DNA from: Chloroflexota bacterium
GTDB taxonomy: Bacteria; Chloroflexota; Anaerolineae; Promineifilales; Promineifilaceae
Assembly: GCA_018004935.1 (NCBI GenBank)
Contig: JAGNBF010000044.1
Span: forward strand, 9,051-59,614
DNA length: 50,564 nt
Direction: 5' to 3'
Positions 1-50,564 of the stretch are shown here, in pieces. A program made the position numbers and the translations under genes. Positions within the stretch are counted from its first letter, which is position 1. Every line of letters begins with the position of its first letter. Below the pieces are notes generated by a model. That model was not told the origin of the DNA. It did not search any database and saw nothing but the letters and a program-made list of their open reading frames with translations.

Positions 1-1136
<1,136 letters not shown>

Positions 1137-1169
1137 GGAAAAAAGATTGGGTCTTGGGGATTTCGCGGG

Positions 1170-1225
1170 GTGCGGGCAATCCTTGTGGTGGCCCCATACG
1201 GGGCAGGCACAAGGCCAACCCGTAC
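1170..1225. repeat. Imperfect hairpin repeat (copy 1)
   Basis: The segment folds on itself: TGCGGGCAATCCTTGTGG pairs imperfectly with the complement of the GGCACAAGG...CCCGTAC side around a GCCCC/GGGGC tip. A close relative in the opposite orientation forms the centre of the mobile element at 17872-18043. It lies in the 335-base gap after gmd, which otherwise holds only the two repeats that follow. Confidence 0.7.
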
Positions 1226-1284
1226 ATCTGGTGTCAACTCCCTGAATTGCCAGAAACGCAAAAGATTTTTGTAGTGAAAGCATC

Positions 1285-1315
1285 AGACCTGACAGGTGTC
1301 GAAAACTTGTCAGGT
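1285..1315. repeat. Palindromic element, core A (copy 2)
   Basis: Arms ACCTGACA and TGTCAGGT surround a short centre. The shoulders seen in longer copies are poorly preserved, so this is probably a decayed copy. Confidence 0.7.
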
Positions 1316-1373
1316 CGCCCAAAAAACATGGGCATCTGTATGGATTTTGCCCTTCCCGGCGCTTTTGCGCCTA

Positions 1374-1464
1374 AGGAATGAGAATTAAATAACCTGCTTG
1401 CTAAGAGTGGCCCGGTGAGGAGACCGGCCACAGCAGTTTCGTAGGTTATTTTATTCTCGTTCCT
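1374..1464. repeat. Palindromic element, core B with long terminal inverted repeats
   Basis: A 91-base element bounded by 22-base inverted ends (AGGAATGAG... against AGGAACGAG..., three mismatches), enclosing the core-B hairpin GTGGCccGGTGAGGAGACCGGCCAC near 1408-1430. Its end sequence recurs once more, in reverse orientation, at 40335-40402. It sits directly after the stop codon of the minus-strand transpeptidase gene and could also act as a transcription end. Confidence 0.78.
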
Positions 1465-1471
1465 AAACTGT

Positions 1472-3127
1472 TTAAGGCTGGATTTCGACAACAGTTCCCT
1501 CTTCTGCCCAACTGTAGAGCGCGGCCGCGTTGTCATTGCTCACTAAAACACAACCATACGTTACCGGGTGGCCCAGGCTATTCGTCCACAACAACTGAGA
1601 ACTGCCCCGGGTGGGAAAGCCATGAAAGCCATTCATAAAATCTGAGGTCGGCACAGGGCGATAAATACCCATGAAATAGGGCATCCACAAATCCCAGTTT
1701 CCGGCGTAGGCATTGTCTACATGTGTTTGTATCTGGTAAACCCCTGATGATGTTGGACTTTCGGCAATGCCAGTGCTGACTGCCCATTCCCACTTCAAGA
1801 TACCATCTTCATAAGCCCACATTTTCTGCTCACTGATGCTGATGATAATCCGTTTGTTTTCGATCACCGGTAAAGGGAGGAAAACATCCGCTGATGGCAC
1901 CATGATACTTTGGCCGGGATAAAGCCCACTAAGACCAGGGTTGGCCTGTTCTAACCAGGGATAAGGGAGACCATACGCCTCGGCAATGCTGGAAAGGGTT
2001 TCACCTGATTGCACCACATGCTCCCGTTCCGGGTGGTAGATACGAATGGTGGTTTCCCATTGTCCATTGTCATAAGCGGCTAATAGAGTCGCGGCCGCGT
2101 CGCTGGCTTTAAGATATTGTGTTGCCGCTAAATTCCCCTCTTGTAGCAGAAAATAATCCTGTACTGCATTGCTGGCTAGCGAGAAAACAAAACCGGTGGG
2201 GGTATCGGAGACGCGCCGGGCCATAACCCATTGGTTCCAGATAGCCGGGGGAATACGCCAGGTGAGATGCTCATCCAAAATAGCATCGTAAGCCGAAACC
2301 GTCAGCGTCTGACTGAGATGTTGATTGGCGGCCGCGACCTGAGCCTGCGCTCCGGCCATATCTGGTTCTTCCGGGAGCATGGGTAGGGTGATAGTCTGCC
2401 CCGCCAGGGTAGCAGGCGATTGTTGCCCTAACCAAACCAGCGCCGCGTTCACATCCAATTTGCTTCCCGGTTGTCCCGGCGTCATTTGCACCTGCCCGGA
2501 AGCGTATATGAGATCCGGGGGAATGGGTGGCTGATAAGCTTCTGAGGCCAGTGCGATTAGGGTAGCATAGGCGATTGTTTCCCTGAACTGCCAGCGTGGC
2601 GACACTTCCAGACCCAGTAAAAAGGCGAGAGGTAATTCTCGCCATTCGCTCCGGATGCGGCCGCGTTGGTACGCCTCGGCCGCTATGGCTGGGGTATCCA
2701 GGGCATAACCCAATTCCGCTAAAGAGATTGGGCGCAAAGTCTGACCCGCCAGCACCTGAATGTTGGCCGTCTGGACCACCTGCGTGAGGGCGACTTCCGC
2801 TTCTGCCTGGGTAAGCCCTCCCAGGTTAACGCCCACCGCCGAGACGGCGGGGAAGATGGTCTGGCTTTGGTCAAACAGGGCATAGGTGCTGACCACTGCT
2901 CCCCCCAGGGCCAAGAAGGCGACCAGAAACATGACCACTATAAAACGTCGCCAGAACCGGTCGGGCGTAACCTGAGCGGCTGGGGCAGAGGCCATATCCG
3001 GAGACCAGTATTGGGTGGGTTGTTCATTAACAGGCGTGGCGGCTTGCGGCCGCGATTCCCATACTCGCACAATGGGTGGAGGAACAGGTTGAGGAGATGA
3101 AGGGTTGCCCGAATTGTTGTAACGCAT
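1472..3127 (-). CDS. L,D-transpeptidase (YkuD) with PG-binding-like and LysM domains
   Basis: Probable cell-wall cross-linking enzyme of 551 residues anchored by one membrane helix. Order of parts: Pro-rich cytoplasmic tail (about 1-60), membrane helix (62-84), VanW/YoaR-type repeats starting with GVNLGGLTQAEAEVAL, a LysM module near 375-420 (HVVQSGETLSSIAEAYGLP), and a C-terminal YkuD domain. The catalytic Cys is kept, but the usual SHGC is TYGC (GHPVTYGCVLVSN), so the motif His is a Tyr. The upstream histidine of HGFPTRG is present. ATG at 3127 is preferred; an in-frame TTG lies at 3145. Neither has a convincing ribosome site. The gene carries five GCGGCCGC sites, read as Ala-Ala-Ala or in other frames. 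Family assignment is firm, activity less so because of the Tyr. Confidence 0.85.
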   Translation of the reverse strand: MRYNNSGNPSSPQPVPPPIVRVWESRPQAATPVNEQPTQYWSPDMASAPAAQVTPDRFWRRFIVVMFLVAFLALGGAVVSTYALFDQSQTIFPAVSAVGVNLGGLTQAEAEVALTQVVQTANIQVLAGQTLRPISLAELGYALDTPAIAAEAYQRGRIRSEWRELPLAFLLGLEVSPRWQFRETIAYATLIALASEAYQPPIPPDLIYASGQVQMTPGQPGSKLDVNAALVWLGQQSPATLAGQTITLPMLPEEPDMAGAQAQVAAANQHLSQTLTVSAYDAILDEHLTWRIPPAIWNQWVMARRVSDTPTGFVFSLASNAVQDYFLLQEGNLAATQYLKASDAAATLLAAYDNGQWETTIRIYHPEREHVVQSGETLSSIAEAYGLPYPWLEQANPGLSGLYPGQSIMVPSADVFLPLPVIENKRIIISISEQKMWAYEDGILKWEWAVSTGIAESPTSSGVYQIQTHVDNAYAGNWDLWMPYFMGIYRPVPTSDFMNGFHGFPTRGSSQLLWTNSLGHPVTYGCVLVSNDNAAALYSWAEEGTVVEIQP

Positions 3128-3490
3128 AATGATGTTAGAGTGCAAGCCAACGAGAACGGTGTTGGTGGCACAGACAATAAATCAAAATTTACACAATTGC
3201 TTGAGCCGCTCTCCTGACCGTGCTCGTTAGACTTCGGTGGGGACACCGGCCACAGCGCGTAAGCCCTAATCTTAAGGCTATAGTTACAGCATCAGCAGAA
3301 TAACTGGATCGTTCTTATTTGTCTGTCGTAAAAACCACAACCGGCATAACAGCTAAATTTCCCGGGCGCAGGTAAAAAGGGGGTGATATTGGGGGACCTG
3401 CGCCCAGCCGCATCTTTCACCAGGGGCACAGTTTAGCCCTTTCGCTGGTTTCTTTATCCTGAAATGTGGAGAAGATAGGGGCATGACCCT
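3128..3490. other. Intergenic region with decayed repeats
   Basis: No gene is seen. A remnant of the core-B repeat (GGTGGGGACACCGGCCACAG) lies at 3236-3256. A separate inverted repeat, GGGCGCAGGT / ACCTGCGCCC, lies at 3364-3373 and 3396-3405 with a 22-base centre. The promoter of the transpeptidase gene should be within the first 100 bases but no clear boxes were found. Confidence 0.6.
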
Positions 3491-3525
3491 AAAAACGAAC
3501 ACCCCCTGCTGGTCAGGGGGTGTTC
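3491..3525 (-). terminator. Rho-independent terminator of ftsZ
   Basis: A perfect 12-base stem (GAACACCCCCTG / CAGGGGGTGTTC) with a 5-base loop is followed, in minus-strand reading, by C and then five T (3495-3491). It lies about 65 bases past the ftsZ stop. Confidence 0.88.
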
Positions 3526-3589
3526 TTGCAGAGAGGATGGAATTGTTGAGCAACCAAAGTCACTCAGGCAGAGAAAACAAGGGAAGGGG

Positions 3590-4741
3590 TTATCGTCGTC
3601 GTAAAAAGGCCGGGATGTCCAGGTTTTGCGGTGAGAATTTAGGTGACACCGGTTCCTGGCGTGCCGGGGGAGTCGGCGGAGTTACATCAGCCATCTGGCG
3701 GGTAGGTGGGGGTGGTGTGCTGGGGGTTTGCGGCCGCGTATATTCCTGTGGCCGGTTATTATACTGTTGCAACACCTGTCGCCGTGATTGATTCCGTTCA
3801 AACCCTGTGGCGATGACCGTAATCCGCATCTCATCACCCATACTGTCATCAACAACGGCCCCAAAAATGAGGTTAGCATCAGGATGGGCCGTTTCCCGAA
3901 TGATCGCGGCCGCCTGGTTCACCTCAAAGAGGCTCATATTCGAGCCACCCGTTACGTTAAACAAAATACCGCGTGCACCATCAATGGTCACATCTAACAG
4001 ACGGGAGCTAATTGCTTGTTCGGCCGCCAGCCGTGCCCGGTCATCCCCGGAAGCCTGGCCTACAGCCATCAGCGCGGCCCCACCTTCAGACATAATTGAG
4101 CGCACATCCGCAAAGTCCAGGTTTATTAGCCCTGGAACCGTAATTAACTCACTGATACCTTGAATGCCCTGACGTAACACATCATCGGCCATACGGAAGG
4201 AATCAGTCAGACTCATCCGTTTGTCCGTCAACTCTAGCAGGCGGTCATTAGGAATAATGATCAGGGTATCCACATGCTCTTTGAGCCGTTCAATGCCGAG
4301 TTCGGCCGCCTGAGAACGTTTTGATCCTTCAAATAAGAAGGGCCGAGTCACCACACCAATGGTGAGGGATCCCTGTTCACGAGCTACTTTGGCTACGACT
4401 GGAGCCGCGCCTGTGCCTGTGCCACCACCCATACCCGCAGTGATGAACACCATGTCTGCGCCTTTTAACACCTCATACAACTCTTCCACAGACTCGTTAG
4501 CGGCTTTTTCCCCTTTTTCCGGATTGCCCCCAGACCCCAGTCCACGAGTGGACTTATCCCCAATACGCACCCGAGTGGGGGCGTTAGAGAGGAGTAAAGC
4601 CTGGTTGTCGGTATTGATGGCGACAAATTCGACGCTGTTGATGCCAGCTTCGATCATACGATTGACCGCATTACTGCCACCACCGCCAACACCAACAACT
4701 TTGATATGGGCAAAGTTTTCAAATTCGGGAATGCGTTGCAT
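3590..4741 (-). CDS. ftsZ: Cell division protein FtsZ
   Basis: Tubulin-like GTPase that forms the cytokinetic ring. The 383-residue protein has the nucleotide loop [13 protein letters not shown] near residue 17, the tubulin signature GGGTGTG at 105-111, the T7 loop NLDFADVRS near 208, a variable Pro/Gln-rich linker (about 325-368) and the conserved tail ending DIPAFLRRR, which normally binds FtsA/ZipA/SepF-type partners. The gene stands outside a dcw cluster. A small HTH gene lies 33 bases upstream on the same strand and probably shares the transcript. A strong terminator follows. GCGGCCGC occurs twice, once in the linker (read Arg-Pro-Gln) and once in the GTPase domain (Ala-Ala-Ala). The ATG at 4741 gives the standard [20 protein letters not shown] start; the ribosome site is weak. 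Confidence 0.97.
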
Positions 4742-4774
4742 AAGGCTAATCTCTCATTTCGATAGGGTTCTGGT

Positions 4775-4987
4775 TCACAATAAGGTGGCTTTGTTGCCAG
4801 GGCGGGGGTCATAAGCACTGGCAAACTGCTCCAGGAAGACCCTATCCACCAGCCATTTGTTGCCAAACTTAATGGCTGGTAATTTGCCCCGCCGAATTAG
4901 CCGACGGACTGACTCCGGATGGATGTGGAGTCGGTCGCCTACTTCATCAACGTCGGCGTAGTTGTCTATTAACTGTTCCTTGCTCAT
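4775..4987 (-). CDS. Excisionase/BldC-type small HTH DNA-binding protein
   Basis: A 70-residue protein with the helix-turn-helix of the excisionase/MerR-like (BldC) group: a first helix DEVGDRLHIHPESVRRLIRRGKLP, then the wing AIKFGNKWLVDRVFLEQF. Such proteins bind direct or inverted repeats and often act as developmental or division regulators. The start at 4987 is taken because the domain begins there; the open frame continues to 5068 without similarity. It lies immediately before ftsZ, with 33 bases between, so the two are probably one operon. Just upstream (5013-5043) are clustered ATTGTTG boxes, a plausible autoregulatory site. The function in division is an inference from context. It carries no GCGGCCGC. 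Confidence 0.8.
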   Translation of the reverse strand: MSKEQLIDNYADVDEVGDRLHIHPESVRRLIRRGKLPAIKFGNKWLVDRVFLEQFASAYDPRPGNKATLL

Positions 4988-5012
4988 GTTCAGGATGAAA
5001 GTGCGGGATAGT

Positions 5013-5043
5013 ACAACAATTTGATTGTTGCAACAATACAACA
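5013..5043. promoter_or_regulatory. Clustered ATTGTTG/CAACAAT boxes, candidate operator
   Basis: The boxes CAACAAT (5014-5020), ATTGTTG (5024-5030) and CAACAAT (5031-5037) make two overlapping inverted repeats. The central ATTGTTGCAACAAT is a perfect 14-base palindrome, followed by ACAACA. The cluster sits 26 bases before the chosen start of the HTH gene, within the expected promoter zone of the HTH-ftsZ operon. Confidence 0.6.
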
Positions 5044-5153
5044 AAACTGAGGTTCTGTCAAGAGACAATGTGGGATAAATTTGGGAAATGGAGGGAAAGG
5101 GAAAGGATATAGAGGCCCAAATGATTACTTACAGGAAGCGAGAAAGGGCAGTT

Positions 5154-6389
5154 TCAATCCAATAAAAGACCACAGATAGAGACGAGCGAATTATCTTGAT
5201 CATCAGCGGGACAATGAGCGTAAGCAATTTCCTGACCCTGGTGATTTTCCAAAAAGCGGAGCATGAGGTAGATAGAGGAGAAACCACAAATACGATTTTG
5301 ATCTCGCACCTGGGCGATTTCCTGGTAAAAAATATCAGCCTGACCGGCGCGTGTGGCGGCCATAAGCCGCTGATCGCTCTCTCGGATGGCTTGACGGCGA
5401 GGTTTGTCCATGGGGAAGGGGTCGCCAAAGTTAGGACCAACATGAGCCAGGTCTACGGAGGCGATAGCCAGCACTCGTTTTCCTTGTGTTGCCTCTTTGA
5501 GAACGTTTATGAGGCTATTCATTTGAGGATCCTGGGAGGGATGGGAGCCATGGGTGACAAAATGGTGGAAGGAGCCGCAGAGGATGGGAATCATGGGCCG
5601 GGGTTCCAGGCCCAATTGGCGATAGGTGTGATGAAGCCACACTGCCGAAAGCTCGATGGCGTGTTCTTGCCGGTGGTTCAGTTCCAGGGCGAAGGCGTGT
5701 TCAGGGCCTATCGCGGCCGCGATTCGTTGCACCATCTCTTTATCTGTCGGTAAAACCCCGTAGGGTGTTGCATACGCCTTTTCCGTAAGGGTAATGGTGC
5801 CTAAACCGCCATTGTGATCCGTCCCAAACATCAAAACAATGTCTGCTTCAGCCACAGCGGGTTGTGCCCGCCGCCAGACTTTAGCGTAAACCGGCCCTCC
5901 TCGTTGATAATCAATATGTGGTGAGATAATGCCTCGTCCTGACCATGAGCGCCAGCCATTGAGATTATCTGAGGCCCCATATTCAGCAAAAAGAAAATCT
6001 AGCTCTTCCGGGTCGGCGGGGTAACTCAGACCGGCCAATGCTGGGGGACGATGGGGTTGGGCACGATATTGGCTTAAGGCTTGCTTTCGTGCTGTCCAAA
6101 ACCGCTCATTTTCTAGGAGGCATGCCTCATCCAATTGCGCTAAAGCATCTTCAAGGTGGTGTAAGGGAACGGGAAAACCGGCATCAGTGCTGAGAGCGGT
6201 TTGAATCTCGGTCAGGGTAGAGGTGCCATCACAGTAAACAAGCATTTGCGCCAGAAGAGGGGGAAAGATAAGCTGGTATTCGCTTAGTTGTTGCGGATCA
6301 CGTAGAAGCCACATCTGTTGCCCTTTGTGCCAAACGGGCTGAAAATCAAGGGGGCGAATACGCGGTTTGTGATTGTTTTTGCTGAGCAT
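5154..6389 (-). CDS. amrB: Memo family protein (AmmeMemoRadiSam system protein B) with N-terminal extension
   Basis: The 411-residue protein has an N-terminal region (about 10-110) resembling the small PqqD-like winged-helix fold (DGTSTLTEIQTAL) and a C-terminal Memo domain, PF01875-like. Memo hallmarks are visible: GIISPHIDYQRGGPVYA, MFGTDHNGG, ELNHRQEHAIELSAVWL, CGSFHHF and SVDLAHVGPNFGD. The His/Asp residues lie where the family's metal or dioxygenase-like pocket is formed. Memo proteins usually occur with an AMMECR1 protein and a radical SAM protein; neither is nearby, so the exact role is unknown. The neighbour upstream (M1 peptidase) is divergent. One GCGGCCGC is present, read as Ala-Ala-Ala in IAAAIG. 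Confidence 0.85.
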   Translation of the reverse strand: MLSKNNHKPRIRPLDFQPVWHKGQQMWLLRDPQQLSEYQLIFPPLLAQMLVYCDGTSTLTEIQTALSTDAGFPVPLHHLEDALAQLDEACLLENERFWTARKQALSQYRAQPHRPPALAGLSYPADPEELDFLFAEYGASDNLNGWRSWSGRGIISPHIDYQRGGPVYAKVWRRAQPAVAEADIVLMFGTDHNGGLGTITLTEKAYATPYGVLPTDKEMVQRIAAAIGPEHAFALELNHRQEHAIELSAVWLHHTYRQLGLEPRPMIPILCGSFHHFVTHGSHPSQDPQMNSLINVLKEATQGKRVLAIASVDLAHVGPNFGDPFPMDKPRRQAIRESDQRLMAATRAGQADIFYQEIAQVRDQNRICGFSSIYLMLRFLENHQGQEIAYAHCPADDQDNSLVSICGLLLD

Positions 6390-6411
6390 ATAACCTCATT
6401 TGCTAACAATG

Positions 6412-6440
6412 CACAGATGACGCAGATTTTCACATCTGTG
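6412..6440. promoter_or_regulatory. Inverted repeat in a divergent promoter region
   Basis: CACAGATG and CATCTGTG (6412-6419 and 6433-6440) are perfect 8-base arms 13 bases apart, in the 147-base gap between the divergent Memo and M1 peptidase genes. A T-rich stretch follows on the plus strand. It may be an operator or a leader hairpin; the sequence alone does not decide. Confidence 0.45.
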
Positions 6441-6536
6441 TTTCTTCTTTTGGTTCTGGCTTGTCCCGGTTAGGGCCTCACACTTTATTAGTATTACGGG
6501 AAGAAAAATAAAATGCAAGCACGGTGGAGGCAAACA

Positions 6537-8042
6537 ATGAAATGGTGCTTACGCTGGGGAGTGCTCGGTCTGGTCTGTTTGTGGTGGGGGGTGGCCTGCG
6601 GCCGCGATCCTGATACCCTCATTGTCCCTTCTTCTATTGCCCGGGCAACGGTTCCGCCCACGCCTACTTTGCATGCCAATCTGGCTAATGGTGAGGCCAC
6701 CGCCCAAATTTTGCCGACATTACCCCCAATTGTAGGAAACGCGGCCGCGGGTGAACCCACCATTGGAGATAATTACATTCCCGAACTTGGCAATACCGGG
6801 TATCTGGCTCAGCATTACACCATTCGCCTGACCCTTGACCCAGCCAACCCCGAAATCCAGGGGTCTACTACCATTCAGGCCATTAGCACAGTAGATAATC
6901 TGGGCGAAATGTCTCTGGATTTTGTCGGTTTTCAGGTGACCGCTGTGGGTGTAGATGGAACCGCCGCCGCCTTCAGCCGCCTGGGGAGCAAATTGATTAT
7001 TCGTCTGCCCTTTACGATGGCAATCAATAAAACCTTTACCATTACGGTTGCTTACAGTGGTACACCGGTGAATCGCCCGTCACCCTATCTGGGAGACAAA
7101 GTTACACGTATCGGACTTAATTTTATTAACCCGACTCATTTGTGGGCAATTTCCCAACCTGATGGAGCTCGCTACTGGTTCCCGGCTAATGATCACCCAC
7201 GGGATAAGGCCACTTTTCGTTTTGAACTCACAGTCCCGATGGGCTTAACCGGGGTAGCGAATGGTAACCTGGTAGAAACAAAGTCGGCCATAATGGGTAA
7301 CGGCGCGGCCGCGAATACCTTTTTTTGGGAGCACAATTACCCCATGGCCACTTACCTGGCTGTCATTGCGGTGGGGAATTACATTCGCCTGGATAGCCGT
7401 TCGCCCAATGGTATTCCCTTGCGTCATTACGTATTCCCCGAAAAACAAGCCGATTTTATGGCTAAAGTAGACCCGATTGTCGGGCCAGCATTAGATTGGA
7501 TGGTCAATTATTTTGGCCCTTACCCATTCGATACCTTTGGTTACGTCATGGCTGATATACCACGGATGTCCATGGAAACCCAGACGATGGCCTTACTTTC
7601 CACAAACACCCTGAATGAAGCCACCGTCGTTCATGAACTGGCGCATATGTGGTTTGGTAATTGGGTCAGCCTGGAATCTTGGGCCGATATCTGGCGCAAT
7701 GAAGGGTTTGCCACCTATATTTCGCTTATGTGGCTCACCCGTAATAACCCGGAACAATTAGAAATTTCGGTCACCAATTGGCGTGTCCCTACCAGCCCTG
7801 TTGAGCCACGACTGGCCCCCCCCTTGCCTGCCGATTTTTTGGGGTATAACAGTTACTACGCGGCCGCGGTCTTCGTCCACGATCTACGAACCACTATGGG
7901 TGATGAAGCCTTCTTTGCTGGGCTAAAACAGTATTTTGCTGAATATGGGGGTGGTACCGCTAGCCAAGAAGAGTTCCAACGTGTTATGGAACAGTCCGCC
8001 GGTCGCTCTCTGGAAGAACTATTTTATCTTTGGTTACCGTGA
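6537..8042 (+). CDS. M1-family zinc metallopeptidase, lipoprotein
   Basis: Probable surface-attached aminopeptidase-like enzyme of 501 residues. It starts with a lipoprotein signal (MKWCLRWGVLGLVCLWWGVACG, acylated Cys near residue 22). The zinc site is complete: HELAH at 366-370 and the third ligand Glu389 in NEGFATY, matching HExxH-x18-E. The exopeptidase GAMEN loop is replaced by MSMET, so binding of a free N-terminus is not assured. The C-terminal catalytic helical domain is present but the long terminal domain of 850-residue members is absent. ATG 6537 is chosen because GGAGG lies six bases upstream; an earlier in-frame ATG at 6513 lacks one. GCGGCCGC occurs four times (Gly-Arg in the lipobox, otherwise Ala-Ala-Ala). 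Confidence 0.9.
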   Translation: MKWCLRWGVLGLVCLWWGVACGRDPDTLIVPSSIARATVPPTPTLHANLANGEATAQILPTLPPIVGNAAAGEPTIGDNYIPELGNTGYLAQHYTIRLTLDPANPEIQGSTTIQAISTVDNLGEMSLDFVGFQVTAVGVDGTAAAFSRLGSKLIIRLPFTMAINKTFTITVAYSGTPVNRPSPYLGDKVTRIGLNFINPTHLWAISQPDGARYWFPANDHPRDKATFRFELTVPMGLTGVANGNLVETKSAIMGNGAAANTFFWEHNYPMATYLAVIAVGNYIRLDSRSPNGIPLRHYVFPEKQADFMAKVDPIVGPALDWMVNYFGPYPFDTFGYVMADIPRMSMETQTMALLSTNTLNEATVVHELAHMWFGNWVSLESWADIWRNEGFATYISLMWLTRNNPEQLEISVTNWRVPTSPVEPRLAPPLPADFLGYNSYYAAAVFVHDLRTTMGDEAFFAGLKQYFAEYGGGTASQEEFQRVMEQSAGRSLEELFYLWLP

Positions 8043-8079
8043 TAACGCTTCCTGGAAAACCACCAGGCGATTTACCAAA

Positions 8080-8337
8080 GGGTGTGTTTCAAATGAGTTG
8101 AATAACTAATTGTTGAACTGTTCATGAAGCGGTAGACGCTCTAGGGCGATTGCCTATGTGGCGTTCCCCCACCCCCAACCCCGCCCCCAGGGGTGGGGAG
8201 TTTTTTTAAGGCGGGCAAAATCGGAGGTGAAACCCCCAATTTTGCCCGCCGAGTGGATTCCCCTGGTTAATCATTCAACAATTCACGAATTCACCGATTA
8301 ATTATTTTCTTCCTCTCAACCGAAATGAAACACACCC
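8080..8337. mobile_element. MITE-like element I, copy 1 (258 bp, 9-bp target duplication)
   Basis: Ends are GGGTGTGTTTCA and its perfect complement TGAAACACACCC, with partial pairing continuing to GTTGA. Immediately outside lies the direct repeat TTTACCAAA (8071-8079 and 8338-8346), a clean 9-base target-site duplication. The centre holds GC-rich hairpins: CCCCGCCCCC/GGGGTGGGG near 8175-8199 and GGCGGGCAAAAT / ATTTTGCCCGCC at 8210-8221 and 8239-8250. There is no coding capacity. The second copy is at 17872. With no transposase in view it must be mobilised by an enzyme encoded elsewhere. Confidence 0.88.
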
Positions 8338-8346
8338 TTTACCAAA

Positions 8347-8615
8347 TCACCCTACATTTTCGCCCGTGACTGAACGCTTACACGACAAGATAACCATATC
8401 CTCAAAAACAGCCATAAAAATAAAATTCCTATTCTTCAATGAAACATAGAAACTTTTGGTTGTATTTCCCCGCATGACATGACTTTGGTTTGACGCTTTA
8501 TGTTGACTTATTAGATAATTATCGTTAAGATGATAGCGATTGCGTCAAGAATATGTCAACTCCTATGGGTTGTAAGGCATAGGACAGGGCAGTTGTCAGC
8601 AATAAAAAATGCTTG
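8347..8615. other. Intergenic region with element-II end and promoter candidates
   Basis: A solitary end of element family II (GTGACTGAACGCTTAC) lies at 8366-8381. Possible promoters for the following gene are TTGACG (8490-8495) with TAGATA (8512-8517), or TTGACT (8503-8508) with TAAGAT (8526-8531). A palindrome GATAATTATC at 8514-8523 overlaps them and could be a repressor site. No gene is seen. Confidence 0.5.
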
Positions 8616-9047
8616 ATGCCCAAGATGATTATGACCCAAAAACTGTTTCGTCAACGCCCCCTACTCACACTCCCCCAAATTTTGGTATTACTAGCGGTAC
8701 TGGCTGGTCTCATCATCGCCTTAGACCTGAATCGGCGGGCACAGGCAGGACGTGTGGTGGGATCAGGGGAAGAAGCATTACAGCAAGAACTCACTGCCGA
8801 GATGACCCGCCAGGTAGAATTACAAGCCACCCTCAGTTACGTGCAAAGTGATGCCTATATAGCCGCCTATGCCCGTGGTGAAGGGGGGTATGTACAGAAC
8901 GGTGAAAAACGGGTGGTCATTATGCCTGTGGCCGCTGTGCCCGACCCCACGCCCATGCCCACACCAACTCCAGATCCCGCCCTCCAGGCTCAACCCTGGC
9001 AAGCTTGGTGGCAACTCCTGACTGATGCACCCTTGCCCCAGCGATAG
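8616..9047 (+). CDS. Septum formation initiator (DivIC/FtsB-like) protein
   Basis: A 143-residue bitopic membrane protein: short cytoplasmic start, one hydrophobic helix (about LPQILVLLAVLAGLIIALDL), then a coiled coil (EEALQQELTAEMTRQVELQATLS) and the block YVQSDAYIAAYARGEGGYVQ. That block matches the end of the DivIC/FtsB domain, where a YVxSDxYIExxAREExG pattern is usual. A Pro/Thr-rich tail follows. FtsB/DivIC proteins hold together the FtsQ/FtsL division complex. The ATG at 8616 is one of three close in-frame starts (8616, 8625, 8631), and ribosome-site evidence is weak. The CpaB-like pair follows after 128 bases with its own promoter candidate. Confidence 0.75.
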   Translation: MPKMIMTQKLFRQRPLLTLPQILVLLAVLAGLIIALDLNRRAQAGRVVGSGEEALQQELTAEMTRQVELQATLSYVQSDAYIAAYARGEGGYVQNGEKRVVIMPVAAVPDPTPMPTPTPDPALQAQPWQAWWQLLTDAPLPQR

Positions 9048-9070
9048 AGCATGTTATCATAGGTGTTGAC

Positions 9071-9099
9071 TTGACATATTATTTATCCAGTCGTACCAT
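9071..9099 (+). promoter_or_regulatory. Candidate promoter of the CpaB-like gene pair
   Basis: TTGACA (9071-9076) and TACCAT (9094-9099) are separated by 17 bases and lie 77 bases before the first CpaB-like start. Confidence 0.45.
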
Positions 9100-9175
9100 T
9101 AGTGGCACTGTGACACCAAGAGTCACCTATCCGACTGATCGCCCAGGCAACCAGAGATAGAAAGGGAATACGTCT

Positions 9176-10363
9176 ATGAGAGGTCGTCGCACCCTTGCCC
9201 TTGTTTTAATTATTGTCGCGCTGTGTCTCCTATCCATCATCATTGTGGTTTGGTTTCTCCAATCAGGTAGTGGAGTTGCCGATACCCCAACGCCCCAGGC
9301 AGACGCTAATATCAGCGGCACCCCCACACCCTTAATTGTCACGATTGCACCCGAAGAATTGCAACTGATTGAGGTGGTTATTTCCATTCAAACAGTGCCT
9401 CGGGGCTGGCAAATGACTGAGGCTGAATTGGCGACAGAAATGCGCCTGGCTTCGGAAGTGGGGACAAATATCATCACTACGATTGAGGAAGCCGTGGGCC
9501 TGTACGCCCGGACGGATATTTTCCAGGGGCAAACCTTAACTCGTGATGTTCTGGTGGATGATCCTCGTGATATTGGGCGAGAAGATACAGGTCCCTCGTC
9601 TTACATTCCGGCGGGTTATGAAGCCATGGCCATTCCCATGGATCGCCTATCGAGTGTGGCGTATGGTCTGGATACTGGGGACACTATTGATGTAATGTTC
9701 TCTTTGGTCTTTGCGGAAATAGATGAAGAATTTCAGACGTTGTTGCCGAACGCGGCCGCGTTTGTCATGTTTGGCACAACAACCGGCGGCGAAGATCCAA
9801 CAGGTGAAGGCGACACCACCGGCGAAGCCAGTCAAGGTGCACGCACCGTTTTCATCATAGACCCTTATGGTCGCTTTGAGGTTTTGTCAAGCGGGGACAT
9901 TGCCCATGTTGCGCCCAGTGTGGATCAGCAACCCGTACCTGTTTCCTTTATTATCCAAAACGCCAAAGTTATTCAGGTGGGACCGTGGGAACCCCCACAA
10001 CCCCCTGCACCTCCTACACCCACGCTTGACCCCGCACAGGCCCAACAAACGCCTGAAGGGATAGAAGCAACCCTCACACCAACCCCTGAGCCACCCTCTG
10101 TTTTGGTTATCGCTTTGCCACCCCAGCAACTCCTATTGCTTAAGTACGCCGTAGAACATGGTGCCGACGTGGACTATGCTTTAAGAGGCGTTAATGATGG
10201 TCAGTTGTATCAGATTACTAATGTTGAACTGGGCTATTTGCTAGAACGGTTCAACATTGAAGTCCCTCCCAATTTTAATTACACCATTTTAGTTCCTCCC
10301 GCTGAAGATAATAGTGGGGGACAACCTGGGGAAACCGATACAGGCGCATCAGGCGAACAATAG
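9176..10363 (+). CDS. SAF-domain CpaB/RcpC-like protein, first copy
   Basis: A 395-residue membrane-anchored protein with an N-terminal helix (about 7-28), a Thr/Pro linker, a SAF-like domain (ARTDIFQGQTLTRDVLV) and the RcpC/CpaB block around EAMAIPMDRLSSVAYGLDTGDTIDVMF. A low-complexity Gly/Thr/Glu insert and a second Pro/Thr-rich linker (PPQPPAPPTPTLDPAQAQQT) follow, then a C-terminal domain. CpaB-type proteins sit at the Flp/Tad pilus base or secretin. No other tad gene is in the window, so the partner machine is elsewhere or the proteins do something else. RBS AAAGGGA lies near 9160. It is paralogous to the next gene, which starts 35 bases downstream, and the two form an operon. One GCGGCCGC is read Ala-Ala-Ala. 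Confidence 0.78.
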   Translation: MRGRRTLALVLIIVALCLLSIIIVVWFLQSGSGVADTPTPQADANISGTPTPLIVTIAPEELQLIEVVISIQTVPRGWQMTEAELATEMRLASEVGTNIITTIEEAVGLYARTDIFQGQTLTRDVLVDDPRDIGREDTGPSSYIPAGYEAMAIPMDRLSSVAYGLDTGDTIDVMFSLVFAEIDEEFQTLLPNAAAFVMFGTTTGGEDPTGEGDTTGEASQGARTVFIIDPYGRFEVLSSGDIAHVAPSVDQQPVPVSFIIQNAKVIQVGPWEPPQPPAPPTPTLDPAQAQQTPEGIEATLTPTPEPPSVLVIALPPQQLLLLKYAVEHGADVDYALRGVNDGQLYQITNVELGYLLERFNIEVPPNFNYTILVPPAEDNSGGQPGETDTGASGEQ

Positions 10364-10398
10364 ACCATGACAGCCATCCCTGTAGAAAGGATTTGACC

Positions 10399-11586
10399 AT
10401 GCGTTTACGAATCTTTCTTATCCTTTTTTTAATTCTGCTAGTTGGCGCAGTTGCTGTCGTTCTGGTCGTGTCAAACTTTGGCGGGCTAACATTATTCAAT
10501 GGCGGCAATGCCAATAATGGTGATACTGCTACCACTCAAAACGAAGGCACCCCCCAGGCAGAGCCTGGATTGCCTCTCCCTACAGCTACACCAGAGCTAC
10601 GCTTTGTTGAAGTTCTGGTAGCCCGTGTGCGCCTGCGACCAGGAGATCGAATTTCTCAGGATTTGTTGACTGTGGAATTTCGTCCTGAAGACAATGTGGC
10701 AGTACGGGCAAATTACACATTTAGTAACCCGGAAGAATTAGAAGGCGTCATTGTGGGCACGGAAATTGCCCCTGGGCAGGCTATTCTTACTTCGATGTTA
10801 GCTCTCAACCCCACCGATCTTACTGCTTCTGGGTCCGACCTTTCCCTGTATGTAAACCGGGGCAACGTAGCCGTAGCTTTTCCCATCGATCCATACACTG
10901 GTATTGGGTATGCCATGCGTCCAGGTGACAAAATAGATGTCATGATGACCCTGGTGTTGCAACGGGTGGATGAGGAGTTTCAAAGCGCTTTACCTAACCA
11001 ACTCGCTATTGTTGATCCCGACGCCCTATTGAATGGCACAGCCTTTCTTTTTGAAGATACAGTGAATGGTCGTCTGGAATTTATCCCTGAGATCAACAAA
11101 ATCGGCTTTATCATACCCGGTGGCTTATCGGATGGGGAATTCATCATTTATAACCGGGCCGTAACACAATTGACGATTCAGCAGGCGGAAGTTTTGTGGA
11201 TAGGCACCTGGGATGATCCGCGTGTGGCCGCACGGGGCAATGATGCGAATATAGTTGGCCTTAGCCCTGATTCGCCTTTGCCTACTCCCACGCCCATTCG
11301 GCCCCGCACTGAGGCTTTTCCTGACCTGGTAGTGATGAGTATGACGGCTCAAGATGCCCTGGTATTGAAATGGGCATTGGAAACGGGCATTCATATTGAT
11401 CTGGCTTTACGCGCCCAAGGTGATGAAACCGTTTATGTAACGACTAGTGTTAGTCTGCCGCAAATGGTAGAACAAAGTGGCGTCACGATTCCTGAACAAG
11501 GGGAATTCCGTGAATACCCTGCTATTAGTGAAGTGCCTACGCCGGGTGTTCCACCTCTCTCACCTTCAGGTGATTTGATACCTTAA
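10399..11586 (+). CDS. SAF-domain CpaB/RcpC-like protein, second copy
   Basis: A 395-residue paralogue of the preceding gene with the same plan: N-terminal helix (MRLRIFLILFLILLVGAVAV), Thr/Pro linker, SAF-like domain (RVRLRPGDRISQDLLTVEF), RcpC block (VAFPIDPYTGIGYAMRPGDKIDVMMTLV), a second linker (SPLPTPTPIRPRTEAFP) and a C-terminal domain. The shared string AxPxDxxxxxxYxxxxGDxIDVM and the following VDEEFQ(T/S)xLPN confirm duplication. ATG 10399 follows AGAAAGG by eight bases; a TTG two codons earlier is less likely. The gene lacks GCGGCCGC although its twin has one at the homologous LLPNAAA position, here replaced by ALPNQLA. A terminator follows 85 bases past the stop. Confidence 0.77.
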   Translation: MRLRIFLILFLILLVGAVAVVLVVSNFGGLTLFNGGNANNGDTATTQNEGTPQAEPGLPLPTATPELRFVEVLVARVRLRPGDRISQDLLTVEFRPEDNVAVRANYTFSNPEELEGVIVGTEIAPGQAILTSMLALNPTDLTASGSDLSLYVNRGNVAVAFPIDPYTGIGYAMRPGDKIDVMMTLVLQRVDEEFQSALPNQLAIVDPDALLNGTAFLFEDTVNGRLEFIPEINKIGFIIPGGLSDGEFIIYNRAVTQLTIQQAEVLWIGTWDDPRVAARGNDANIVGLSPDSPLPTPTPIRPRTEAFPDLVVMSMTAQDALVLKWALETGIHIDLALRAQGDETVYVTTSVSLPQMVEQSGVTIPEQGEFREYPAISEVPTPGVPPLSPSGDLIP

Positions 11587-11671
11587 TCAGGGAATAAAAA
11601 CCGACGTGTAAATGCCGGTTATGCAGGTTAACCTGTATAAGGTTGAAAACAGATAAAGTATAAGAAGAAAG

Positions 11672-11701
11672 AGTCCCTGGCTTTGTAGCGAGGGACTTTT
11701 T
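11672..11701 (+). terminator. Terminator after the CpaB-like operon
   Basis: Stem AGTCCCT / AGGGACT around a 12-base loop that can pair further (GC/GC), then five T. Confidence 0.78.
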
Positions 11702-11718
11702 GTTAAGGGTTTATTGAC

Positions 11719-12399
11719 ATGAGCGAAGGGTTTTTACCCCCCCTGAAAGAACGACCAGCCGTAACGGTTGATGTGGTTATTTTTTCTTTGCTTGAGGATG
11801 ATTTGAAGGTTCTATTGGTGCAACGTCACCGCCCACCATTTTTAGGATTGTGGGGTATACCTGGTGGTTTTGTATATATAGAGGAGTCATTAGCGGCCGC
11901 GGCCGCACGCAAGTTAGATGAAGAAACCGGTGTGACGGATGTGTACCTGGAACAGCTTTTTACTTTTGGTGAGCCTGGGCGGGATCCACGCACACGTGTT
12001 ATCACCGTGGCCTATTTTGCCCTTCTCCCCTATGCCACCATTCGGGAATTAGATGAAAATGCCCGCTGGTATTCTATGAAGAAATTGCCAGAATTGGCCT
12101 TTGATCATCTAGAGATTATTCAGTATGCCCTTACCAGGTTGCGGTACAAATTAGAATATACCACAGTAGGTTTCCAACTCCTGCCAGATGTCTTCACTCT
12201 ATCCGAACTGCAAAAAGCGTATGAAATTATTTTGGATGAAAAATTGGATAAACGAAATTTTCGACGCAAAATCCTCTCGGCTGAAATTTTGCAGGACACG
12301 AATAAGATGAAACGTGATGGAGAGGGGCGCCCGGCTAAACTGTATGGCTACCGGGTTGATGCGGTTACCGAGGTTAAAACACGGCGTTTGTTTCCCTGA
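11719..12399 (+). CDS. NrtR-type Nudix-related transcriptional regulator
   Basis: A 226-residue protein made of an N-terminal Nudix fold and a C-terminal winged helix, the plan of NrtR regulators of NAD metabolism that sense ADP-ribose. The Nudix box spans Gly50-Val72: G-x5-E and DEETGV are present, but the first Glu of REUxEE is Lys65 (ARKLDEETG). NrtR proteins often have such degenerate boxes and bind but do not hydrolyse. The wing region includes FTLSELQKAYEIILDEKLDKRNFRRKIL, typical of the family, and the end RPAKLYGYR. Two overlapping GCGGCCGC sites encode the Ala run in the Nudix helix. No NAD gene lies beside it, so its target is unknown here. Confidence 0.87.
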   Translation: MSEGFLPPLKERPAVTVDVVIFSLLEDDLKVLLVQRHRPPFLGLWGIPGGFVYIEESLAAAAARKLDEETGVTDVYLEQLFTFGEPGRDPRTRVITVAYFALLPYATIRELDENARWYSMKKLPELAFDHLEIIQYALTRLRYKLEYTTVGFQLLPDVFTLSELQKAYEIILDEKLDKRNFRRKILSAEILQDTNKMKRDGEGRPAKLYGYRVDAVTEVKTRRLFP

Positions 12400-12422
12400 C
12401 AAACGCCCTGCGTGTGCTTTTT
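12383..12422 (+). terminator. Possible terminator overlapping the NrtR stop codon
   Basis: GGCGTTTGT (12383-12391) pairs with ACAAACGCC (12399-12407) around the TGA stop; five T follow only after ten further bases, at 12418-12422. It lies between convergent genes. The gap before the T run makes it uncertain. Confidence 0.45.
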
Positions 12423-12432
12423 CTTGCGGTGG

Positions 12433-13092
12433 TTACTGGGGAGAAGCTACCCACAGGGCTTTCACCAATTCCATACCCAATACAATCTCATCTCGACCCA
12501 GGCGTAACCTCATGGGTCCGTTAAATGGCGCACGCCCGGTGATTTCAAATTCGACATTAGGCACAACACCGAGAGAGGCAAAATATTTCAATTTTTCCGG
12601 CTCGTGGGTACGTACCCGGCTGATGATCCCTTTAAAACCAATCCCCAAATTAATTAACCCCATGTCATCTAGTTCAGCCACTTGCCCGTTCTTATCGGGG
12701 ATAGGTTCACCATGGGGACAGCGGGTAGGATGGTGAGCCATGTAGGCCATACGCTCTGTCAACGCATCATTTAGCCCCTGCCCTAAGGATTCGGCATGTT
12801 CGTGGGCCTCATCCCAGGTAAACCCCATAACGTTGACCAGGAAAACTTCTAGAATGCGATGCCGCCGAATTTCACGCAGAGCTTCCTGGCGACCAAGCTC
12901 TGTTAACTCTACTCCCTGGTAGGGGACATGCTTAACATAGCCAGCACTTTTCAATCGGCGTAACATGCGGGGTATGGCTGGTGCAGAGACGTTCAGGCGT
13001 TCAGCCAGACTTGTTGTATTGACAGTTGGCGAATTTTCTTGTAGACGATAAATTTCTGCCAGATATTCTCGCATGGCCGCACTGGGCGTCAT
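12433..13092 (-). CDS. DtxR/MntR-family metal-dependent transcriptional regulator
   Basis: A 219-residue regulator of the iron or manganese type. The N-terminal winged helix reads TSLAERLNVSAPAIPRMLRR and KSAGYVKHVPYQGVELTELG. The dimerisation/metal domain contains RRHRILEVFLVNVMGFTWDE and HEHAESL, and CPHGEPIP, all family hallmarks carrying the metal-ligand Glu/His/Cys positions. A C-terminal FeoA/SH3-like domain ends the protein (GIISRVRTHEPEKLKYFASLG onward). ATG 13092 has GGAG nine bases upstream; a TTG two codons earlier is too close to it. It diverges from an Fbp-type ABC ATPase across 155 bases, so iron-responsive control of that gene is a natural guess. No canonical DtxR box was recognised. 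Confidence 0.9.
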   Translation of the reverse strand: MTPSAAMREYLAEIYRLQENSPTVNTTSLAERLNVSAPAIPRMLRRLKSAGYVKHVPYQGVELTELGRQEALREIRRHRILEVFLVNVMGFTWDEAHEHAESLGQGLNDALTERMAYMAHHPTRCPHGEPIPDKNGQVAELDDMGLINLGIGFKGIISRVRTHEPEKLKYFASLGVVPNVEFEITGRAPFNGPMRLRLGRDEIVLGMELVKALWVASPQ

Positions 13093-13247
13093 GGGCAATT
13101 CTCCATTAGCAAAATAGGTGGCGACGTGATGAGATCATATCTTAAATGGTTTATTGGGGACAAACAAGTTTGGTTATCTTTAAGGCAATAAAGTTTATCG
13201 CAATGATTTGTTGCATATTTTCCCTTAATGATGCCCAAGGATGTAGT

Positions 13248-14306
13248 ATGACAGGAGAAAAGAAAGTCAGTTGCCAGGGATTATATAAATCCTTTGCCGA
13301 CAAAAAAGTCGTGCGGAATGTCTATTTGAATGTAACCGCTGGTGCAATTCTAGCTTTGGTGGGACCAAGTGGTTGTGGGAAAACGACAACCCTGCGTGCC
13401 ATAGCCGGGTTTGAAACATTAGACAGTGGCCGCATCGAAATTGCTGGTTTGGTAGTAGCCGATGAAGGGCGTCACTTGCCACCCGAAAAACGGCGAGTAG
13501 GGATGGTGTTTCAGGATTATGCCATTTTCCCTCATTTAAATGTCGCGCAGAATGTGGCTTTTGGGTTGGGGCGAGACGCGGCCGCAACCCAACGTACACT
13601 TGATATGTTAGCCTTTGTGGGGCTTGAGGGGTTAGGGAGTACCATGCCCCATGAACTCTCTGGGGGCCAACAACAGCGTGTGGCCTTGGCTCGTGCCCTG
13701 GCTCCGGAGCCAGCTGTTTTATTGCTAGACGAGCCATTTTCTAATCTGGATTACACTTTGCGTAAACAGGTACGCACCGAAATCCGTTCTTTGCTCAAAC
13801 AGACGGAGGCGACGGCTATTTTTGTGACCCACGATCAAGAAGAGGCGTTGTTTATTGGCGATCAGGTGGCTGTGATGCACCAAGGGCATATTGAGCAGGT
13901 TGATACGCCTGAAAGGGTCTTTCATCAGCCTCAAAGCCGCTTTGTTGCATCATTTGTTGGTGAAACTAGCTTCCTCCCTGGTATCGTCACAGAACGAGGT
14001 GTAGTGACGGTTCTAGGGGTACTGCCGCAGATAATGCGGTTGGGGGTGGGAACTTCAGTGGAGGTGAGTTTGCGGCCAGATGATGTCACGATTGCGGCCG
14101 CGGCCGCAGGCAATGGTCATATTCTTTCCCGGCAATTCATGGGCATTGCTCACCTGTACCGGGTCGCTTTGCAAGATGGCACCATTATACAAAGTTGGCA
14201 ACCCCACACCCTTAATCTTTCGCCAGGTACATCGGTACAGGCAAGCTTTCTTTATGATCACCCCTTGACCTGTTTTGCGGGAGAGACTGTGGTGAACTCC
14301 CTCTGA
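13248..14306 (+). CDS. Fe(3+)/spermidine-type ABC transporter ATP-binding protein
   Basis: The 352-residue ATPase has Walker A GPSGCGKTT (39-47), Q-loop VFQDYAIFPHLNV (88-99), signature LSGGQQQR (137-144), Walker B LLLDEP (158-163), D-loop SNLD and switch His195 (FVTHDQEEA). A C-terminal TOBE-like region follows (SLRPDDVTI). The FETLDSGRI and PPEKRRVGMVFQ strings are typical of FbpC/PotA/CysA-like importers. The start at 13248 follows AAGGA; the open frame upstream to 13146 has no similarity. No permease or binding protein is adjacent; the orphan lipoprotein at 18225 is a conceivable but unproven partner. It is divergent from the DtxR gene, favouring metal transport. GCGGCCGC occurs three times, twice overlapping in the TOBE part. 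Confidence 0.9.
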   Translation: MTGEKKVSCQGLYKSFADKKVVRNVYLNVTAGAILALVGPSGCGKTTTLRAIAGFETLDSGRIEIAGLVVADEGRHLPPEKRRVGMVFQDYAIFPHLNVAQNVAFGLGRDAAATQRTLDMLAFVGLEGLGSTMPHELSGGQQQRVALARALAPEPAVLLLDEPFSNLDYTLRKQVRTEIRSLLKQTEATAIFVTHDQEEALFIGDQVAVMHQGHIEQVDTPERVFHQPQSRFVASFVGETSFLPGIVTERGVVTVLGVLPQIMRLGVGTSVEVSLRPDDVTIAAAAAGNGHILSRQFMGIAHLYRVALQDGTIIQSWQPHTLNLSPGTSVQASFLYDHPLTCFAGETVVNSL

Positions 14307-14330
14307 TCACCGATACTATGGAACGGGAAT

Positions 14331-14502
14331 TATACTGTCAAAGGGCATAAGCTGACATTTTTTCGCCCTGTCGCCATCTCACTTTATCGTCGTGTTGGGT
14401 TTCCCCCCTTCCCTCTGGGATCGAAGGGGGATGGGTCTTCAGTCCAAACCTACCAATCTGTTGCCTCTAACAAAATGTCACTTTATGACCGTGGTAAGTA
14501 TA
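14331..14502. repeat. Element family C, short form
   Basis: Imperfect inverted ends begin TATACTGTCAAAGGGCATAA on the left and TATACTTACCACGGTCATAA on the right (minus strand), both continuing TGACATTTT. The centre is a CCCCCTTCCCTCTGGGATCG / AAGGGGGA hairpin. The copy at 50298-50564 has the same ends plus an extra block of about 100 bases holding GC-rich hairpins. Confidence 0.75.
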
Positions 14503-14591
14503 AATAACTTACAGTAAACGCCACCCTCTAGCAGGCTTTTGGGCCTTCTCCGACAAACTGCTAGGAAAATGTCAGATTATGTCCTTTGGCA

Positions 14592-14749
14592 GTAAGCGTT
14601 CAGTTATCCCGCCCGGTGGTCAAACTACGGGGCTAAACATACGGAGCTTTGCGGGCTAAAACCCCAGGCCAGCGGCCTTTGTAACCATAGCCCGGTCGTT
14701 TTATGTCCGGGCGGGTCTGGTGGATAAATTTATATGACTGAATGCTTAT
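14592..14749. mobile_element. MITE-like element II (158 bp, 8-bp target duplication)
   Basis: Inverted ends GTAAGCGTTCAGTTAT (14592-14607) and the complement of ATAAGCATTCAGTCAT (14734-14749) match at 13 of 16 positions. Flanking direct repeats CTTTGGCA lie at 14584-14591 and 14750-14757. The interior carries CCCGCCCGG and CCGGGCGGG arms near 14610 and 14718, enclosing a G/C-structured segment. Solitary ends of this family occur at 8366, 25121 and 43529. Confidence 0.82.
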
Positions 14750-14801
14750 CTTTGGCAGTATAGATATAGCATAATACCTGTCAAGCGGACCATGCCAATA
14801 A

Positions 14802-14830
14802 AAAAAGCCCTGACTTAGTCAGGGCTTTTT
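14802..14830 (-). terminator. Terminator after tRNA-Cys
   Basis: Perfect stem AAAAAGCCCTGAC / GTCAGGGCTTTTT with loop TTA. In minus-strand reading a T run follows the GC stem. Confidence 0.9.
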
Positions 14831-14832
14831 AG

Positions 14833-14904
<72 letters not shown>

Positions 14905-14916
14905 AGGGGGGAAAGG

Positions 14917-14943
14917 AAAAGCAGGCTTTTGGCCTGCTTTTTT
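14917..14943 (-). terminator. Hairpin between tRNA-Gly and tRNA-Cys
   Basis: Stem AAAAGCAGGC / GCCTGCTTTT with a 5-base loop and a T run on either strand. It may partially end transcription or serve as a processing site within the tRNA transcript. Confidence 0.7.
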
Positions 14944-14949
14944 ATGAAG

Positions 14950-15021
14950 AGCGGGCGATGAGATTCGAACTCACGGCCTTCTCCTTGGCAAGGAGACGTT
15001 CTACCGCTGAACTACACCCGC
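14950..15021 (-). tRNA. tRNA-Gly (GCC)
   Basis: 72 bases on the minus strand. Acceptor GCGGGTG / CGCCCGC (one G-T pair), anticodon stem TCTCC/GGAGA with anticodon GCC, T-arm with GAGTTCGAATCTC. CCA is not encoded. Confidence 0.95.
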
Positions 15022-15076
15022 ATACCATATGCAATTGTAGCAAACTTTTGGGTTTTTACAACTTGTTTGCTTGCAG

Positions 15077-15149
15077 TGCCAGGACCCAGACTTGAACTGG
15101 GGACACCTGCATTTTCAGTGCAGTGCTCTACCAACTGAGCTATCCCGGC
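15077..15149 (-). tRNA. tRNA-Phe (GAA)
   Basis: 73 bases on the minus strand. Acceptor GCCGGGA / TCCTGGC, D-arm GCTCAGTTGGTAGAGC, anticodon stem CTGCA/TGCAG with anticodon GAA, discriminator A. It is first in the transcript behind a strong promoter. Confidence 0.95.
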
Positions 15150-15170
15150 GTTTCCTGTAAAGGTGTGTGA

Positions 15171-15199
15171 ATTCTACCGAAACGCTGTCTTGCTGTCAA
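15171..15199 (-). promoter_or_regulatory. Strong sigma-70-type promoter of the tRNA operon
   Basis: Read on the minus strand: TTGACA (15199-15194), a 17-base spacer, and TAGAAT (15176-15171). The start point would be about 14 bases before tRNA-Phe. Confidence 0.82.
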
Positions 15200-15349
15200 A
15201 TTCTTCCCTTGTGTCGGGTGTATGTCACTTTTAGAACATCTTGTGTAGCAGTGATACGACGTAATGCCAATTTGTGGTAATATTCGCAACGTTGCGGGAC
15301 TCACCTTCTATTCATACCCTTTTTCATTTGATGGAGATGCCTGTACAGC

Positions 15350-16201
15350 ATGAACGACTCAATGTTAGCCCTTCCCTGGCAGAAACCGCAAAATCGGCGC
15401 TGGTTGGTGGCAGGTATTGTCATGCTAACTTTGGTAGTGATGGGATTTTATACAATTACCAATCCGGAGAGGCTGGCAGGTAGTATGTTGTTGGGGGGGG
15501 CAGATGTGGCTGGATACGCTTTCTGCCATCGTATTACCGATCGCTCATTTACGATTGGTGGTCGCCAGTTTCCTCTCTGTGCTCGCTGTACGGGTATGTA
15601 TCTGGGGGTCATGCTGACCTTTGTCGTTCTATTTCTGGCAGGGCGTTGGCGCTGGTCACAATTGCCTCCCTTTAAGATTATGCTGAGCCTGGTAGGGCTG
15701 GTCGCTCTTATGGGGATTGATGGTCTAAACTCCTACTCCCACTTTTTTCCTGATGTTCCCCATTTGTATACACCGCAGAACTGGTTACGCTTATTAACCG
15801 GTTTGGGTACAGGCTTGGCGATGGGGGCTTTTGTTTTCCCGGCTCTGGCACAGACTCTTTGGCATGAGCAGGTATGGCAACCTGCCATTGGTTCCTGGCG
15901 TGAGTTGTTCGATTTGGTTGTTGTAGTACTCGCGGCCGCGCTTCTTATTTTCAGCAACCAACCCGTTATCTTGTACGTATTGGGGCTTGCCAGTGCCGCT
16001 GGTTTACTCATAACCATTATGACGCTTAATACTATGATTCTCCTGATTGTTACCCGTCGTGATGCGCGTATGATGACGTGGCGGCAGGCAACTATTCCCC
16101 TCATCATTGGTCTGGTACTGGCGGTGGGGCAAATCAGTCTGATTGCTTTTGTGCGTTTCCAATTGACCGGAACCTGGACAGGATTTCCCGGCCTGACGTG
16201 A
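15350..16201 (+). CDS. DUF2085 family integral membrane protein
   Basis: A 283-residue protein with about seven hydrophobic segments. It carries the DUF2085 signature: CHRITDRSFTIGGRQFPLCARCTGMYLG near residues 59-86, with three Cys and a His that look like a metal or redox site. Family function is unknown; members are common in Chloroflexota and other bacteria. It begins a plus-strand run of small membrane proteins (16295-17714). ATG 15350 has a GGAG about a dozen bases upstream, which is longer than ideal, but no better start exists. One GCGGCCGC is read as Ala-Ala-Ala in a membrane helix. Confidence 0.82.
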   Translation: MNDSMLALPWQKPQNRRWLVAGIVMLTLVVMGFYTITNPERLAGSMLLGGADVAGYAFCHRITDRSFTIGGRQFPLCARCTGMYLGVMLTFVVLFLAGRWRWSQLPPFKIMLSLVGLVALMGIDGLNSYSHFFPDVPHLYTPQNWLRLLTGLGTGLAMGAFVFPALAQTLWHEQVWQPAIGSWRELFDLVVVVLAAALLIFSNQPVILYVLGLASAAGLLITIMTLNTMILLIVTRRDARMMTWRQATIPLIIGLVLAVGQISLIAFVRFQLTGTWTGFPGLT

Positions 16202-16294
16202 ACTGTTGTCCCTCATTGTTGCTTCCCTGTTATCTGATTACTCAGGAAACAGGCTATTTTTGGACAGAATTTCACCCTATAGGAGAATTCGGAT

Positions 16295-16735
16295 ATGAAC
16301 ATGAATATGCAAAGTGTACTGAAAGCGGCCGCGATCGGAGCCATCGTTAACGGCATTCTTGCCGTTTTAGGGAATGGCCTCACGTACGCCCTACCTGCGG
16401 TAGGGATCATCTCTTCCATATTTCTTTGTTGTGGTGGTTTTTTGATTCCTGTAGCCACAGGTGCTTTATATGGTTTCTTTACCCCAGGCAGAGAAACATT
16501 GTAACAGGCGGCTCTGGGTGGTGGCATTTCTGGTGTGGTAGCAGGTATTGCTTATGGAATCCTTAATTCCATCATGGTGCTTGTCCTGGCTTTGGTTAAT
16601 GGTTTGGAAATTGCTGATGCCATTGCCGGTAGTACCGGAACGCTTATAGGAAGTTGTTGTGGTGCTGTTATTTTCGGCTTTATCCTGGGGGCTGTTGGTG
16701 GGGCGATCTGGTCTGCCATGCAAAAAGATAAGTAA
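16295..16735 (+). pseudogene. Glycine-rich multi-helix membrane protein split by an in-frame TAA
   Basis: The first part (16295-16504, 69 residues) is a hydrophobic protein, ending GRETL-stop. The TAA at 16502-16504 is followed in the same frame, with no shift, by QAALGGGISGVVAGIAYGIL and on to a normal end at 16735 (MQKDK). Joined, it makes about 146 residues with four hydrophobic segments and alternating Gly-rich turns, resembling small DUF-type membrane proteins. One C-to-T change (CAA to TAA) would explain it. The second half could restart at GTG 16535, which has a GGTGG-like stretch before it. Codon use stays gene-like after the stop, so the mutation is recent, or there is readthrough, or it is a sequencing error. 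The start follows AGGAGA near 16280. Confidence 0.72.
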
Positions 16736-16758
16736 GTTGAGTGGGTTTGTTTTAGCAG

Positions 16759-16789
16759 AAGACCCGGCCAAGAGTAAAGGCCGGGTCTT
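16759..16789. other. GC-rich hairpin without T tract
   Basis: AAGACCCGGCC / GGCCGGGTCTT is a perfect 11-base stem with a 9-base loop, 10 bases before the ribosome site of the 45-codon gene. It lacks a T run, so it may stabilise mRNA or weaken readthrough between the two small membrane genes. Confidence 0.6.
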
Positions 16790-16810
16790 AGCAGATTCAG
16801 GAGAAATACA

Positions 16811-16948
16811 ATGCAATCTCAACAAGGTGGTAATTCGCGCACAATTGTTATTGTGGCTGTGGTAGCGGTACTTTTATGTTGTTGCTGTCTTATGTTGGTA
16901 GGCGGCTGGTTTTATGGTGACGCCATTGTTCAGATGTTAGGAGTTTGA
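16811..16948 (+). CDS. 45-residue membrane microprotein with a four-cysteine run
   Basis: An open frame of 45 codons preceded by AGGAGA six bases before the ATG. The product is a polar, Gln-rich start (MQSQQGGNSRT), one hydrophobic helix that contains four consecutive Cys (VVAVLLCCCCLMLVGGWF), and a short outward or inward tail (YGDAIVQMLGV). A strong terminator follows 78 bases later. The ribosome site, the complete helix and the position between a hairpin and a terminator support a real gene. No family is recognised. It might be an accessory subunit of the neighbouring membrane proteins; the Cys run could be lipidated or bind metal, but this is speculation. Confidence 0.68.
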   Translation: MQSQQGGNSRTIVIVAVVAVLLCCCCLMLVGGWFYGDAIVQMLGV

Positions 16949-17026
16949 GCGGATTGCCTCTTTCCCTCACCTGTTATCTGTTCAGGTCTCAAGGTATGCC
17001 ATATAGACCTTATAGATATTTAAGAT

Positions 17027-17057
17027 AACTCCTCTACGAATTCGTAGAGGAGTTTTT
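17027..17057 (+). terminator. Terminator after the microprotein gene
   Basis: A perfect 28-base palindrome, AACTCCTCTACGAA and its complement, with an EcoRI-type centre and no unpaired loop in the formal sense, followed by TTT. The two final T of the palindrome extend the run to five. Confidence 0.85.
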
Positions 17058-17138
17058 GTTTGGTGACGAACAACTTAGCCTGAGCGTCTACGTATTGAGC
17101 CATATGAAAAATCATGTTTATGCTGGAGGGAAAAAATT

Positions 17139-17714
17139 ATGATTGAAGCCATTGCTGGTATCAGCGCCGCTTTTGGGCTATCTAGTAGCGCGGGCCTCAA
17201 TGCCTATATTCCCCTGCTTATGGTAGCGGTAGCCACACGCTTGCAACTGCTCAAGCTGGCTGAACCGTATAATATCATTGGTAGTGGTTGGGCTATCGCC
17301 ATTCTGGTCGTTCTGTTACTCATTGAAATGACGGTAGATAAAATTCCTGCCGCTGACACGATTAATGATTTGATTCAAACCTTTATTCGGCCAGCGGCTG
17401 GGGCTGTTTTGTTTGCCGCTAATGCCCAGATTGTCACAGAAATGAATCCGTTCGTGGCTTTGGGGGCCGGGTTATTGCTGGCGGGTGGGGTTCATGCGAC
17501 TAAAACGGTTATTCGTCCGGCTGTTACGGCGACAACAGCCGGGACGGGTAATTGGATTGTCAGTATTGTGGAAGATGTGCTGGCTTTTTTGATGTCCCTT
17601 CTCGCATTGCTTATCCCGTTGCTGGCTGTCTTAATGGTGATTGCTTTGATGTTGTTTGTACTTTGGTTGTATCAACGGCGCCGCCAACGACGGAAGCAAT
17701 TGCTGTTCAGATAA
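17139..17714 (+). CDS. DUF4126 family membrane protein
   Basis: A 191-residue membrane protein with the DUF4126 pattern: an N-terminal AAFGLSSSAGLNAYIPLL block, a second helix followed by EMTVDKIPAADTINDLIQTFIRP, then AGAVLFAANA and a Gly-rich helix AGLLLAGGVHATKT. It ends in a long hydrophobic pair and a basic tail (YQRRRQRRKQLLFR). The family function is unknown. The ribosome site GGAGGG lies nine bases before the ATG. The preceding terminator indicates its own promoter. Confidence 0.85.
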   Translation: MIEAIAGISAAFGLSSSAGLNAYIPLLMVAVATRLQLLKLAEPYNIIGSGWAIAILVVLLLIEMTVDKIPAADTINDLIQTFIRPAAGAVLFAANAQIVTEMNPFVALGAGLLLAGGVHATKTVIRPAVTATTAGTGNWIVSIVEDVLAFLMSLLALLIPLLAVLMVIALMLFVLWLYQRRRQRRKQLLFR

Positions 17715-17771
17715 ACGGAATTTTGGAAAAGAGGCGAGCGATAGCTTGCTCGGTTTTTCCAGCCTGGGATC

Positions 17772-17871
17772 TAAGTAATCGTCCAAAAATAAGTTCCGCA
17801 CAGACCTGACAGGTTTCCGAAAACCTGTCAGGTCTAAATCGGGAAGTTATTTTTAGATGTTCACTAAGTAA
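17772..17871. repeat. Palindromic element, core A (full-length copy)
   Basis: The whole unit is nearly palindromic: left AGTAATCGTCCAAAAATAAG and right (minus strand) AGTGAACATCTAAAAATAAC, then TTCC, then the core arms AGACCTGACAGG / CCTGTCAGGTCT. It is bordered by CTAAGT on both sides. Its right border is interrupted by element I. Confidence 0.85.
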
Positions 17872-18043
17872 GGGTGTGTTTCAAATGAGTTGAATAATGA
17901 GCCTTTGGGAATTCAGGGGATTGACAGAGATGTACGGGCTGGCCTTGTGCCTGCCCCGTCTGGGGCAACCACAAGGGTTGCCCGTACCCCACGAAACCCC
18001 AAAGAACTTATTTTCTTCCTCTCAACTGAAATGAAACACACCC
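17872..18043. mobile_element. MITE-like element I, copy 2 (172 bp, 9-bp target duplication)
   Basis: Ends GGGTGTGTTTCA / TGAAACACACCC as in the copy at 8080. The flanks ACTAAGTAA (17863-17871) and TCTAAGTAA (18044-18052) form a 9-base duplication with one mismatch. The centre is different from copy 1: it holds the imperfect hairpin GTACGGGC...GCCCGTAC (17932-17987), related to that at 1170-1225. It has landed exactly at the joint between a core-A and a core-B element. Confidence 0.87.
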
Positions 18044-18121
18044 TCTAAGTAATCGTTCGGAAATAAGATAGGTGGCGCGGTCAGGAGACTGGCCACAGCA
18101 AACCGCTAAGTTATTACTAAG
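18044..18121. repeat. Palindromic element, core B
   Basis: Left shoulder CTAAGTAATCGTTCGGAAATAA, core GGTGGCGCGGTCAGGAGACT followed by GGCCACAGC, right shoulder CTAAGTTATTACTAAG. The core folds as GTGG/CCAC and GGTC/GACT around AGGA. Confidence 0.82.
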
Positions 18122-18135
18122 GGTGAGAAACTTTC

Positions 18136-18181
18136 TAAAGGGGGCAAAATGGGGACTTTGCCCCTTATTTTGCTCCCTTTA
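18136..18181. repeat. Variable-arm hairpin
   Basis: TAAAGGGGGCAAAAT pairs with ATTTTGCTCCCTTTA with one mismatch plus a GGGG/CCCC tip. The preceding AACTTTCTAA recurs before other variable-arm hairpins (8200, 39911, 49978). Confidence 0.7.
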
Positions 18182-18189
18182 AAATGGAA

Positions 18190-18218
18190 TTCGACGTAAG
18201 ATCAGTTTGATCTATACT
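18190..18218 (+). promoter_or_regulatory. Candidate promoter giving a leaderless mRNA
   Basis: TATACT at 18213-18218 ends six bases before the ATG at 18225, so the expected transcription start coincides with the start codon. An imperfect minus-35 (TTCGAC, 18190-18195) lies 17 bases upstream. No ribosome site is visible before this ATG. Confidence 0.5.
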
Positions 18219-18224
18219 TGCCCT

Positions 18225-19550
18225 ATGCGGAAACTAGCTCTCCCTCTTGGTCTATTTATTTTGGGACTATTAACTGCCTGTGGCCTTTTGCCCCAGGCAA
18301 CCCCCCAGGTTACTGAGTCTCCAACACCCTCTGCACTTTCTCCTGCGGCTACTTCCCTGGTATTAACCCCTGTTGGAACAATTATCACGGTTGTTGAGGC
18401 CAGCCCCACGCCGATGAGTTTGCGTCTCTGGACAACTGAGGAAATTTCGCCTCGCAGTGAGGTGCGTGGTGGGGCCGTATTGGTGGAGCAATTAGAAGCC
18501 TTCCAATCATTGCATCCAGAGTTGATGTTTGATGTGCAGTTGAAAACGATTGTGGGACAGGGGAGTATTTTGAATTATTTACGAACAGGACGTTCTGTTG
18601 CCGCTTCGATTTTGCCGGATGTGGTGTTACTCCCAGCGAATCAATTGGAGATGGCGGCACAGGAGGGGTTGATTTACCCGCTTGATAGTTTGATTGCCCC
18701 AGAGATGGTGAGTGATTTGTATCCCGCGGCCGCGAATCTGAGCCGTGTCAATAATGTGCTGATGGGTTATCCCTTTACTCTCGTTGGTGTGGAGCATATA
18801 GCTTATGATAGCACTGCTATTACCACAACGTTTCCCATTACCTGGACAGCTATGATAAACCAGGAAAATAGCACCTTTGTTTTTCCTGCGGGCGACGATT
18901 CCGGCTCGCGGTTCATGTTACAACTATATCTGGCTTTGGGTGGGGAGTTAACCAATGTTGCCGGTCAACCCAATTTACAATTAGAACCCCTGGTGCAGGC
19001 TTTAATGTTCCTACAACAGGGACGCCAAACCGGTGTGTTGTTGTCGGAAAGTGATAACTTGACCACCAGTGCTGATACCTGGCAAATGTTCCAAACAGGT
19101 ATGGTGAATGTCATCCCTATTGGGGTGCGCCATTTTTTGGATAACCGGGCTTTTGTGCCAGATAGCCAATACACGATGGTTCCTGGGCCTGACGAACCGT
19201 TAATGCCTCTGGTAGAGGCTTGGGTTTGGGCTGTTACTACACCCGATCCGACACGGCAGGCGTTGGCGGTGGAGCTGATTAGCTGGCTTTCACGTGATGC
19301 GACTATGGGTAACTGGACGATGGTAGCGGCGCAATTACCGGCACGTCGTTCTGCCTTTGCCTTTTGGACGGTGGAGCCTGGCTATGTCCGTTTTTTGCAG
19401 ACGCAATTGGAATTGGCCGCACCCTTGCCCGCGGCCGCAACGCAGACTGTTATTACCGCTCTCAATAACGCGGCTTATGCCGTTATAGAAGGCTCAAGAA
19501 CTGTAGAGAGCGCGGCCGCGGAAGCTGTAGAAGCCGTTATTCATAACTAA
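18225..19550 (+). CDS. Extracellular solute-binding lipoprotein (family 1 type)
   Basis: A 441-residue lipoprotein: signal MRKLALPLGLFILGLLTACG with the acylated Cys near residue 19, a Thr/Pro/Ser linker, then a periplasmic-binding-type two-lobe domain. Typical pieces are LEAFQSLHPELMFDVQLKTI, DVVLLPANQLEMAAQEGLIYPLD (the lobe hinge of family 1 sugar-type binders), MGYPFTLVGVEHIAYDS and ALAVELISWLSRD. It would deliver a sugar or similar solute to an ABC importer, but no permease or ATPase follows, so it is an orphan. The start at 18225 gives the clean signal peptide; a TTG at 18207 is in frame. GCGGCCGC occurs three times, all read Ala-Ala-Ala. Confidence 0.85.
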   Translation: MRKLALPLGLFILGLLTACGLLPQATPQVTESPTPSALSPAATSLVLTPVGTIITVVEASPTPMSLRLWTTEEISPRSEVRGGAVLVEQLEAFQSLHPELMFDVQLKTIVGQGSILNYLRTGRSVAASILPDVVLLPANQLEMAAQEGLIYPLDSLIAPEMVSDLYPAAANLSRVNNVLMGYPFTLVGVEHIAYDSTAITTTFPITWTAMINQENSTFVFPAGDDSGSRFMLQLYLALGGELTNVAGQPNLQLEPLVQALMFLQQGRQTGVLLSESDNLTTSADTWQMFQTGMVNVIPIGVRHFLDNRAFVPDSQYTMVPGPDEPLMPLVEAWVWAVTTPDPTRQALAVELISWLSRDATMGNWTMVAAQLPARRSAFAFWTVEPGYVRFLQTQLELAAPLPAAATQTVITALNNAAYAVIEGSRTVESAAAEAVEAVIHN

Positions 19551-19556
19551 GGGCCT

Positions 19557-19642
19557 GTAAAAAATTAAGTTCCGTCAAGCCCTGACAGGTTTTCGGAAAC
19601 CTGTCAGGACTAAACCGGGAAGTTATATTTTTACGAACCATA
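19557..19642. repeat. Palindromic element, core A
   Basis: Left TAAAAAATTAAGTTCCGTCA, arms CCTGACAGG / CCTGTCAGG around TTTTCGGAAA, right CTAAACCGGGAAGTTATATT. It lies directly after the lipoprotein stop codon. Confidence 0.8.
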
Positions 19643-19774
19643 AGGACGAGGGGCTGGGTTCCCTTTTGTAAAGTTGATCGTAACTGTTCAGTTCAGAGAC
19701 TATATGGTGCCATTTGAACGGTTACAGTTGACCTCAACCATGCCGAAAAACGCTAATGTGGCGTAAGGATAAGG

Positions 19775-19865
19775 GTTTAAGTAATCGTCCAAAAATAATC
19801 TGGGTGGCGCGGTCAGGAGACCGGCCACAGCAAAGCGCTAAGTTAATGGCGAACGATTGCTAAGT
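19775..19865. repeat. Palindromic element, core B
   Basis: Left TTTAAGTAATCGTCCAAAAA, core GGTGGCGCGGTCAGGAGACC with GGCCACAGC, right shoulder ending GAACGATTGCTAAGT. The remaining gap (19643-19774) shows no gene. Confidence 0.82.
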
Positions 19866-19867
19866 GA

Positions 19868-20689
19868 CTACGAATTCTCAGCCCTGTCATGATTAGAAGG
19901 GAAGGTAGCTTTTTGTTTGCGCCGTAGACCTTCGACCCCCGCGACCATATCCTCAGAGAAGAACCCCAACATTTCCAAAGCCAGTGAGTGATCAAAAATG
20001 GGCGCGGCCTGGAGTAGCCATTGATTTAAGGCGCGTTTGGTGAATTTGATGGCATTCCGTGGCCCGGTTGCCAGATTGGTTGCTACCGCCATTGCCTTGT
20101 CCAATAATTGATCATCGGGTACACATAAACTAACTAGATTCATCTGTTCGGCTTCGCGGCCGCTGACAAAATCACTGGTCATCAGGTAATACTTTGATTT
20201 GGCCATCCCACATAACAGCGGCCAAATAATGGCCGCATGATCCCCTGCGGCTACCCCCATTCGCACATGTCCATCCGCCAACCGGGCACTTTCAGCGGCA
20301 ATACTGATATCTGCCAATAAGGCAACCACCAGGCCAGCCCCTACTGCTGGGCCATTGATGGCCGATACAATAGGTTTAGAGCAATGCAGAATGTTGTATA
20401 CCAGGTCTCGTGCTTCATCTAGAATGCGGCAAATTTCGTCATAATTGCGGTAAGCATTCTCTACAAGCTGTAAATCCCCGCCCGCCGAAAAGGCACGCCC
20501 GGCCCCAGTAATAACAACAACCGCCACTTCCGGATCCCGATCAATGGTTTTCCAGATTTCGACCAATTCGGTGTGCAGACGAGCATTGGCGGCATTTAAT
20601 AGCTCTGGGCGGTTTAGGGTTAGCCATAAAATATGGTGTGGGCGTTTTTCAAAGAGGATGTGCTGGTAATCGCTGTATTCCATTGTCAT
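19868..20689 (-). CDS. Crotonase-superfamily enzyme (enoyl-CoA hydratase/isomerase-like)
   Basis: A 273-residue acyl-CoA enzyme. Crotonase fold elements are clear: [20 protein letters not shown], the first oxyanion segment [13 protein letters not shown] and the second [18 protein letters not shown]. The positions of the two catalytic Glu of hydratases seem to be occupied by others: the GCELA-type Glu lies in GLVVALLAD, and the second region reads [13 protein letters not shown] with His. It may therefore be another crotonase activity (isomerase, hydrolase or decarboxylase type). ATG 20689 is chosen over 20683 and over an extension to 20776 that lacks similarity. It stands alone on the minus strand. 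One GCGGCCGC is read in the frame giving Gly-Arg (SGREAEQ). Confidence 0.82.
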
Positions 20690-20805
20690 TTTGGCGTTTG
20701 GGAGCCAACCTCTGGTTATAGATGTATTTTGTGGGTGGGTTATTGTTCTGGTCAAATCAATTTGACCAGGTGTCACCCCCCTTGAATTCCGGGGTTTGCA
20801 GGATT

Positions 20806-21741
20806 TCAGGGGGTAAATGGCTCAATGGGGGTAAATTCACCCCCTTTGCTCATTTGGCGACGCACGGTGAACAGATCAAAGGCCGCAACCACATCAATGG
20901 CGTCTAAGTTGGCAAAGTTGATTTGTTGCCATTGCTCCCGTGTGGTGCGAACGCTCAGCAGATAATCGTCACTGATTTGCCCGGTGCGGAGATTGGTGCG
21001 TTGGGAATAGGCCGATAAAACGATGCTGTTGAGCGCAGGCATGGCGGCAAAGAGTTCGCCAGCCAGACGAAAGGCCACGGCGTGAATGTGAGTCTGGTAT
21101 TCTTTGCGCCGCTGAGTAGCGGAGCGTTCTTTAAAAACGAGGCGTAGGGTGCTTTTGTTGACGGTGGCCTGGGCGGTAGGCATATCTTCGATTTCCGGCA
21201 AGTCTACATCCAGCCAGACCGTATCGCCTGTATTGCCAAAGTCAAAAGAGACATTCGTTTCACGAGGCCAGGGGATGGCTTCGATGTGTTTGGCCAGGGT
21301 AATTTGGGGATCGGCTTCAGGAGGTTTGGGGGTGGTGGGAGCGGGGGTTGCCCGATGGAAATGGATGAGGGCGAGGGTTTCGTTGTTGACGCGGCCGCAA
21401 CTTTCTTCCAACCACGTGACAATTTCTTTTTTATGGGCCTTTCTGTACGCGGCCGCATCCTGCTCTGGTAACAGATCGCCCCCATCATCCATCAGGCTCA
21501 ACGTTCCGTCCTCATTCAACCCCAGCGTCACATCATCACGGACTCCCTTCACCTTACTGCCCCCCAACCGGGTGCGGTAAGTCAGCCCACTGCCCGGCAG
21601 GTCCACATTGGCATACGTACCTCTTTTACCCAAATTAAAAGAGAGCAATCTTCCTCCCAATGTCACACTCAACCCTGATTTACTCAGGTTGAGGCGAACA
21701 CCGGGTAATATTTTGATGGATTTACGAAAGCGAATAGACAT
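20806..21741 (-). CDS. DUF4236-domain protein, third gene of the parA operon
   Basis: A 311-residue protein whose first 55 residues match DUF4236: MSIRFRKSIKILPGVRLNLS then KSGLSVTLGGR. The family is known from short prokaryotic proteins of unknown role. The middle is acidic and Pro-rich, and the remainder (about 155-311) forms an unrecognised domain with VWLDVDLPEIEDMPT and HIHAVAFRLAGELFAAMPAL. It begins eight bases after the stop of the coiled-coil gene, so it belongs to the same operon. No signal peptide is seen, so it is likely cytoplasmic. Two GCGGCCGC sites fall in the region around residues 97-117. Confidence 0.7.
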   Translation of the reverse strand: MSIRFRKSIKILPGVRLNLSKSGLSVTLGGRLLSFNLGKRGTYANVDLPGSGLTYRTRLGGSKVKGVRDDVTLGLNEDGTLSLMDDGGDLLPEQDAAAYRKAHKKEIVTWLEESCGRVNNETLALIHFHRATPAPTTPKPPEADPQITLAKHIEAIPWPRETNVSFDFGNTGDTVWLDVDLPEIEDMPTAQATVNKSTLRLVFKERSATQRRKEYQTHIHAVAFRLAGELFAAMPALNSIVLSAYSQRTNLRTGQISDDYLLSVRTTREQWQQINFANLDAIDVVAAFDLFTVRRQMSKGGEFTPIEPFTP

Positions 21742-21749
21742 GGGGCTGA

Positions 21750-22361
21750 CTAACCTCCGCGAAGCCGATCCAAGAAAGAACGAGATGTTTTCTGATCTTG
21801 CCGCGCCTGAAGTTCCCCTTCAAATTTAGCGGCTTTGGCTTCCGCGGCCGCGGCCCGTGATTGTAAGTTTATCCGGGCAGATCTTTCTTCACTGAGTTGC
21901 TGTTCTAACTTTTTTGTCATTTGGAGTTCAGTTTCAATGCGAGACACCTGCTTTTCCAGGCTCATACGGCTAGAGCGCTCCTCAGCCAGCATAAGTTCCA
22001 GGCGTTGCGCCTGCTCAACCTGAACCTGCAAACGGGCAATTTGCCGCTCCAGGGCATTTTTACTGTCTCGTTCGCGCGACAATTCAGCCTGGAGAATATC
22101 CCGTTCCCGTTGCAAACTGTCAATTTGCCGGTTGGCCTGCTCTTTGATCTGGTCCAGCAATTGCATAGCCGCTTTTGATTCTTGTTGAATTCTGGCTTCC
22201 AATACCTCAAACGGCTCCCGGTTCGCGGCCGCGTCCCGTTCTCCAAATACAATTGTTGCCGGACCTGCCGGGGTTGTTTCTGCCGGAGTCATCACCGCCA
22301 ACCCTTCCGGGTCAAAGGCCGGTAAATCATCCAGCGGGTTATTAATTTTCCGTTTAGCCAT
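21750..22361 (-). CDS. Coiled-coil protein coupled to ParA
   Basis: A 203-residue protein. The first 50 residues are a low-complexity acidic/Pro/Ala head (NNPLDDLPAFDPEGLAVMT), and residues 55-185 are an unbroken heptad-like helix rich in Glu, Gln, Arg and Leu (LEARIQQESKAAMQLLDQI, RERDILQAELSRERDS and onward). A short basic tail, SRSFLDRLRGG, closes it. It overlaps the parA stop by 8 bases, so the two are translationally coupled. Such a partner could stimulate the ATPase as ParB or McdB do, or be the cargo tether. There is no ParB CTPase or HTH domain. The function is inferred from position only. GCGGCCGC occurs twice. Confidence 0.72.
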   Translation of the reverse strand: MAKRKINNPLDDLPAFDPEGLAVMTPAETTPAGPATIVFGERDAAANREPFEVLEARIQQESKAAMQLLDQIKEQANRQIDSLQRERDILQAELSRERDSKNALERQIARLQVQVEQAQRLELMLAEERSSRMSLEKQVSRIETELQMTKKLEQQLSEERSARINLQSRAAAAEAKAAKFEGELQARQDQKTSRSFLDRLRGG

Positions 22362-23262
22362 AATACACCCTATCCACTAACTTCTGATACGCCACAGTTG
22401 CCGCATTTTCCCCCTTGGGATCATACTCAAAAATTGTCAGATGATAAGCTGGCGCTTCGGCCACCATCTGACTGCGCGGGATTGGTTCGGCAACCGCTTT
22501 GCCATAAACTTCAAGCAACGAATCTAACATTTCCTGGTCTAGATTTTGCCGGGGGACCATCATTGTGGGCACAATCGTATGAATGGCAATATCAATGCCT
22601 TTCATTTGTGATTCCCGAATGTTAGCCACATGTTGGGTAATGCCAACCATACTAAAATAATCTGGTTTGACCGGCACAATAGCCGCCTCCGCAAAATGGT
22701 AAATAGCCTGGGTAAAGGCATCCAGGTTAGGGGGACAATCCAAAATAATATAAGCAAACCGGTCTATAGCCTGGGCCAGACGGCGCAAGAGCGCGGCCGC
22801 GATGTTATATTGCCCCCCATCCTGCAAACTCCTCTGTAACAACGCCTGCTTGGCCAACTCCAGGTTATCTGAGGAAGGCAATAACCACAAATTAGGCCGT
22901 GGATATCCCGCTTCCGCACGGTCCGCCGAAATAACTGCCTCGCTCAGCGTTTGTCGCCCTAACAACACCTCACCAATATCTGCCATCCCCACATCAACCC
23001 CTAATCCTCGTGAACAATGGCCTTGGGGATCCAGGTCAACAAGTAACACATGACCCCGCACAAACATAGTCGTGTCCTGAAACGACACCAGACGGTCTTT
23101 TTCCTCAATCTTGTCTACATCCTCAGGGGATACACGCAACAACAACCGGCGCGATAACCCATGCGCCAGGTTAATGGCCGTTGTCGTTTTCGCCACACCA
23201 CCCTTGCGATTGACGACTGCCAAAATCTTAGGTTGTTGTCGTCGCCTCTTCCGTGCCGCCAT
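22354..23262 (-). CDS. ParA/MinD-family ATPase
   Basis: A 302-residue deviant Walker ATPase: KGGVAKTT with both lysines (Lys20 and Lys25), the A-prime motif VLLVDLDPQGHCS (72-84) and Walker B YIILDCPPNLDAF. Between the P-loop helix and the A-prime strand is an insert of about 30 residues (RRLLLRVSPEDVDKIEEK and following), absent from typical plasmid or chromosomal ParA. The start is very basic (MAARKRRRQQ), suited to nonspecific DNA binding. It heads an operon with a coiled-coil protein and a DUF4236 protein and no ParB or parS, so a role in positioning a cargo other than DNA is plausible. One GCGGCCGC is read Ala-Ala-Ala (IAAALL). Confidence 0.88.
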   Translation of the reverse strand: MAARKRRRQQPKILAVVNRKGGVAKTTTAINLAHGLSRRLLLRVSPEDVDKIEEKDRLVSFQDTTMFVRGHVLLVDLDPQGHCSRGLGVDVGMADIGEVLLGRQTLSEAVISADRAEAGYPRPNLWLLPSSDNLELAKQALLQRSLQDGGQYNIAAALLRRLAQAIDRFAYIILDCPPNLDAFTQAIYHFAEAAIVPVKPDYFSMVGITQHVANIRESQMKGIDIAIHTIVPTMMVPRQNLDQEMLDSLLEVYGKAVAEPIPRSQMVAEAPAYHLTIFEYDPKGENAATVAYQKLVDRVYYG

Positions 23263-23309
23263 AGCTAAACTACCGCATTGCGTAGCGCCTCAACCCCTAA
23301 AGGTTCGCC

Positions 23310-23470
23310 CGCAAATAACTTTTGAATTTGTTGTGACCAGTCTCCTGACCGCGCTACCCCCGTTATTTCTGAGCGGTGACCCCTCATCAAAAAACGCTAC
23401 ACCCTACAAACCAGACCTGACAGATTTTCCGAAACCTCTCAGGTCTAAACTAAGACGTTATTTTTATATA
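23310..23470. repeat. Decayed core-B (reverse) and core-A repeats
   Basis: The complement of core B (GACCAGTCTCCTGACCGCGC) lies at 23335-23354 and a core-A unit at 23412-23450 (CAGACCTGACAG, TTTTCCGAAA, CCTCTCAGGTCT). Both have more mismatches than other copies. The gap upstream of parA contains nothing else recognisable. Confidence 0.65.
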
Positions 23471-23494
23471 CACCCTAAATATGAGTCTACTGCA

Positions 23495-23554
23495 AAAAGC
23501 CCGGTTCCTGACTAATTTAACCGTCGCTTCCAGAGAAAAAGAAACCGGGCTTTT
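23495..23554 (-). terminator. Long-loop hairpin after der
   Basis: AAAAGCCCGGTT (23495-23506) pairs perfectly with AACCGGGCTTTT (23543-23554) around a 36-base loop; T-rich ends suit either strand. The same sequence, lacking the right arm, is found at 43471-43528. Confidence 0.65.
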
Positions 23555-23595
23555 AACTGTTTTGACCTTTTTTCAGTGGACTCAAATATTGGTCT

Positions 23596-24957
23596 CTATC
23601 CTTCGTGTTCTTTCTCCCGCCCTCGGAAAAGCAATCTTACCGGTGTACCTGTGAAAGGAAATGCTTCACGCAACCGGTTCTCCATGTACCGCTCATAACC
23701 AAAATGAATCCATTCCGGTCGGTTCACAAAGAAGACAAACGTGGGGGGAGCAATACCCACCTGCGTGGCATAATAAAACTTGAGCGGCGTGCCCGCACGT
23801 TGAGTCGGGGGATGGGCTTCCAAAGTTTCCCGCAACCACCGATTCAAATCACCGGTTGCAATCCGTTGGTGTCGCGCCGCATGAACCTCTAACACCAGCG
23901 GCAAAATTTTACTCACCCGTTGCCCCGTCTCCGCCGAAATAAACAGTAATGGCGCATAAGGTAAAAAATTAAACTCACGACGCATTATTTCTGTAAAGGC
24001 ATGCATCGAATGCGTATCTTTTTCTATCGCATCCCATTTATTCACCAGCAAAATAACCCCTGCCGAAGGTTGCTCCTGAAGCATACCGCCCACATGCAAA
24101 TCTTGAGCTGTCACCCCCTCTTCAGCGTTAACCAGAAGCAGAGCCACATCCGCCCGGTCTAGGGCTTTTACCGCACGTAGAACACTATATTTTTCCACAC
24201 CTGGGTCAATCTTGCCCCGCCGCCGAATACCAGCGGTATCTATCAAGGTAAAATCTTGCTCATGTGCCCGCAATTTGGTGTCAATAGCATCGCGAGTCGT
24301 TCCGGCAATTGGGCTAACAATTACCCGTTCTTCTCCTAACAACTTGTTCACCAGGGTAGATTTACCCACATTGGGCCGCCCCAAAATCGCGACCTTGATC
24401 GAAGGATCATCCTCTTCTGCCATGGATGGAGGTAAAAATTCCACCATAGCATCTAGAAGATCACCGGTGCCGGTGCCATGCAAAGAAGAAATAGCAAACA
24501 CTTCACCCAGGCCTAACTCATAAAACTCATAGGCCGTATCAGTCATTTTGCTGGATTCCAGTTTGTTAGCCGCCACAATCACCGGCTTTTGGGCACGGCG
24601 TAAAATTATCCCTACTTCCCGGTCAGCGGCGGTAATACCAGCCTGTCCATCTACCACCTGTACAATAACATCGGCATCCTGAATGGCGATTTCTGCCTGC
24701 TGGCGAATAAGGGGTAAGAAACGTTCGGAATCTTCAGAGAGGGGTTCAGTATGCCAGCCAGCAAGCAGTTCGATACCGCCTGTATCTACTAACATGAAGT
24801 GAACACCATTCCATTCCGCTTCGGTATAAAGCCGATCCCGGGTTGTTCCGGCCACATCGGATACGACAGCCATCCGCCGCCCGACGATACGATTAAACAA
24901 TGTAGATTTACCCACATTGGGACGCCCTACAAGAGCGACCAATGGTTTACGACTCAT
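23596..24957 (-). CDS. der: Ribosome assembly GTPase Der (EngA)
   Basis: Two tandem GTPase domains and a C-terminal KH-like domain in 453 residues, the normal length. Domain 1: GRPNVGKST at 11-19, TTRD, DTGG, and G4 as ANKLE, where NKxD is usual (Glu instead of Asp). Domain 2: GRPNVGKST near 193, GTTRDAIDT, DTAGI and NKWD. The KH part includes FVFFVNRPEWIHFGYERYMENRLREAFPFTGTPVRL. It acts in 50S subunit maturation. The start ATG follows GAGG at the right distance. It is a single-gene unit ended by a hairpin. The gene has no GCGGCCGC and sits in the longest site-free stretch (22.8-27.05 kb). Confidence 0.97.
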   Translation of the reverse strand: MSRKPLVALVGRPNVGKSTLFNRIVGRRMAVVSDVAGTTRDRLYTEAEWNGVHFMLVDTGGIELLAGWHTEPLSEDSERFLPLIRQQAEIAIQDADVIVQVVDGQAGITAADREVGIILRRAQKPVIVAANKLESSKMTDTAYEFYELGLGEVFAISSLHGTGTGDLLDAMVEFLPPSMAEEDDPSIKVAILGRPNVGKSTLVNKLLGEERVIVSPIAGTTRDAIDTKLRAHEQDFTLIDTAGIRRRGKIDPGVEKYSVLRAVKALDRADVALLLVNAEEGVTAQDLHVGGMLQEQPSAGVILLVNKWDAIEKDTHSMHAFTEIMRREFNFLPYAPLLFISAETGQRVSKILPLVLEVHAARHQRIATGDLNRWLRETLEAHPPTQRAGTPLKFYYATQVGIAPPTFVFFVNRPEWIHFGYERYMENRLREAFPFTGTPVRLLFRGREKEHEG

Positions 24958-25120
24958 GATTTGCCTCAGAATTGGTTCACCCTATCTTTGCCCATTTGGT
25001 GTTGTGCGAGAGGATAAACATAGGGTGATTTGATGATTGGATAGGTTGATTTGTGAAATAAGGAACGGATTAAAGACGACCTCTGGAAAATCCGTTTATT
25101 TTTTAATCCGTTGATATAAC

Positions 25121-25354
25121 CCGAGTGAACGCTTACCCGAAAATCTATCAGGTCTAAATCGGGAAGTTGCCACTAAGTAATCGTCCAAAAATAAGTTCCG
25201 CACAGACCTGACAGGTTTTCGGAAACCTGTCAGGTCTAAATCGGGAAGTTATTTTTAGATGTTCACTAAGTGAGCGTCTAAAAATAACTTGGGTGGCGCG
25301 GTCAGGAGACCGGCCACAGCAAAACCGGAAGTTATTCTTGGATAATTACTAAGT
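25121..25354. repeat. Element array: truncated A, complete A, complete B
   Basis: A family-II end (GAGTGAACGCTTAC, to 25136) abuts a core-A unit that has lost its left half (25137-25171). Then ACTAAGT (25172), a full core-A element, ACTAAGT (25265), a full core-B element, and ACTAAGT (25348). A and B share the shoulder ...TCxAAAAATAA. The last ACTAAGT supplies the stop codon of the cdaR gene on the minus strand. Confidence 0.85.
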
Positions 25355-26710
25355 ATAAAGTGTGTAAACTGTATTGCGTAATATGGACAGAAAAACGGGT
25401 GGGAAAGTCAACCAATGATTAAACGCAGGTACATTACGGGCACTTACTGGCCTGATTGTATCACGAAGCATGCTTTCTGTGGGCAAGGTGGTGGTGATGG
25501 CATCGGTTATGACCACGGTGACAAAAGCGGGTTGAGTGGATCGGACTTCCAGGCCGGTGGCAGTTACGACCACATTGGGGGTGATATTGTGCGTGCCTGA
25601 TTCCAACCCCAGCAAATCCAATGTTACGCGTACATCTGTAGGGGTGAGGGAATCTAGCACCGGCAGGGGGCCATAAAGGATGACGCGTACGGTATCTACG
25701 CTCAGGGTAGCGGTGAGGCCAGGGCCTAGGGCACGAATTTCGGGCATGATGGGGACAACGGAGCTGGTAAGGATGGGTTCTATTTCAATGACCACCAGAA
25801 TGGATTGTACTGCATCTAGATTTACCCCATCAGGTAGAATGAGTGCGGCTTGTAAGCTAATGGTTTCGGTGGCTCCGGTGATATCTATGGGTTCGGTTTG
25901 CAGACTTCCGAGGGTGCTTAAGACTTCGGGACTGCCGGTGACGAGAACGCTTCGGGGTTCGTTGGTGACGTTCAGTAAACGATAGCCGGGATCTGGTTCG
26001 CCTATCCAATTCACAACTACAGGTTTTTCGGCGAAGTCGGCCAATTGGGTGATGGCGATGGTAATGTTGATTTCATTGACGCTGAGGCTGAGGCCATTGG
26101 TGCCCACGACATTCCCTTGCTGATCATAAAATAGGGGTCGTCGGGTAACTACTAAGCTTTCCCGGGCATCTTCGAGAAGAATGGTGACGTGGGCTTCGGC
26201 GATTTCTTCGATGCGTCCGGCGGGGCCGGAAATCTGGATGGTAGACGGATCACTAATGGGGTCAGCACTGGTGTGGCCGCGAGCGGGGGTGCCTCTTAAG
26301 GAGACGATAACAGGGATATCGCGAGTGGTTTGCCGTTCCAGGATGACGACGGCAGTTTCGGGGAATTGGGAGAGTAGGGTTACATCTTCGGCGGCAAATT
26401 GTACTTGGATGGGGGCGGCTGATTCGCCAAAGGGAAGTTGACTCAGCTCTATGACGGCGTGGAAATCTTCGGGGCGTAGTTGAGTGAGGGTGGCTGATGG
26501 GCCGCTGATTTCAATGCGCACAGCTTCCTGAACAGTATTAGTAACGAGGGCGTTGTCGGGAAGGCCCTGTTGCTGAACGGTTAGTTCCAGGGTGCGGGTG
26601 GTAAATGGGTTATTTTCACGGACGGCTGTTACCCAGATGATGATGGCTAACACCAGGGATAACAAAATGGTGAGGAAATCGGCCAGGAAGTTGTTGGAGC
26701 GACGTAGCAT
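25349..26710 (-). CDS. cdaR: YbbR-domain protein, regulator of diadenylate cyclase (CdaR-like)
   Basis: A 453-residue protein with one N-terminal membrane helix (FLADFLTILLSLVLAIIIWV) and several YbbR repeats outside the membrane, seen as recurring V-x-I-x-GP/GS blocks (RIEISGPSATL, TIQISGPAGRI, SVLVTGSPEVL, RVILYGPLPVL). It follows cdaA and by family knowledge modulates cyclic-di-AMP synthesis. The last 40 or so residues (MLRDTIRPVSARN...VYTLYT) look unlike YbbR, and the stop codon is formed by the border of a palindromic repeat, so the original end may have been altered by that insertion. It carries no GCGGCCGC. Confidence 0.87.
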   Translation of the reverse strand: MLRRSNNFLADFLTILLSLVLAIIIWVTAVRENNPFTTRTLELTVQQQGLPDNALVTNTVQEAVRIEISGPSATLTQLRPEDFHAVIELSQLPFGESAAPIQVQFAAEDVTLLSQFPETAVVILERQTTRDIPVIVSLRGTPARGHTSADPISDPSTIQISGPAGRIEEIAEAHVTILLEDARESLVVTRRPLFYDQQGNVVGTNGLSLSVNEINITIAITQLADFAEKPVVVNWIGEPDPGYRLLNVTNEPRSVLVTGSPEVLSTLGSLQTEPIDITGATETISLQAALILPDGVNLDAVQSILVVIEIEPILTSSVVPIMPEIRALGPGLTATLSVDTVRVILYGPLPVLDSLTPTDVRVTLDLLGLESGTHNITPNVVVTATGLEVRSTQPAFVTVVITDAITTTLPTESMLRDTIRPVSARNVPAFNHWLTFPPVFLSILRNTVYTLYT

Positions 26711-26810
26711 GAATTCGTGAGTTCACTGAAAAAAGGAAACGGTCTCGATTTCTGTGGCGGTGAAAACCCTTTTTCAGGAGAGTCATTCGTGAACAGTGAA
26801 CGGTGAACGG

Positions 26811-27617
26811 TCAGCGCCCATCCATCAGGGGTTTGCCGCGATTTTGCAGGAAGGCCTGTAGGATGGCATCAAGGCGGGCCGGGTCCTGACGGCGTAAGAT
26901 ACGCCCGTTGTGGGCAATGGCGACCTGGCCGGTTTCTTCAGAGACGACGACGACGACGGCATCGCTAACTTCGCTGATGCCGAGGGCGGCGCGGTGACGT
27001 AACCCCATTTGCCGGTCTGAGAGGCTACTGGTGGAGAGGGGCATGACACAGGCCGCGGCCGCGACGCGATCCCCACGCACGATTACCGCCCCATCATGTA
27101 GTTCTGTATGTTTGTTGAAAACAGTCAGAAACAGCTCCGGTGATGGTTCGGCATTCAGAACAATCCCTGTATCTATGTATTCTTGCAATCCGGTGTCTTG
27201 TTCCAGGACGATAAGTGCCCCATGCCGACGCTGTGAAAGACGCAGGCAGGCCTGGGCAATAGCCACGACCATAGGTGTGTTTTGATCCCGTTGCCAGAAG
27301 CGCAGGTAACGACTGGCTCCACCGAGCCGTTCTAGAGCACGACGCAATTCGGGTTGAAAGATAACGGGAATGGCCAATAACATGACCGGGAAAATGCGAT
27401 CAATGAGCCAGCCCAGGGCTGGGAGCTGTAAAAAATTGGAGAGGCCCACAACAAAGACCAGGGCGATAAGGATGAAGGCAACAATACCACGAAGAAGTTG
27501 AACGGCGCGGGTGCCCCGGATAACGCGCAACACCGCCACAATGACGACGGTTACCAGAAGAATATCAATGACGCTATCTAGTGTCAGTTGACTGAGATAA
27601 AAGTTAATCTGTTCCAA
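26811..27617 (-). CDS. cdaA: Diadenylate cyclase CdaA
   Basis: Makes cyclic di-AMP from two ATP at the membrane. The 268-residue protein has three N-terminal membrane helices (about 17-33, 45-61, 66-87) and a DAC domain with the active-site motifs DGA (175-177, in ELHDGAVIVRGDRV) and RHR (207-209, in GLRHRAALGISE). It uses a TTG start at 27617 preceded by AGGG; no ATG exists nearby that keeps the first helix. The cdaR gene lies 100 bases downstream on the same strand, the classic pairing. One GCGGCCGC is read Ala-Ala-Ala in the VAAAACVMPLS strand. Confidence 0.95.
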   Translation of the reverse strand: MEQINFYLSQLTLDSVIDILLVTVVIVAVLRVIRGTRAVQLLRGIVAFILIALVFVVGLSNFLQLPALGWLIDRIFPVMLLAIPVIFQPELRRALERLGGASRYLRFWQRDQNTPMVVAIAQACLRLSQRRHGALIVLEQDTGLQEYIDTGIVLNAEPSPELFLTVFNKHTELHDGAVIVRGDRVAAAACVMPLSTSSLSDRQMGLRHRAALGISEVSDAVVVVVSEETGQVAIAHNGRILRRQDPARLDAILQAFLQNRGKPLMDGR

Positions 27618-27662
27618 AGCGAACCCTGTGCGGGGGGCGTAGTAAGGTGGCTTGAACCATCT

Positions 27663-29924
27663 CTAAGCCAAACTCTGCCGGAGTTGGGTAATTAGTTGCC
27701 GATAGCTGGCCGAATTTTGCGGGTTGAGGGTAAGGATTTTTTCGATGGTGGCAACGGCCTGTTCAATGCTACCTGCTTCTAATTGGGACTCCCCCAAACG
27801 GTCTAACAAGTCAATGGCTTTTTGCGGCCGCTTCTGTTGCACATACAACTTTGCCAGCATATCGTTCAAATTGGGGTCGTTGGGTCGCTGTTTTACCATG
27901 TCTTCCAGAATTCCCACTACCTTCGCACTCTTACCCCCCTTAATCAGTTGGATCATGTAGTCGTTCAATTCTTTGAGCGCACTCTTAGGTTGGTTTACCT
28001 TATAGTACAGATCTATCAGGGTAATCGCGATGCGCTCATCGTCTGGAGCCAGGCGGCGTAGCTCCTTATAGCTCAGCAAGGAGCGTTGCCAATCCAGTCG
28101 TTGCATATCAATATCCGCGACTTGATTGAGCATGCGCAATTTCCAATTTTTCTCCGGTGTGCCCCGTTGGGCCAGGTTGAGGGCTTCCTGAAAGGTAGCT
28201 CTGGCTTTGTCTACCTGGGCTAACTGATAATACATGTTGCCCATGGAGAGATAATTATCCAGCGCCCGGTCAAAGTCACCCATAGACTTGAGCAAGTCTA
28301 TAAGGCGTGCCCGACTGACTAAATCGAGGGGGGCGATTTCAATGACCCGTTCATAGGCATGAATGGCTCCATTGAGATCCCCCCGTGCCCGGAAGGTGTC
28401 GCCAATGGCGGTGTATTTGAGCGCGGCCGCTTCGTTCCGTTTTTGGTGCACGAGCAGATCGCCCAATTGCAGGTGAGCGGGTAGGTAACTGGGTGATAGT
28501 TGAATGGCGCGATACGCTTCTTCTGCGGCCGCGTTGTACATTCCCCGTTTCGCATATTCCTGGCTCAGATAAAGCGATTCCAACACATGCTCTGACCCGG
28601 CAGTGATAATATCACCCAAAATCATCGTCCGATCAGAAGAAATGGTATCCAGACGACGGCGGGCTTCCTTCACCTTATCTTCCCACCCTTTGTGGCTGAG
28701 AAATTCAACCAGGGTATTGGCAAAAGCTGTGGCCCGTTCTGGTTCCCCTTTGGTGCGGAAACTGTGAGTCAGGTTTTCGTACAACTCAATGAGCCGGTCA
28801 GCCTGATCCCGTTTTACCGTGCGTAAGTCTACAATGCGCAAAACTGTGACGAAATGTTCCAGGGCTTTCTCAATATGTCCCCGTGCCCGGTAACATTCCC
28901 CCAGGGCAAAATGGCTTCCCAGGCGGTAATCGGTATCCTGAACAGCGATTTCAAACTGGGCAATAGCATCACTAAAGCGCAATTTGTCCTGGTAAAGCAG
29001 GCCCAGATTGTAATGTACCGCCATGTCCCGTGCTCCGGATTCGATGGCTTTTTCATAGGCACTGATGGCTTCGTTAGCCATTCCTCGGGTCTGGAAATCC
29101 AGGGCCTGAACAATAAGCGCATCTTTCATGGTGGCCGTCAGGCTTTCATCTTCGTCATCATCCCCGAAAAATACCTCGGCCAGCCGCTCCATAGCGATGC
29201 GTTGTGCTTCCTGAGCCGGGCTAGAACCATCGTTAGGGCCAGAGGGGACGGCTTCTTCCAAAAAGCTGGTCATGTTCCGACCAGTGCTGGGTGGGGTGGA
29301 TGGTGTCTCGCGGGAGAAATGGGCCGCCAGGGATTCGCCTTGCCGCAGGAGTTCGAGAGCTGTTAGTACGTCGGCATCACGAGAGTCCAGTTGCATGGCC
29401 GCCTGACAGGCTTGCATGGCTTTGTCTGCTTCTCCCTGGCTTTGCAAAATACGGGCGATGGCCAGGTATTCACGTACTGCCGCAGGCACGACCCCTTGCC
29501 GCTGGAAGACCTGGGCCAGACGTTGGTGACCGCGTAGGGCATCTGCGTCTAGAAAAACGGCGCGATTCCAGTTTTCAACAGCTTCTTCAAGTAGACGACG
29601 GCGTAATTGGACTTCGCCAATGGCCAGGTAGGTCTGGGCGGCATCTTTGTGGCGTTTGAGTTGCTCCTGTAATTGAGCGACTCTCTGCAAATACATGATG
29701 TCACCCTGAGATAGGCGGGCGGCTTTTTTGTAGTTTTCCAGGGCCGGTTCATACCGTTTTAATTCATAAAAAGCCATTCCGAGGCCCGCATAAGGGGCTG
29801 GCTCATTACTGAACTCCTTTAGAGCCTTTTCAAATTCGCGAATGGCTTCTTCCCAACGTTGATCCCAACCGTAGGAATGTCCTCTTTCCAGAGCCTCTTC
29901 AAAACGAGCGCGATTTTGAGCCAC
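27663..29924 (-). CDS. Large tetratricopeptide-repeat protein
   Basis: A 753-residue protein built almost wholly of TPR units, for example YAGLGMAFYELKRYEPALEN, AVHYNLGLLYQDKLRFSDAI, SHFALGECYRARGHIEKALE and AHLQLGDLLVHQKRNEAAAL. There is no signal peptide or enzymatic domain, so it is probably a cytoplasmic scaffold. A region around residues 200-250 (PSTPPSTGRN..., EDDDESL) is a disordered linker. GTG at 29924 is the start, with GAGGT seven bases upstream. It lies 45 bases before cdaA on the same strand, so TPR-cdaA-cdaR may be one transcript. Its partner is unknown. GCGGCCGC occurs three times. Confidence 0.88.
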   Translation of the reverse strand: MAQNRARFEEALERGHSYGWDQRWEEAIREFEKALKEFSNEPAPYAGLGMAFYELKRYEPALENYKKAARLSQGDIMYLQRVAQLQEQLKRHKDAAQTYLAIGEVQLRRRLLEEAVENWNRAVFLDADALRGHQRLAQVFQRQGVVPAAVREYLAIARILQSQGEADKAMQACQAAMQLDSRDADVLTALELLRQGESLAAHFSRETPSTPPSTGRNMTSFLEEAVPSGPNDGSSPAQEAQRIAMERLAEVFFGDDDEDESLTATMKDALIVQALDFQTRGMANEAISAYEKAIESGARDMAVHYNLGLLYQDKLRFSDAIAQFEIAVQDTDYRLGSHFALGECYRARGHIEKALEHFVTVLRIVDLRTVKRDQADRLIELYENLTHSFRTKGEPERATAFANTLVEFLSHKGWEDKVKEARRRLDTISSDRTMILGDIITAGSEHVLESLYLSQEYAKRGMYNAAAEEAYRAIQLSPSYLPAHLQLGDLLVHQKRNEAAALKYTAIGDTFRARGDLNGAIHAYERVIEIAPLDLVSRARLIDLLKSMGDFDRALDNYLSMGNMYYQLAQVDKARATFQEALNLAQRGTPEKNWKLRMLNQVADIDMQRLDWQRSLLSYKELRRLAPDDERIAITLIDLYYKVNQPKSALKELNDYMIQLIKGGKSAKVVGILEDMVKQRPNDPNLNDMLAKLYVQQKRPQKAIDLLDRLGESQLEAGSIEQAVATIEKILTLNPQNSASYRQLITQLRQSLA

Positions 29925-29990
29925 AGAAGTACCTCGGAATGATGAAGAATGATGGATGTGGGGTGAAGGTTTCTCACCCGTTCACTTTTA

Positions 29991-30098
29991 CGGTAATGGT
30001 TTATTACTTGAGTTTAGAGTTCAGAGCCAGATCTAGAGGGTTTTCCGGAGTAATTTCCTCTTGCTCTCTTTTCTCGCTCTAAACTCCAGTTATTACCG
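29991..30098. repeat. Inverted-repeat-bounded segment
   Basis: CGGTAAT (29991-29997) and ATTACCG (30092-30098), with inner arms AGTTTAGAG and CTCTAAACT, bound 108 bases in the gap between the TPR and argF genes. A short GGGTGA/TCACCC hairpin precedes it (29961-29979). It resembles a small mobile repeat but no second copy is in the window. Confidence 0.5.
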
Positions 30099-30177
30099 TG
30101 CAGAAATAAATGCCTGGTTTTTAGATGGGATACTTTTGGTGGGTACCCCATCTCTGGTTGTGCTGGGCGGATATAAC

Positions 30178-31110
30178 TTAGCCGTTGTAATCTGGGGCCA
30201 ATAGACGCACCAGGATGGCTTTTTGGGCGTGGAGGCGGTTTTCGGCCTGGGGGAACAGGACGGAATGGGGGCCATCGGCTACGTCATCGGTAATTTCTTC
30301 GCCCCGGTGAGCGGGCAGGCAGTGCATGACCAGACAATCGGCGTTGGCCTGACTGACGAGTTCCTGGTTTACCTGGTAGGGTGGGAATACGTTGAGTCGG
30401 GCGGCGGTTTCTTCTTCTTGCCCCATGCTGGTCCAAACATCGGTATAGATGATGTCTGCCTGCCGGACGGCTTCGGCGGGTTTGTCAGTGAATTCGATTT
30501 GTTGCCAGTCGTGGGTCCGGGTGGATTGGGCCAGGTGGTAATCTTCAGCACTGAGGGTGTAGCCAGCAGGGGATGCGGCCGCGAAGTGCATTCCCATTTT
30601 CATGGCCCCAAATAAGAGGGACCGGGCCACGTTGTTGCCATCACCCACATAAGCCAGTTTTAATCCTTGTAATTGCCCTTTGTATTCCTGGATAGTAAAT
30701 AGATCGGCAAAGGCCTGGGCCGGGTGATTGTAATCAGAGAGGCCATTGATGATGGGAACGCGGCTATACTCGGCTAATTGTAAGATGTGATGATGGTCGA
30801 ATACTCTGGCCATGATGCCATCTACATAGCCTGAAAGGACACGGGCCACATCGGGTGTGCTTTCGCGGCCGCCCATTTTGATTTCTGCCGGAGAGAGGTA
30901 GAAGGCGTATCCTCCCAGATGAACCATGCCTATTTCAAAGGAGACACGGGTGCGAAGTGATGGTTTTTGAAAGACCAGCGCCAGATTCTTGCCCTTGAGG
31001 ATGGGCCGATTGCCCCCGGTACGCCATTCTTGTTTGAGGCGATGTGCTAGATTGAGCCAGTTTTGTAATTCTTCGGGTGAAAAGTCGAGTAAGCTGAGAA
31101 AATGTTTCAT
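30178..31110 (-). CDS. argF: Ornithine carbamoyltransferase
   Basis: Transfers the carbamoyl group to ornithine to make citrulline in arginine synthesis. The 310-residue protein has the carbamoyl-phosphate loop SLRTR (51-55, in [13 protein letters not shown]), HPAQ at 129-132, the ornithine-binding [11 protein letters not shown] and [11 protein letters not shown], which separates it from aspartate carbamoyltransferase. No other arg gene is adjacent, so it is a solitary biosynthetic gene. The ATG at 31110 gives the standard N-terminus ([11 protein letters not shown]). GCGGCCGC occurs twice, once read as Ala-Ala-Ala and once as Gly-Arg in KMGGRES. Confidence 0.96.
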
Positions 31111-31206
31111 GGGTCTGTCCAGATGAGTGGTGAGGACTGAGAGCTAAATTCTTGGGGGGTTCCCCAATTTTACAATCCTACAGGTTCCCTAAAATTTAGT
31201 TTGGCA

Positions 31207-31288
31207 GTAACTACTAAGCGTTGCTTGAGCTTGTCGAAGGCAACACAGGGCTTTGACAAGCTCAGCCCTCGAGAACTTTAGTCGTTAC
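31207..31288. repeat. REP-like hairpin with TGAGCTTGTCGAAGG
   Basis: TGAGCTTGTCGAAG pairs with CTTTGACAAGCTCA (31226-31264). The outer ends GTAACTACTAAGCGTT and the complement of AACTTTAGTCGTTAC form a further imperfect inverted repeat. The CTTCGACAAGCTCA hairpin is widespread in many bacteria; two other copies are at 40244 and 43561. Confidence 0.75.
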
Positions 31289-31377
31289 GTTTGGTAAAAG
31301 AAAACGCCATAGAATAAAGTATAACACACGGCAGAGGATTAACGTAATGTGACGAAAGATGCAGGGGGTAATATGGG

Positions 31378-32520
31378 TTAGAGCGCGGCCGCGTCGTAGA
31401 CTAACACGGTTTCGGTGGCTGTTTTTTCCCAGGAAAACTGCCGGGCCTGCACCGGGCCACGTTTCCGCAGATCATCTGCCAGGTTGTCTTCGATCAGGAC
31501 AGAGATGATGGCCCCTGCCATACCCCTGGCGTCGTTTGGGTCTACGGCGAAGGCGGCACTGCCCACAATTTCGGGCAGGGAGCTGGCATTAGTGGTAACA
31601 ACGGGCACGCCACAGGCCAGCGCTTCTAAGGGTGGCAGGCCAAATCCTTCCTGGCGGCTGGGGAAAACAAAACAACTGGTTTCCCGATAAAGCGAGGGTT
31701 TGTCCTCTTCCGCCACGTAGCCAATCCAACGGACATGCTGTTGGAGGCCGCTTTGTTGGATGACCTCATCGTAATCAGGGAAGTTGGGGCTGGTTTTGTC
31801 TGGTTTGCGCCCGGCCAGGAGTAAGGGGTAATCGGTTCCCAGGGCCTGTCCTACATAAGTGTACGCCTGGAGTAAGGTGAGGACGTTTTTGTGGATTTCG
31901 TAGCCGCCCAGATAAAGGGCGAAGAAGTCGGGCAGGTCGTATTTCTGGCGAATGGCCCGGTCGAGGATCAGGTTGGGTTGGCTGGTGAATTGGGGCGCGG
32001 CCGCGAGGTAAACCACCGTTACTTTGTCTTCTGGCAAGGCCAGGTGGGTGAGGATGTCTTGTTTGCTGGCCTGGGAATCGGTGAGAACGTGACTGGCTCC
32101 GCGTGCGGCCGCGCTGACCAAGGCTGTATACAGTCGGGCCTTCAACCCACGCCGGTATTCGCGCACCAGGAGTGTGGTGAGATCATGCACTGTCACAATT
32201 ACCGGTATGGGCGCACTAAGGGGGGATCCCCAGTAAGGCACATGAGCCACCGTCGCCCCTATTTGTTTGCAGGTACGAGGAAACCCCACCTGCTCAAACC
32301 ACACTTTCCCCCCATGCCCGGAACGGGTAGGGATGGGTTTTACCTTCACACTGGGAGGAACCTGCTCCAGGGTTGCCGGTTCGCCGGGGATTTGGGGGTA
32401 AATGAGGGTGATATCCAGATCAGAGATCAGCCGGTTGAGGTGATAAACCAGTTGGCGGGTATATTGGCCGCTACCAGTGTTAGGGCGATTCCAGAAGTAG
32501 GCGTTAAGAGCTAGGTGCAT
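31378..32520 (-). CDS. Family GT4-type glycosyltransferase
   Basis: A 380-residue cytosolic or membrane-associated transferase of the GT-B fold. It has the N-terminal acceptor lobe (HLALNAYFWNRPNTGSGQYT), the hinge VHDLTT, a donor lobe with FALYLGGYEIHKNV, and the GT4 signature around RQEGFGLPPLEALACGVPVV with the catalytic-type Glu (EGFGLPPLE). This is typical of mannosyl-type transferases that build envelope glycans. ATG 32520 is preferred over an upstream TTG. It starts nine bases after the restriction endonuclease gene stop, so it may receive transcription from that cassette although functionally unrelated. Three GCGGCCGC sites are present. Confidence 0.9.
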   Translation of the reverse strand: MHLALNAYFWNRPNTGSGQYTRQLVYHLNRLISDLDITLIYPQIPGEPATLEQVPPSVKVKPIPTRSGHGGKVWFEQVGFPRTCKQIGATVAHVPYWGSPLSAPIPVIVTVHDLTTLLVREYRRGLKARLYTALVSAAARGASHVLTDSQASKQDILTHLALPEDKVTVVYLAAAPQFTSQPNLILDRAIRQKYDLPDFFALYLGGYEIHKNVLTLLQAYTYVGQALGTDYPLLLAGRKPDKTSPNFPDYDEVIQQSGLQQHVRWIGYVAEEDKPSLYRETSCFVFPSRQEGFGLPPLEALACGVPVVTTNASSLPEIVGSAAFAVDPNDARGMAGAIISVLIEDNLADDLRKRGPVQARQFSWEKTATETVLVYDAAAL

Positions 32521-32529
32521 AAACAATTC

Positions 32530-33288
32530 TCAGGCTTGTGTTTTCCGCCATTGTGTGGGGAAATAAGTAGCGGCTTTACGGAGTAGACCGGATTCTAGAT
32601 TGTTAGGCAGTGGTTCTAATGAAAAAACAGGTGAGTGCCACAGCGCCGATTCTACAAGAGGATAATATTTTAATTGCCCACCGGAAAAGCCGTACCATTC
32701 AAACAAAATCCCGGTGCTATCGCGACCAATTAAGCGCCTGCCTGAAACTTGCCAGATGAGGTCTTGAGGCTTAGGGAACATGAGGGCAAACTGAAAAAGT
32801 TGATAAAACCCTTTTCGTCTATCCCACTGCAATACCAAGTAGAAACTCTTGTTATTGTCTATACTTGTGCTCGCATACCAGTTTTCTACAACTGTTAGAA
32901 TGGTTGCCCCTACGACATCGGCTTGAGTTTGATAATTTTCTTGAGTTAAACCTTTGGTCTTGATAACATCCCAAAATGCACCTGAAGCATTAGATAATTC
33001 TATTGTTACGCGTCCGGTTTTGACAACAGTCGGTAAAGTTTCGCGCATTTTGCAGGAAATGCCATAGCGAATGCTGGATTTTTGCAGAAGGACATCATAA
33101 ATCCATTTACTTTCCAACGCCTTGCCATTAAAGGCGGCCGCGACTGCTCGTTCAAAATCACGCCAACCTGGCAAACTACCTTCCTCAGTTACCAGCATTC
33201 CTGAACCATCTTGATAGGTACTCAAAATAAGGCGTAACGCTTCAACTTCTGTGACGGTAGGTGGACGATCTACAAAGGGTATGGTCAT
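32530..33288 (-). CDS. Putative restriction endonuclease of the adjacent RM cassette
   Basis: A 252-residue soluble protein without strong recognisable family. A PD-(D/E)xK-like arrangement is visible: Glu46 (WRDFERAVAAAF), Asp65 (KWIYDVLLQ) and Lys80 (YGISCKMRE). GISCK would be the motif strand, with Ser in place of the usual acidic residue. Its start overlaps the stop of the controller gene as ATGA, and a divergent D12 methylase follows, the order of C-regulated type II systems. Base composition is richer in A and T than in the flanking genes. One GCGGCCGC is present, the only one in the cassette. An alternative is a nuclease of an unrelated defence type; the identity rests mainly on context. 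Confidence 0.68.
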   Translation of the reverse strand: MTIPFVDRPPTVTEVEALRLILSTYQDGSGMLVTEEGSLPGWRDFERAVAAAFNGKALESKWIYDVLLQKSSIRYGISCKMRETLPTVVKTGRVTIELSNASGAFWDVIKTKGLTQENYQTQADVVGATILTVVENWYASTSIDNNKSFYLVLQWDRRKGFYQLFQFALMFPKPQDLIWQVSGRRLIGRDSTGILFEWYGFSGGQLKYYPLVESALWHSPVFSLEPLPNNLESGLLRKAATYFPTQWRKTQA

Positions 33289-33530
33289 AAAGCATCTACA
33301 ATAGTCGAGTCGCTCAATTTGATTTCCATCTCATCTTTCATCAGTTCATCCGTTGTTACTTGAAATAACCGGGCAACTTTAAGAACAAAATGCACAGTTG
33401 GTATTTTCTGGCCTGCTTCCACTTCGCTGATATAGCTATGTGTGCTATACCCTAATTGATTTGCCAGCCATACAAGAGTAACATGATGGTATTGACGTAG
33501 TTGACGCAGTTTTTCTCCAAATCGTTCCAT
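33285..33530 (-). CDS. XRE-family controller (C) protein of the RM cassette
   Basis: An 81-residue helix-turn-helix protein: GEKLRQLRQYHHVTLVWLAN, QLGYSTHSYISEVEAGQKIP and FQVTTDELM follow the Cro/C1-type pattern found in restriction controllers. Length and position fit. It is translationally coupled to the endonuclease gene by a 4-base ATGA overlap and diverges from the methylase across 124 bases that contain a perfect inverted repeat. It would time endonuclease expression after methylation and probably autoregulate. Confidence 0.82.
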   Translation of the reverse strand: MERFGEKLRQLRQYHHVTLVWLANQLGYSTHSYISEVEAGQKIPTVHFVLKVARLFQVTTDELMKDEMEIKLSDSTIVDAL

Positions 33531-33596
33531 GATATTTACCCGAATTCGTCTTGCCTGATATGCAACATTAGTTCTATACTTTGCCCACGATTTTTC

Positions 33597-33640
33597 TTGA
33601 CGAATAGAGTTAATCTGATAAAATGTCTCTAATAGAGACA
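33597..33640 (+). promoter_or_regulatory. Methylase promoter with inverted-repeat operator
   Basis: TTGACG (33597-33602), 16 bases, TAAAAT (33619-33624). A perfect inverted repeat TGTCTCTAATAGAGACA occupies 33624-33640, over the expected transcription start and 14 bases before the methylase ATG. It is the best candidate binding site for the controller protein. Confidence 0.68.
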
Positions 33641-33654
33641 GGCGAGGCTTACCA

Positions 33655-34569
33655 ATGACAACTGATAATTACAAAATGCTTAATAGCCCTATTCGTTGGG
33701 TCGGTGGCAAATCACGCTTTCGCAAATATATCATTCCCCTAATTCCTGCTCATACGTGTTATGTGGAACCCTTTGCTGGTGGGGCCTGGGTTCTGTTTGG
33801 TAAACCACCAAGTCCAGTAGAAGTCCTCAATGATATTGACCAGGAGCTAATCAATTTTTTCCGTGTCCTTAAACAAAAACCTGAAGAGCTGATTGCCTCT
33901 TTTGAGTGGGAATTAGTTTCACGCGCCGAATTTGAACGGCTGGCGAATACAGATCCTGCAATTCTAGCAGATGTTACACGTGCCCATCGTTTTTACTACC
34001 TTATTATGGCTGGTTGGGGTGGTGAATTAGATTATCCCCGTTTCCAAACCAGCATCTCTGATGGGGGTCATGGCAATCGCTTGATTGGGGCTCTGAAGCA
34101 TTTGCGTCAGCGGCTCGAACCCGTTTATGAACGTCTCAAGACAGTTATTATTGAAAATTTATCATGGGAAGAATGCCTCAACCGATATGACGAAGCGCGA
34201 ACGGTTATGTATATTGATCCCCCCTATCCTCAAAACGGCTGTAACTATAAACACAATATGCAAGATTGGGAAGATCACCGTCGATTAGCAAATCGGTTAG
34301 CTCAGGCAAAATGCAAATGGATTTTGTCATCATATGATATTCCTGAAATGCACAAATTGTATGATGGTTACAACATCGTTTCTGTACAAACTATTTCAGG
34401 AATGAACCAAAAGAAAAATGGCTCAGAACGAGTTGTCAACCGAGAGGTCTTAATCACGAATTTCAACACAGAAACTCAGGATATTGTTGTACCTGAAAAG
34501 AGTTACGCTCTTGTTCAACCTGCCTTGCTCCGATTGAGTGAAGGGGATGATGAGGTTATATATCAATAG
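33655..34569 (+). CDS. D12-class DNA adenine-N6 methyltransferase
   Basis: A 304-residue alpha-type (Dam/DpnM/EcoRV-like) methylase. Motif X is RWVGGKSRF (14-22), motif I YVEPFAGGAWV (36-46) binds S-adenosylmethionine and motif IV is DPPY (188-191). NDIDQELINFF is the following conserved segment. It methylates adenine in a short site that cannot be read from the sequence. It stands divergent to the C-R pair, as protective partner. The gene has no GCGGCCGC, and that octamer contains no adenine, so this enzyme cannot be its modifier. AT-rich codon use differs from neighbours, suggesting acquisition by transfer. Confidence 0.92.
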   Translation: MTTDNYKMLNSPIRWVGGKSRFRKYIIPLIPAHTCYVEPFAGGAWVLFGKPPSPVEVLNDIDQELINFFRVLKQKPEELIASFEWELVSRAEFERLANTDPAILADVTRAHRFYYLIMAGWGGELDYPRFQTSISDGGHGNRLIGALKHLRQRLEPVYERLKTVIIENLSWEECLNRYDEARTVMYIDPPYPQNGCNYKHNMQDWEDHRRLANRLAQAKCKWILSSYDIPEMHKLYDGYNIVSVQTISGMNQKKNGSERVVNREVLITNFNTETQDIVVPEKSYALVQPALLRLSEGDDEVIYQ

Positions 34570-34572
34570 TGC

Positions 34573-35799
34573 CTACTCAAAGCGTAACGCCTCAATAGGA
34601 TTGAGCGCGGCCGCACGGCTGGCTGGATAAATACCAAAGAATAATCCTACCACGAGAGAAAAACCCACCGCAAGAGCGATAGATTCCAGAGTCACACTGG
34701 TATCCAGATCGGGTACGGCAATGTGAATGCCAATGGCCCCCAGCCAGCCCAGGATGATCCCCAGCCCACCCCCCAAGACGGCCATCACTACCGCCTCTGT
34801 AAGAAACTGGCCCAAAATATCACGATAACGCGCCCCCACCGCTTTGCGTAAACCAATCTCCCTCGTTCGCTCTGTTACCGAGACGAGCATAATGTTCATG
34901 ATGCCAATCCCGCCTACCAGGAGTGAAATACCAGCAATCGCCCCCAGAAATAAGGTTAATACCTGGGTAACTTCGCCAAAGGAACTGAGGAAATCCTGTT
35001 GAGTCAAAATAAGGAAATCATCTTCGTCCCGGAAACTGATGTTATGACTCTGGCGTAGGGCTTCGGCCGAATCAATGACAATATCGGCAATCGCATCGCT
35101 GTTTGCCCCCTGCACCAGAATAAAATCTACCAATTGTCTGCCGCTGGTCTGACTGCGGTTGTTGAACAGGCGCTCTGAAGCCGTACTTAGGGGCACGATG
35201 ATCAGATCATCTTCACTGCCAAAGGTGCCACCCCCTTGTTCTTCCAGAATGCCAATGACGCGAAAAGGAACATCGTTGACCCGGATTTCAATATCCAGAG
35301 GGTCTACATCGGCGGGGAAGGTGTTTTCGACAACATCCTGGCCAATAACAACCACGCGGGAACGGGCATTATAATCGGTGTCGTCAATGAAGCGGCCGCG
35401 AACCACCTCATAGTCACGCACCGGGCCATAATCTGGGGTGCTGGCTCGCATCGTTGTACCGTAGACCGTGCCCCCATATTGCACATCCGCCCGGCGAAAC
35501 ACCACCGGTGCCACGCCAATAACCCCCGGAACCAACGCCGGATCTGATAAGGTGTCTACATCACTCAGAGCTAATGAGGAATCACTGCGATCAGGGTCAT
35601 CTGTGGGTACGATAAAGACAAGATTCGTCCCCAGGCCAATGAACTGATCCGCGATGTAGCGAGTGACACCATCACCAATGGAACGTAAGGTGATGACAGC
35701 CGCCACGCCAATCATGATACCAAGCATGGTCAGACTGGCACGCAGTTTGTTAGCCTGGAGGGCCTTTAGGGCAATGCGAATGTTTTCGAGGAGTTTCAT
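34573..35799 (-). CDS. MacB-type ABC transporter permease, second copy
   Basis: A 408-residue permease with one N-terminal helix (LRASLTMLGIMIGVAAVITL), a large MacB_PCD extracellular domain (about 45-270) and three C-terminal FtsX helices with GGIGIMNIMLVSVTERTREI, GLRKAVGA and the closing NPIEALRFE. It is the last gene of a four-gene exporter operon and a paralogue of the preceding permease, from which it is separated by 40 bases. MacB normally acts as a homodimer; two different permeases suggest a heterodimer. The start is at the MKLLENIRIAL position matching its twin; the open frame runs further upstream to 35916. Two GCGGCCGC sites are present, one in the C-terminal ASRAAALNP block. Confidence 0.9.
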   Translation of the reverse strand: MKLLENIRIALKALQANKLRASLTMLGIMIGVAAVITLRSIGDGVTRYIADQFIGLGTNLVFIVPTDDPDRSDSSLALSDVDTLSDPALVPGVIGVAPVVFRRADVQYGGTVYGTTMRASTPDYGPVRDYEVVRGRFIDDTDYNARSRVVVIGQDVVENTFPADVDPLDIEIRVNDVPFRVIGILEEQGGGTFGSEDDLIIVPLSTASERLFNNRSQTSGRQLVDFILVQGANSDAIADIVIDSAEALRQSHNISFRDEDDFLILTQQDFLSSFGEVTQVLTLFLGAIAGISLLVGGIGIMNIMLVSVTERTREIGLRKAVGARYRDILGQFLTEAVVMAVLGGGLGIILGWLGAIGIHIAVPDLDTSVTLESIALAVGFSLVVGLFFGIYPASRAAALNPIEALRFE

Positions 35800-35839
35800 A
35801 CTTGTTTGTATACGGATGAGTGCGTTGAAAGGGGATGCC

Positions 35840-37078
35840 CTATTCATAACGTAACGCATCAATCGGGCTGAGCGCGGCCGCGCGCGTCGCCGGGTAAATG
35901 CCAAAAAACAGACCAATCAAGGCCGAAAACCCTATCGCCAGTACCACAGAATCCCAGGCCAACGTTGGTTGTAGCGTTTCAGAGTAGGTAGCAATGAGAA
36001 AAGCCCCCGCCGCCCCCAATATCAAACCAATCAGCCCCCCCAACACGGCCAATACCATCGCTTCTGTCAGAAATTGCCATAAAATATCCCGTCGTTTAGC
36101 CCCCACCGCTTTACGTAAGCCGATCTCACGGGTTCGTTCCCGTACCGAAACCAGCATAATATTCATAATGCCAATCCCCCCCACCAGCAGAGAAATCCCG
36201 GCAATAACCCCCAGAAAAATAGTCAACACATTGGTCACCTCACTAAACGCACTCACCAATTCTGCCTGACTAATCACGGTAAAATCATCTTCTTCATCAA
36301 AGGCGATCCCATGCGTTTCACGTAGAACCAGCTCCATCTGCACAATAGCCGCCTCTTGCCGATTCTCGTTAATAACCTGGGCATAAAGCAAATCTATAGC
36401 CATCTGCCCATCCGCACGACGCGCAGGGAAGAGTCGCCGTTGGGCGGTGGAAATAGGTACCAGAATCAAGTTATCCTGATCATTGAAGCCAGAGCCACCT
36501 TTTTCTTCCATCAGACCGATAATCTGGAAGTTGACATTGTTGATGCGAATGGCCTCACCCACAGGAGGTTCTCCATCAGGAAATAGTTTCTCGTACACCG
36601 TCTGACCAATCACCGCTACACGAGCATTTGTAGCGATGTCCTGTTCATCAAAAAAGCGCCCCACGGCCGGATAGAAGTTGCGGATGGGGGGAAACCCCAC
36701 CGTCGTCCCGGTGATCTGGGTGCGGGCATCATACCCCCCCCGGGTAACTGTAGCGGAACGGCCATATTCAGGCACTACGGCAACCACATCAGGTACACGC
36801 AAAGGATCGGCCAGAGCTTCCATATCGCCATCCGTGAGTCCCTGCCCTCCCCGGCGGCGTGGCCCATTCTGATCAAACTGACCGGGAAAGACAAAGAGCA
36901 GGTTGTTACCCAACCCCTGGAACTCCCCCACCACAAACGCCTGCACTCCCTGGCCCACTGAGACCAGGGTAATGACGGCGGCTACACCGATAATGATGCC
37001 TAACATCGTCAACGTCGCCCGTAATTTATTGGCCTGTAAGGCTCGGAAAGCCAGGCGTACATTTTCCCAGAGGCTCAT
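35840..37078 (-). CDS. MacB-type ABC transporter permease, first copy
   Basis: A 412-residue protein with the same plan as the downstream copy: N-terminal helix (LRATLTMLGIIIGVAAVITL), MacB_PCD domain, and a C-terminal FtsX unit with GGIGIMNIMLVSVRERTREI, GLRKAVGA and the end SPIDALRYE. AGGTGAG lies just before the ATG, and only nine bases separate it from the ATPase gene. The two permeases share the helices closely but differ in the extracellular domain, which here contains a basic Gly/Arg loop (GPRRRGGQG). One GCGGCCGC is placed at TRAAALSP, the same C-terminal position as in the twin. Confidence 0.9.
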   Translation of the reverse strand: MSLWENVRLAFRALQANKLRATLTMLGIIIGVAAVITLVSVGQGVQAFVVGEFQGLGNNLLFVFPGQFDQNGPRRRGGQGLTDGDMEALADPLRVPDVVAVVPEYGRSATVTRGGYDARTQITGTTVGFPPIRNFYPAVGRFFDEQDIATNARVAVIGQTVYEKLFPDGEPPVGEAIRINNVNFQIIGLMEEKGGSGFNDQDNLILVPISTAQRRLFPARRADGQMAIDLLYAQVINENRQEAAIVQMELVLRETHGIAFDEEDDFTVISQAELVSAFSEVTNVLTIFLGVIAGISLLVGGIGIMNIMLVSVRERTREIGLRKAVGAKRRDILWQFLTEAMVLAVLGGLIGLILGAAGAFLIATYSETLQPTLAWDSVVLAIGFSALIGLFFGIYPATRAAALSPIDALRYE

Positions 37079-37087
37079 AGCTCACCT

Positions 37088-37837
37088 TTAGTGCAGTAAA
37101 GTGTCGGATGGGCGTTCGGATTGCCCGGCGATCAGGGGATCGGGGACTTCTTCATCACGCAAGACAAGGCCATCTGCCAGTGTGATGACGCGGCGGGTGT
37201 GACGGGCAATCCAGGGATCATGGGTAACGAAGATGACGGTAATGCCCTGATCGCGGTTGAGTTCCTGGAAGATGCGCATGATTTCCGTGCCTGATTTACT
37301 GTCCAGATTACCGGTGGGTTCATCGGCCAGGATAATATCTGGCTCATTTACCAGGGCGCGGGCAATGGCCACACGCTGTTGTTGGCCCCCGGAAAGTTCA
37401 CTCGGTTTATGCTCCAGGCGATCACCGAGACCCACCTTTTCCAGGGCCATTTTCGCCCGCTGATGGCGTTGCCCCTTCCCGGCATACACCAGGGGAAGTT
37501 CAACCTGTTCGATGGCCGAAGTGCGGGAGAGCAGGTTGAAGTTTTGGAAAACGAAGCCAATTTTACGGTTGCGAATATCGGCCAGGGCGTCGTCGTCGAG
37601 TTGGCTGACATCATCACCCCCGAGGATGTAGTGGCCGCTGGTAGGTTTATCCAATGCGCCGAGCATGTTCATCATCGTGGACTTGCCGGAGCCGGATGGC
37701 CCCATGATGGCAACGAAGTCCCCCTGGTAAATGGTCAGGCTGACGCCATTCAGTGCCCGAACTTCGTGTTCGCCCAGGTGATACACTTTGGTCATGTTTT
37801 CGATAGTGATGACGGGTTTTTTGCCGTTGGTGGTCAT
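37088..37837 (-). CDS. MacB/LolD-type ABC transporter ATP-binding protein
   Basis: A 249-residue ATPase: Walker [11 protein letters not shown]-loop VFQNFNLL, signature LSGGQQQR, Walker [13 protein letters not shown] and H-loop FVTHD. The short form and the TGNLDS string place it in the MacB/LolD/FtsE group that drives mechanotransmission rather than transport through the membrane. The start at 37837 ([19 protein letters not shown]) is taken because upstream sequence to 38107 is unrelated, repetitive and Pro-rich. It is second in the operon after the HlyD-like gene. It carries no GCGGCCGC. Confidence 0.93.
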
Positions 37838-37973
37838 AAGATGGTGTATTTGTAGAGTAGTTGTTGGTTTTCGTAAAACCGATTTTGCGCCAGATGTAGC
37901 AATGATGGGGGAGTGGGGGTTGCGGTTTTGATTGGCCCAGACTTGTTGCCTGAAGCCGCAATCCCCTGGTGGT

Positions 37974-39497
37974 TTATTCCCCTGTACCGAAGAGGCTAAA
38001 CGCTTCTCGTTCGTTGGTAATGACGACTGTATCTCCGGCGGAGAGACCGGAGATGACTTCGCTGAATTGTTCGTTGCGTAAGCCTGTTTCGATGGTGATT
38101 TCGGCAATGGCCCCGGTGTTGTCTTCTACCTGGACGAAGGCGGCCCCGGTTTCTCGGTCAAGGCGCACAGCCCAATTCGGAACAACCAGGACGTTTTCGA
38201 TGACCTGGGTAATGATGGAGGCGTTGGCACTCATGCCGGGGCGAAGTTGTACGCCTTCCTCTACCTCGGTGATGTTGATGGTGACGAGGTAGGTGACGAC
38301 GCCGCCGATGGCACTGGTAGATGTGGGGGCGATTTCGCTGATGGCTCCGCGCACGGGCAGATCGGGGAGGGCATCCAGGGTAAGCGCAACATCCTGACCC
38401 AGGGTAATCTGGTCAATATCAATTTCGTCTACATTGACGGTGATGTGGTAGGCCCCTTCGTTGACGAGGGTGATGGCGGGGGCACCGGGGCTGGCTTGCT
38501 CACCGGTGTTGATGAGGACGGAAGCCACGCGGCCGCTCATTGGGGCAATGATTTGTGATTCTTCTAGCCGTAACTGGGCCAGCGCCAGGCTGGTGCGGGC
38601 ACTTTCTACCTGAGCTTCTAAGATGGCAATTTCCTCAGTGGTGGGCGGGTCGAGCAGGCGTTGGTAGGCGGCTTCGGCGCGGGCAATGTTGGCTTGCGCG
38701 GCCGCAATGTTTCCTTCTGCCGCTAATACGGAGGCTTCGGCGGAGGCAATGGCCGCATCAGCCGCCTGAATGTCGGCGGCGCGAGGACCTGCCTGAAGGA
38801 CTGCCAGCCGGGATTGGGCGGCGCGTAGCCCTTCCTGAGCGGCAAATAGTTGAAAGCGCGTTTGTTCTTCAATCGTTCCCCCGACGCCAAATTCGATGAT
38901 CCGATCATAACTGTCCTGAATCGTTTCCATTTCGGCGGTGCGAGCGGCGATTTCGGCTTCTGCGGCCGCGATCTCCGCATTGGTCGCTCCGGCCAGCAGT
39001 TGGGACCGTTGGGCCTGGGCTTGTAACACGCCTGCCTGGGCCTGAGCCAGATTGGCCTCAGCGACCTGGTGATTGGCGGTGGCCGCATTAATATCGGCCT
39101 GAGCCGTGGCTAAAGTTGCCTCACTGGGGGTGGCATTAAGCCGCTGTTGCAAGGTTAACATTTGAATTGTCAGAGAATTTTCGGCCTGAATTACCTGTAA
39201 GGCTAGTTCTTCACTGTTGAGAGTGGCCAGAATATCTCCAACCTGTACGGTTTGCCCGCGCACGACATTCACTGCCTGGATGGTACCGGCCAGGCCAAAA
39301 TTGAGTGAAATCAGGGCTTCTGGTTCAATGGCTCCGGTCGCATTGACTGTTGCCTGGATGGTTCCAACTTCGATTTCGGCCCGCCGTACCACTTCGATAG
39401 CCTGGGCCGCCTGGGTAGCCTGCTGTTGTCGGATGACAAAGTAGCCGGTCACGATCAATACAATCACAATGCCGATAATGACAATCGTTCGTCGCAT
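37974..39497 (-). CDS. HlyD/MacA-type membrane fusion protein
   Basis: A 507-residue adaptor of the exporter: one N-terminal helix (TIVIIGIVIVLIVTGYFVI), a biotinyl-lipoyl-like half (VNATGAIEPEALISLNFGLA), a long Ala/Glu/Gln-rich coiled-coil hairpin (about residues 100-300), the second lipoyl half (IIAPMSGRVASVLINTGEQ) and a beta-barrel domain ending in VPNWAVRLD. ATG 39497 is chosen because GAGG stands six bases upstream; a longer start at 39521 lacks a ribosome site. The hairpin is very long for MacA. With no outer-membrane gene in the operon, export to the cell surface of a single-membrane cell is likely. GCGGCCGC occurs three times, twice read as Ala-Ala-Ala in the coiled coil. Confidence 0.9.
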   Translation of the reverse strand: MRRTIVIIGIVIVLIVTGYFVIRQQQATQAAQAIEVVRRAEIEVGTIQATVNATGAIEPEALISLNFGLAGTIQAVNVVRGQTVQVGDILATLNSEELALQVIQAENSLTIQMLTLQQRLNATPSEATLATAQADINAATANHQVAEANLAQAQAGVLQAQAQRSQLLAGATNAEIAAAEAEIAARTAEMETIQDSYDRIIEFGVGGTIEEQTRFQLFAAQEGLRAAQSRLAVLQAGPRAADIQAADAAIASAEASVLAAEGNIAAAQANIARAEAAYQRLLDPPTTEEIAILEAQVESARTSLALAQLRLEESQIIAPMSGRVASVLINTGEQASPGAPAITLVNEGAYHITVNVDEIDIDQITLGQDVALTLDALPDLPVRGAISEIAPTSTSAIGGVVTYLVTINITEVEEGVQLRPGMSANASIITQVIENVLVVPNWAVRLDRETGAAFVQVEDNTGAIAEITIETGLRNEQFSEVISGLSAGDTVVITNEREAFSLFGTGE

Positions 39498-40474
39498 AGG
39501 TTGCCTCAATGATTTAGCCATTGTGAGAGGTTCAGGTAAGGTGGGCTTACCTGGGTTCCCCCGTAAATTTTTTGGTTAATAGAGTCTGTTTTTCTGATGA
39601 TGACAAAAAAAGGGAAAACGGGAAAGTGCTTTTTGTCACGCGGCCGCGAGACCAGCGTCATCCCTCATTTGTCAGCTAGATTATGCCGGATTTGTGGCGG
39701 CGGGGAAATAGAGATGCGGCGGGGAACTATAGGTAATCGTCCTAAAATAAGTTAGGTGGCGTGGTCAGGAGACCGGCCACAGCAAGGTAGGGAACGATAC
39801 TGACAACGGGCACAATCTGCGGTTTTCTCGTCTTGTCGCCGGGTCACGTTATCGCCGCGTTGGGTTTATCCGGGGCCATCCCCACCCCTAACCCCGCCCC
39901 AGGGGCGGGGAACTTTTCTAAGGGGCATTCCCCCCTTCCCTCGGGAAGGGGGCAGGGGGGATGGGGTCAATGAATGCGTTACCCGATTAAAAATTTAATG
40001 AACAATCAGGCTGTTGAGTATACCTATAAATCATGGGGCACAGACCTGACAGGTTTTAGAAACCTGCAGGTCTCCCACAAAACGTGGATATACTCCAGGC
40101 TGTTCACCCCCTCGAGAAAACGGCAAACGCCAAGAGCAAACCAAATTGAGAATTACTGCAAATCTACCTAAACTGTGGCCGCCAACAAGATGTCACTTTA
40201 TGATCGTGGTAAGGTATCTTCTCAATATTTCGGGGCAAACGAGGCCTGAGCTTGTCGAAGGACGTTGGTTGCGACAGGCTCAACCAACGTCATCGCGCTT
40301 TATTGAGAAAATATGTGGTAAGTATAACTTGGCGATTTGCTGTGGTCGGTCTTCTAACCGTGCCACTCTTAGCAAGCAGGTTATTTAATTTTCGTTCCTA
40401 AACAAATCAGGTAACGATAGACCGCAAGAGAATAATAGGGGGTATGGGCATCTGCCCAAGAGAGGATTTTGCTT
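39498..40474. repeat. Repeat-packed intergenic region
   Basis: No gene is seen in 977 bases. In order: the only intergenic GCGGCCGC (39640); a core-B element (39731-39790, GTAATCGTCCTAAAATAAG then GGTGGCGTGGTCAGGAGACC); a family-C left end (ATACTGACAACGGGCACAAT near 39807) and its right end (ATGTCACTTTATGATCGTGG near 40190); between these a CCCCGCCCC/GGGGCGGGG hairpin (39892-39910) and a core-A element (40032-40098); a REP-like hairpin (40244-40290, ACGTTGGTTG/CAACCAACGT); and a reversed core-B element (40335-40402) whose right end matches that at 1374. Confidence 0.75.
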
Positions 40475-41671
40475 ATGAAGCATATGATAAGACGTTTGGC
40501 TTTGGGGTTGGTTGGGTTGGTGATGTTGGGAGGATTATTGGCCTGTAGGCAAACCAATACGGACGGGTTGCCCACGCCCATTCCCACGGCCTTTTTGCCT
40601 ACCTCGGAACCTACCATGGTTCCTCCATCCCCATCAGCTACTGGCGCGGCCGCGCTAGTGGCGCCTACTGTTGAACCTACCTGGACGAGTACCCCTGTTT
40701 TTGCCACCCGAGAATCGGCAGGCGGCGCGGCCGCGATCAACATTACCACACCGACCGAAAACCTTACCCTGTTGACCGGCGCGACCATTCATGTCAGTGG
40801 GTTGGGGCAGGTGAGTGCGGATCAGTCATTGGTGGTGCAACTGCTGAGCGTGGGCGGTTATTTGCTGGCTGAAGAATTGGCCACGGTAGAGAACAACACA
40901 TTTCAGGTAGATGTAACGATCCCTATCACGATGACTGGTATGGCTCAACTTCAGGCACAGGTGCGAAGTATTGCCGGAGATATTCTGGCTATAGATACGT
41001 TGTCGGTGATGATTGGAGCCGACGCGGCCGCGAACCCTCGTTACTTGCAACTGTACCATCCCACCGTCAACATGAAAGCTGTTGGGGGGTATTACCTCTT
41101 TTTTGATGGGTATGCCAGCCAGCCTACGGGTACGGTACAGATTGCCCTCTACATGGATAATTGCCAGACAGAAGCGGCCGCGACCAGCTTCCGGGTTTCC
41201 AGTAGTAGTTACTGGCAGGGATACCTCTACATTCCTACCACCCTCACCGGGCCAGCCTGCGCCATTGCCCGCTTTGGTGCTCCCGGTGCCGAAAACTGGC
41301 GCGAGGCTCAAATTCCCCTGGAGTTGAAGAAACCCAATGAAGAAGGAGCCTATGCCGTTTACCTTTTCAGTCCACTGCCGCAGAGTGAACTGGTGGGGGG
41401 CACAAATGGGACCTTCTGGGGTATGGCCTACAATGCGGCTGAGAATACGGTGGTGATTTCACTCCTGCGTGAGGATGGGGTTAACCTGGCTCAGGGCAGT
41501 GCGACGGTAGATGCCTTTGGTTATTGGGAAACCAGCTTGAATATTCCCCTTACCTATAGTGGCAACGCGCAGGTGGTTGTGGCGATTGGTGACCCGGAAG
41601 AGGAAAACATTGCTCAGGCAGTCATAGCGGTTCTGATCTTGCCCCCACCTACACCGACGCCATTCCCGTAA
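40475..41671 (+). CDS. Lipoprotein with repeated beta-sandwich (Gmad2-like) domains
   Basis: A 398-residue exported lipoprotein. The signal is MKHMIRRLALGLVGLVMLGG followed by LLAC, with the acylated Cys near residue 24. A Thr/Pro/Ser linker is followed by a first beta-rich domain starting NITTPTENLTLLTGATIHVSG, similar to Gmad2 immunoglobulin-like domains of spore-germination proteins. A second copy appears near the end (VYLFSPLPQSELVGGTNGTF). The protein closes with a Pro/Thr tail. AGAGGA precedes the ATG at 40475. The ligand is unknown; it may hold surface structures. Four GCGGCCGC sites encode Ala-Ala-Ala, one of them in the linker. Confidence 0.75.
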   Translation: MKHMIRRLALGLVGLVMLGGLLACRQTNTDGLPTPIPTAFLPTSEPTMVPPSPSATGAAALVAPTVEPTWTSTPVFATRESAGGAAAINITTPTENLTLLTGATIHVSGLGQVSADQSLVVQLLSVGGYLLAEELATVENNTFQVDVTIPITMTGMAQLQAQVRSIAGDILAIDTLSVMIGADAAANPRYLQLYHPTVNMKAVGGYYLFFDGYASQPTGTVQIALYMDNCQTEAAATSFRVSSSSYWQGYLYIPTTLTGPACAIARFGAPGAENWREAQIPLELKKPNEEGAYAVYLFSPLPQSELVGGTNGTFWGMAYNAAENTVVISLLREDGVNLAQGSATVDAFGYWETSLNIPLTYSGNAQVVVAIGDPEEENIAQAVIAVLILPPPTPTPFP

Positions 41672-41683
41672 GGGTTGTCCCTG

Positions 41684-42562
41684 TTATAGCGCCAGCCGTT
41701 GTCCCGTATAAGCAAGGGTTATGCTCGCGGCCGCGACCATCTGTTGGGCCGCACTGGCTTCATCCAATAGAGGATTTGTGTGGTTAAAATGGGTCAGGAT
41801 TATTTGCGTAGGGATTCCCGCAAATGTCTCTAATGTCTCTACTACCAGCGGGTGGGCTACCGGCGGCCTGCCCCCCAATTCATCTACACTAAAAAATGAT
41901 GCATCCAATAGCGCCATATCCACCTGGCCAATGGTGGTTCTGGCTTCCGGCCACGCTGACCAGTGATCAATATCGGGCAGATAGAGGAGTGATTTGTGTG
42001 GCCCCTGGATGTGAAAAGCCAGTGTACCCGTCCGGGCTTCATCTCGGTGTGGTACGAGAAGGGGCGTGATGGAGAGATCCGGAGCCAGGGTGAGGGCATA
42101 ATCTGGCAAGAGGGACCTGGGGTGACAGGCTGATAGCAGGGGCCGGAGCAAATTTTCCTGCCATAGGAGATCCAGCATTGGGGGTGTGCCGTAGATGGGC
42201 ACATTTTGGATAAACATGCCTTCGGGGCCAAGCTGATTGAGGCCACCGACGTGCCCCATGTGCGCATGGGTGAGAAAAATACCATCTGGCGGCCGCAATC
42301 GTGCGGCTCTTTGGGGATGAAAGCCAAGCCAGGGGGCCAATAAGTTAAGTTGATAACGTACATCTGGAGTCACATCTACCAGCCATACCTGGGCGGGCAG
42401 GGTGCGGCTATCTACAATGGCGATAGCCGTAGCGTATTGGGCAAGGGCTGGGTTAATAAACGCGGCCGCGCAACGAACACACCGACAGCCCACATGGGGT
42501 AAACCGGCATCCTGCATGATACCGAGGACATATACGAATACGTCTGGGTTAGAGAAAGGCAT
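41684..42562 (-). CDS. PqqB-like metallo-beta-lactamase-fold hydrolase
   Basis: A 292-residue protein with the PqqB pattern: GIMQDAGLPHVGCRCVRC near the start, whose Cys26, Cys28 and Cys31 form a structural zinc site, then a metallo-beta-lactamase core with HxHxGH at 99-104 (THAHMGHVGGL), LYLPDIDHW and LTHFNHTNPLLDE. The usual Asp of HxHxDH is Gly, as often seen in PqqB and relatives. No other pqq gene is nearby, so a role in PQQ synthesis is unsupported; stand-alone PqqB-like hydrolases of unknown substrate are common. It is convergent with the lipoprotein gene with 12 bases between. Three GCGGCCGC sites occur. Confidence 0.85.
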   Translation of the reverse strand: MPFSNPDVFVYVLGIMQDAGLPHVGCRCVRCAAAFINPALAQYATAIAIVDSRTLPAQVWLVDVTPDVRYQLNLLAPWLGFHPQRAARLRPPDGIFLTHAHMGHVGGLNQLGPEGMFIQNVPIYGTPPMLDLLWQENLLRPLLSACHPRSLLPDYALTLAPDLSITPLLVPHRDEARTGTLAFHIQGPHKSLLYLPDIDHWSAWPEARTTIGQVDMALLDASFFSVDELGGRPPVAHPLVVETLETFAGIPTQIILTHFNHTNPLLDEASAAQQMVAAASITLAYTGQRLAL

Positions 42563-42631
42563 GAATGTATTATGGGCATGCCCTCACTGGGGGCAAATTG
42601 CCCTGTGGCCTGGGGCGATTGCCTACTCGGA

Positions 42632-43137
42632 TTTCCCCCACCCCTAACCCCGCCCCCAGGGGCGGGGAACTTTTTTCGGCGCGGTTGGGGGCGTTTGCCC
42701 CCAACCGCGCCGGTGGGTTTCTCCCCTTCCCTCTTGTTGTTTAAAAAAATAGTCAGGTAAGATGGTTTCCCCCACCCCTAACCTCGTCCCCAGGGGCGGG
42801 GAACTTTTTTCGGCGCGGTTGGGGGCGTTTGCCCCCAACCGCGCCGGTGGGTTTCTCCCCTTCCCTCTTGTTGTTTAAAAAAATAGTCAGGTAAGATGGT
42901 TTCCCCCACCCCTAACCTCGTCCCCAGGGGCGGGGAACTTTTTTCGGCGCGGTTGGGGGCGTTTGCCCCCAACCGCGCCGGTGGGTTTCTCCCCTTCCCT
43001 CTTGTTGTTTAAAAAAATAGTCAGGTAAGATGGTTTCCTCCACCCCTAACCCCGCCCCCAGGGGCGGGGAACTTTTTTCGGCGCGGTTGGGGGCGTTTGC
43101 CCCCAACCGCGCCGGTGGGTTTCTCCCCTTCCCTCTG
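42632..43137. repeat. 134-bp tandem repeat, three full copies plus a partial fourth
   Basis: Units start at 42632, 42766, 42900 and 43034, exactly 134 bases apart. Each contains CCCCGCCCCCAGGGGCGGGG, then the hairpin GGCGCGGTTGGGGGC / GCCCCCAACCGCGCC (first copy 42678-42711, loop GTTT), then CTCCCCTTCCCTC and GTTTAAAAAAATAGTCAGGT. The full copies are nearly identical. The fourth changes after CCTTCCCTCT into the common family-C right end (to about 43222). A frame through the repeat is open but is an artefact. Confidence 0.92.
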
Positions 43138-43221
43138 GGAAGGGGATGGGGGATGGGTCTTCCGCCCAAACCTACCCAATCTGTTGCCGCCAACAAAATA
43201 TCACTTTATGACCGTGGTAAG

Positions 43222-43470
43222 TCATTGTTCAGAAATAACGTAGGTGGCCTGGTCAGGAGACCGGCCACAGCAAATCGCCCTGTGGCCCATCTATGCCGGG
43301 TCTGATACCAAACCGTGGGTGAAATCCGCGAAACGGGCAAACTGAGGATTGCCGTGAAATCTGTCAATCACTGGTCATTGTGTTACCATTAGTAACCGAT
43401 CAGTTATACCCATCACGGTCACATGTTGGTGGCTTGGTCAGGAGACTGGCCACAGCAAATTCAATAGTGA
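43222..43470. repeat. Two core-B elements
   Basis: The first (AAGTCATTGTTCAGAAATAA then GGTGGCCTGGTCAGGAGACC) spans 43226-43280, the second (GTGGCTTGGTCAGGAGACTG then GCCACAGC) 43430-43460. The bases between show no gene. Confidence 0.75.
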
Positions 43471-43662
43471 GTCCACTGCAAAAAGCCCGGTTTCTGACTA
43501 ATTTAACCGTCGCTTCCAGAGAAAAAGAGTAAGCGTTCAGTTTAAGGCCTATACCCATCCGTTGTCTGAGCTTGTCGAAGGCAATGGCGGGCTTCGGCAA
43601 GCTCAGACAACAGCGTTAGTCGTTATTTTTTTGTCACTGTATGACTCTTACTGGAGTAAGCC
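43471..43662. repeat. Broken copy of the der-terminator repeat, element-II end and REP-like hairpin
   Basis: Bases 43471-43528 match 23485-23542 nearly base for base, then the match stops where an element-II end begins (GTAAGCGTTCAGT, 43529-43541), so the right arm of the hairpin is lost. A REP-like hairpin follows, GTTGTCTGAGCTTGTCGAAG pairing with CTTCGGCAAGCTCAGACAAC (43561-43611). The ribosome site of the next gene closes the region. Confidence 0.75.
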
Positions 43663-46600
43663 ATGAGTACACACCAATACCCTTGGGAATTTCATGTTTC
43701 ACGTCAGGCACGTGATCAGTATCAGTTTGATAAGGCCCTCTTTGCCTTTAACGGTAATGTCATTTTGAGCGACATCGCGGCCGCGCGTCAGTTTGCCCAA
43801 ATGATAAATGCAAAGAAGGATCTGGCCCGCTTTCCGGAACAGGCTGTCAAGGCGGGTCAAATCAATGCCCTGGGTCTGTTGGATGAACTCCTGCATAGTC
43901 TGTTGGAAACGTATCGGCGGGAGGTGAAGGCGGATGTGATGGTAGATGCTTATGCCTGGTTGGAAGAGCGGTTTGGCGCGGCCGCGTTCACTGCCACTCT
44001 TACCGCCTTCCTTGATCAGTTCCCCCCACTGACCGTTTACCAGGGCGAGATGAGTGTGGAGGAATACCTGGCCGGTGAAACGAATGGGCATAGTCACCGC
44101 TATGTGGCTCTGGAAGAAATGTTGATGCTCTGGTTGACCAATATGAACCCCGCGGCCGCGCCCTTCAATGAATTCTTCGATGATACCACCCTGGGGCAAA
44201 ACACCGTTTACCGGGAGATGATGGGTTCACTGGAAGCGTTTTTTGAAGCACAACCCCCTTTAGGCAAAGCCCCCCTGCCTCTGTTTAAATTTTTGCGCTT
44301 GCCCACCCTCACTGCCCCTGATTCTTTAACCGCCCAACTGGAGTTTATTCGCGGCCGCTGGCTACCCTTTTTAGAGCAATATGAGGTGCGCCTGTTGCGG
44401 GGGCTGGATGTCGTAACCGAAGAAGAAATGCCACGCTTTTGGGGTGGCCCTGGCCCCGCGCAAGTCATTGAATTTAATGCCCCATGGATGGGAGAAAGTG
44501 GACAAGAAGGTCGTACTTCCTCTACCTCGGCTTATACATTAGGGGAAGAGCCAGAACAGTTTAGCCCGGACCTGGATTGGATGCCCAACGCCATTCTTAT
44601 GGCGAAAAATGCCTATGTCTGGTTGGATCAATTGAGTAAAAAATATAACCAGACGCTTTCCCGACTGGATCAGGTGCCAGATGAGGAGTTGGATTTTCTG
44701 CAACAGGGAGGGTTTACCGGTTTGTGGCTCATTGGGGTATGGGAGCGGAGTACTGCCTCGGAGCGGATTAAGCACCTGTGTGGCAATCCAGATGCGGTGG
44801 CTTCGGCTTATTCATTGAAGGGGTATGACATCGCGGCCGCGCTTGGTGGGCCTCCCGCTTACCAAAATTTACGCGACCGCCTGTGGCGGCGCGGCATTCG
44901 TTTCGCTTGTGACATGGTTCCCAACCATTTTGGTCTGGACTCCGATTGGGTGATTAATCATCCCCAATGGTTCCTCAGCCTACCCTACTCCCCTTATCCT
45001 AATTACACCTTCAACGGCCCCAACCTCTCCCCCAATGACCGGGTGGGTGTCTACCTGGAAGACCATTATTATGATCGTTCCGATGCCGCCGTTGTTTTTA
45101 AGCGGATAGATCATTGGACCGGAGATGCTCAATACATCTATCACGGCAATGATGGTACCAGCTTCCCCTGGAACGACACGGCCCAAATTGATTACCTGAA
45201 TCCAGAAGCCCGCGAAGCCATTATCCAGACCATTTTGCATGTGGCCCGTCTCTTTCCCATCATCCGTTTTGATGCGGCCATGACGTTGGCAAAACGGCAT
45301 ATTCAGCGGCTGTGGTTCCCGGAACCGGGACAAGGGGGAGCCATTCCTTCTCGCTCTGAGTTTGGCCTGACCAAAGAGCAGTTTGATGAGCGTATTCCCG
45401 AAGAGTTCTGGCGCGAAGTTGTGGACAGGGTGGCTCAAGAAGTACCAGACACGCTCCTGCTGGCTGAAGCCTTTTGGCTGATGGAAGGGTATTTTGTGCG
45501 CACGTTGGGGATGCACCGTGTTTACAACAGTGCCTTTATGAACATGATGCGGGACGAGAAAAATGCTGAGTATCGCCTGGTGATGAAAAATACACTGGAG
45601 TTTAACCCGGAAGTACTCAAGCGTTATGTCAATTTCATGAACAATCCGGACGAAAAGACAGCCATTGAACAATTTGGCGGTGGGGATAAATATTTTGGGG
45701 TCTGTACGGTGTTAGTGACCTTGCCCGGGTTGCCCATGTTTGGTCACGGGCAATTAGAAGGATTCACGGAAAAATATGGGATGGAGTATAAGCGGGCTTA
45801 CTATGAGGAACAGCCTAATTGGTATCTCCTGCAACGCCACGAGAAAGAGATTTATCCCCTGCTCCACCGGCGGCGCATGTTTGCCGAGGCAGAACATTTT
45901 CTGCTTTATGACTTTGCCACTGTGGAGGGTGGCGTGAATGAGGATGTGTTTGCCTATTCCAATGGTATGGGAAGCCAGCGGAGTCTGGTTTTGTACCACA
46001 ACAAGTGGGGCACGGCCCGCGGCCGCGTTCATCGTTCTGCCGCTTATTCCATCAAAACCGGGCCAGGTGAAGACGACCGCACCCTGGTGCAGAAAACCCT
46101 CGCCGAAGGGTTGGCCTTGCCGGACGATCCCGAAACCTTCCTCATCTTCCGTGACCATGTGACCGGCCTGGAGCATATTCAGAATTGTCAGGCGCTGGTG
46201 CAAAAAGGGCTAGAGATTGAATTAGGGGCGTATCGTTGCCATGTATTCCTGGATTTCCGGGAAGTGAGTGGCCCCGGTTATGCCGAACTGACCTGGATGT
46301 TGGGGGGGAAAGGTGTGCCCAGCGTGGAACTGGCATGGCGAGAACGGCATTTACAACCGATACACATGCCCTTCCGCACTCTGGCCAATGGCGAGACATT
46401 CCGTCGGCTTCATGAAGCCAGCACCTCTGCGAAACGCACCCAGGTGCTAGACAACCTGATGCCAGAGGTGACGGCATTTCTTGCGGCCGCACAAAGTTAT
46501 GCCGGAGTTATGACCACGAGCGATGACGCGGCCGCGATTGCTCAGGCCACACGCGCCGATTGGGAAGCGATTTACCGATTGAGTGATGAGTCCGTGGCAC

Positions 46601-47256
46601 ACAGTACGCCGGTGGTCGTAGCCAATGAGCTATTGGCCGAGACCAGCGAGTCGTTAACAGCGGTCAATGCGCCGTTGACGGAAGAGGATAAAGGTGTAGG
46701 AACATTCCTGCTGGAACGCACGCCGGAGCCTCTGCCTCTTTTACCAGATACGACGGATACCTGGGGCACGCTTCTGGGCTGGGTATTAGTCCGTCGCCTA
46801 GGGGAAGTTGTCGGTGCAGAGGACGCGGCCGCGCACAGTCGTACCTTGTTAGATGAATGGCTTCTGGGCAAGGTATTAGTCGAAGCATTACAAGGGATGG
46901 GGCTGGATGGCGGTGCGGCCGCGCACGTCGTTCAGCGCCTTAAATGGCTCATCACCTGGCAAAGCTGGTTTACCCGGCCTGATGCGGCCGCCGAATCTGA
47001 GTTATGGCTTGCCTTACTACAAGATGCCGATGTGCGGGCTTATCTGCAAGTGAACCGGTATAACGATATTTTCTGGTTTAATGGGGAATCTATGACCTCA
47101 TTACTCTGGTGGTTGGAATGTGTGGCCCGGCTGGCGGAAGTCAATATCACTACCCTGATGAGCGAAATGAGGCAGGCGGTTGCGGCCGCGGGGTATCAGG
47201 TAGAAAAATTGCTCACCCCTGAAGAAGCCCTGGCCCCAGAGGAACCATTGGCGTAA
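43663..47256 (+). CDS. Very large GH13 (alpha-amylase family) protein
   Basis: A 1197-residue protein with no signal peptide, so probably intracellular. Residues 1-300 are an unrecognised helical domain. A GH13 TIM barrel follows: region I DMVPNH (Asp417), region II IIRFDAA (nucleophile Asp537), region III LLAEAFW (acid/base Glu602), and region IV FMNNPDE (Asp663), where the usual NHD is N-P-D, so the transition-state His is missing. A beta-rich section and a long helical C-terminal region (about 930-1197) follow. It might act in glycogen or maltodextrin metabolism, but the double extension is unlike standard amylases. GGAG precedes the ATG. Twelve GCGGCCGC sites, the densest in the window, mostly encode Ala-Ala-Ala. 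Confidence 0.83.
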   Translation: MSTHQYPWEFHVSRQARDQYQFDKALFAFNGNVILSDIAAARQFAQMINAKKDLARFPEQAVKAGQINALGLLDELLHSLLETYRREVKADVMVDAYAWLEERFGAAAFTATLTAFLDQFPPLTVYQGEMSVEEYLAGETNGHSHRYVALEEMLMLWLTNMNPAAAPFNEFFDDTTLGQNTVYREMMGSLEAFFEAQPPLGKAPLPLFKFLRLPTLTAPDSLTAQLEFIRGRWLPFLEQYEVRLLRGLDVVTEEEMPRFWGGPGPAQVIEFNAPWMGESGQEGRTSSTSAYTLGEEPEQFSPDLDWMPNAILMAKNAYVWLDQLSKKYNQTLSRLDQVPDEELDFLQQGGFTGLWLIGVWERSTASERIKHLCGNPDAVASAYSLKGYDIAAALGGPPAYQNLRDRLWRRGIRFACDMVPNHFGLDSDWVINHPQWFLSLPYSPYPNYTFNGPNLSPNDRVGVYLEDHYYDRSDAAVVFKRIDHWTGDAQYIYHGNDGTSFPWNDTAQIDYLNPEAREAIIQTILHVARLFPIIRFDAAMTLAKRHIQRLWFPEPGQGGAIPSRSEFGLTKEQFDERIPEEFWREVVDRVAQEVPDTLLLAEAFWLMEGYFVRTLGMHRVYNSAFMNMMRDEKNAEYRLVMKNTLEFNPEVLKRYVNFMNNPDEKTAIEQFGGGDKYFGVCTVLVTLPGLPMFGHGQLEGFTEKYGMEYKRAYYEEQPNWYLLQRHEKEIYPLLHRRRMFAEAEHFLLYDFATVEGGVNEDVFAYSNGMGSQRSLVLYHNKWGTARGRVHRSAAYSIKTGPGEDDRTLVQKTLAEGLALPDDPETFLIFRDHVTGLEHIQNCQALVQKGLEIELGAYRCHVFLDFREVSGPGYAELTWMLGGKGVPSVELAWRERHLQPIHMPFRTLANGETFRRLHEASTSAKRTQVLDNLMPEVTAFLAAAQSYAGVMTTSDDAAAIAQATRADWEAIYRLSDESVAHSTPVVVANELLAETSESLTAVNAPLTEEDKGVGTFLLERTPEPLPLLPDTTDTWGTLLGWVLVRRLGEVVGAEDAAAHSRTLLDEWLLGKVLVEALQGMGLDGGAAAHVVQRLKWLITWQSWFTRPDAAAESELWLALLQDADVRAYLQVNRYNDIFWFNGESMTSLLWWLECVARLAEVNITTLMSEMRQAVAAAGYQVEKLLTPEEALAPEEPLA

Positions 47257-47286
47257 CCGTTCAGCGGAATCAACTGACGGTAAGAT

Positions 47287-47319
47287 CAAAAAAGCGAGGC
47301 AGTCACTGCCTCGCTTTTT
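47287..47319. terminator. Bidirectional terminator between convergent genes
   Basis: Perfect 15-base stem AAAAAAGCGAGGCAG / CTGCCTCGCTTTTTT with loop TCA; a T run follows on both strands. It ends both the GH13 gene and the penicillin-acylase gene. Confidence 0.93.
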
Positions 47320-47350
47320 TGATGGTGATCGTTCACGACAGCGGGCGAGT

Positions 47351-49819
47351 TTATTCGTCCGCTGGTTCAAGGGTGAGAGAGTCCGCGGCCGCGTCCTCTA
47401 CTACTTCCTGGCTAAACAGCATGGGGTGGTATTGCCCATTCAACCACAATTCAATCATATCATCATAATGCTTGTGATAAGGGTGTCCACTTTGCCCGGT
47501 GGGAATCACCGCCTGGCTGGCATCAAAATCACTAAAATCTACAATCATACGCATAGATGGATGACCGGTCACATGGGCCGGTTCGCTCCAACTCCAACCG
47601 TTGGCATTAACAATACTGCGGCCGCCATCCGCCGGGAACGGCCCCCGGTTGACGATACTCTCTATCACACCAATGCCACTTTGCCCCAACGGAGCACTCA
47701 CAAATGTGGCCGTATGAATCGTTCCCCATGTCCATTCATTGATATCTCCCCCCACATTTTCCTCAAACCACGTCTGCGTATCTCCCAAAGCCAGGAGCAC
47801 AATATCTGTGGGTGTTTCTTTCGGCGAGGTGTCCACATCATCCCACCAGGCGGCACTGGGTTGCTTTGCCAGTTGGTGGAAGAAAATAACACTGTAAATC
47901 GAGCGTACATTCTCCTCACCCACTTCATCAGCGAGAACACGGTTAACCAGATTCATGTAGAAAATCTCAAACAAAGCTGTCGGCACACTTTCGCGCCGCT
48001 CCTGTAAATCCCAACCCCGAATCCGTTCAATCATTGCCTGAATCTGAGCATCGTCACTAGACAAACCCTGGAATAACGGTTGATAACTTTCCGCCAACAT
48101 TGCATAACTATCGCTTTGAATGCGTGCGATATCTTCTACCGAGATTCCTCCATCCTCAATGGCCTCCTGGATAAGGTCGGTGATCCGCTCCCCCCGATCC
48201 CCATCCGCCCAATCGTGCGCGAGCAGGTAGGGGTAATCTTCATCCACAACAGCATGGTTGGCCGTGACAATATAACCCCATTCCGGGTTAAACAAGCGGG
48301 GTAACTCATCATAAGGGACCCAACCTTCCCATTCATATTCACCTGTCCAACCCGGCACGGGCAGTTGCCCATCTCCATTTTGGCGTAGCGGTATCAGGCC
48401 AGGCATCTGGTAAGCGATATTGCCTTCCACGTCGGCATAAACCACATTTTGCGCGGGCAAATCCCAATACTGCAAGGCATGACGGAAATCGTCGTAATTT
48501 TCTGCCTGATTCAGCAAGATGATGGATTGCAACACACGAGATGGTTCCTGAGCCGTCCAGCGCATCGCCAACACATCTTTGGAGCCATCCACAAGGTCAC
48601 TGATGATGGGGCCGTGTTGTGTTTCCAGCACTTCTAGCACAATATCATCACCCCCATTGACCTTGATCACCTCTTCATGAACCGTCATCTCCTGCCATTC
48701 ACCCATAAACTCATATTGGTGCGGGTTGTTGGGATTAACTTTTTCAATGTATAGGTCTTGGGTATCAGGCCCAACATTGGTGACACCCCAGGCAATATTA
48801 CTGTTATGGCCGACGACGATCCCCGGCACACCCGCAAAGGAGAAACCGACAACATCCCAGCCGGGTGCATGTAACCCGGCTTCGTACCAGATGGAGGGCA
48901 TCTGAATACCCAGGTGGGGGTCATTGGCCAGGAGAGGTTCGCCTGTTTCGGTATGTTCGCCACTGATAACCCAGTTATTGCTACCGACAAAGGTTTCGGA
49001 ACCAAACGCAAACCCATTGGGGGGTTCTGCACCGATAATGCTGGTCTGGACGTTGTTCCAATCAATGCGAGTGGTGCTGGTGGGGTTATTATTGTTGTCA
49101 CTGTTCAGATAAGGCATGGCATCCGTAGGAACCATAACCGGGCGTTCCCCATAGGCATACCCCGGCAACAAAGTAGCCACCTGGGCCTCGCCTAGTTGCT
49201 GGATCAGTTCAGCCCGATCCACTTCGTCCCCCCAGTTACCACTTAGATCATCAGCCATGACGACCCCCCAGGTGATGGTGTTGAGGGGTGTCCACGGTTC
49301 AATTTCCCATGGTTCGTTGACCAGGCCCAGGACGGTCATATTGAGGGAAAGATCGTCGCGGTTGGCATCAATGTAGGCGTTAACTCCTGCACTGTACGCT
49401 TCCAGAATATCCATGTATTCTGGCTCTTCTGTCTCAAAATGGGCCAGGGCGTTGGCACCTAAGCGGTTCCAGCCCATGGTTCGGATAAATTTGTCAATTT
49501 CGACAGTGCCTTCACCCGCAATTTCGGATACTCGCCCCTGACCGATGTGCCGCCACCATTCCATTTGCCAGAAACGATCTTGGGCATGGACATAGCCTTG
49601 CGCAAAGAACAAATCATGTTCGTTTGCGGCATAAATATGGGGGATGCCGTAATCGTCCCGGTAAATTTCGACGGTATCTTCTAGACCGGGGGCTTCAATT
49701 GTTCCGCTCACTTTGGGAAAGGGTTGGCGGGTTTTACTATAAATGACGATAGCTACAATGAGCACCAGGGTGATTAAAATGCCCAGTATACTGAATAGGA
49801 CTTTATTGGCTCGACTCAT
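47351..49819 (-). CDS. Penicillin acylase family (Ntn-hydrolase) protein
   Basis: An 822-residue amidohydrolase precursor. One N-terminal hydrophobic helix (VLFSILGILITLVLIVAIVI) anchors it outside the membrane. The alpha chain carries EIYRDDYGIPHIYAANEHDLF and YVHAQDRFWQMEWWR; the chain break is expected before Ser280 in FVGSNNW, the Ntn nucleophile after self-cleavage. The beta chain has LLANDPHLGIQMPSIWYEAG, GVPGIVVGHN and the terminal GGRSIVNANGWSW, all family blocks. Substrates in such enzymes include acyl amides and acyl-homoserine lactones; which applies is unknown. GGAG lies before the ATG. GCGGCCGC occurs only twice, both near the 3-prime end of the gene (47385 and 47618). Confidence 0.93.
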   Translation of the reverse strand: MSRANKVLFSILGILITLVLIVAIVIYSKTRQPFPKVSGTIEAPGLEDTVEIYRDDYGIPHIYAANEHDLFFAQGYVHAQDRFWQMEWWRHIGQGRVSEIAGEGTVEIDKFIRTMGWNRLGANALAHFETEEPEYMDILEAYSAGVNAYIDANRDDLSLNMTVLGLVNEPWEIEPWTPLNTITWGVVMADDLSGNWGDEVDRAELIQQLGEAQVATLLPGYAYGERPVMVPTDAMPYLNSDNNNNPTSTTRIDWNNVQTSIIGAEPPNGFAFGSETFVGSNNWVISGEHTETGEPLLANDPHLGIQMPSIWYEAGLHAPGWDVVGFSFAGVPGIVVGHNSNIAWGVTNVGPDTQDLYIEKVNPNNPHQYEFMGEWQEMTVHEEVIKVNGGDDIVLEVLETQHGPIISDLVDGSKDVLAMRWTAQEPSRVLQSIILLNQAENYDDFRHALQYWDLPAQNVVYADVEGNIAYQMPGLIPLRQNGDGQLPVPGWTGEYEWEGWVPYDELPRLFNPEWGYIVTANHAVVDEDYPYLLAHDWADGDRGERITDLIQEAIEDGGISVEDIARIQSDSYAMLAESYQPLFQGLSSDDAQIQAMIERIRGWDLQERRESVPTALFEIFYMNLVNRVLADEVGEENVRSIYSVIFFHQLAKQPSAAWWDDVDTSPKETPTDIVLLALGDTQTWFEENVGGDINEWTWGTIHTATFVSAPLGQSGIGVIESIVNRGPFPADGGRSIVNANGWSWSEPAHVTGHPSMRMIVDFSDFDASQAVIPTGQSGHPYHKHYDDMIELWLNGQYHPMLFSQEVVEDAAADSLTLEPADE

Positions 49820-50564
49820 ATTGATCTCCTCTTCTACAACATGATACAGATAGGGGTAAACACGATTGAAGGGTATCTATACAGGTGTCAGAACTTATTT
49901 CTACGCTTTTGTAGTTTAAAAAATTAATCGGGTAATGGAATCCCCCCCGCCCCTAACCCCGTTCCCAGAGGCGGGGAACTTTTCTAAGGGGCATTTTTCG
50001 GGGCATTCGCTCCGAAAAATGCCCCATTGGAATTCCCCCCTTCCCGGGGGCAGGGGGGATGGGCGAATCAACTCATTACCCGATTAAAAATTTAATCAAC
50101 AAGAGCGTCGCAGGGGGCATTCCACGCGGAGCATGGAACGAGCACCCGCATAGATACATTGAAAGAGCTATGGAGTAAAGCAAATTGTAACGTGAATGCC
50201 AATAGAGGGGGTAATTGGAGTATACCCATAAATCGTGGGGCACAGACCTGACAGGTTTTAGAAACCTGTCAGGTCTCCCACAAAACGTAGATATATTGCC
50301 AAAGGGCATAATCTGACATTTTTTCGCCCTGTCGCCGTCTCACTTTATCGTCGTGTTGGGTTTATCCCAGGCCACCCCCACCCCTAACCCCGCCCCCAGG
50401 GGCGGGGAACTACTTTCGGCGCGGTTTAGCGAGCGTCCGCTCGCTAAACCGCGCCGGTAGATTTCTCCCCCTTCCCTCTGGGATCGAAGGGGGATGGGTC
50501 TTCAGTCCAAACCTACCAATCTGTTGCCGCTAACAAAATGTCACTTTATGACCGTGGTAAGTAT
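49820..50564. repeat. Repeat-packed end of the window
   Basis: No gene is seen. A segment at 49915-50096 has inverted ends around ATTAATCGGGTAATG / CATTACCCGATTAA and contains the variable hairpin GGGGCATTTTTCGGGGC / GCTCCGAAAAATGCCCC (49988-50025). A core-A element lies at 50215-50295. A long family-C element starts at 50298 with TATTGCCAAAGGGCATAATC, contains the hairpin GGCGCGGTTTAGCGAGCG / CGCTCGCTAAACCGCGCC (50418-50455), and runs to its right end ATGACCGTGGTAAGTAT at the last base. Confidence 0.78.

Follow-up and report, generated by a model that had tools for sequence, protein, structure and literature searches.

Three non-autonomous DNA transposons, termed here A, I and B, are nested in the window (the whole stretch of 50,564 nucleotides analyzed here), and they are likely to have inserted successively, in the order B, I, A. 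We infer this order chiefly from one base and from the relative divergence of the elements. The initial annotation described a nested record that includes a MITE making 9 bp duplications, and this general picture is correct; however, it had A and B in place before I arrived, and is probably wrong in putting A ahead of I. The genome containing the window is 8.0 Mb in 229 contigs and is 96.6% complete.

Organization of the nested locus

The nested structure is real, and is confirmed in the window sequence at 17863–18052. The 172 bp element I is bordered by the 9-mers ACTAAGTAA (17863–17871) on the left and TCTAAGTAA (18044–18052) on the right, with a core-A unit to its left and a core-B unit to its right. 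The two 9-mers differ by a single A/T mismatch, which had been noted initially but left unused, and which proves to be the informative base. From 17770 to 18120 the plus strand reads TC-TAA-(A)-TAA-GTAA-(I)-TC-TAA-(B)-TAA-GGG, and the boundaries, slightly revised from those first assigned, are 17775–17864 for A, 17872–18043 for I, and 18049–18117 for B.

Element B, delimited from its family ends and the focal copy, is a 69 bp MITE beginning with GTAATCGTTCGG and ending in TTAC, with a right arm about 11 bp shorter than in full copies. Its target duplications are the TAA at 18046–18048 and the TAA at 18118–18120, the latter followed by the GGGTGAG of what would be the original site. The left TAA lies inside the 9 bp duplication that I appears to have made later, whose intact right copy is TCTAAGTAA and ends with GTAA, the first four bases of B. 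Element A is a 90 bp MITE with the core-A palindrome, running from GTAATCGTCC to GATGTTCAC. The TAA at 17772–17774 is its left duplication, and belongs to the TCTAA (17770–17774) that is putatively the first part of I's left 9 bp duplication, cut off from the remainder by A. In the sequence TAAGTAA (17865–17871), TAA is then the right duplication of A and GTAA the presumed end of I's left duplication.

The window contains further copies of these families. A second I-family copy of 258 bp (8080–8337, plus strand) has an exact 9 bp duplication, TTTACCAAA, and lies in a palindromic repeat; a second copy of A (25177–25266, plus strand) has TAA duplications and directly abuts a B-like unit (GATGTTCACTAAGTGAGCG). 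An Rfam search of the window found three tRNAs and nothing else; these genes lie on the minus strand at 14833–15149.

Element I and its relatives

The terminal inverted repeats of I are perfect over 12 bp (GGGTGTGTTTCA/TGAAACACACCC), and its extended end occurs 116 times in forward and 115 times in reverse orientation in the genome, with no occurrence of a reversed control pattern. The proposal that I is a MITE making 9-base duplications, which genome copies without them would contradict, survived examination of the 43 copies with both ends: an exact 9 bp duplication is present in 28 of these (33 when permitting a single mismatch), and none has an exact repeat of a different length in the range of 4–13 bp. 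Swapping flanks among copies gives an exact 9 bp match in only 13%, and the flanking repeat is therefore beyond chance. Likewise, in other Chloroflexota 51 of 72 scorable pairs of I-type ends have exact 9 bp repeats, and the carriers of such ends, where named, are overwhelmingly Chloroflexota, mainly Anaerolineae; on this basis the window is taken to come from an uncultured bacterium of that class. Copies in the window's own genome are mostly 146–270 bp and at most 538 bp in length, and no frame longer than 101 aa was found in the longer copies examined.

In a few other copies in this genome (L062 and L125) the two 9-mers differ as reverse complements at the center; the flanks of L125, for instance, are TTTGGTAAA and TTTACCAAA. 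Inversion or recombination of the segment lying between two copies of the palindrome would give this pattern.

The interior of the 172 bp subtype of I is occupied by a fourth MITE-like repeat, D (TCTTTGGG...CCCAAAGA, approximately 17899–18009, plus strand). Many free copies of D elsewhere in the genome (TCTTTGGGAATTCAGGGG...CCCAAAGA, about 111 bp) are flanked by 8 bp direct repeats (L020–L030, L049, L066, L117 and others), and D is thus itself a MITE. Insertion of D into I with its usual 8 bp duplication was considered and rejected, as the 172 bp copies of I show no such duplication and the fusion arose otherwise; it follows that the fusion of D and I is older than the spread of the 172 bp subtype.

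Full-length relatives connect I to a transposase family. Ends of the type GGGTGTGTTTCAWWTSRGTTGA also border elements of 1575–1724 bp with open frames of 484–539 aa. Among genomes of the same family, I-type ends surround full-length elements of 1626, 1724 and 1672 bp, and a 1575 bp element in another member of the Chloroflexota (L207) has I-type ends and a perfect 9 bp duplication, ATTAAATTG. The open frames are present in the 1724, 1672 and 1575 bp elements, and their transposases score 285, 293 and 270 bits, respectively, against the NCBIfam ISKra4 model (NF033572; cut-off 205 bits), a model that recognizes these proteins while Pfam gives no match. With ends in common with autonomous ISKra4-type insertion sequences, a fixed 9 bp duplication, and short, multicopy, non-coding copies, I can be classed as a MITE derived from an ISKra4-family element.

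For the genome that contains the window, neither the family model nor a protein search detected an ISKra4 transposase, and the enzyme has thus been lost or is supplied from elsewhere. MITEs are not defined by having an active transposase beside them in the genome. Many contigs of this assembly end inside copies of I, so a collapsed full-length element may be hidden in it. Searches of the open-licence literature gave no account of Chloroflexota MITEs of the ISKra4 type.

Elements A and B

A and B have a common start, GTAATCGT, and a near-inverse sequence at the other end; full copies of the B family start with GTAATCGTTCGG and end with CGAACGATTAC. All 42 copies of A have identical 3 bp flanks (33 TAA and 9 TTA), compared with a mean of 27.9 and a maximum of 36 when flanks are swapped, and 28 of 31 copies of B have identical flanks against a swapped mean of 13.1. 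Nearly all identical flanks in both families are TAA or TTA. The base preceding the flanked A element is nearly always C and the following base nearly always G, which gives CTWAG as the target, with TWA duplicated, a preference that B shares. As a consequence, A and B often abut with one shared CTAAG and so look joined.

A and B are MITEs. A different affiliation, in which they are REP/REPIN-like hairpins moved by a Y1 (IS200/IS605-like) single-strand transposase and not MITEs of a DDE element, would account for their being short, palindromic, high in copy number and often tandem, and it fits with two negative results: no autonomous partner turned up among the long paired ends in loci taken from genomes, and the genome of the window gave no match to a PF01609 or PF13586 transposase. 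Y1 transposases make no target duplication, and the 3 bp flanks of A and B covary, TAA with TAA and TTA with TTA, in the manner of a genuine duplication. The REP/REPIN class is distinguished by the absence of a target duplication, which does not describe A and B, and we regard this affiliation as very unlikely. An IS200/605-like interpretation had been prompted by the presence of CTAAG on both sides of the copies seen first, and was dropped on account of the TTA/TTA copies.

For an 8 Mb, MITE-rich genome, the failure to find PF01609 and PF13586 transposases is out of the ordinary; such genes may have been lost, or the assembly may break at mobile elements. Genomes of the same family (G011 and G021; loci L343, L346 and L347) have A/B-type ends, GTAATCGTYC, around different palindromic cores, and only MITE-like copies with such ends were seen in G011 and G021.

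Order of insertion

The history that we favor for the focal locus, now with A and B as MITEs, has three steps. The empty site was probably ...CCTGGGATCTAAGGGTGAG..., and B would first have entered C-TAA-G, duplicating TAA and producing GATCTAAGTAATCG, the left flank plus B. Second, I would have been moved by an ISKra4-family transposase across the left junction of B, with a 9 bp staggered cut that placed a copy of TCTAAGTAA at each end of I; the intermediate with B and I only would read GATCTAAGTAA-(I)-TCTAAGTAATCG. Third, A would have entered the TAA of I's left duplication, splitting it into TC-TAA-(A)-TAA-GTAA.

There are several features that bear on this order. First, the 9-mer duplicated by I includes GTAA, the first four bases of B, which upholds the initial placement of I after B. 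Second, the first base of the left 9-mer is A's own second-last base (A ends ...GTTCAC), and when A and one TAA are removed the left copy becomes TCTAAGTAA, identical to the right copy. A is therefore most likely the last arrival, within I's left duplication, contrary to the proposal that A and B came first and I later, and A and B were most likely never directly joined at this locus. Third, every observed base follows from the order B, I, A with no mutation required: T occupies both 17770 and 18044, A is flanked on either side by TAA, GTAA precedes I, and GGG follows B. Fourth, no private substitution is found across the 90 bp of the focal A, which has an identical copy elsewhere, while the 172 bp of the focal I contain four, together with a deletion; were A as old as I, the chance of zero private changes in A would be about 0.09–0.12. 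Gene conversion among copies of A could, however, keep the focal A identical.

The order first proposed, in which A and B, whichever came first, met at a common TAA and I then split the joint, has points in its favor. Direct A-B joints sharing one TWA are present elsewhere in the genome (L277, L278, L284, L288 and L289), where the joint lacking I would correspond to GTTCACTAAGTAATCGTTCGG at the focal site, and I does enter B-like and core-A-like sequences, namely the right arm of a B element (L003) and a core-A-like palindrome (L099). But since A ends ...GTTCAC the joint 9-mer must have been ACTAAGTAA, and a later A-to-T change at 18044 is required in the right copy. One such substitution would rescue this order, and 9 bp duplications in this genome with two or fewer mismatches do differ at about 4% per base. 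The substitution is nevertheless unexplained, and would coincidentally restore the T that precedes A, at 17770; moreover, A could be no younger than I, yet it has no private change. The single-base likelihood ratio, calculated with I's private substitution rate of 2.3–2.7% per base, is about 110–126 for the order B, I, A over this one. The placement of A relative to I depends mainly on that one base, and we consider prior joining of A and B unlikely. The associated claim that I was active after A and B had spread is supported for B-like and core-A-like sequences by the L003 and L099 insertions, but not for the subfamily of the focal A, whose copies are near-identical and look younger than I.

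It is also conceivable that I inserted first, into a bare TCTAAGTAA site, with its duplication giving rise to two CTAAG targets that A and B then entered; CTAAG is the preferred A/B target and is present in both 9-mers. This order predicts TAAGTAA to the right of B, whereas the observed sequence is TAAGGGTGAG (TAAGGG), and the simplest origin for the GTAA of the left copy is the beginning of B. Barring an unseen deletion of GTAA, B's right flank contradicts it, and we regard it as scarcely credible.

Target choice of element I

Within the window's own genome, 30 of the 43 copies of I lie in GATTTNNNAAATC-like sites, which correspond to the center of a palindrome. This palindrome, GCGATTTRSYAAATCG, recurs at about 740 sites across the 8 Mb, many of them arrayed in tandem with a period of 102–106 bp (for example at 1951–2782 of contig C11 and 10965–11828 of contig C21). 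It is the main landing site of I, and the focal insertion at TCTAAGTAA departs from this strong preference. In other Chloroflexota the preferred 9-mer of the I family approximates AWWTSAWWT, with no flanking signal, and this contrast points to a possible shift in the preference of the transposase. It is possible, although we hold this tentatively, that I specialized here on the center of the palindromic repeat (GGGCGATTTRSYAAATCGCCC) through a change in target preference while the transposase was still present in the lineage. There is no clear −35 signal at a fixed distance from I insertions, and the enrichment of TTGACA is unconvincing; a −35 peak at position 1 in this genome is read as a product of TTTACCAAA-type sites.

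Discussion

Nothing in the biology of the locus goes beyond that of ordinary transposons; it offers a neat argument for dating and, possibly, a shift in target preference. It shows by example how the order deduced for three insertions is reversed by a mismatch within a target duplication, and a transposase family can be named for a MITE family that is spread across the Chloroflexota. Since the genome contains more than 100 copies of I, and A and B are also numerous, nesting alone can date how active orphan MITE families were relative to one another, and the apparent change in target preference between genomes is testable with the full-length relatives.

Similarities to known systems differ among the elements. 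A and B may be compared with elements of the IS5 and PIF/Harbinger (Tourist) groups, as PIF/Harbinger elements duplicate the trinucleotide TWA (PMC4482050). A and B resemble these in the TWA target duplication only and are at most candidate members, and no autonomous IS5/PIF-type element with their ends (GTAATCGT) was found among the loci searched. Element I has the same terminal repeats as full-length Chloroflexota insertion sequences of the ISKra4 family (p-MULT 4/Mutator superfamily, ISKra4 group), and its 9 bp duplication falls within the 8–9 bp of p-MULT/ISKra4-group elements (PMC3942029), but unlike the insertion sequences of this family it lacks a transposase gene. Several members of the ISKra4 group are reported to target sites upstream of sigma-A promoters (PMC3942029), whereas I here targets the center of a palindromic repeat. 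Insertion into REP or other extragenic palindromes is known for ISPpu9, ISPpu10, ISPa11, ISPsy8 and others (PMC1525189), and I is like these in preferring the center of a high-copy palindrome; it is unlike them in being a non-autonomous, ISKra4-type element that makes 9 bp duplications and resides in Chloroflexota.
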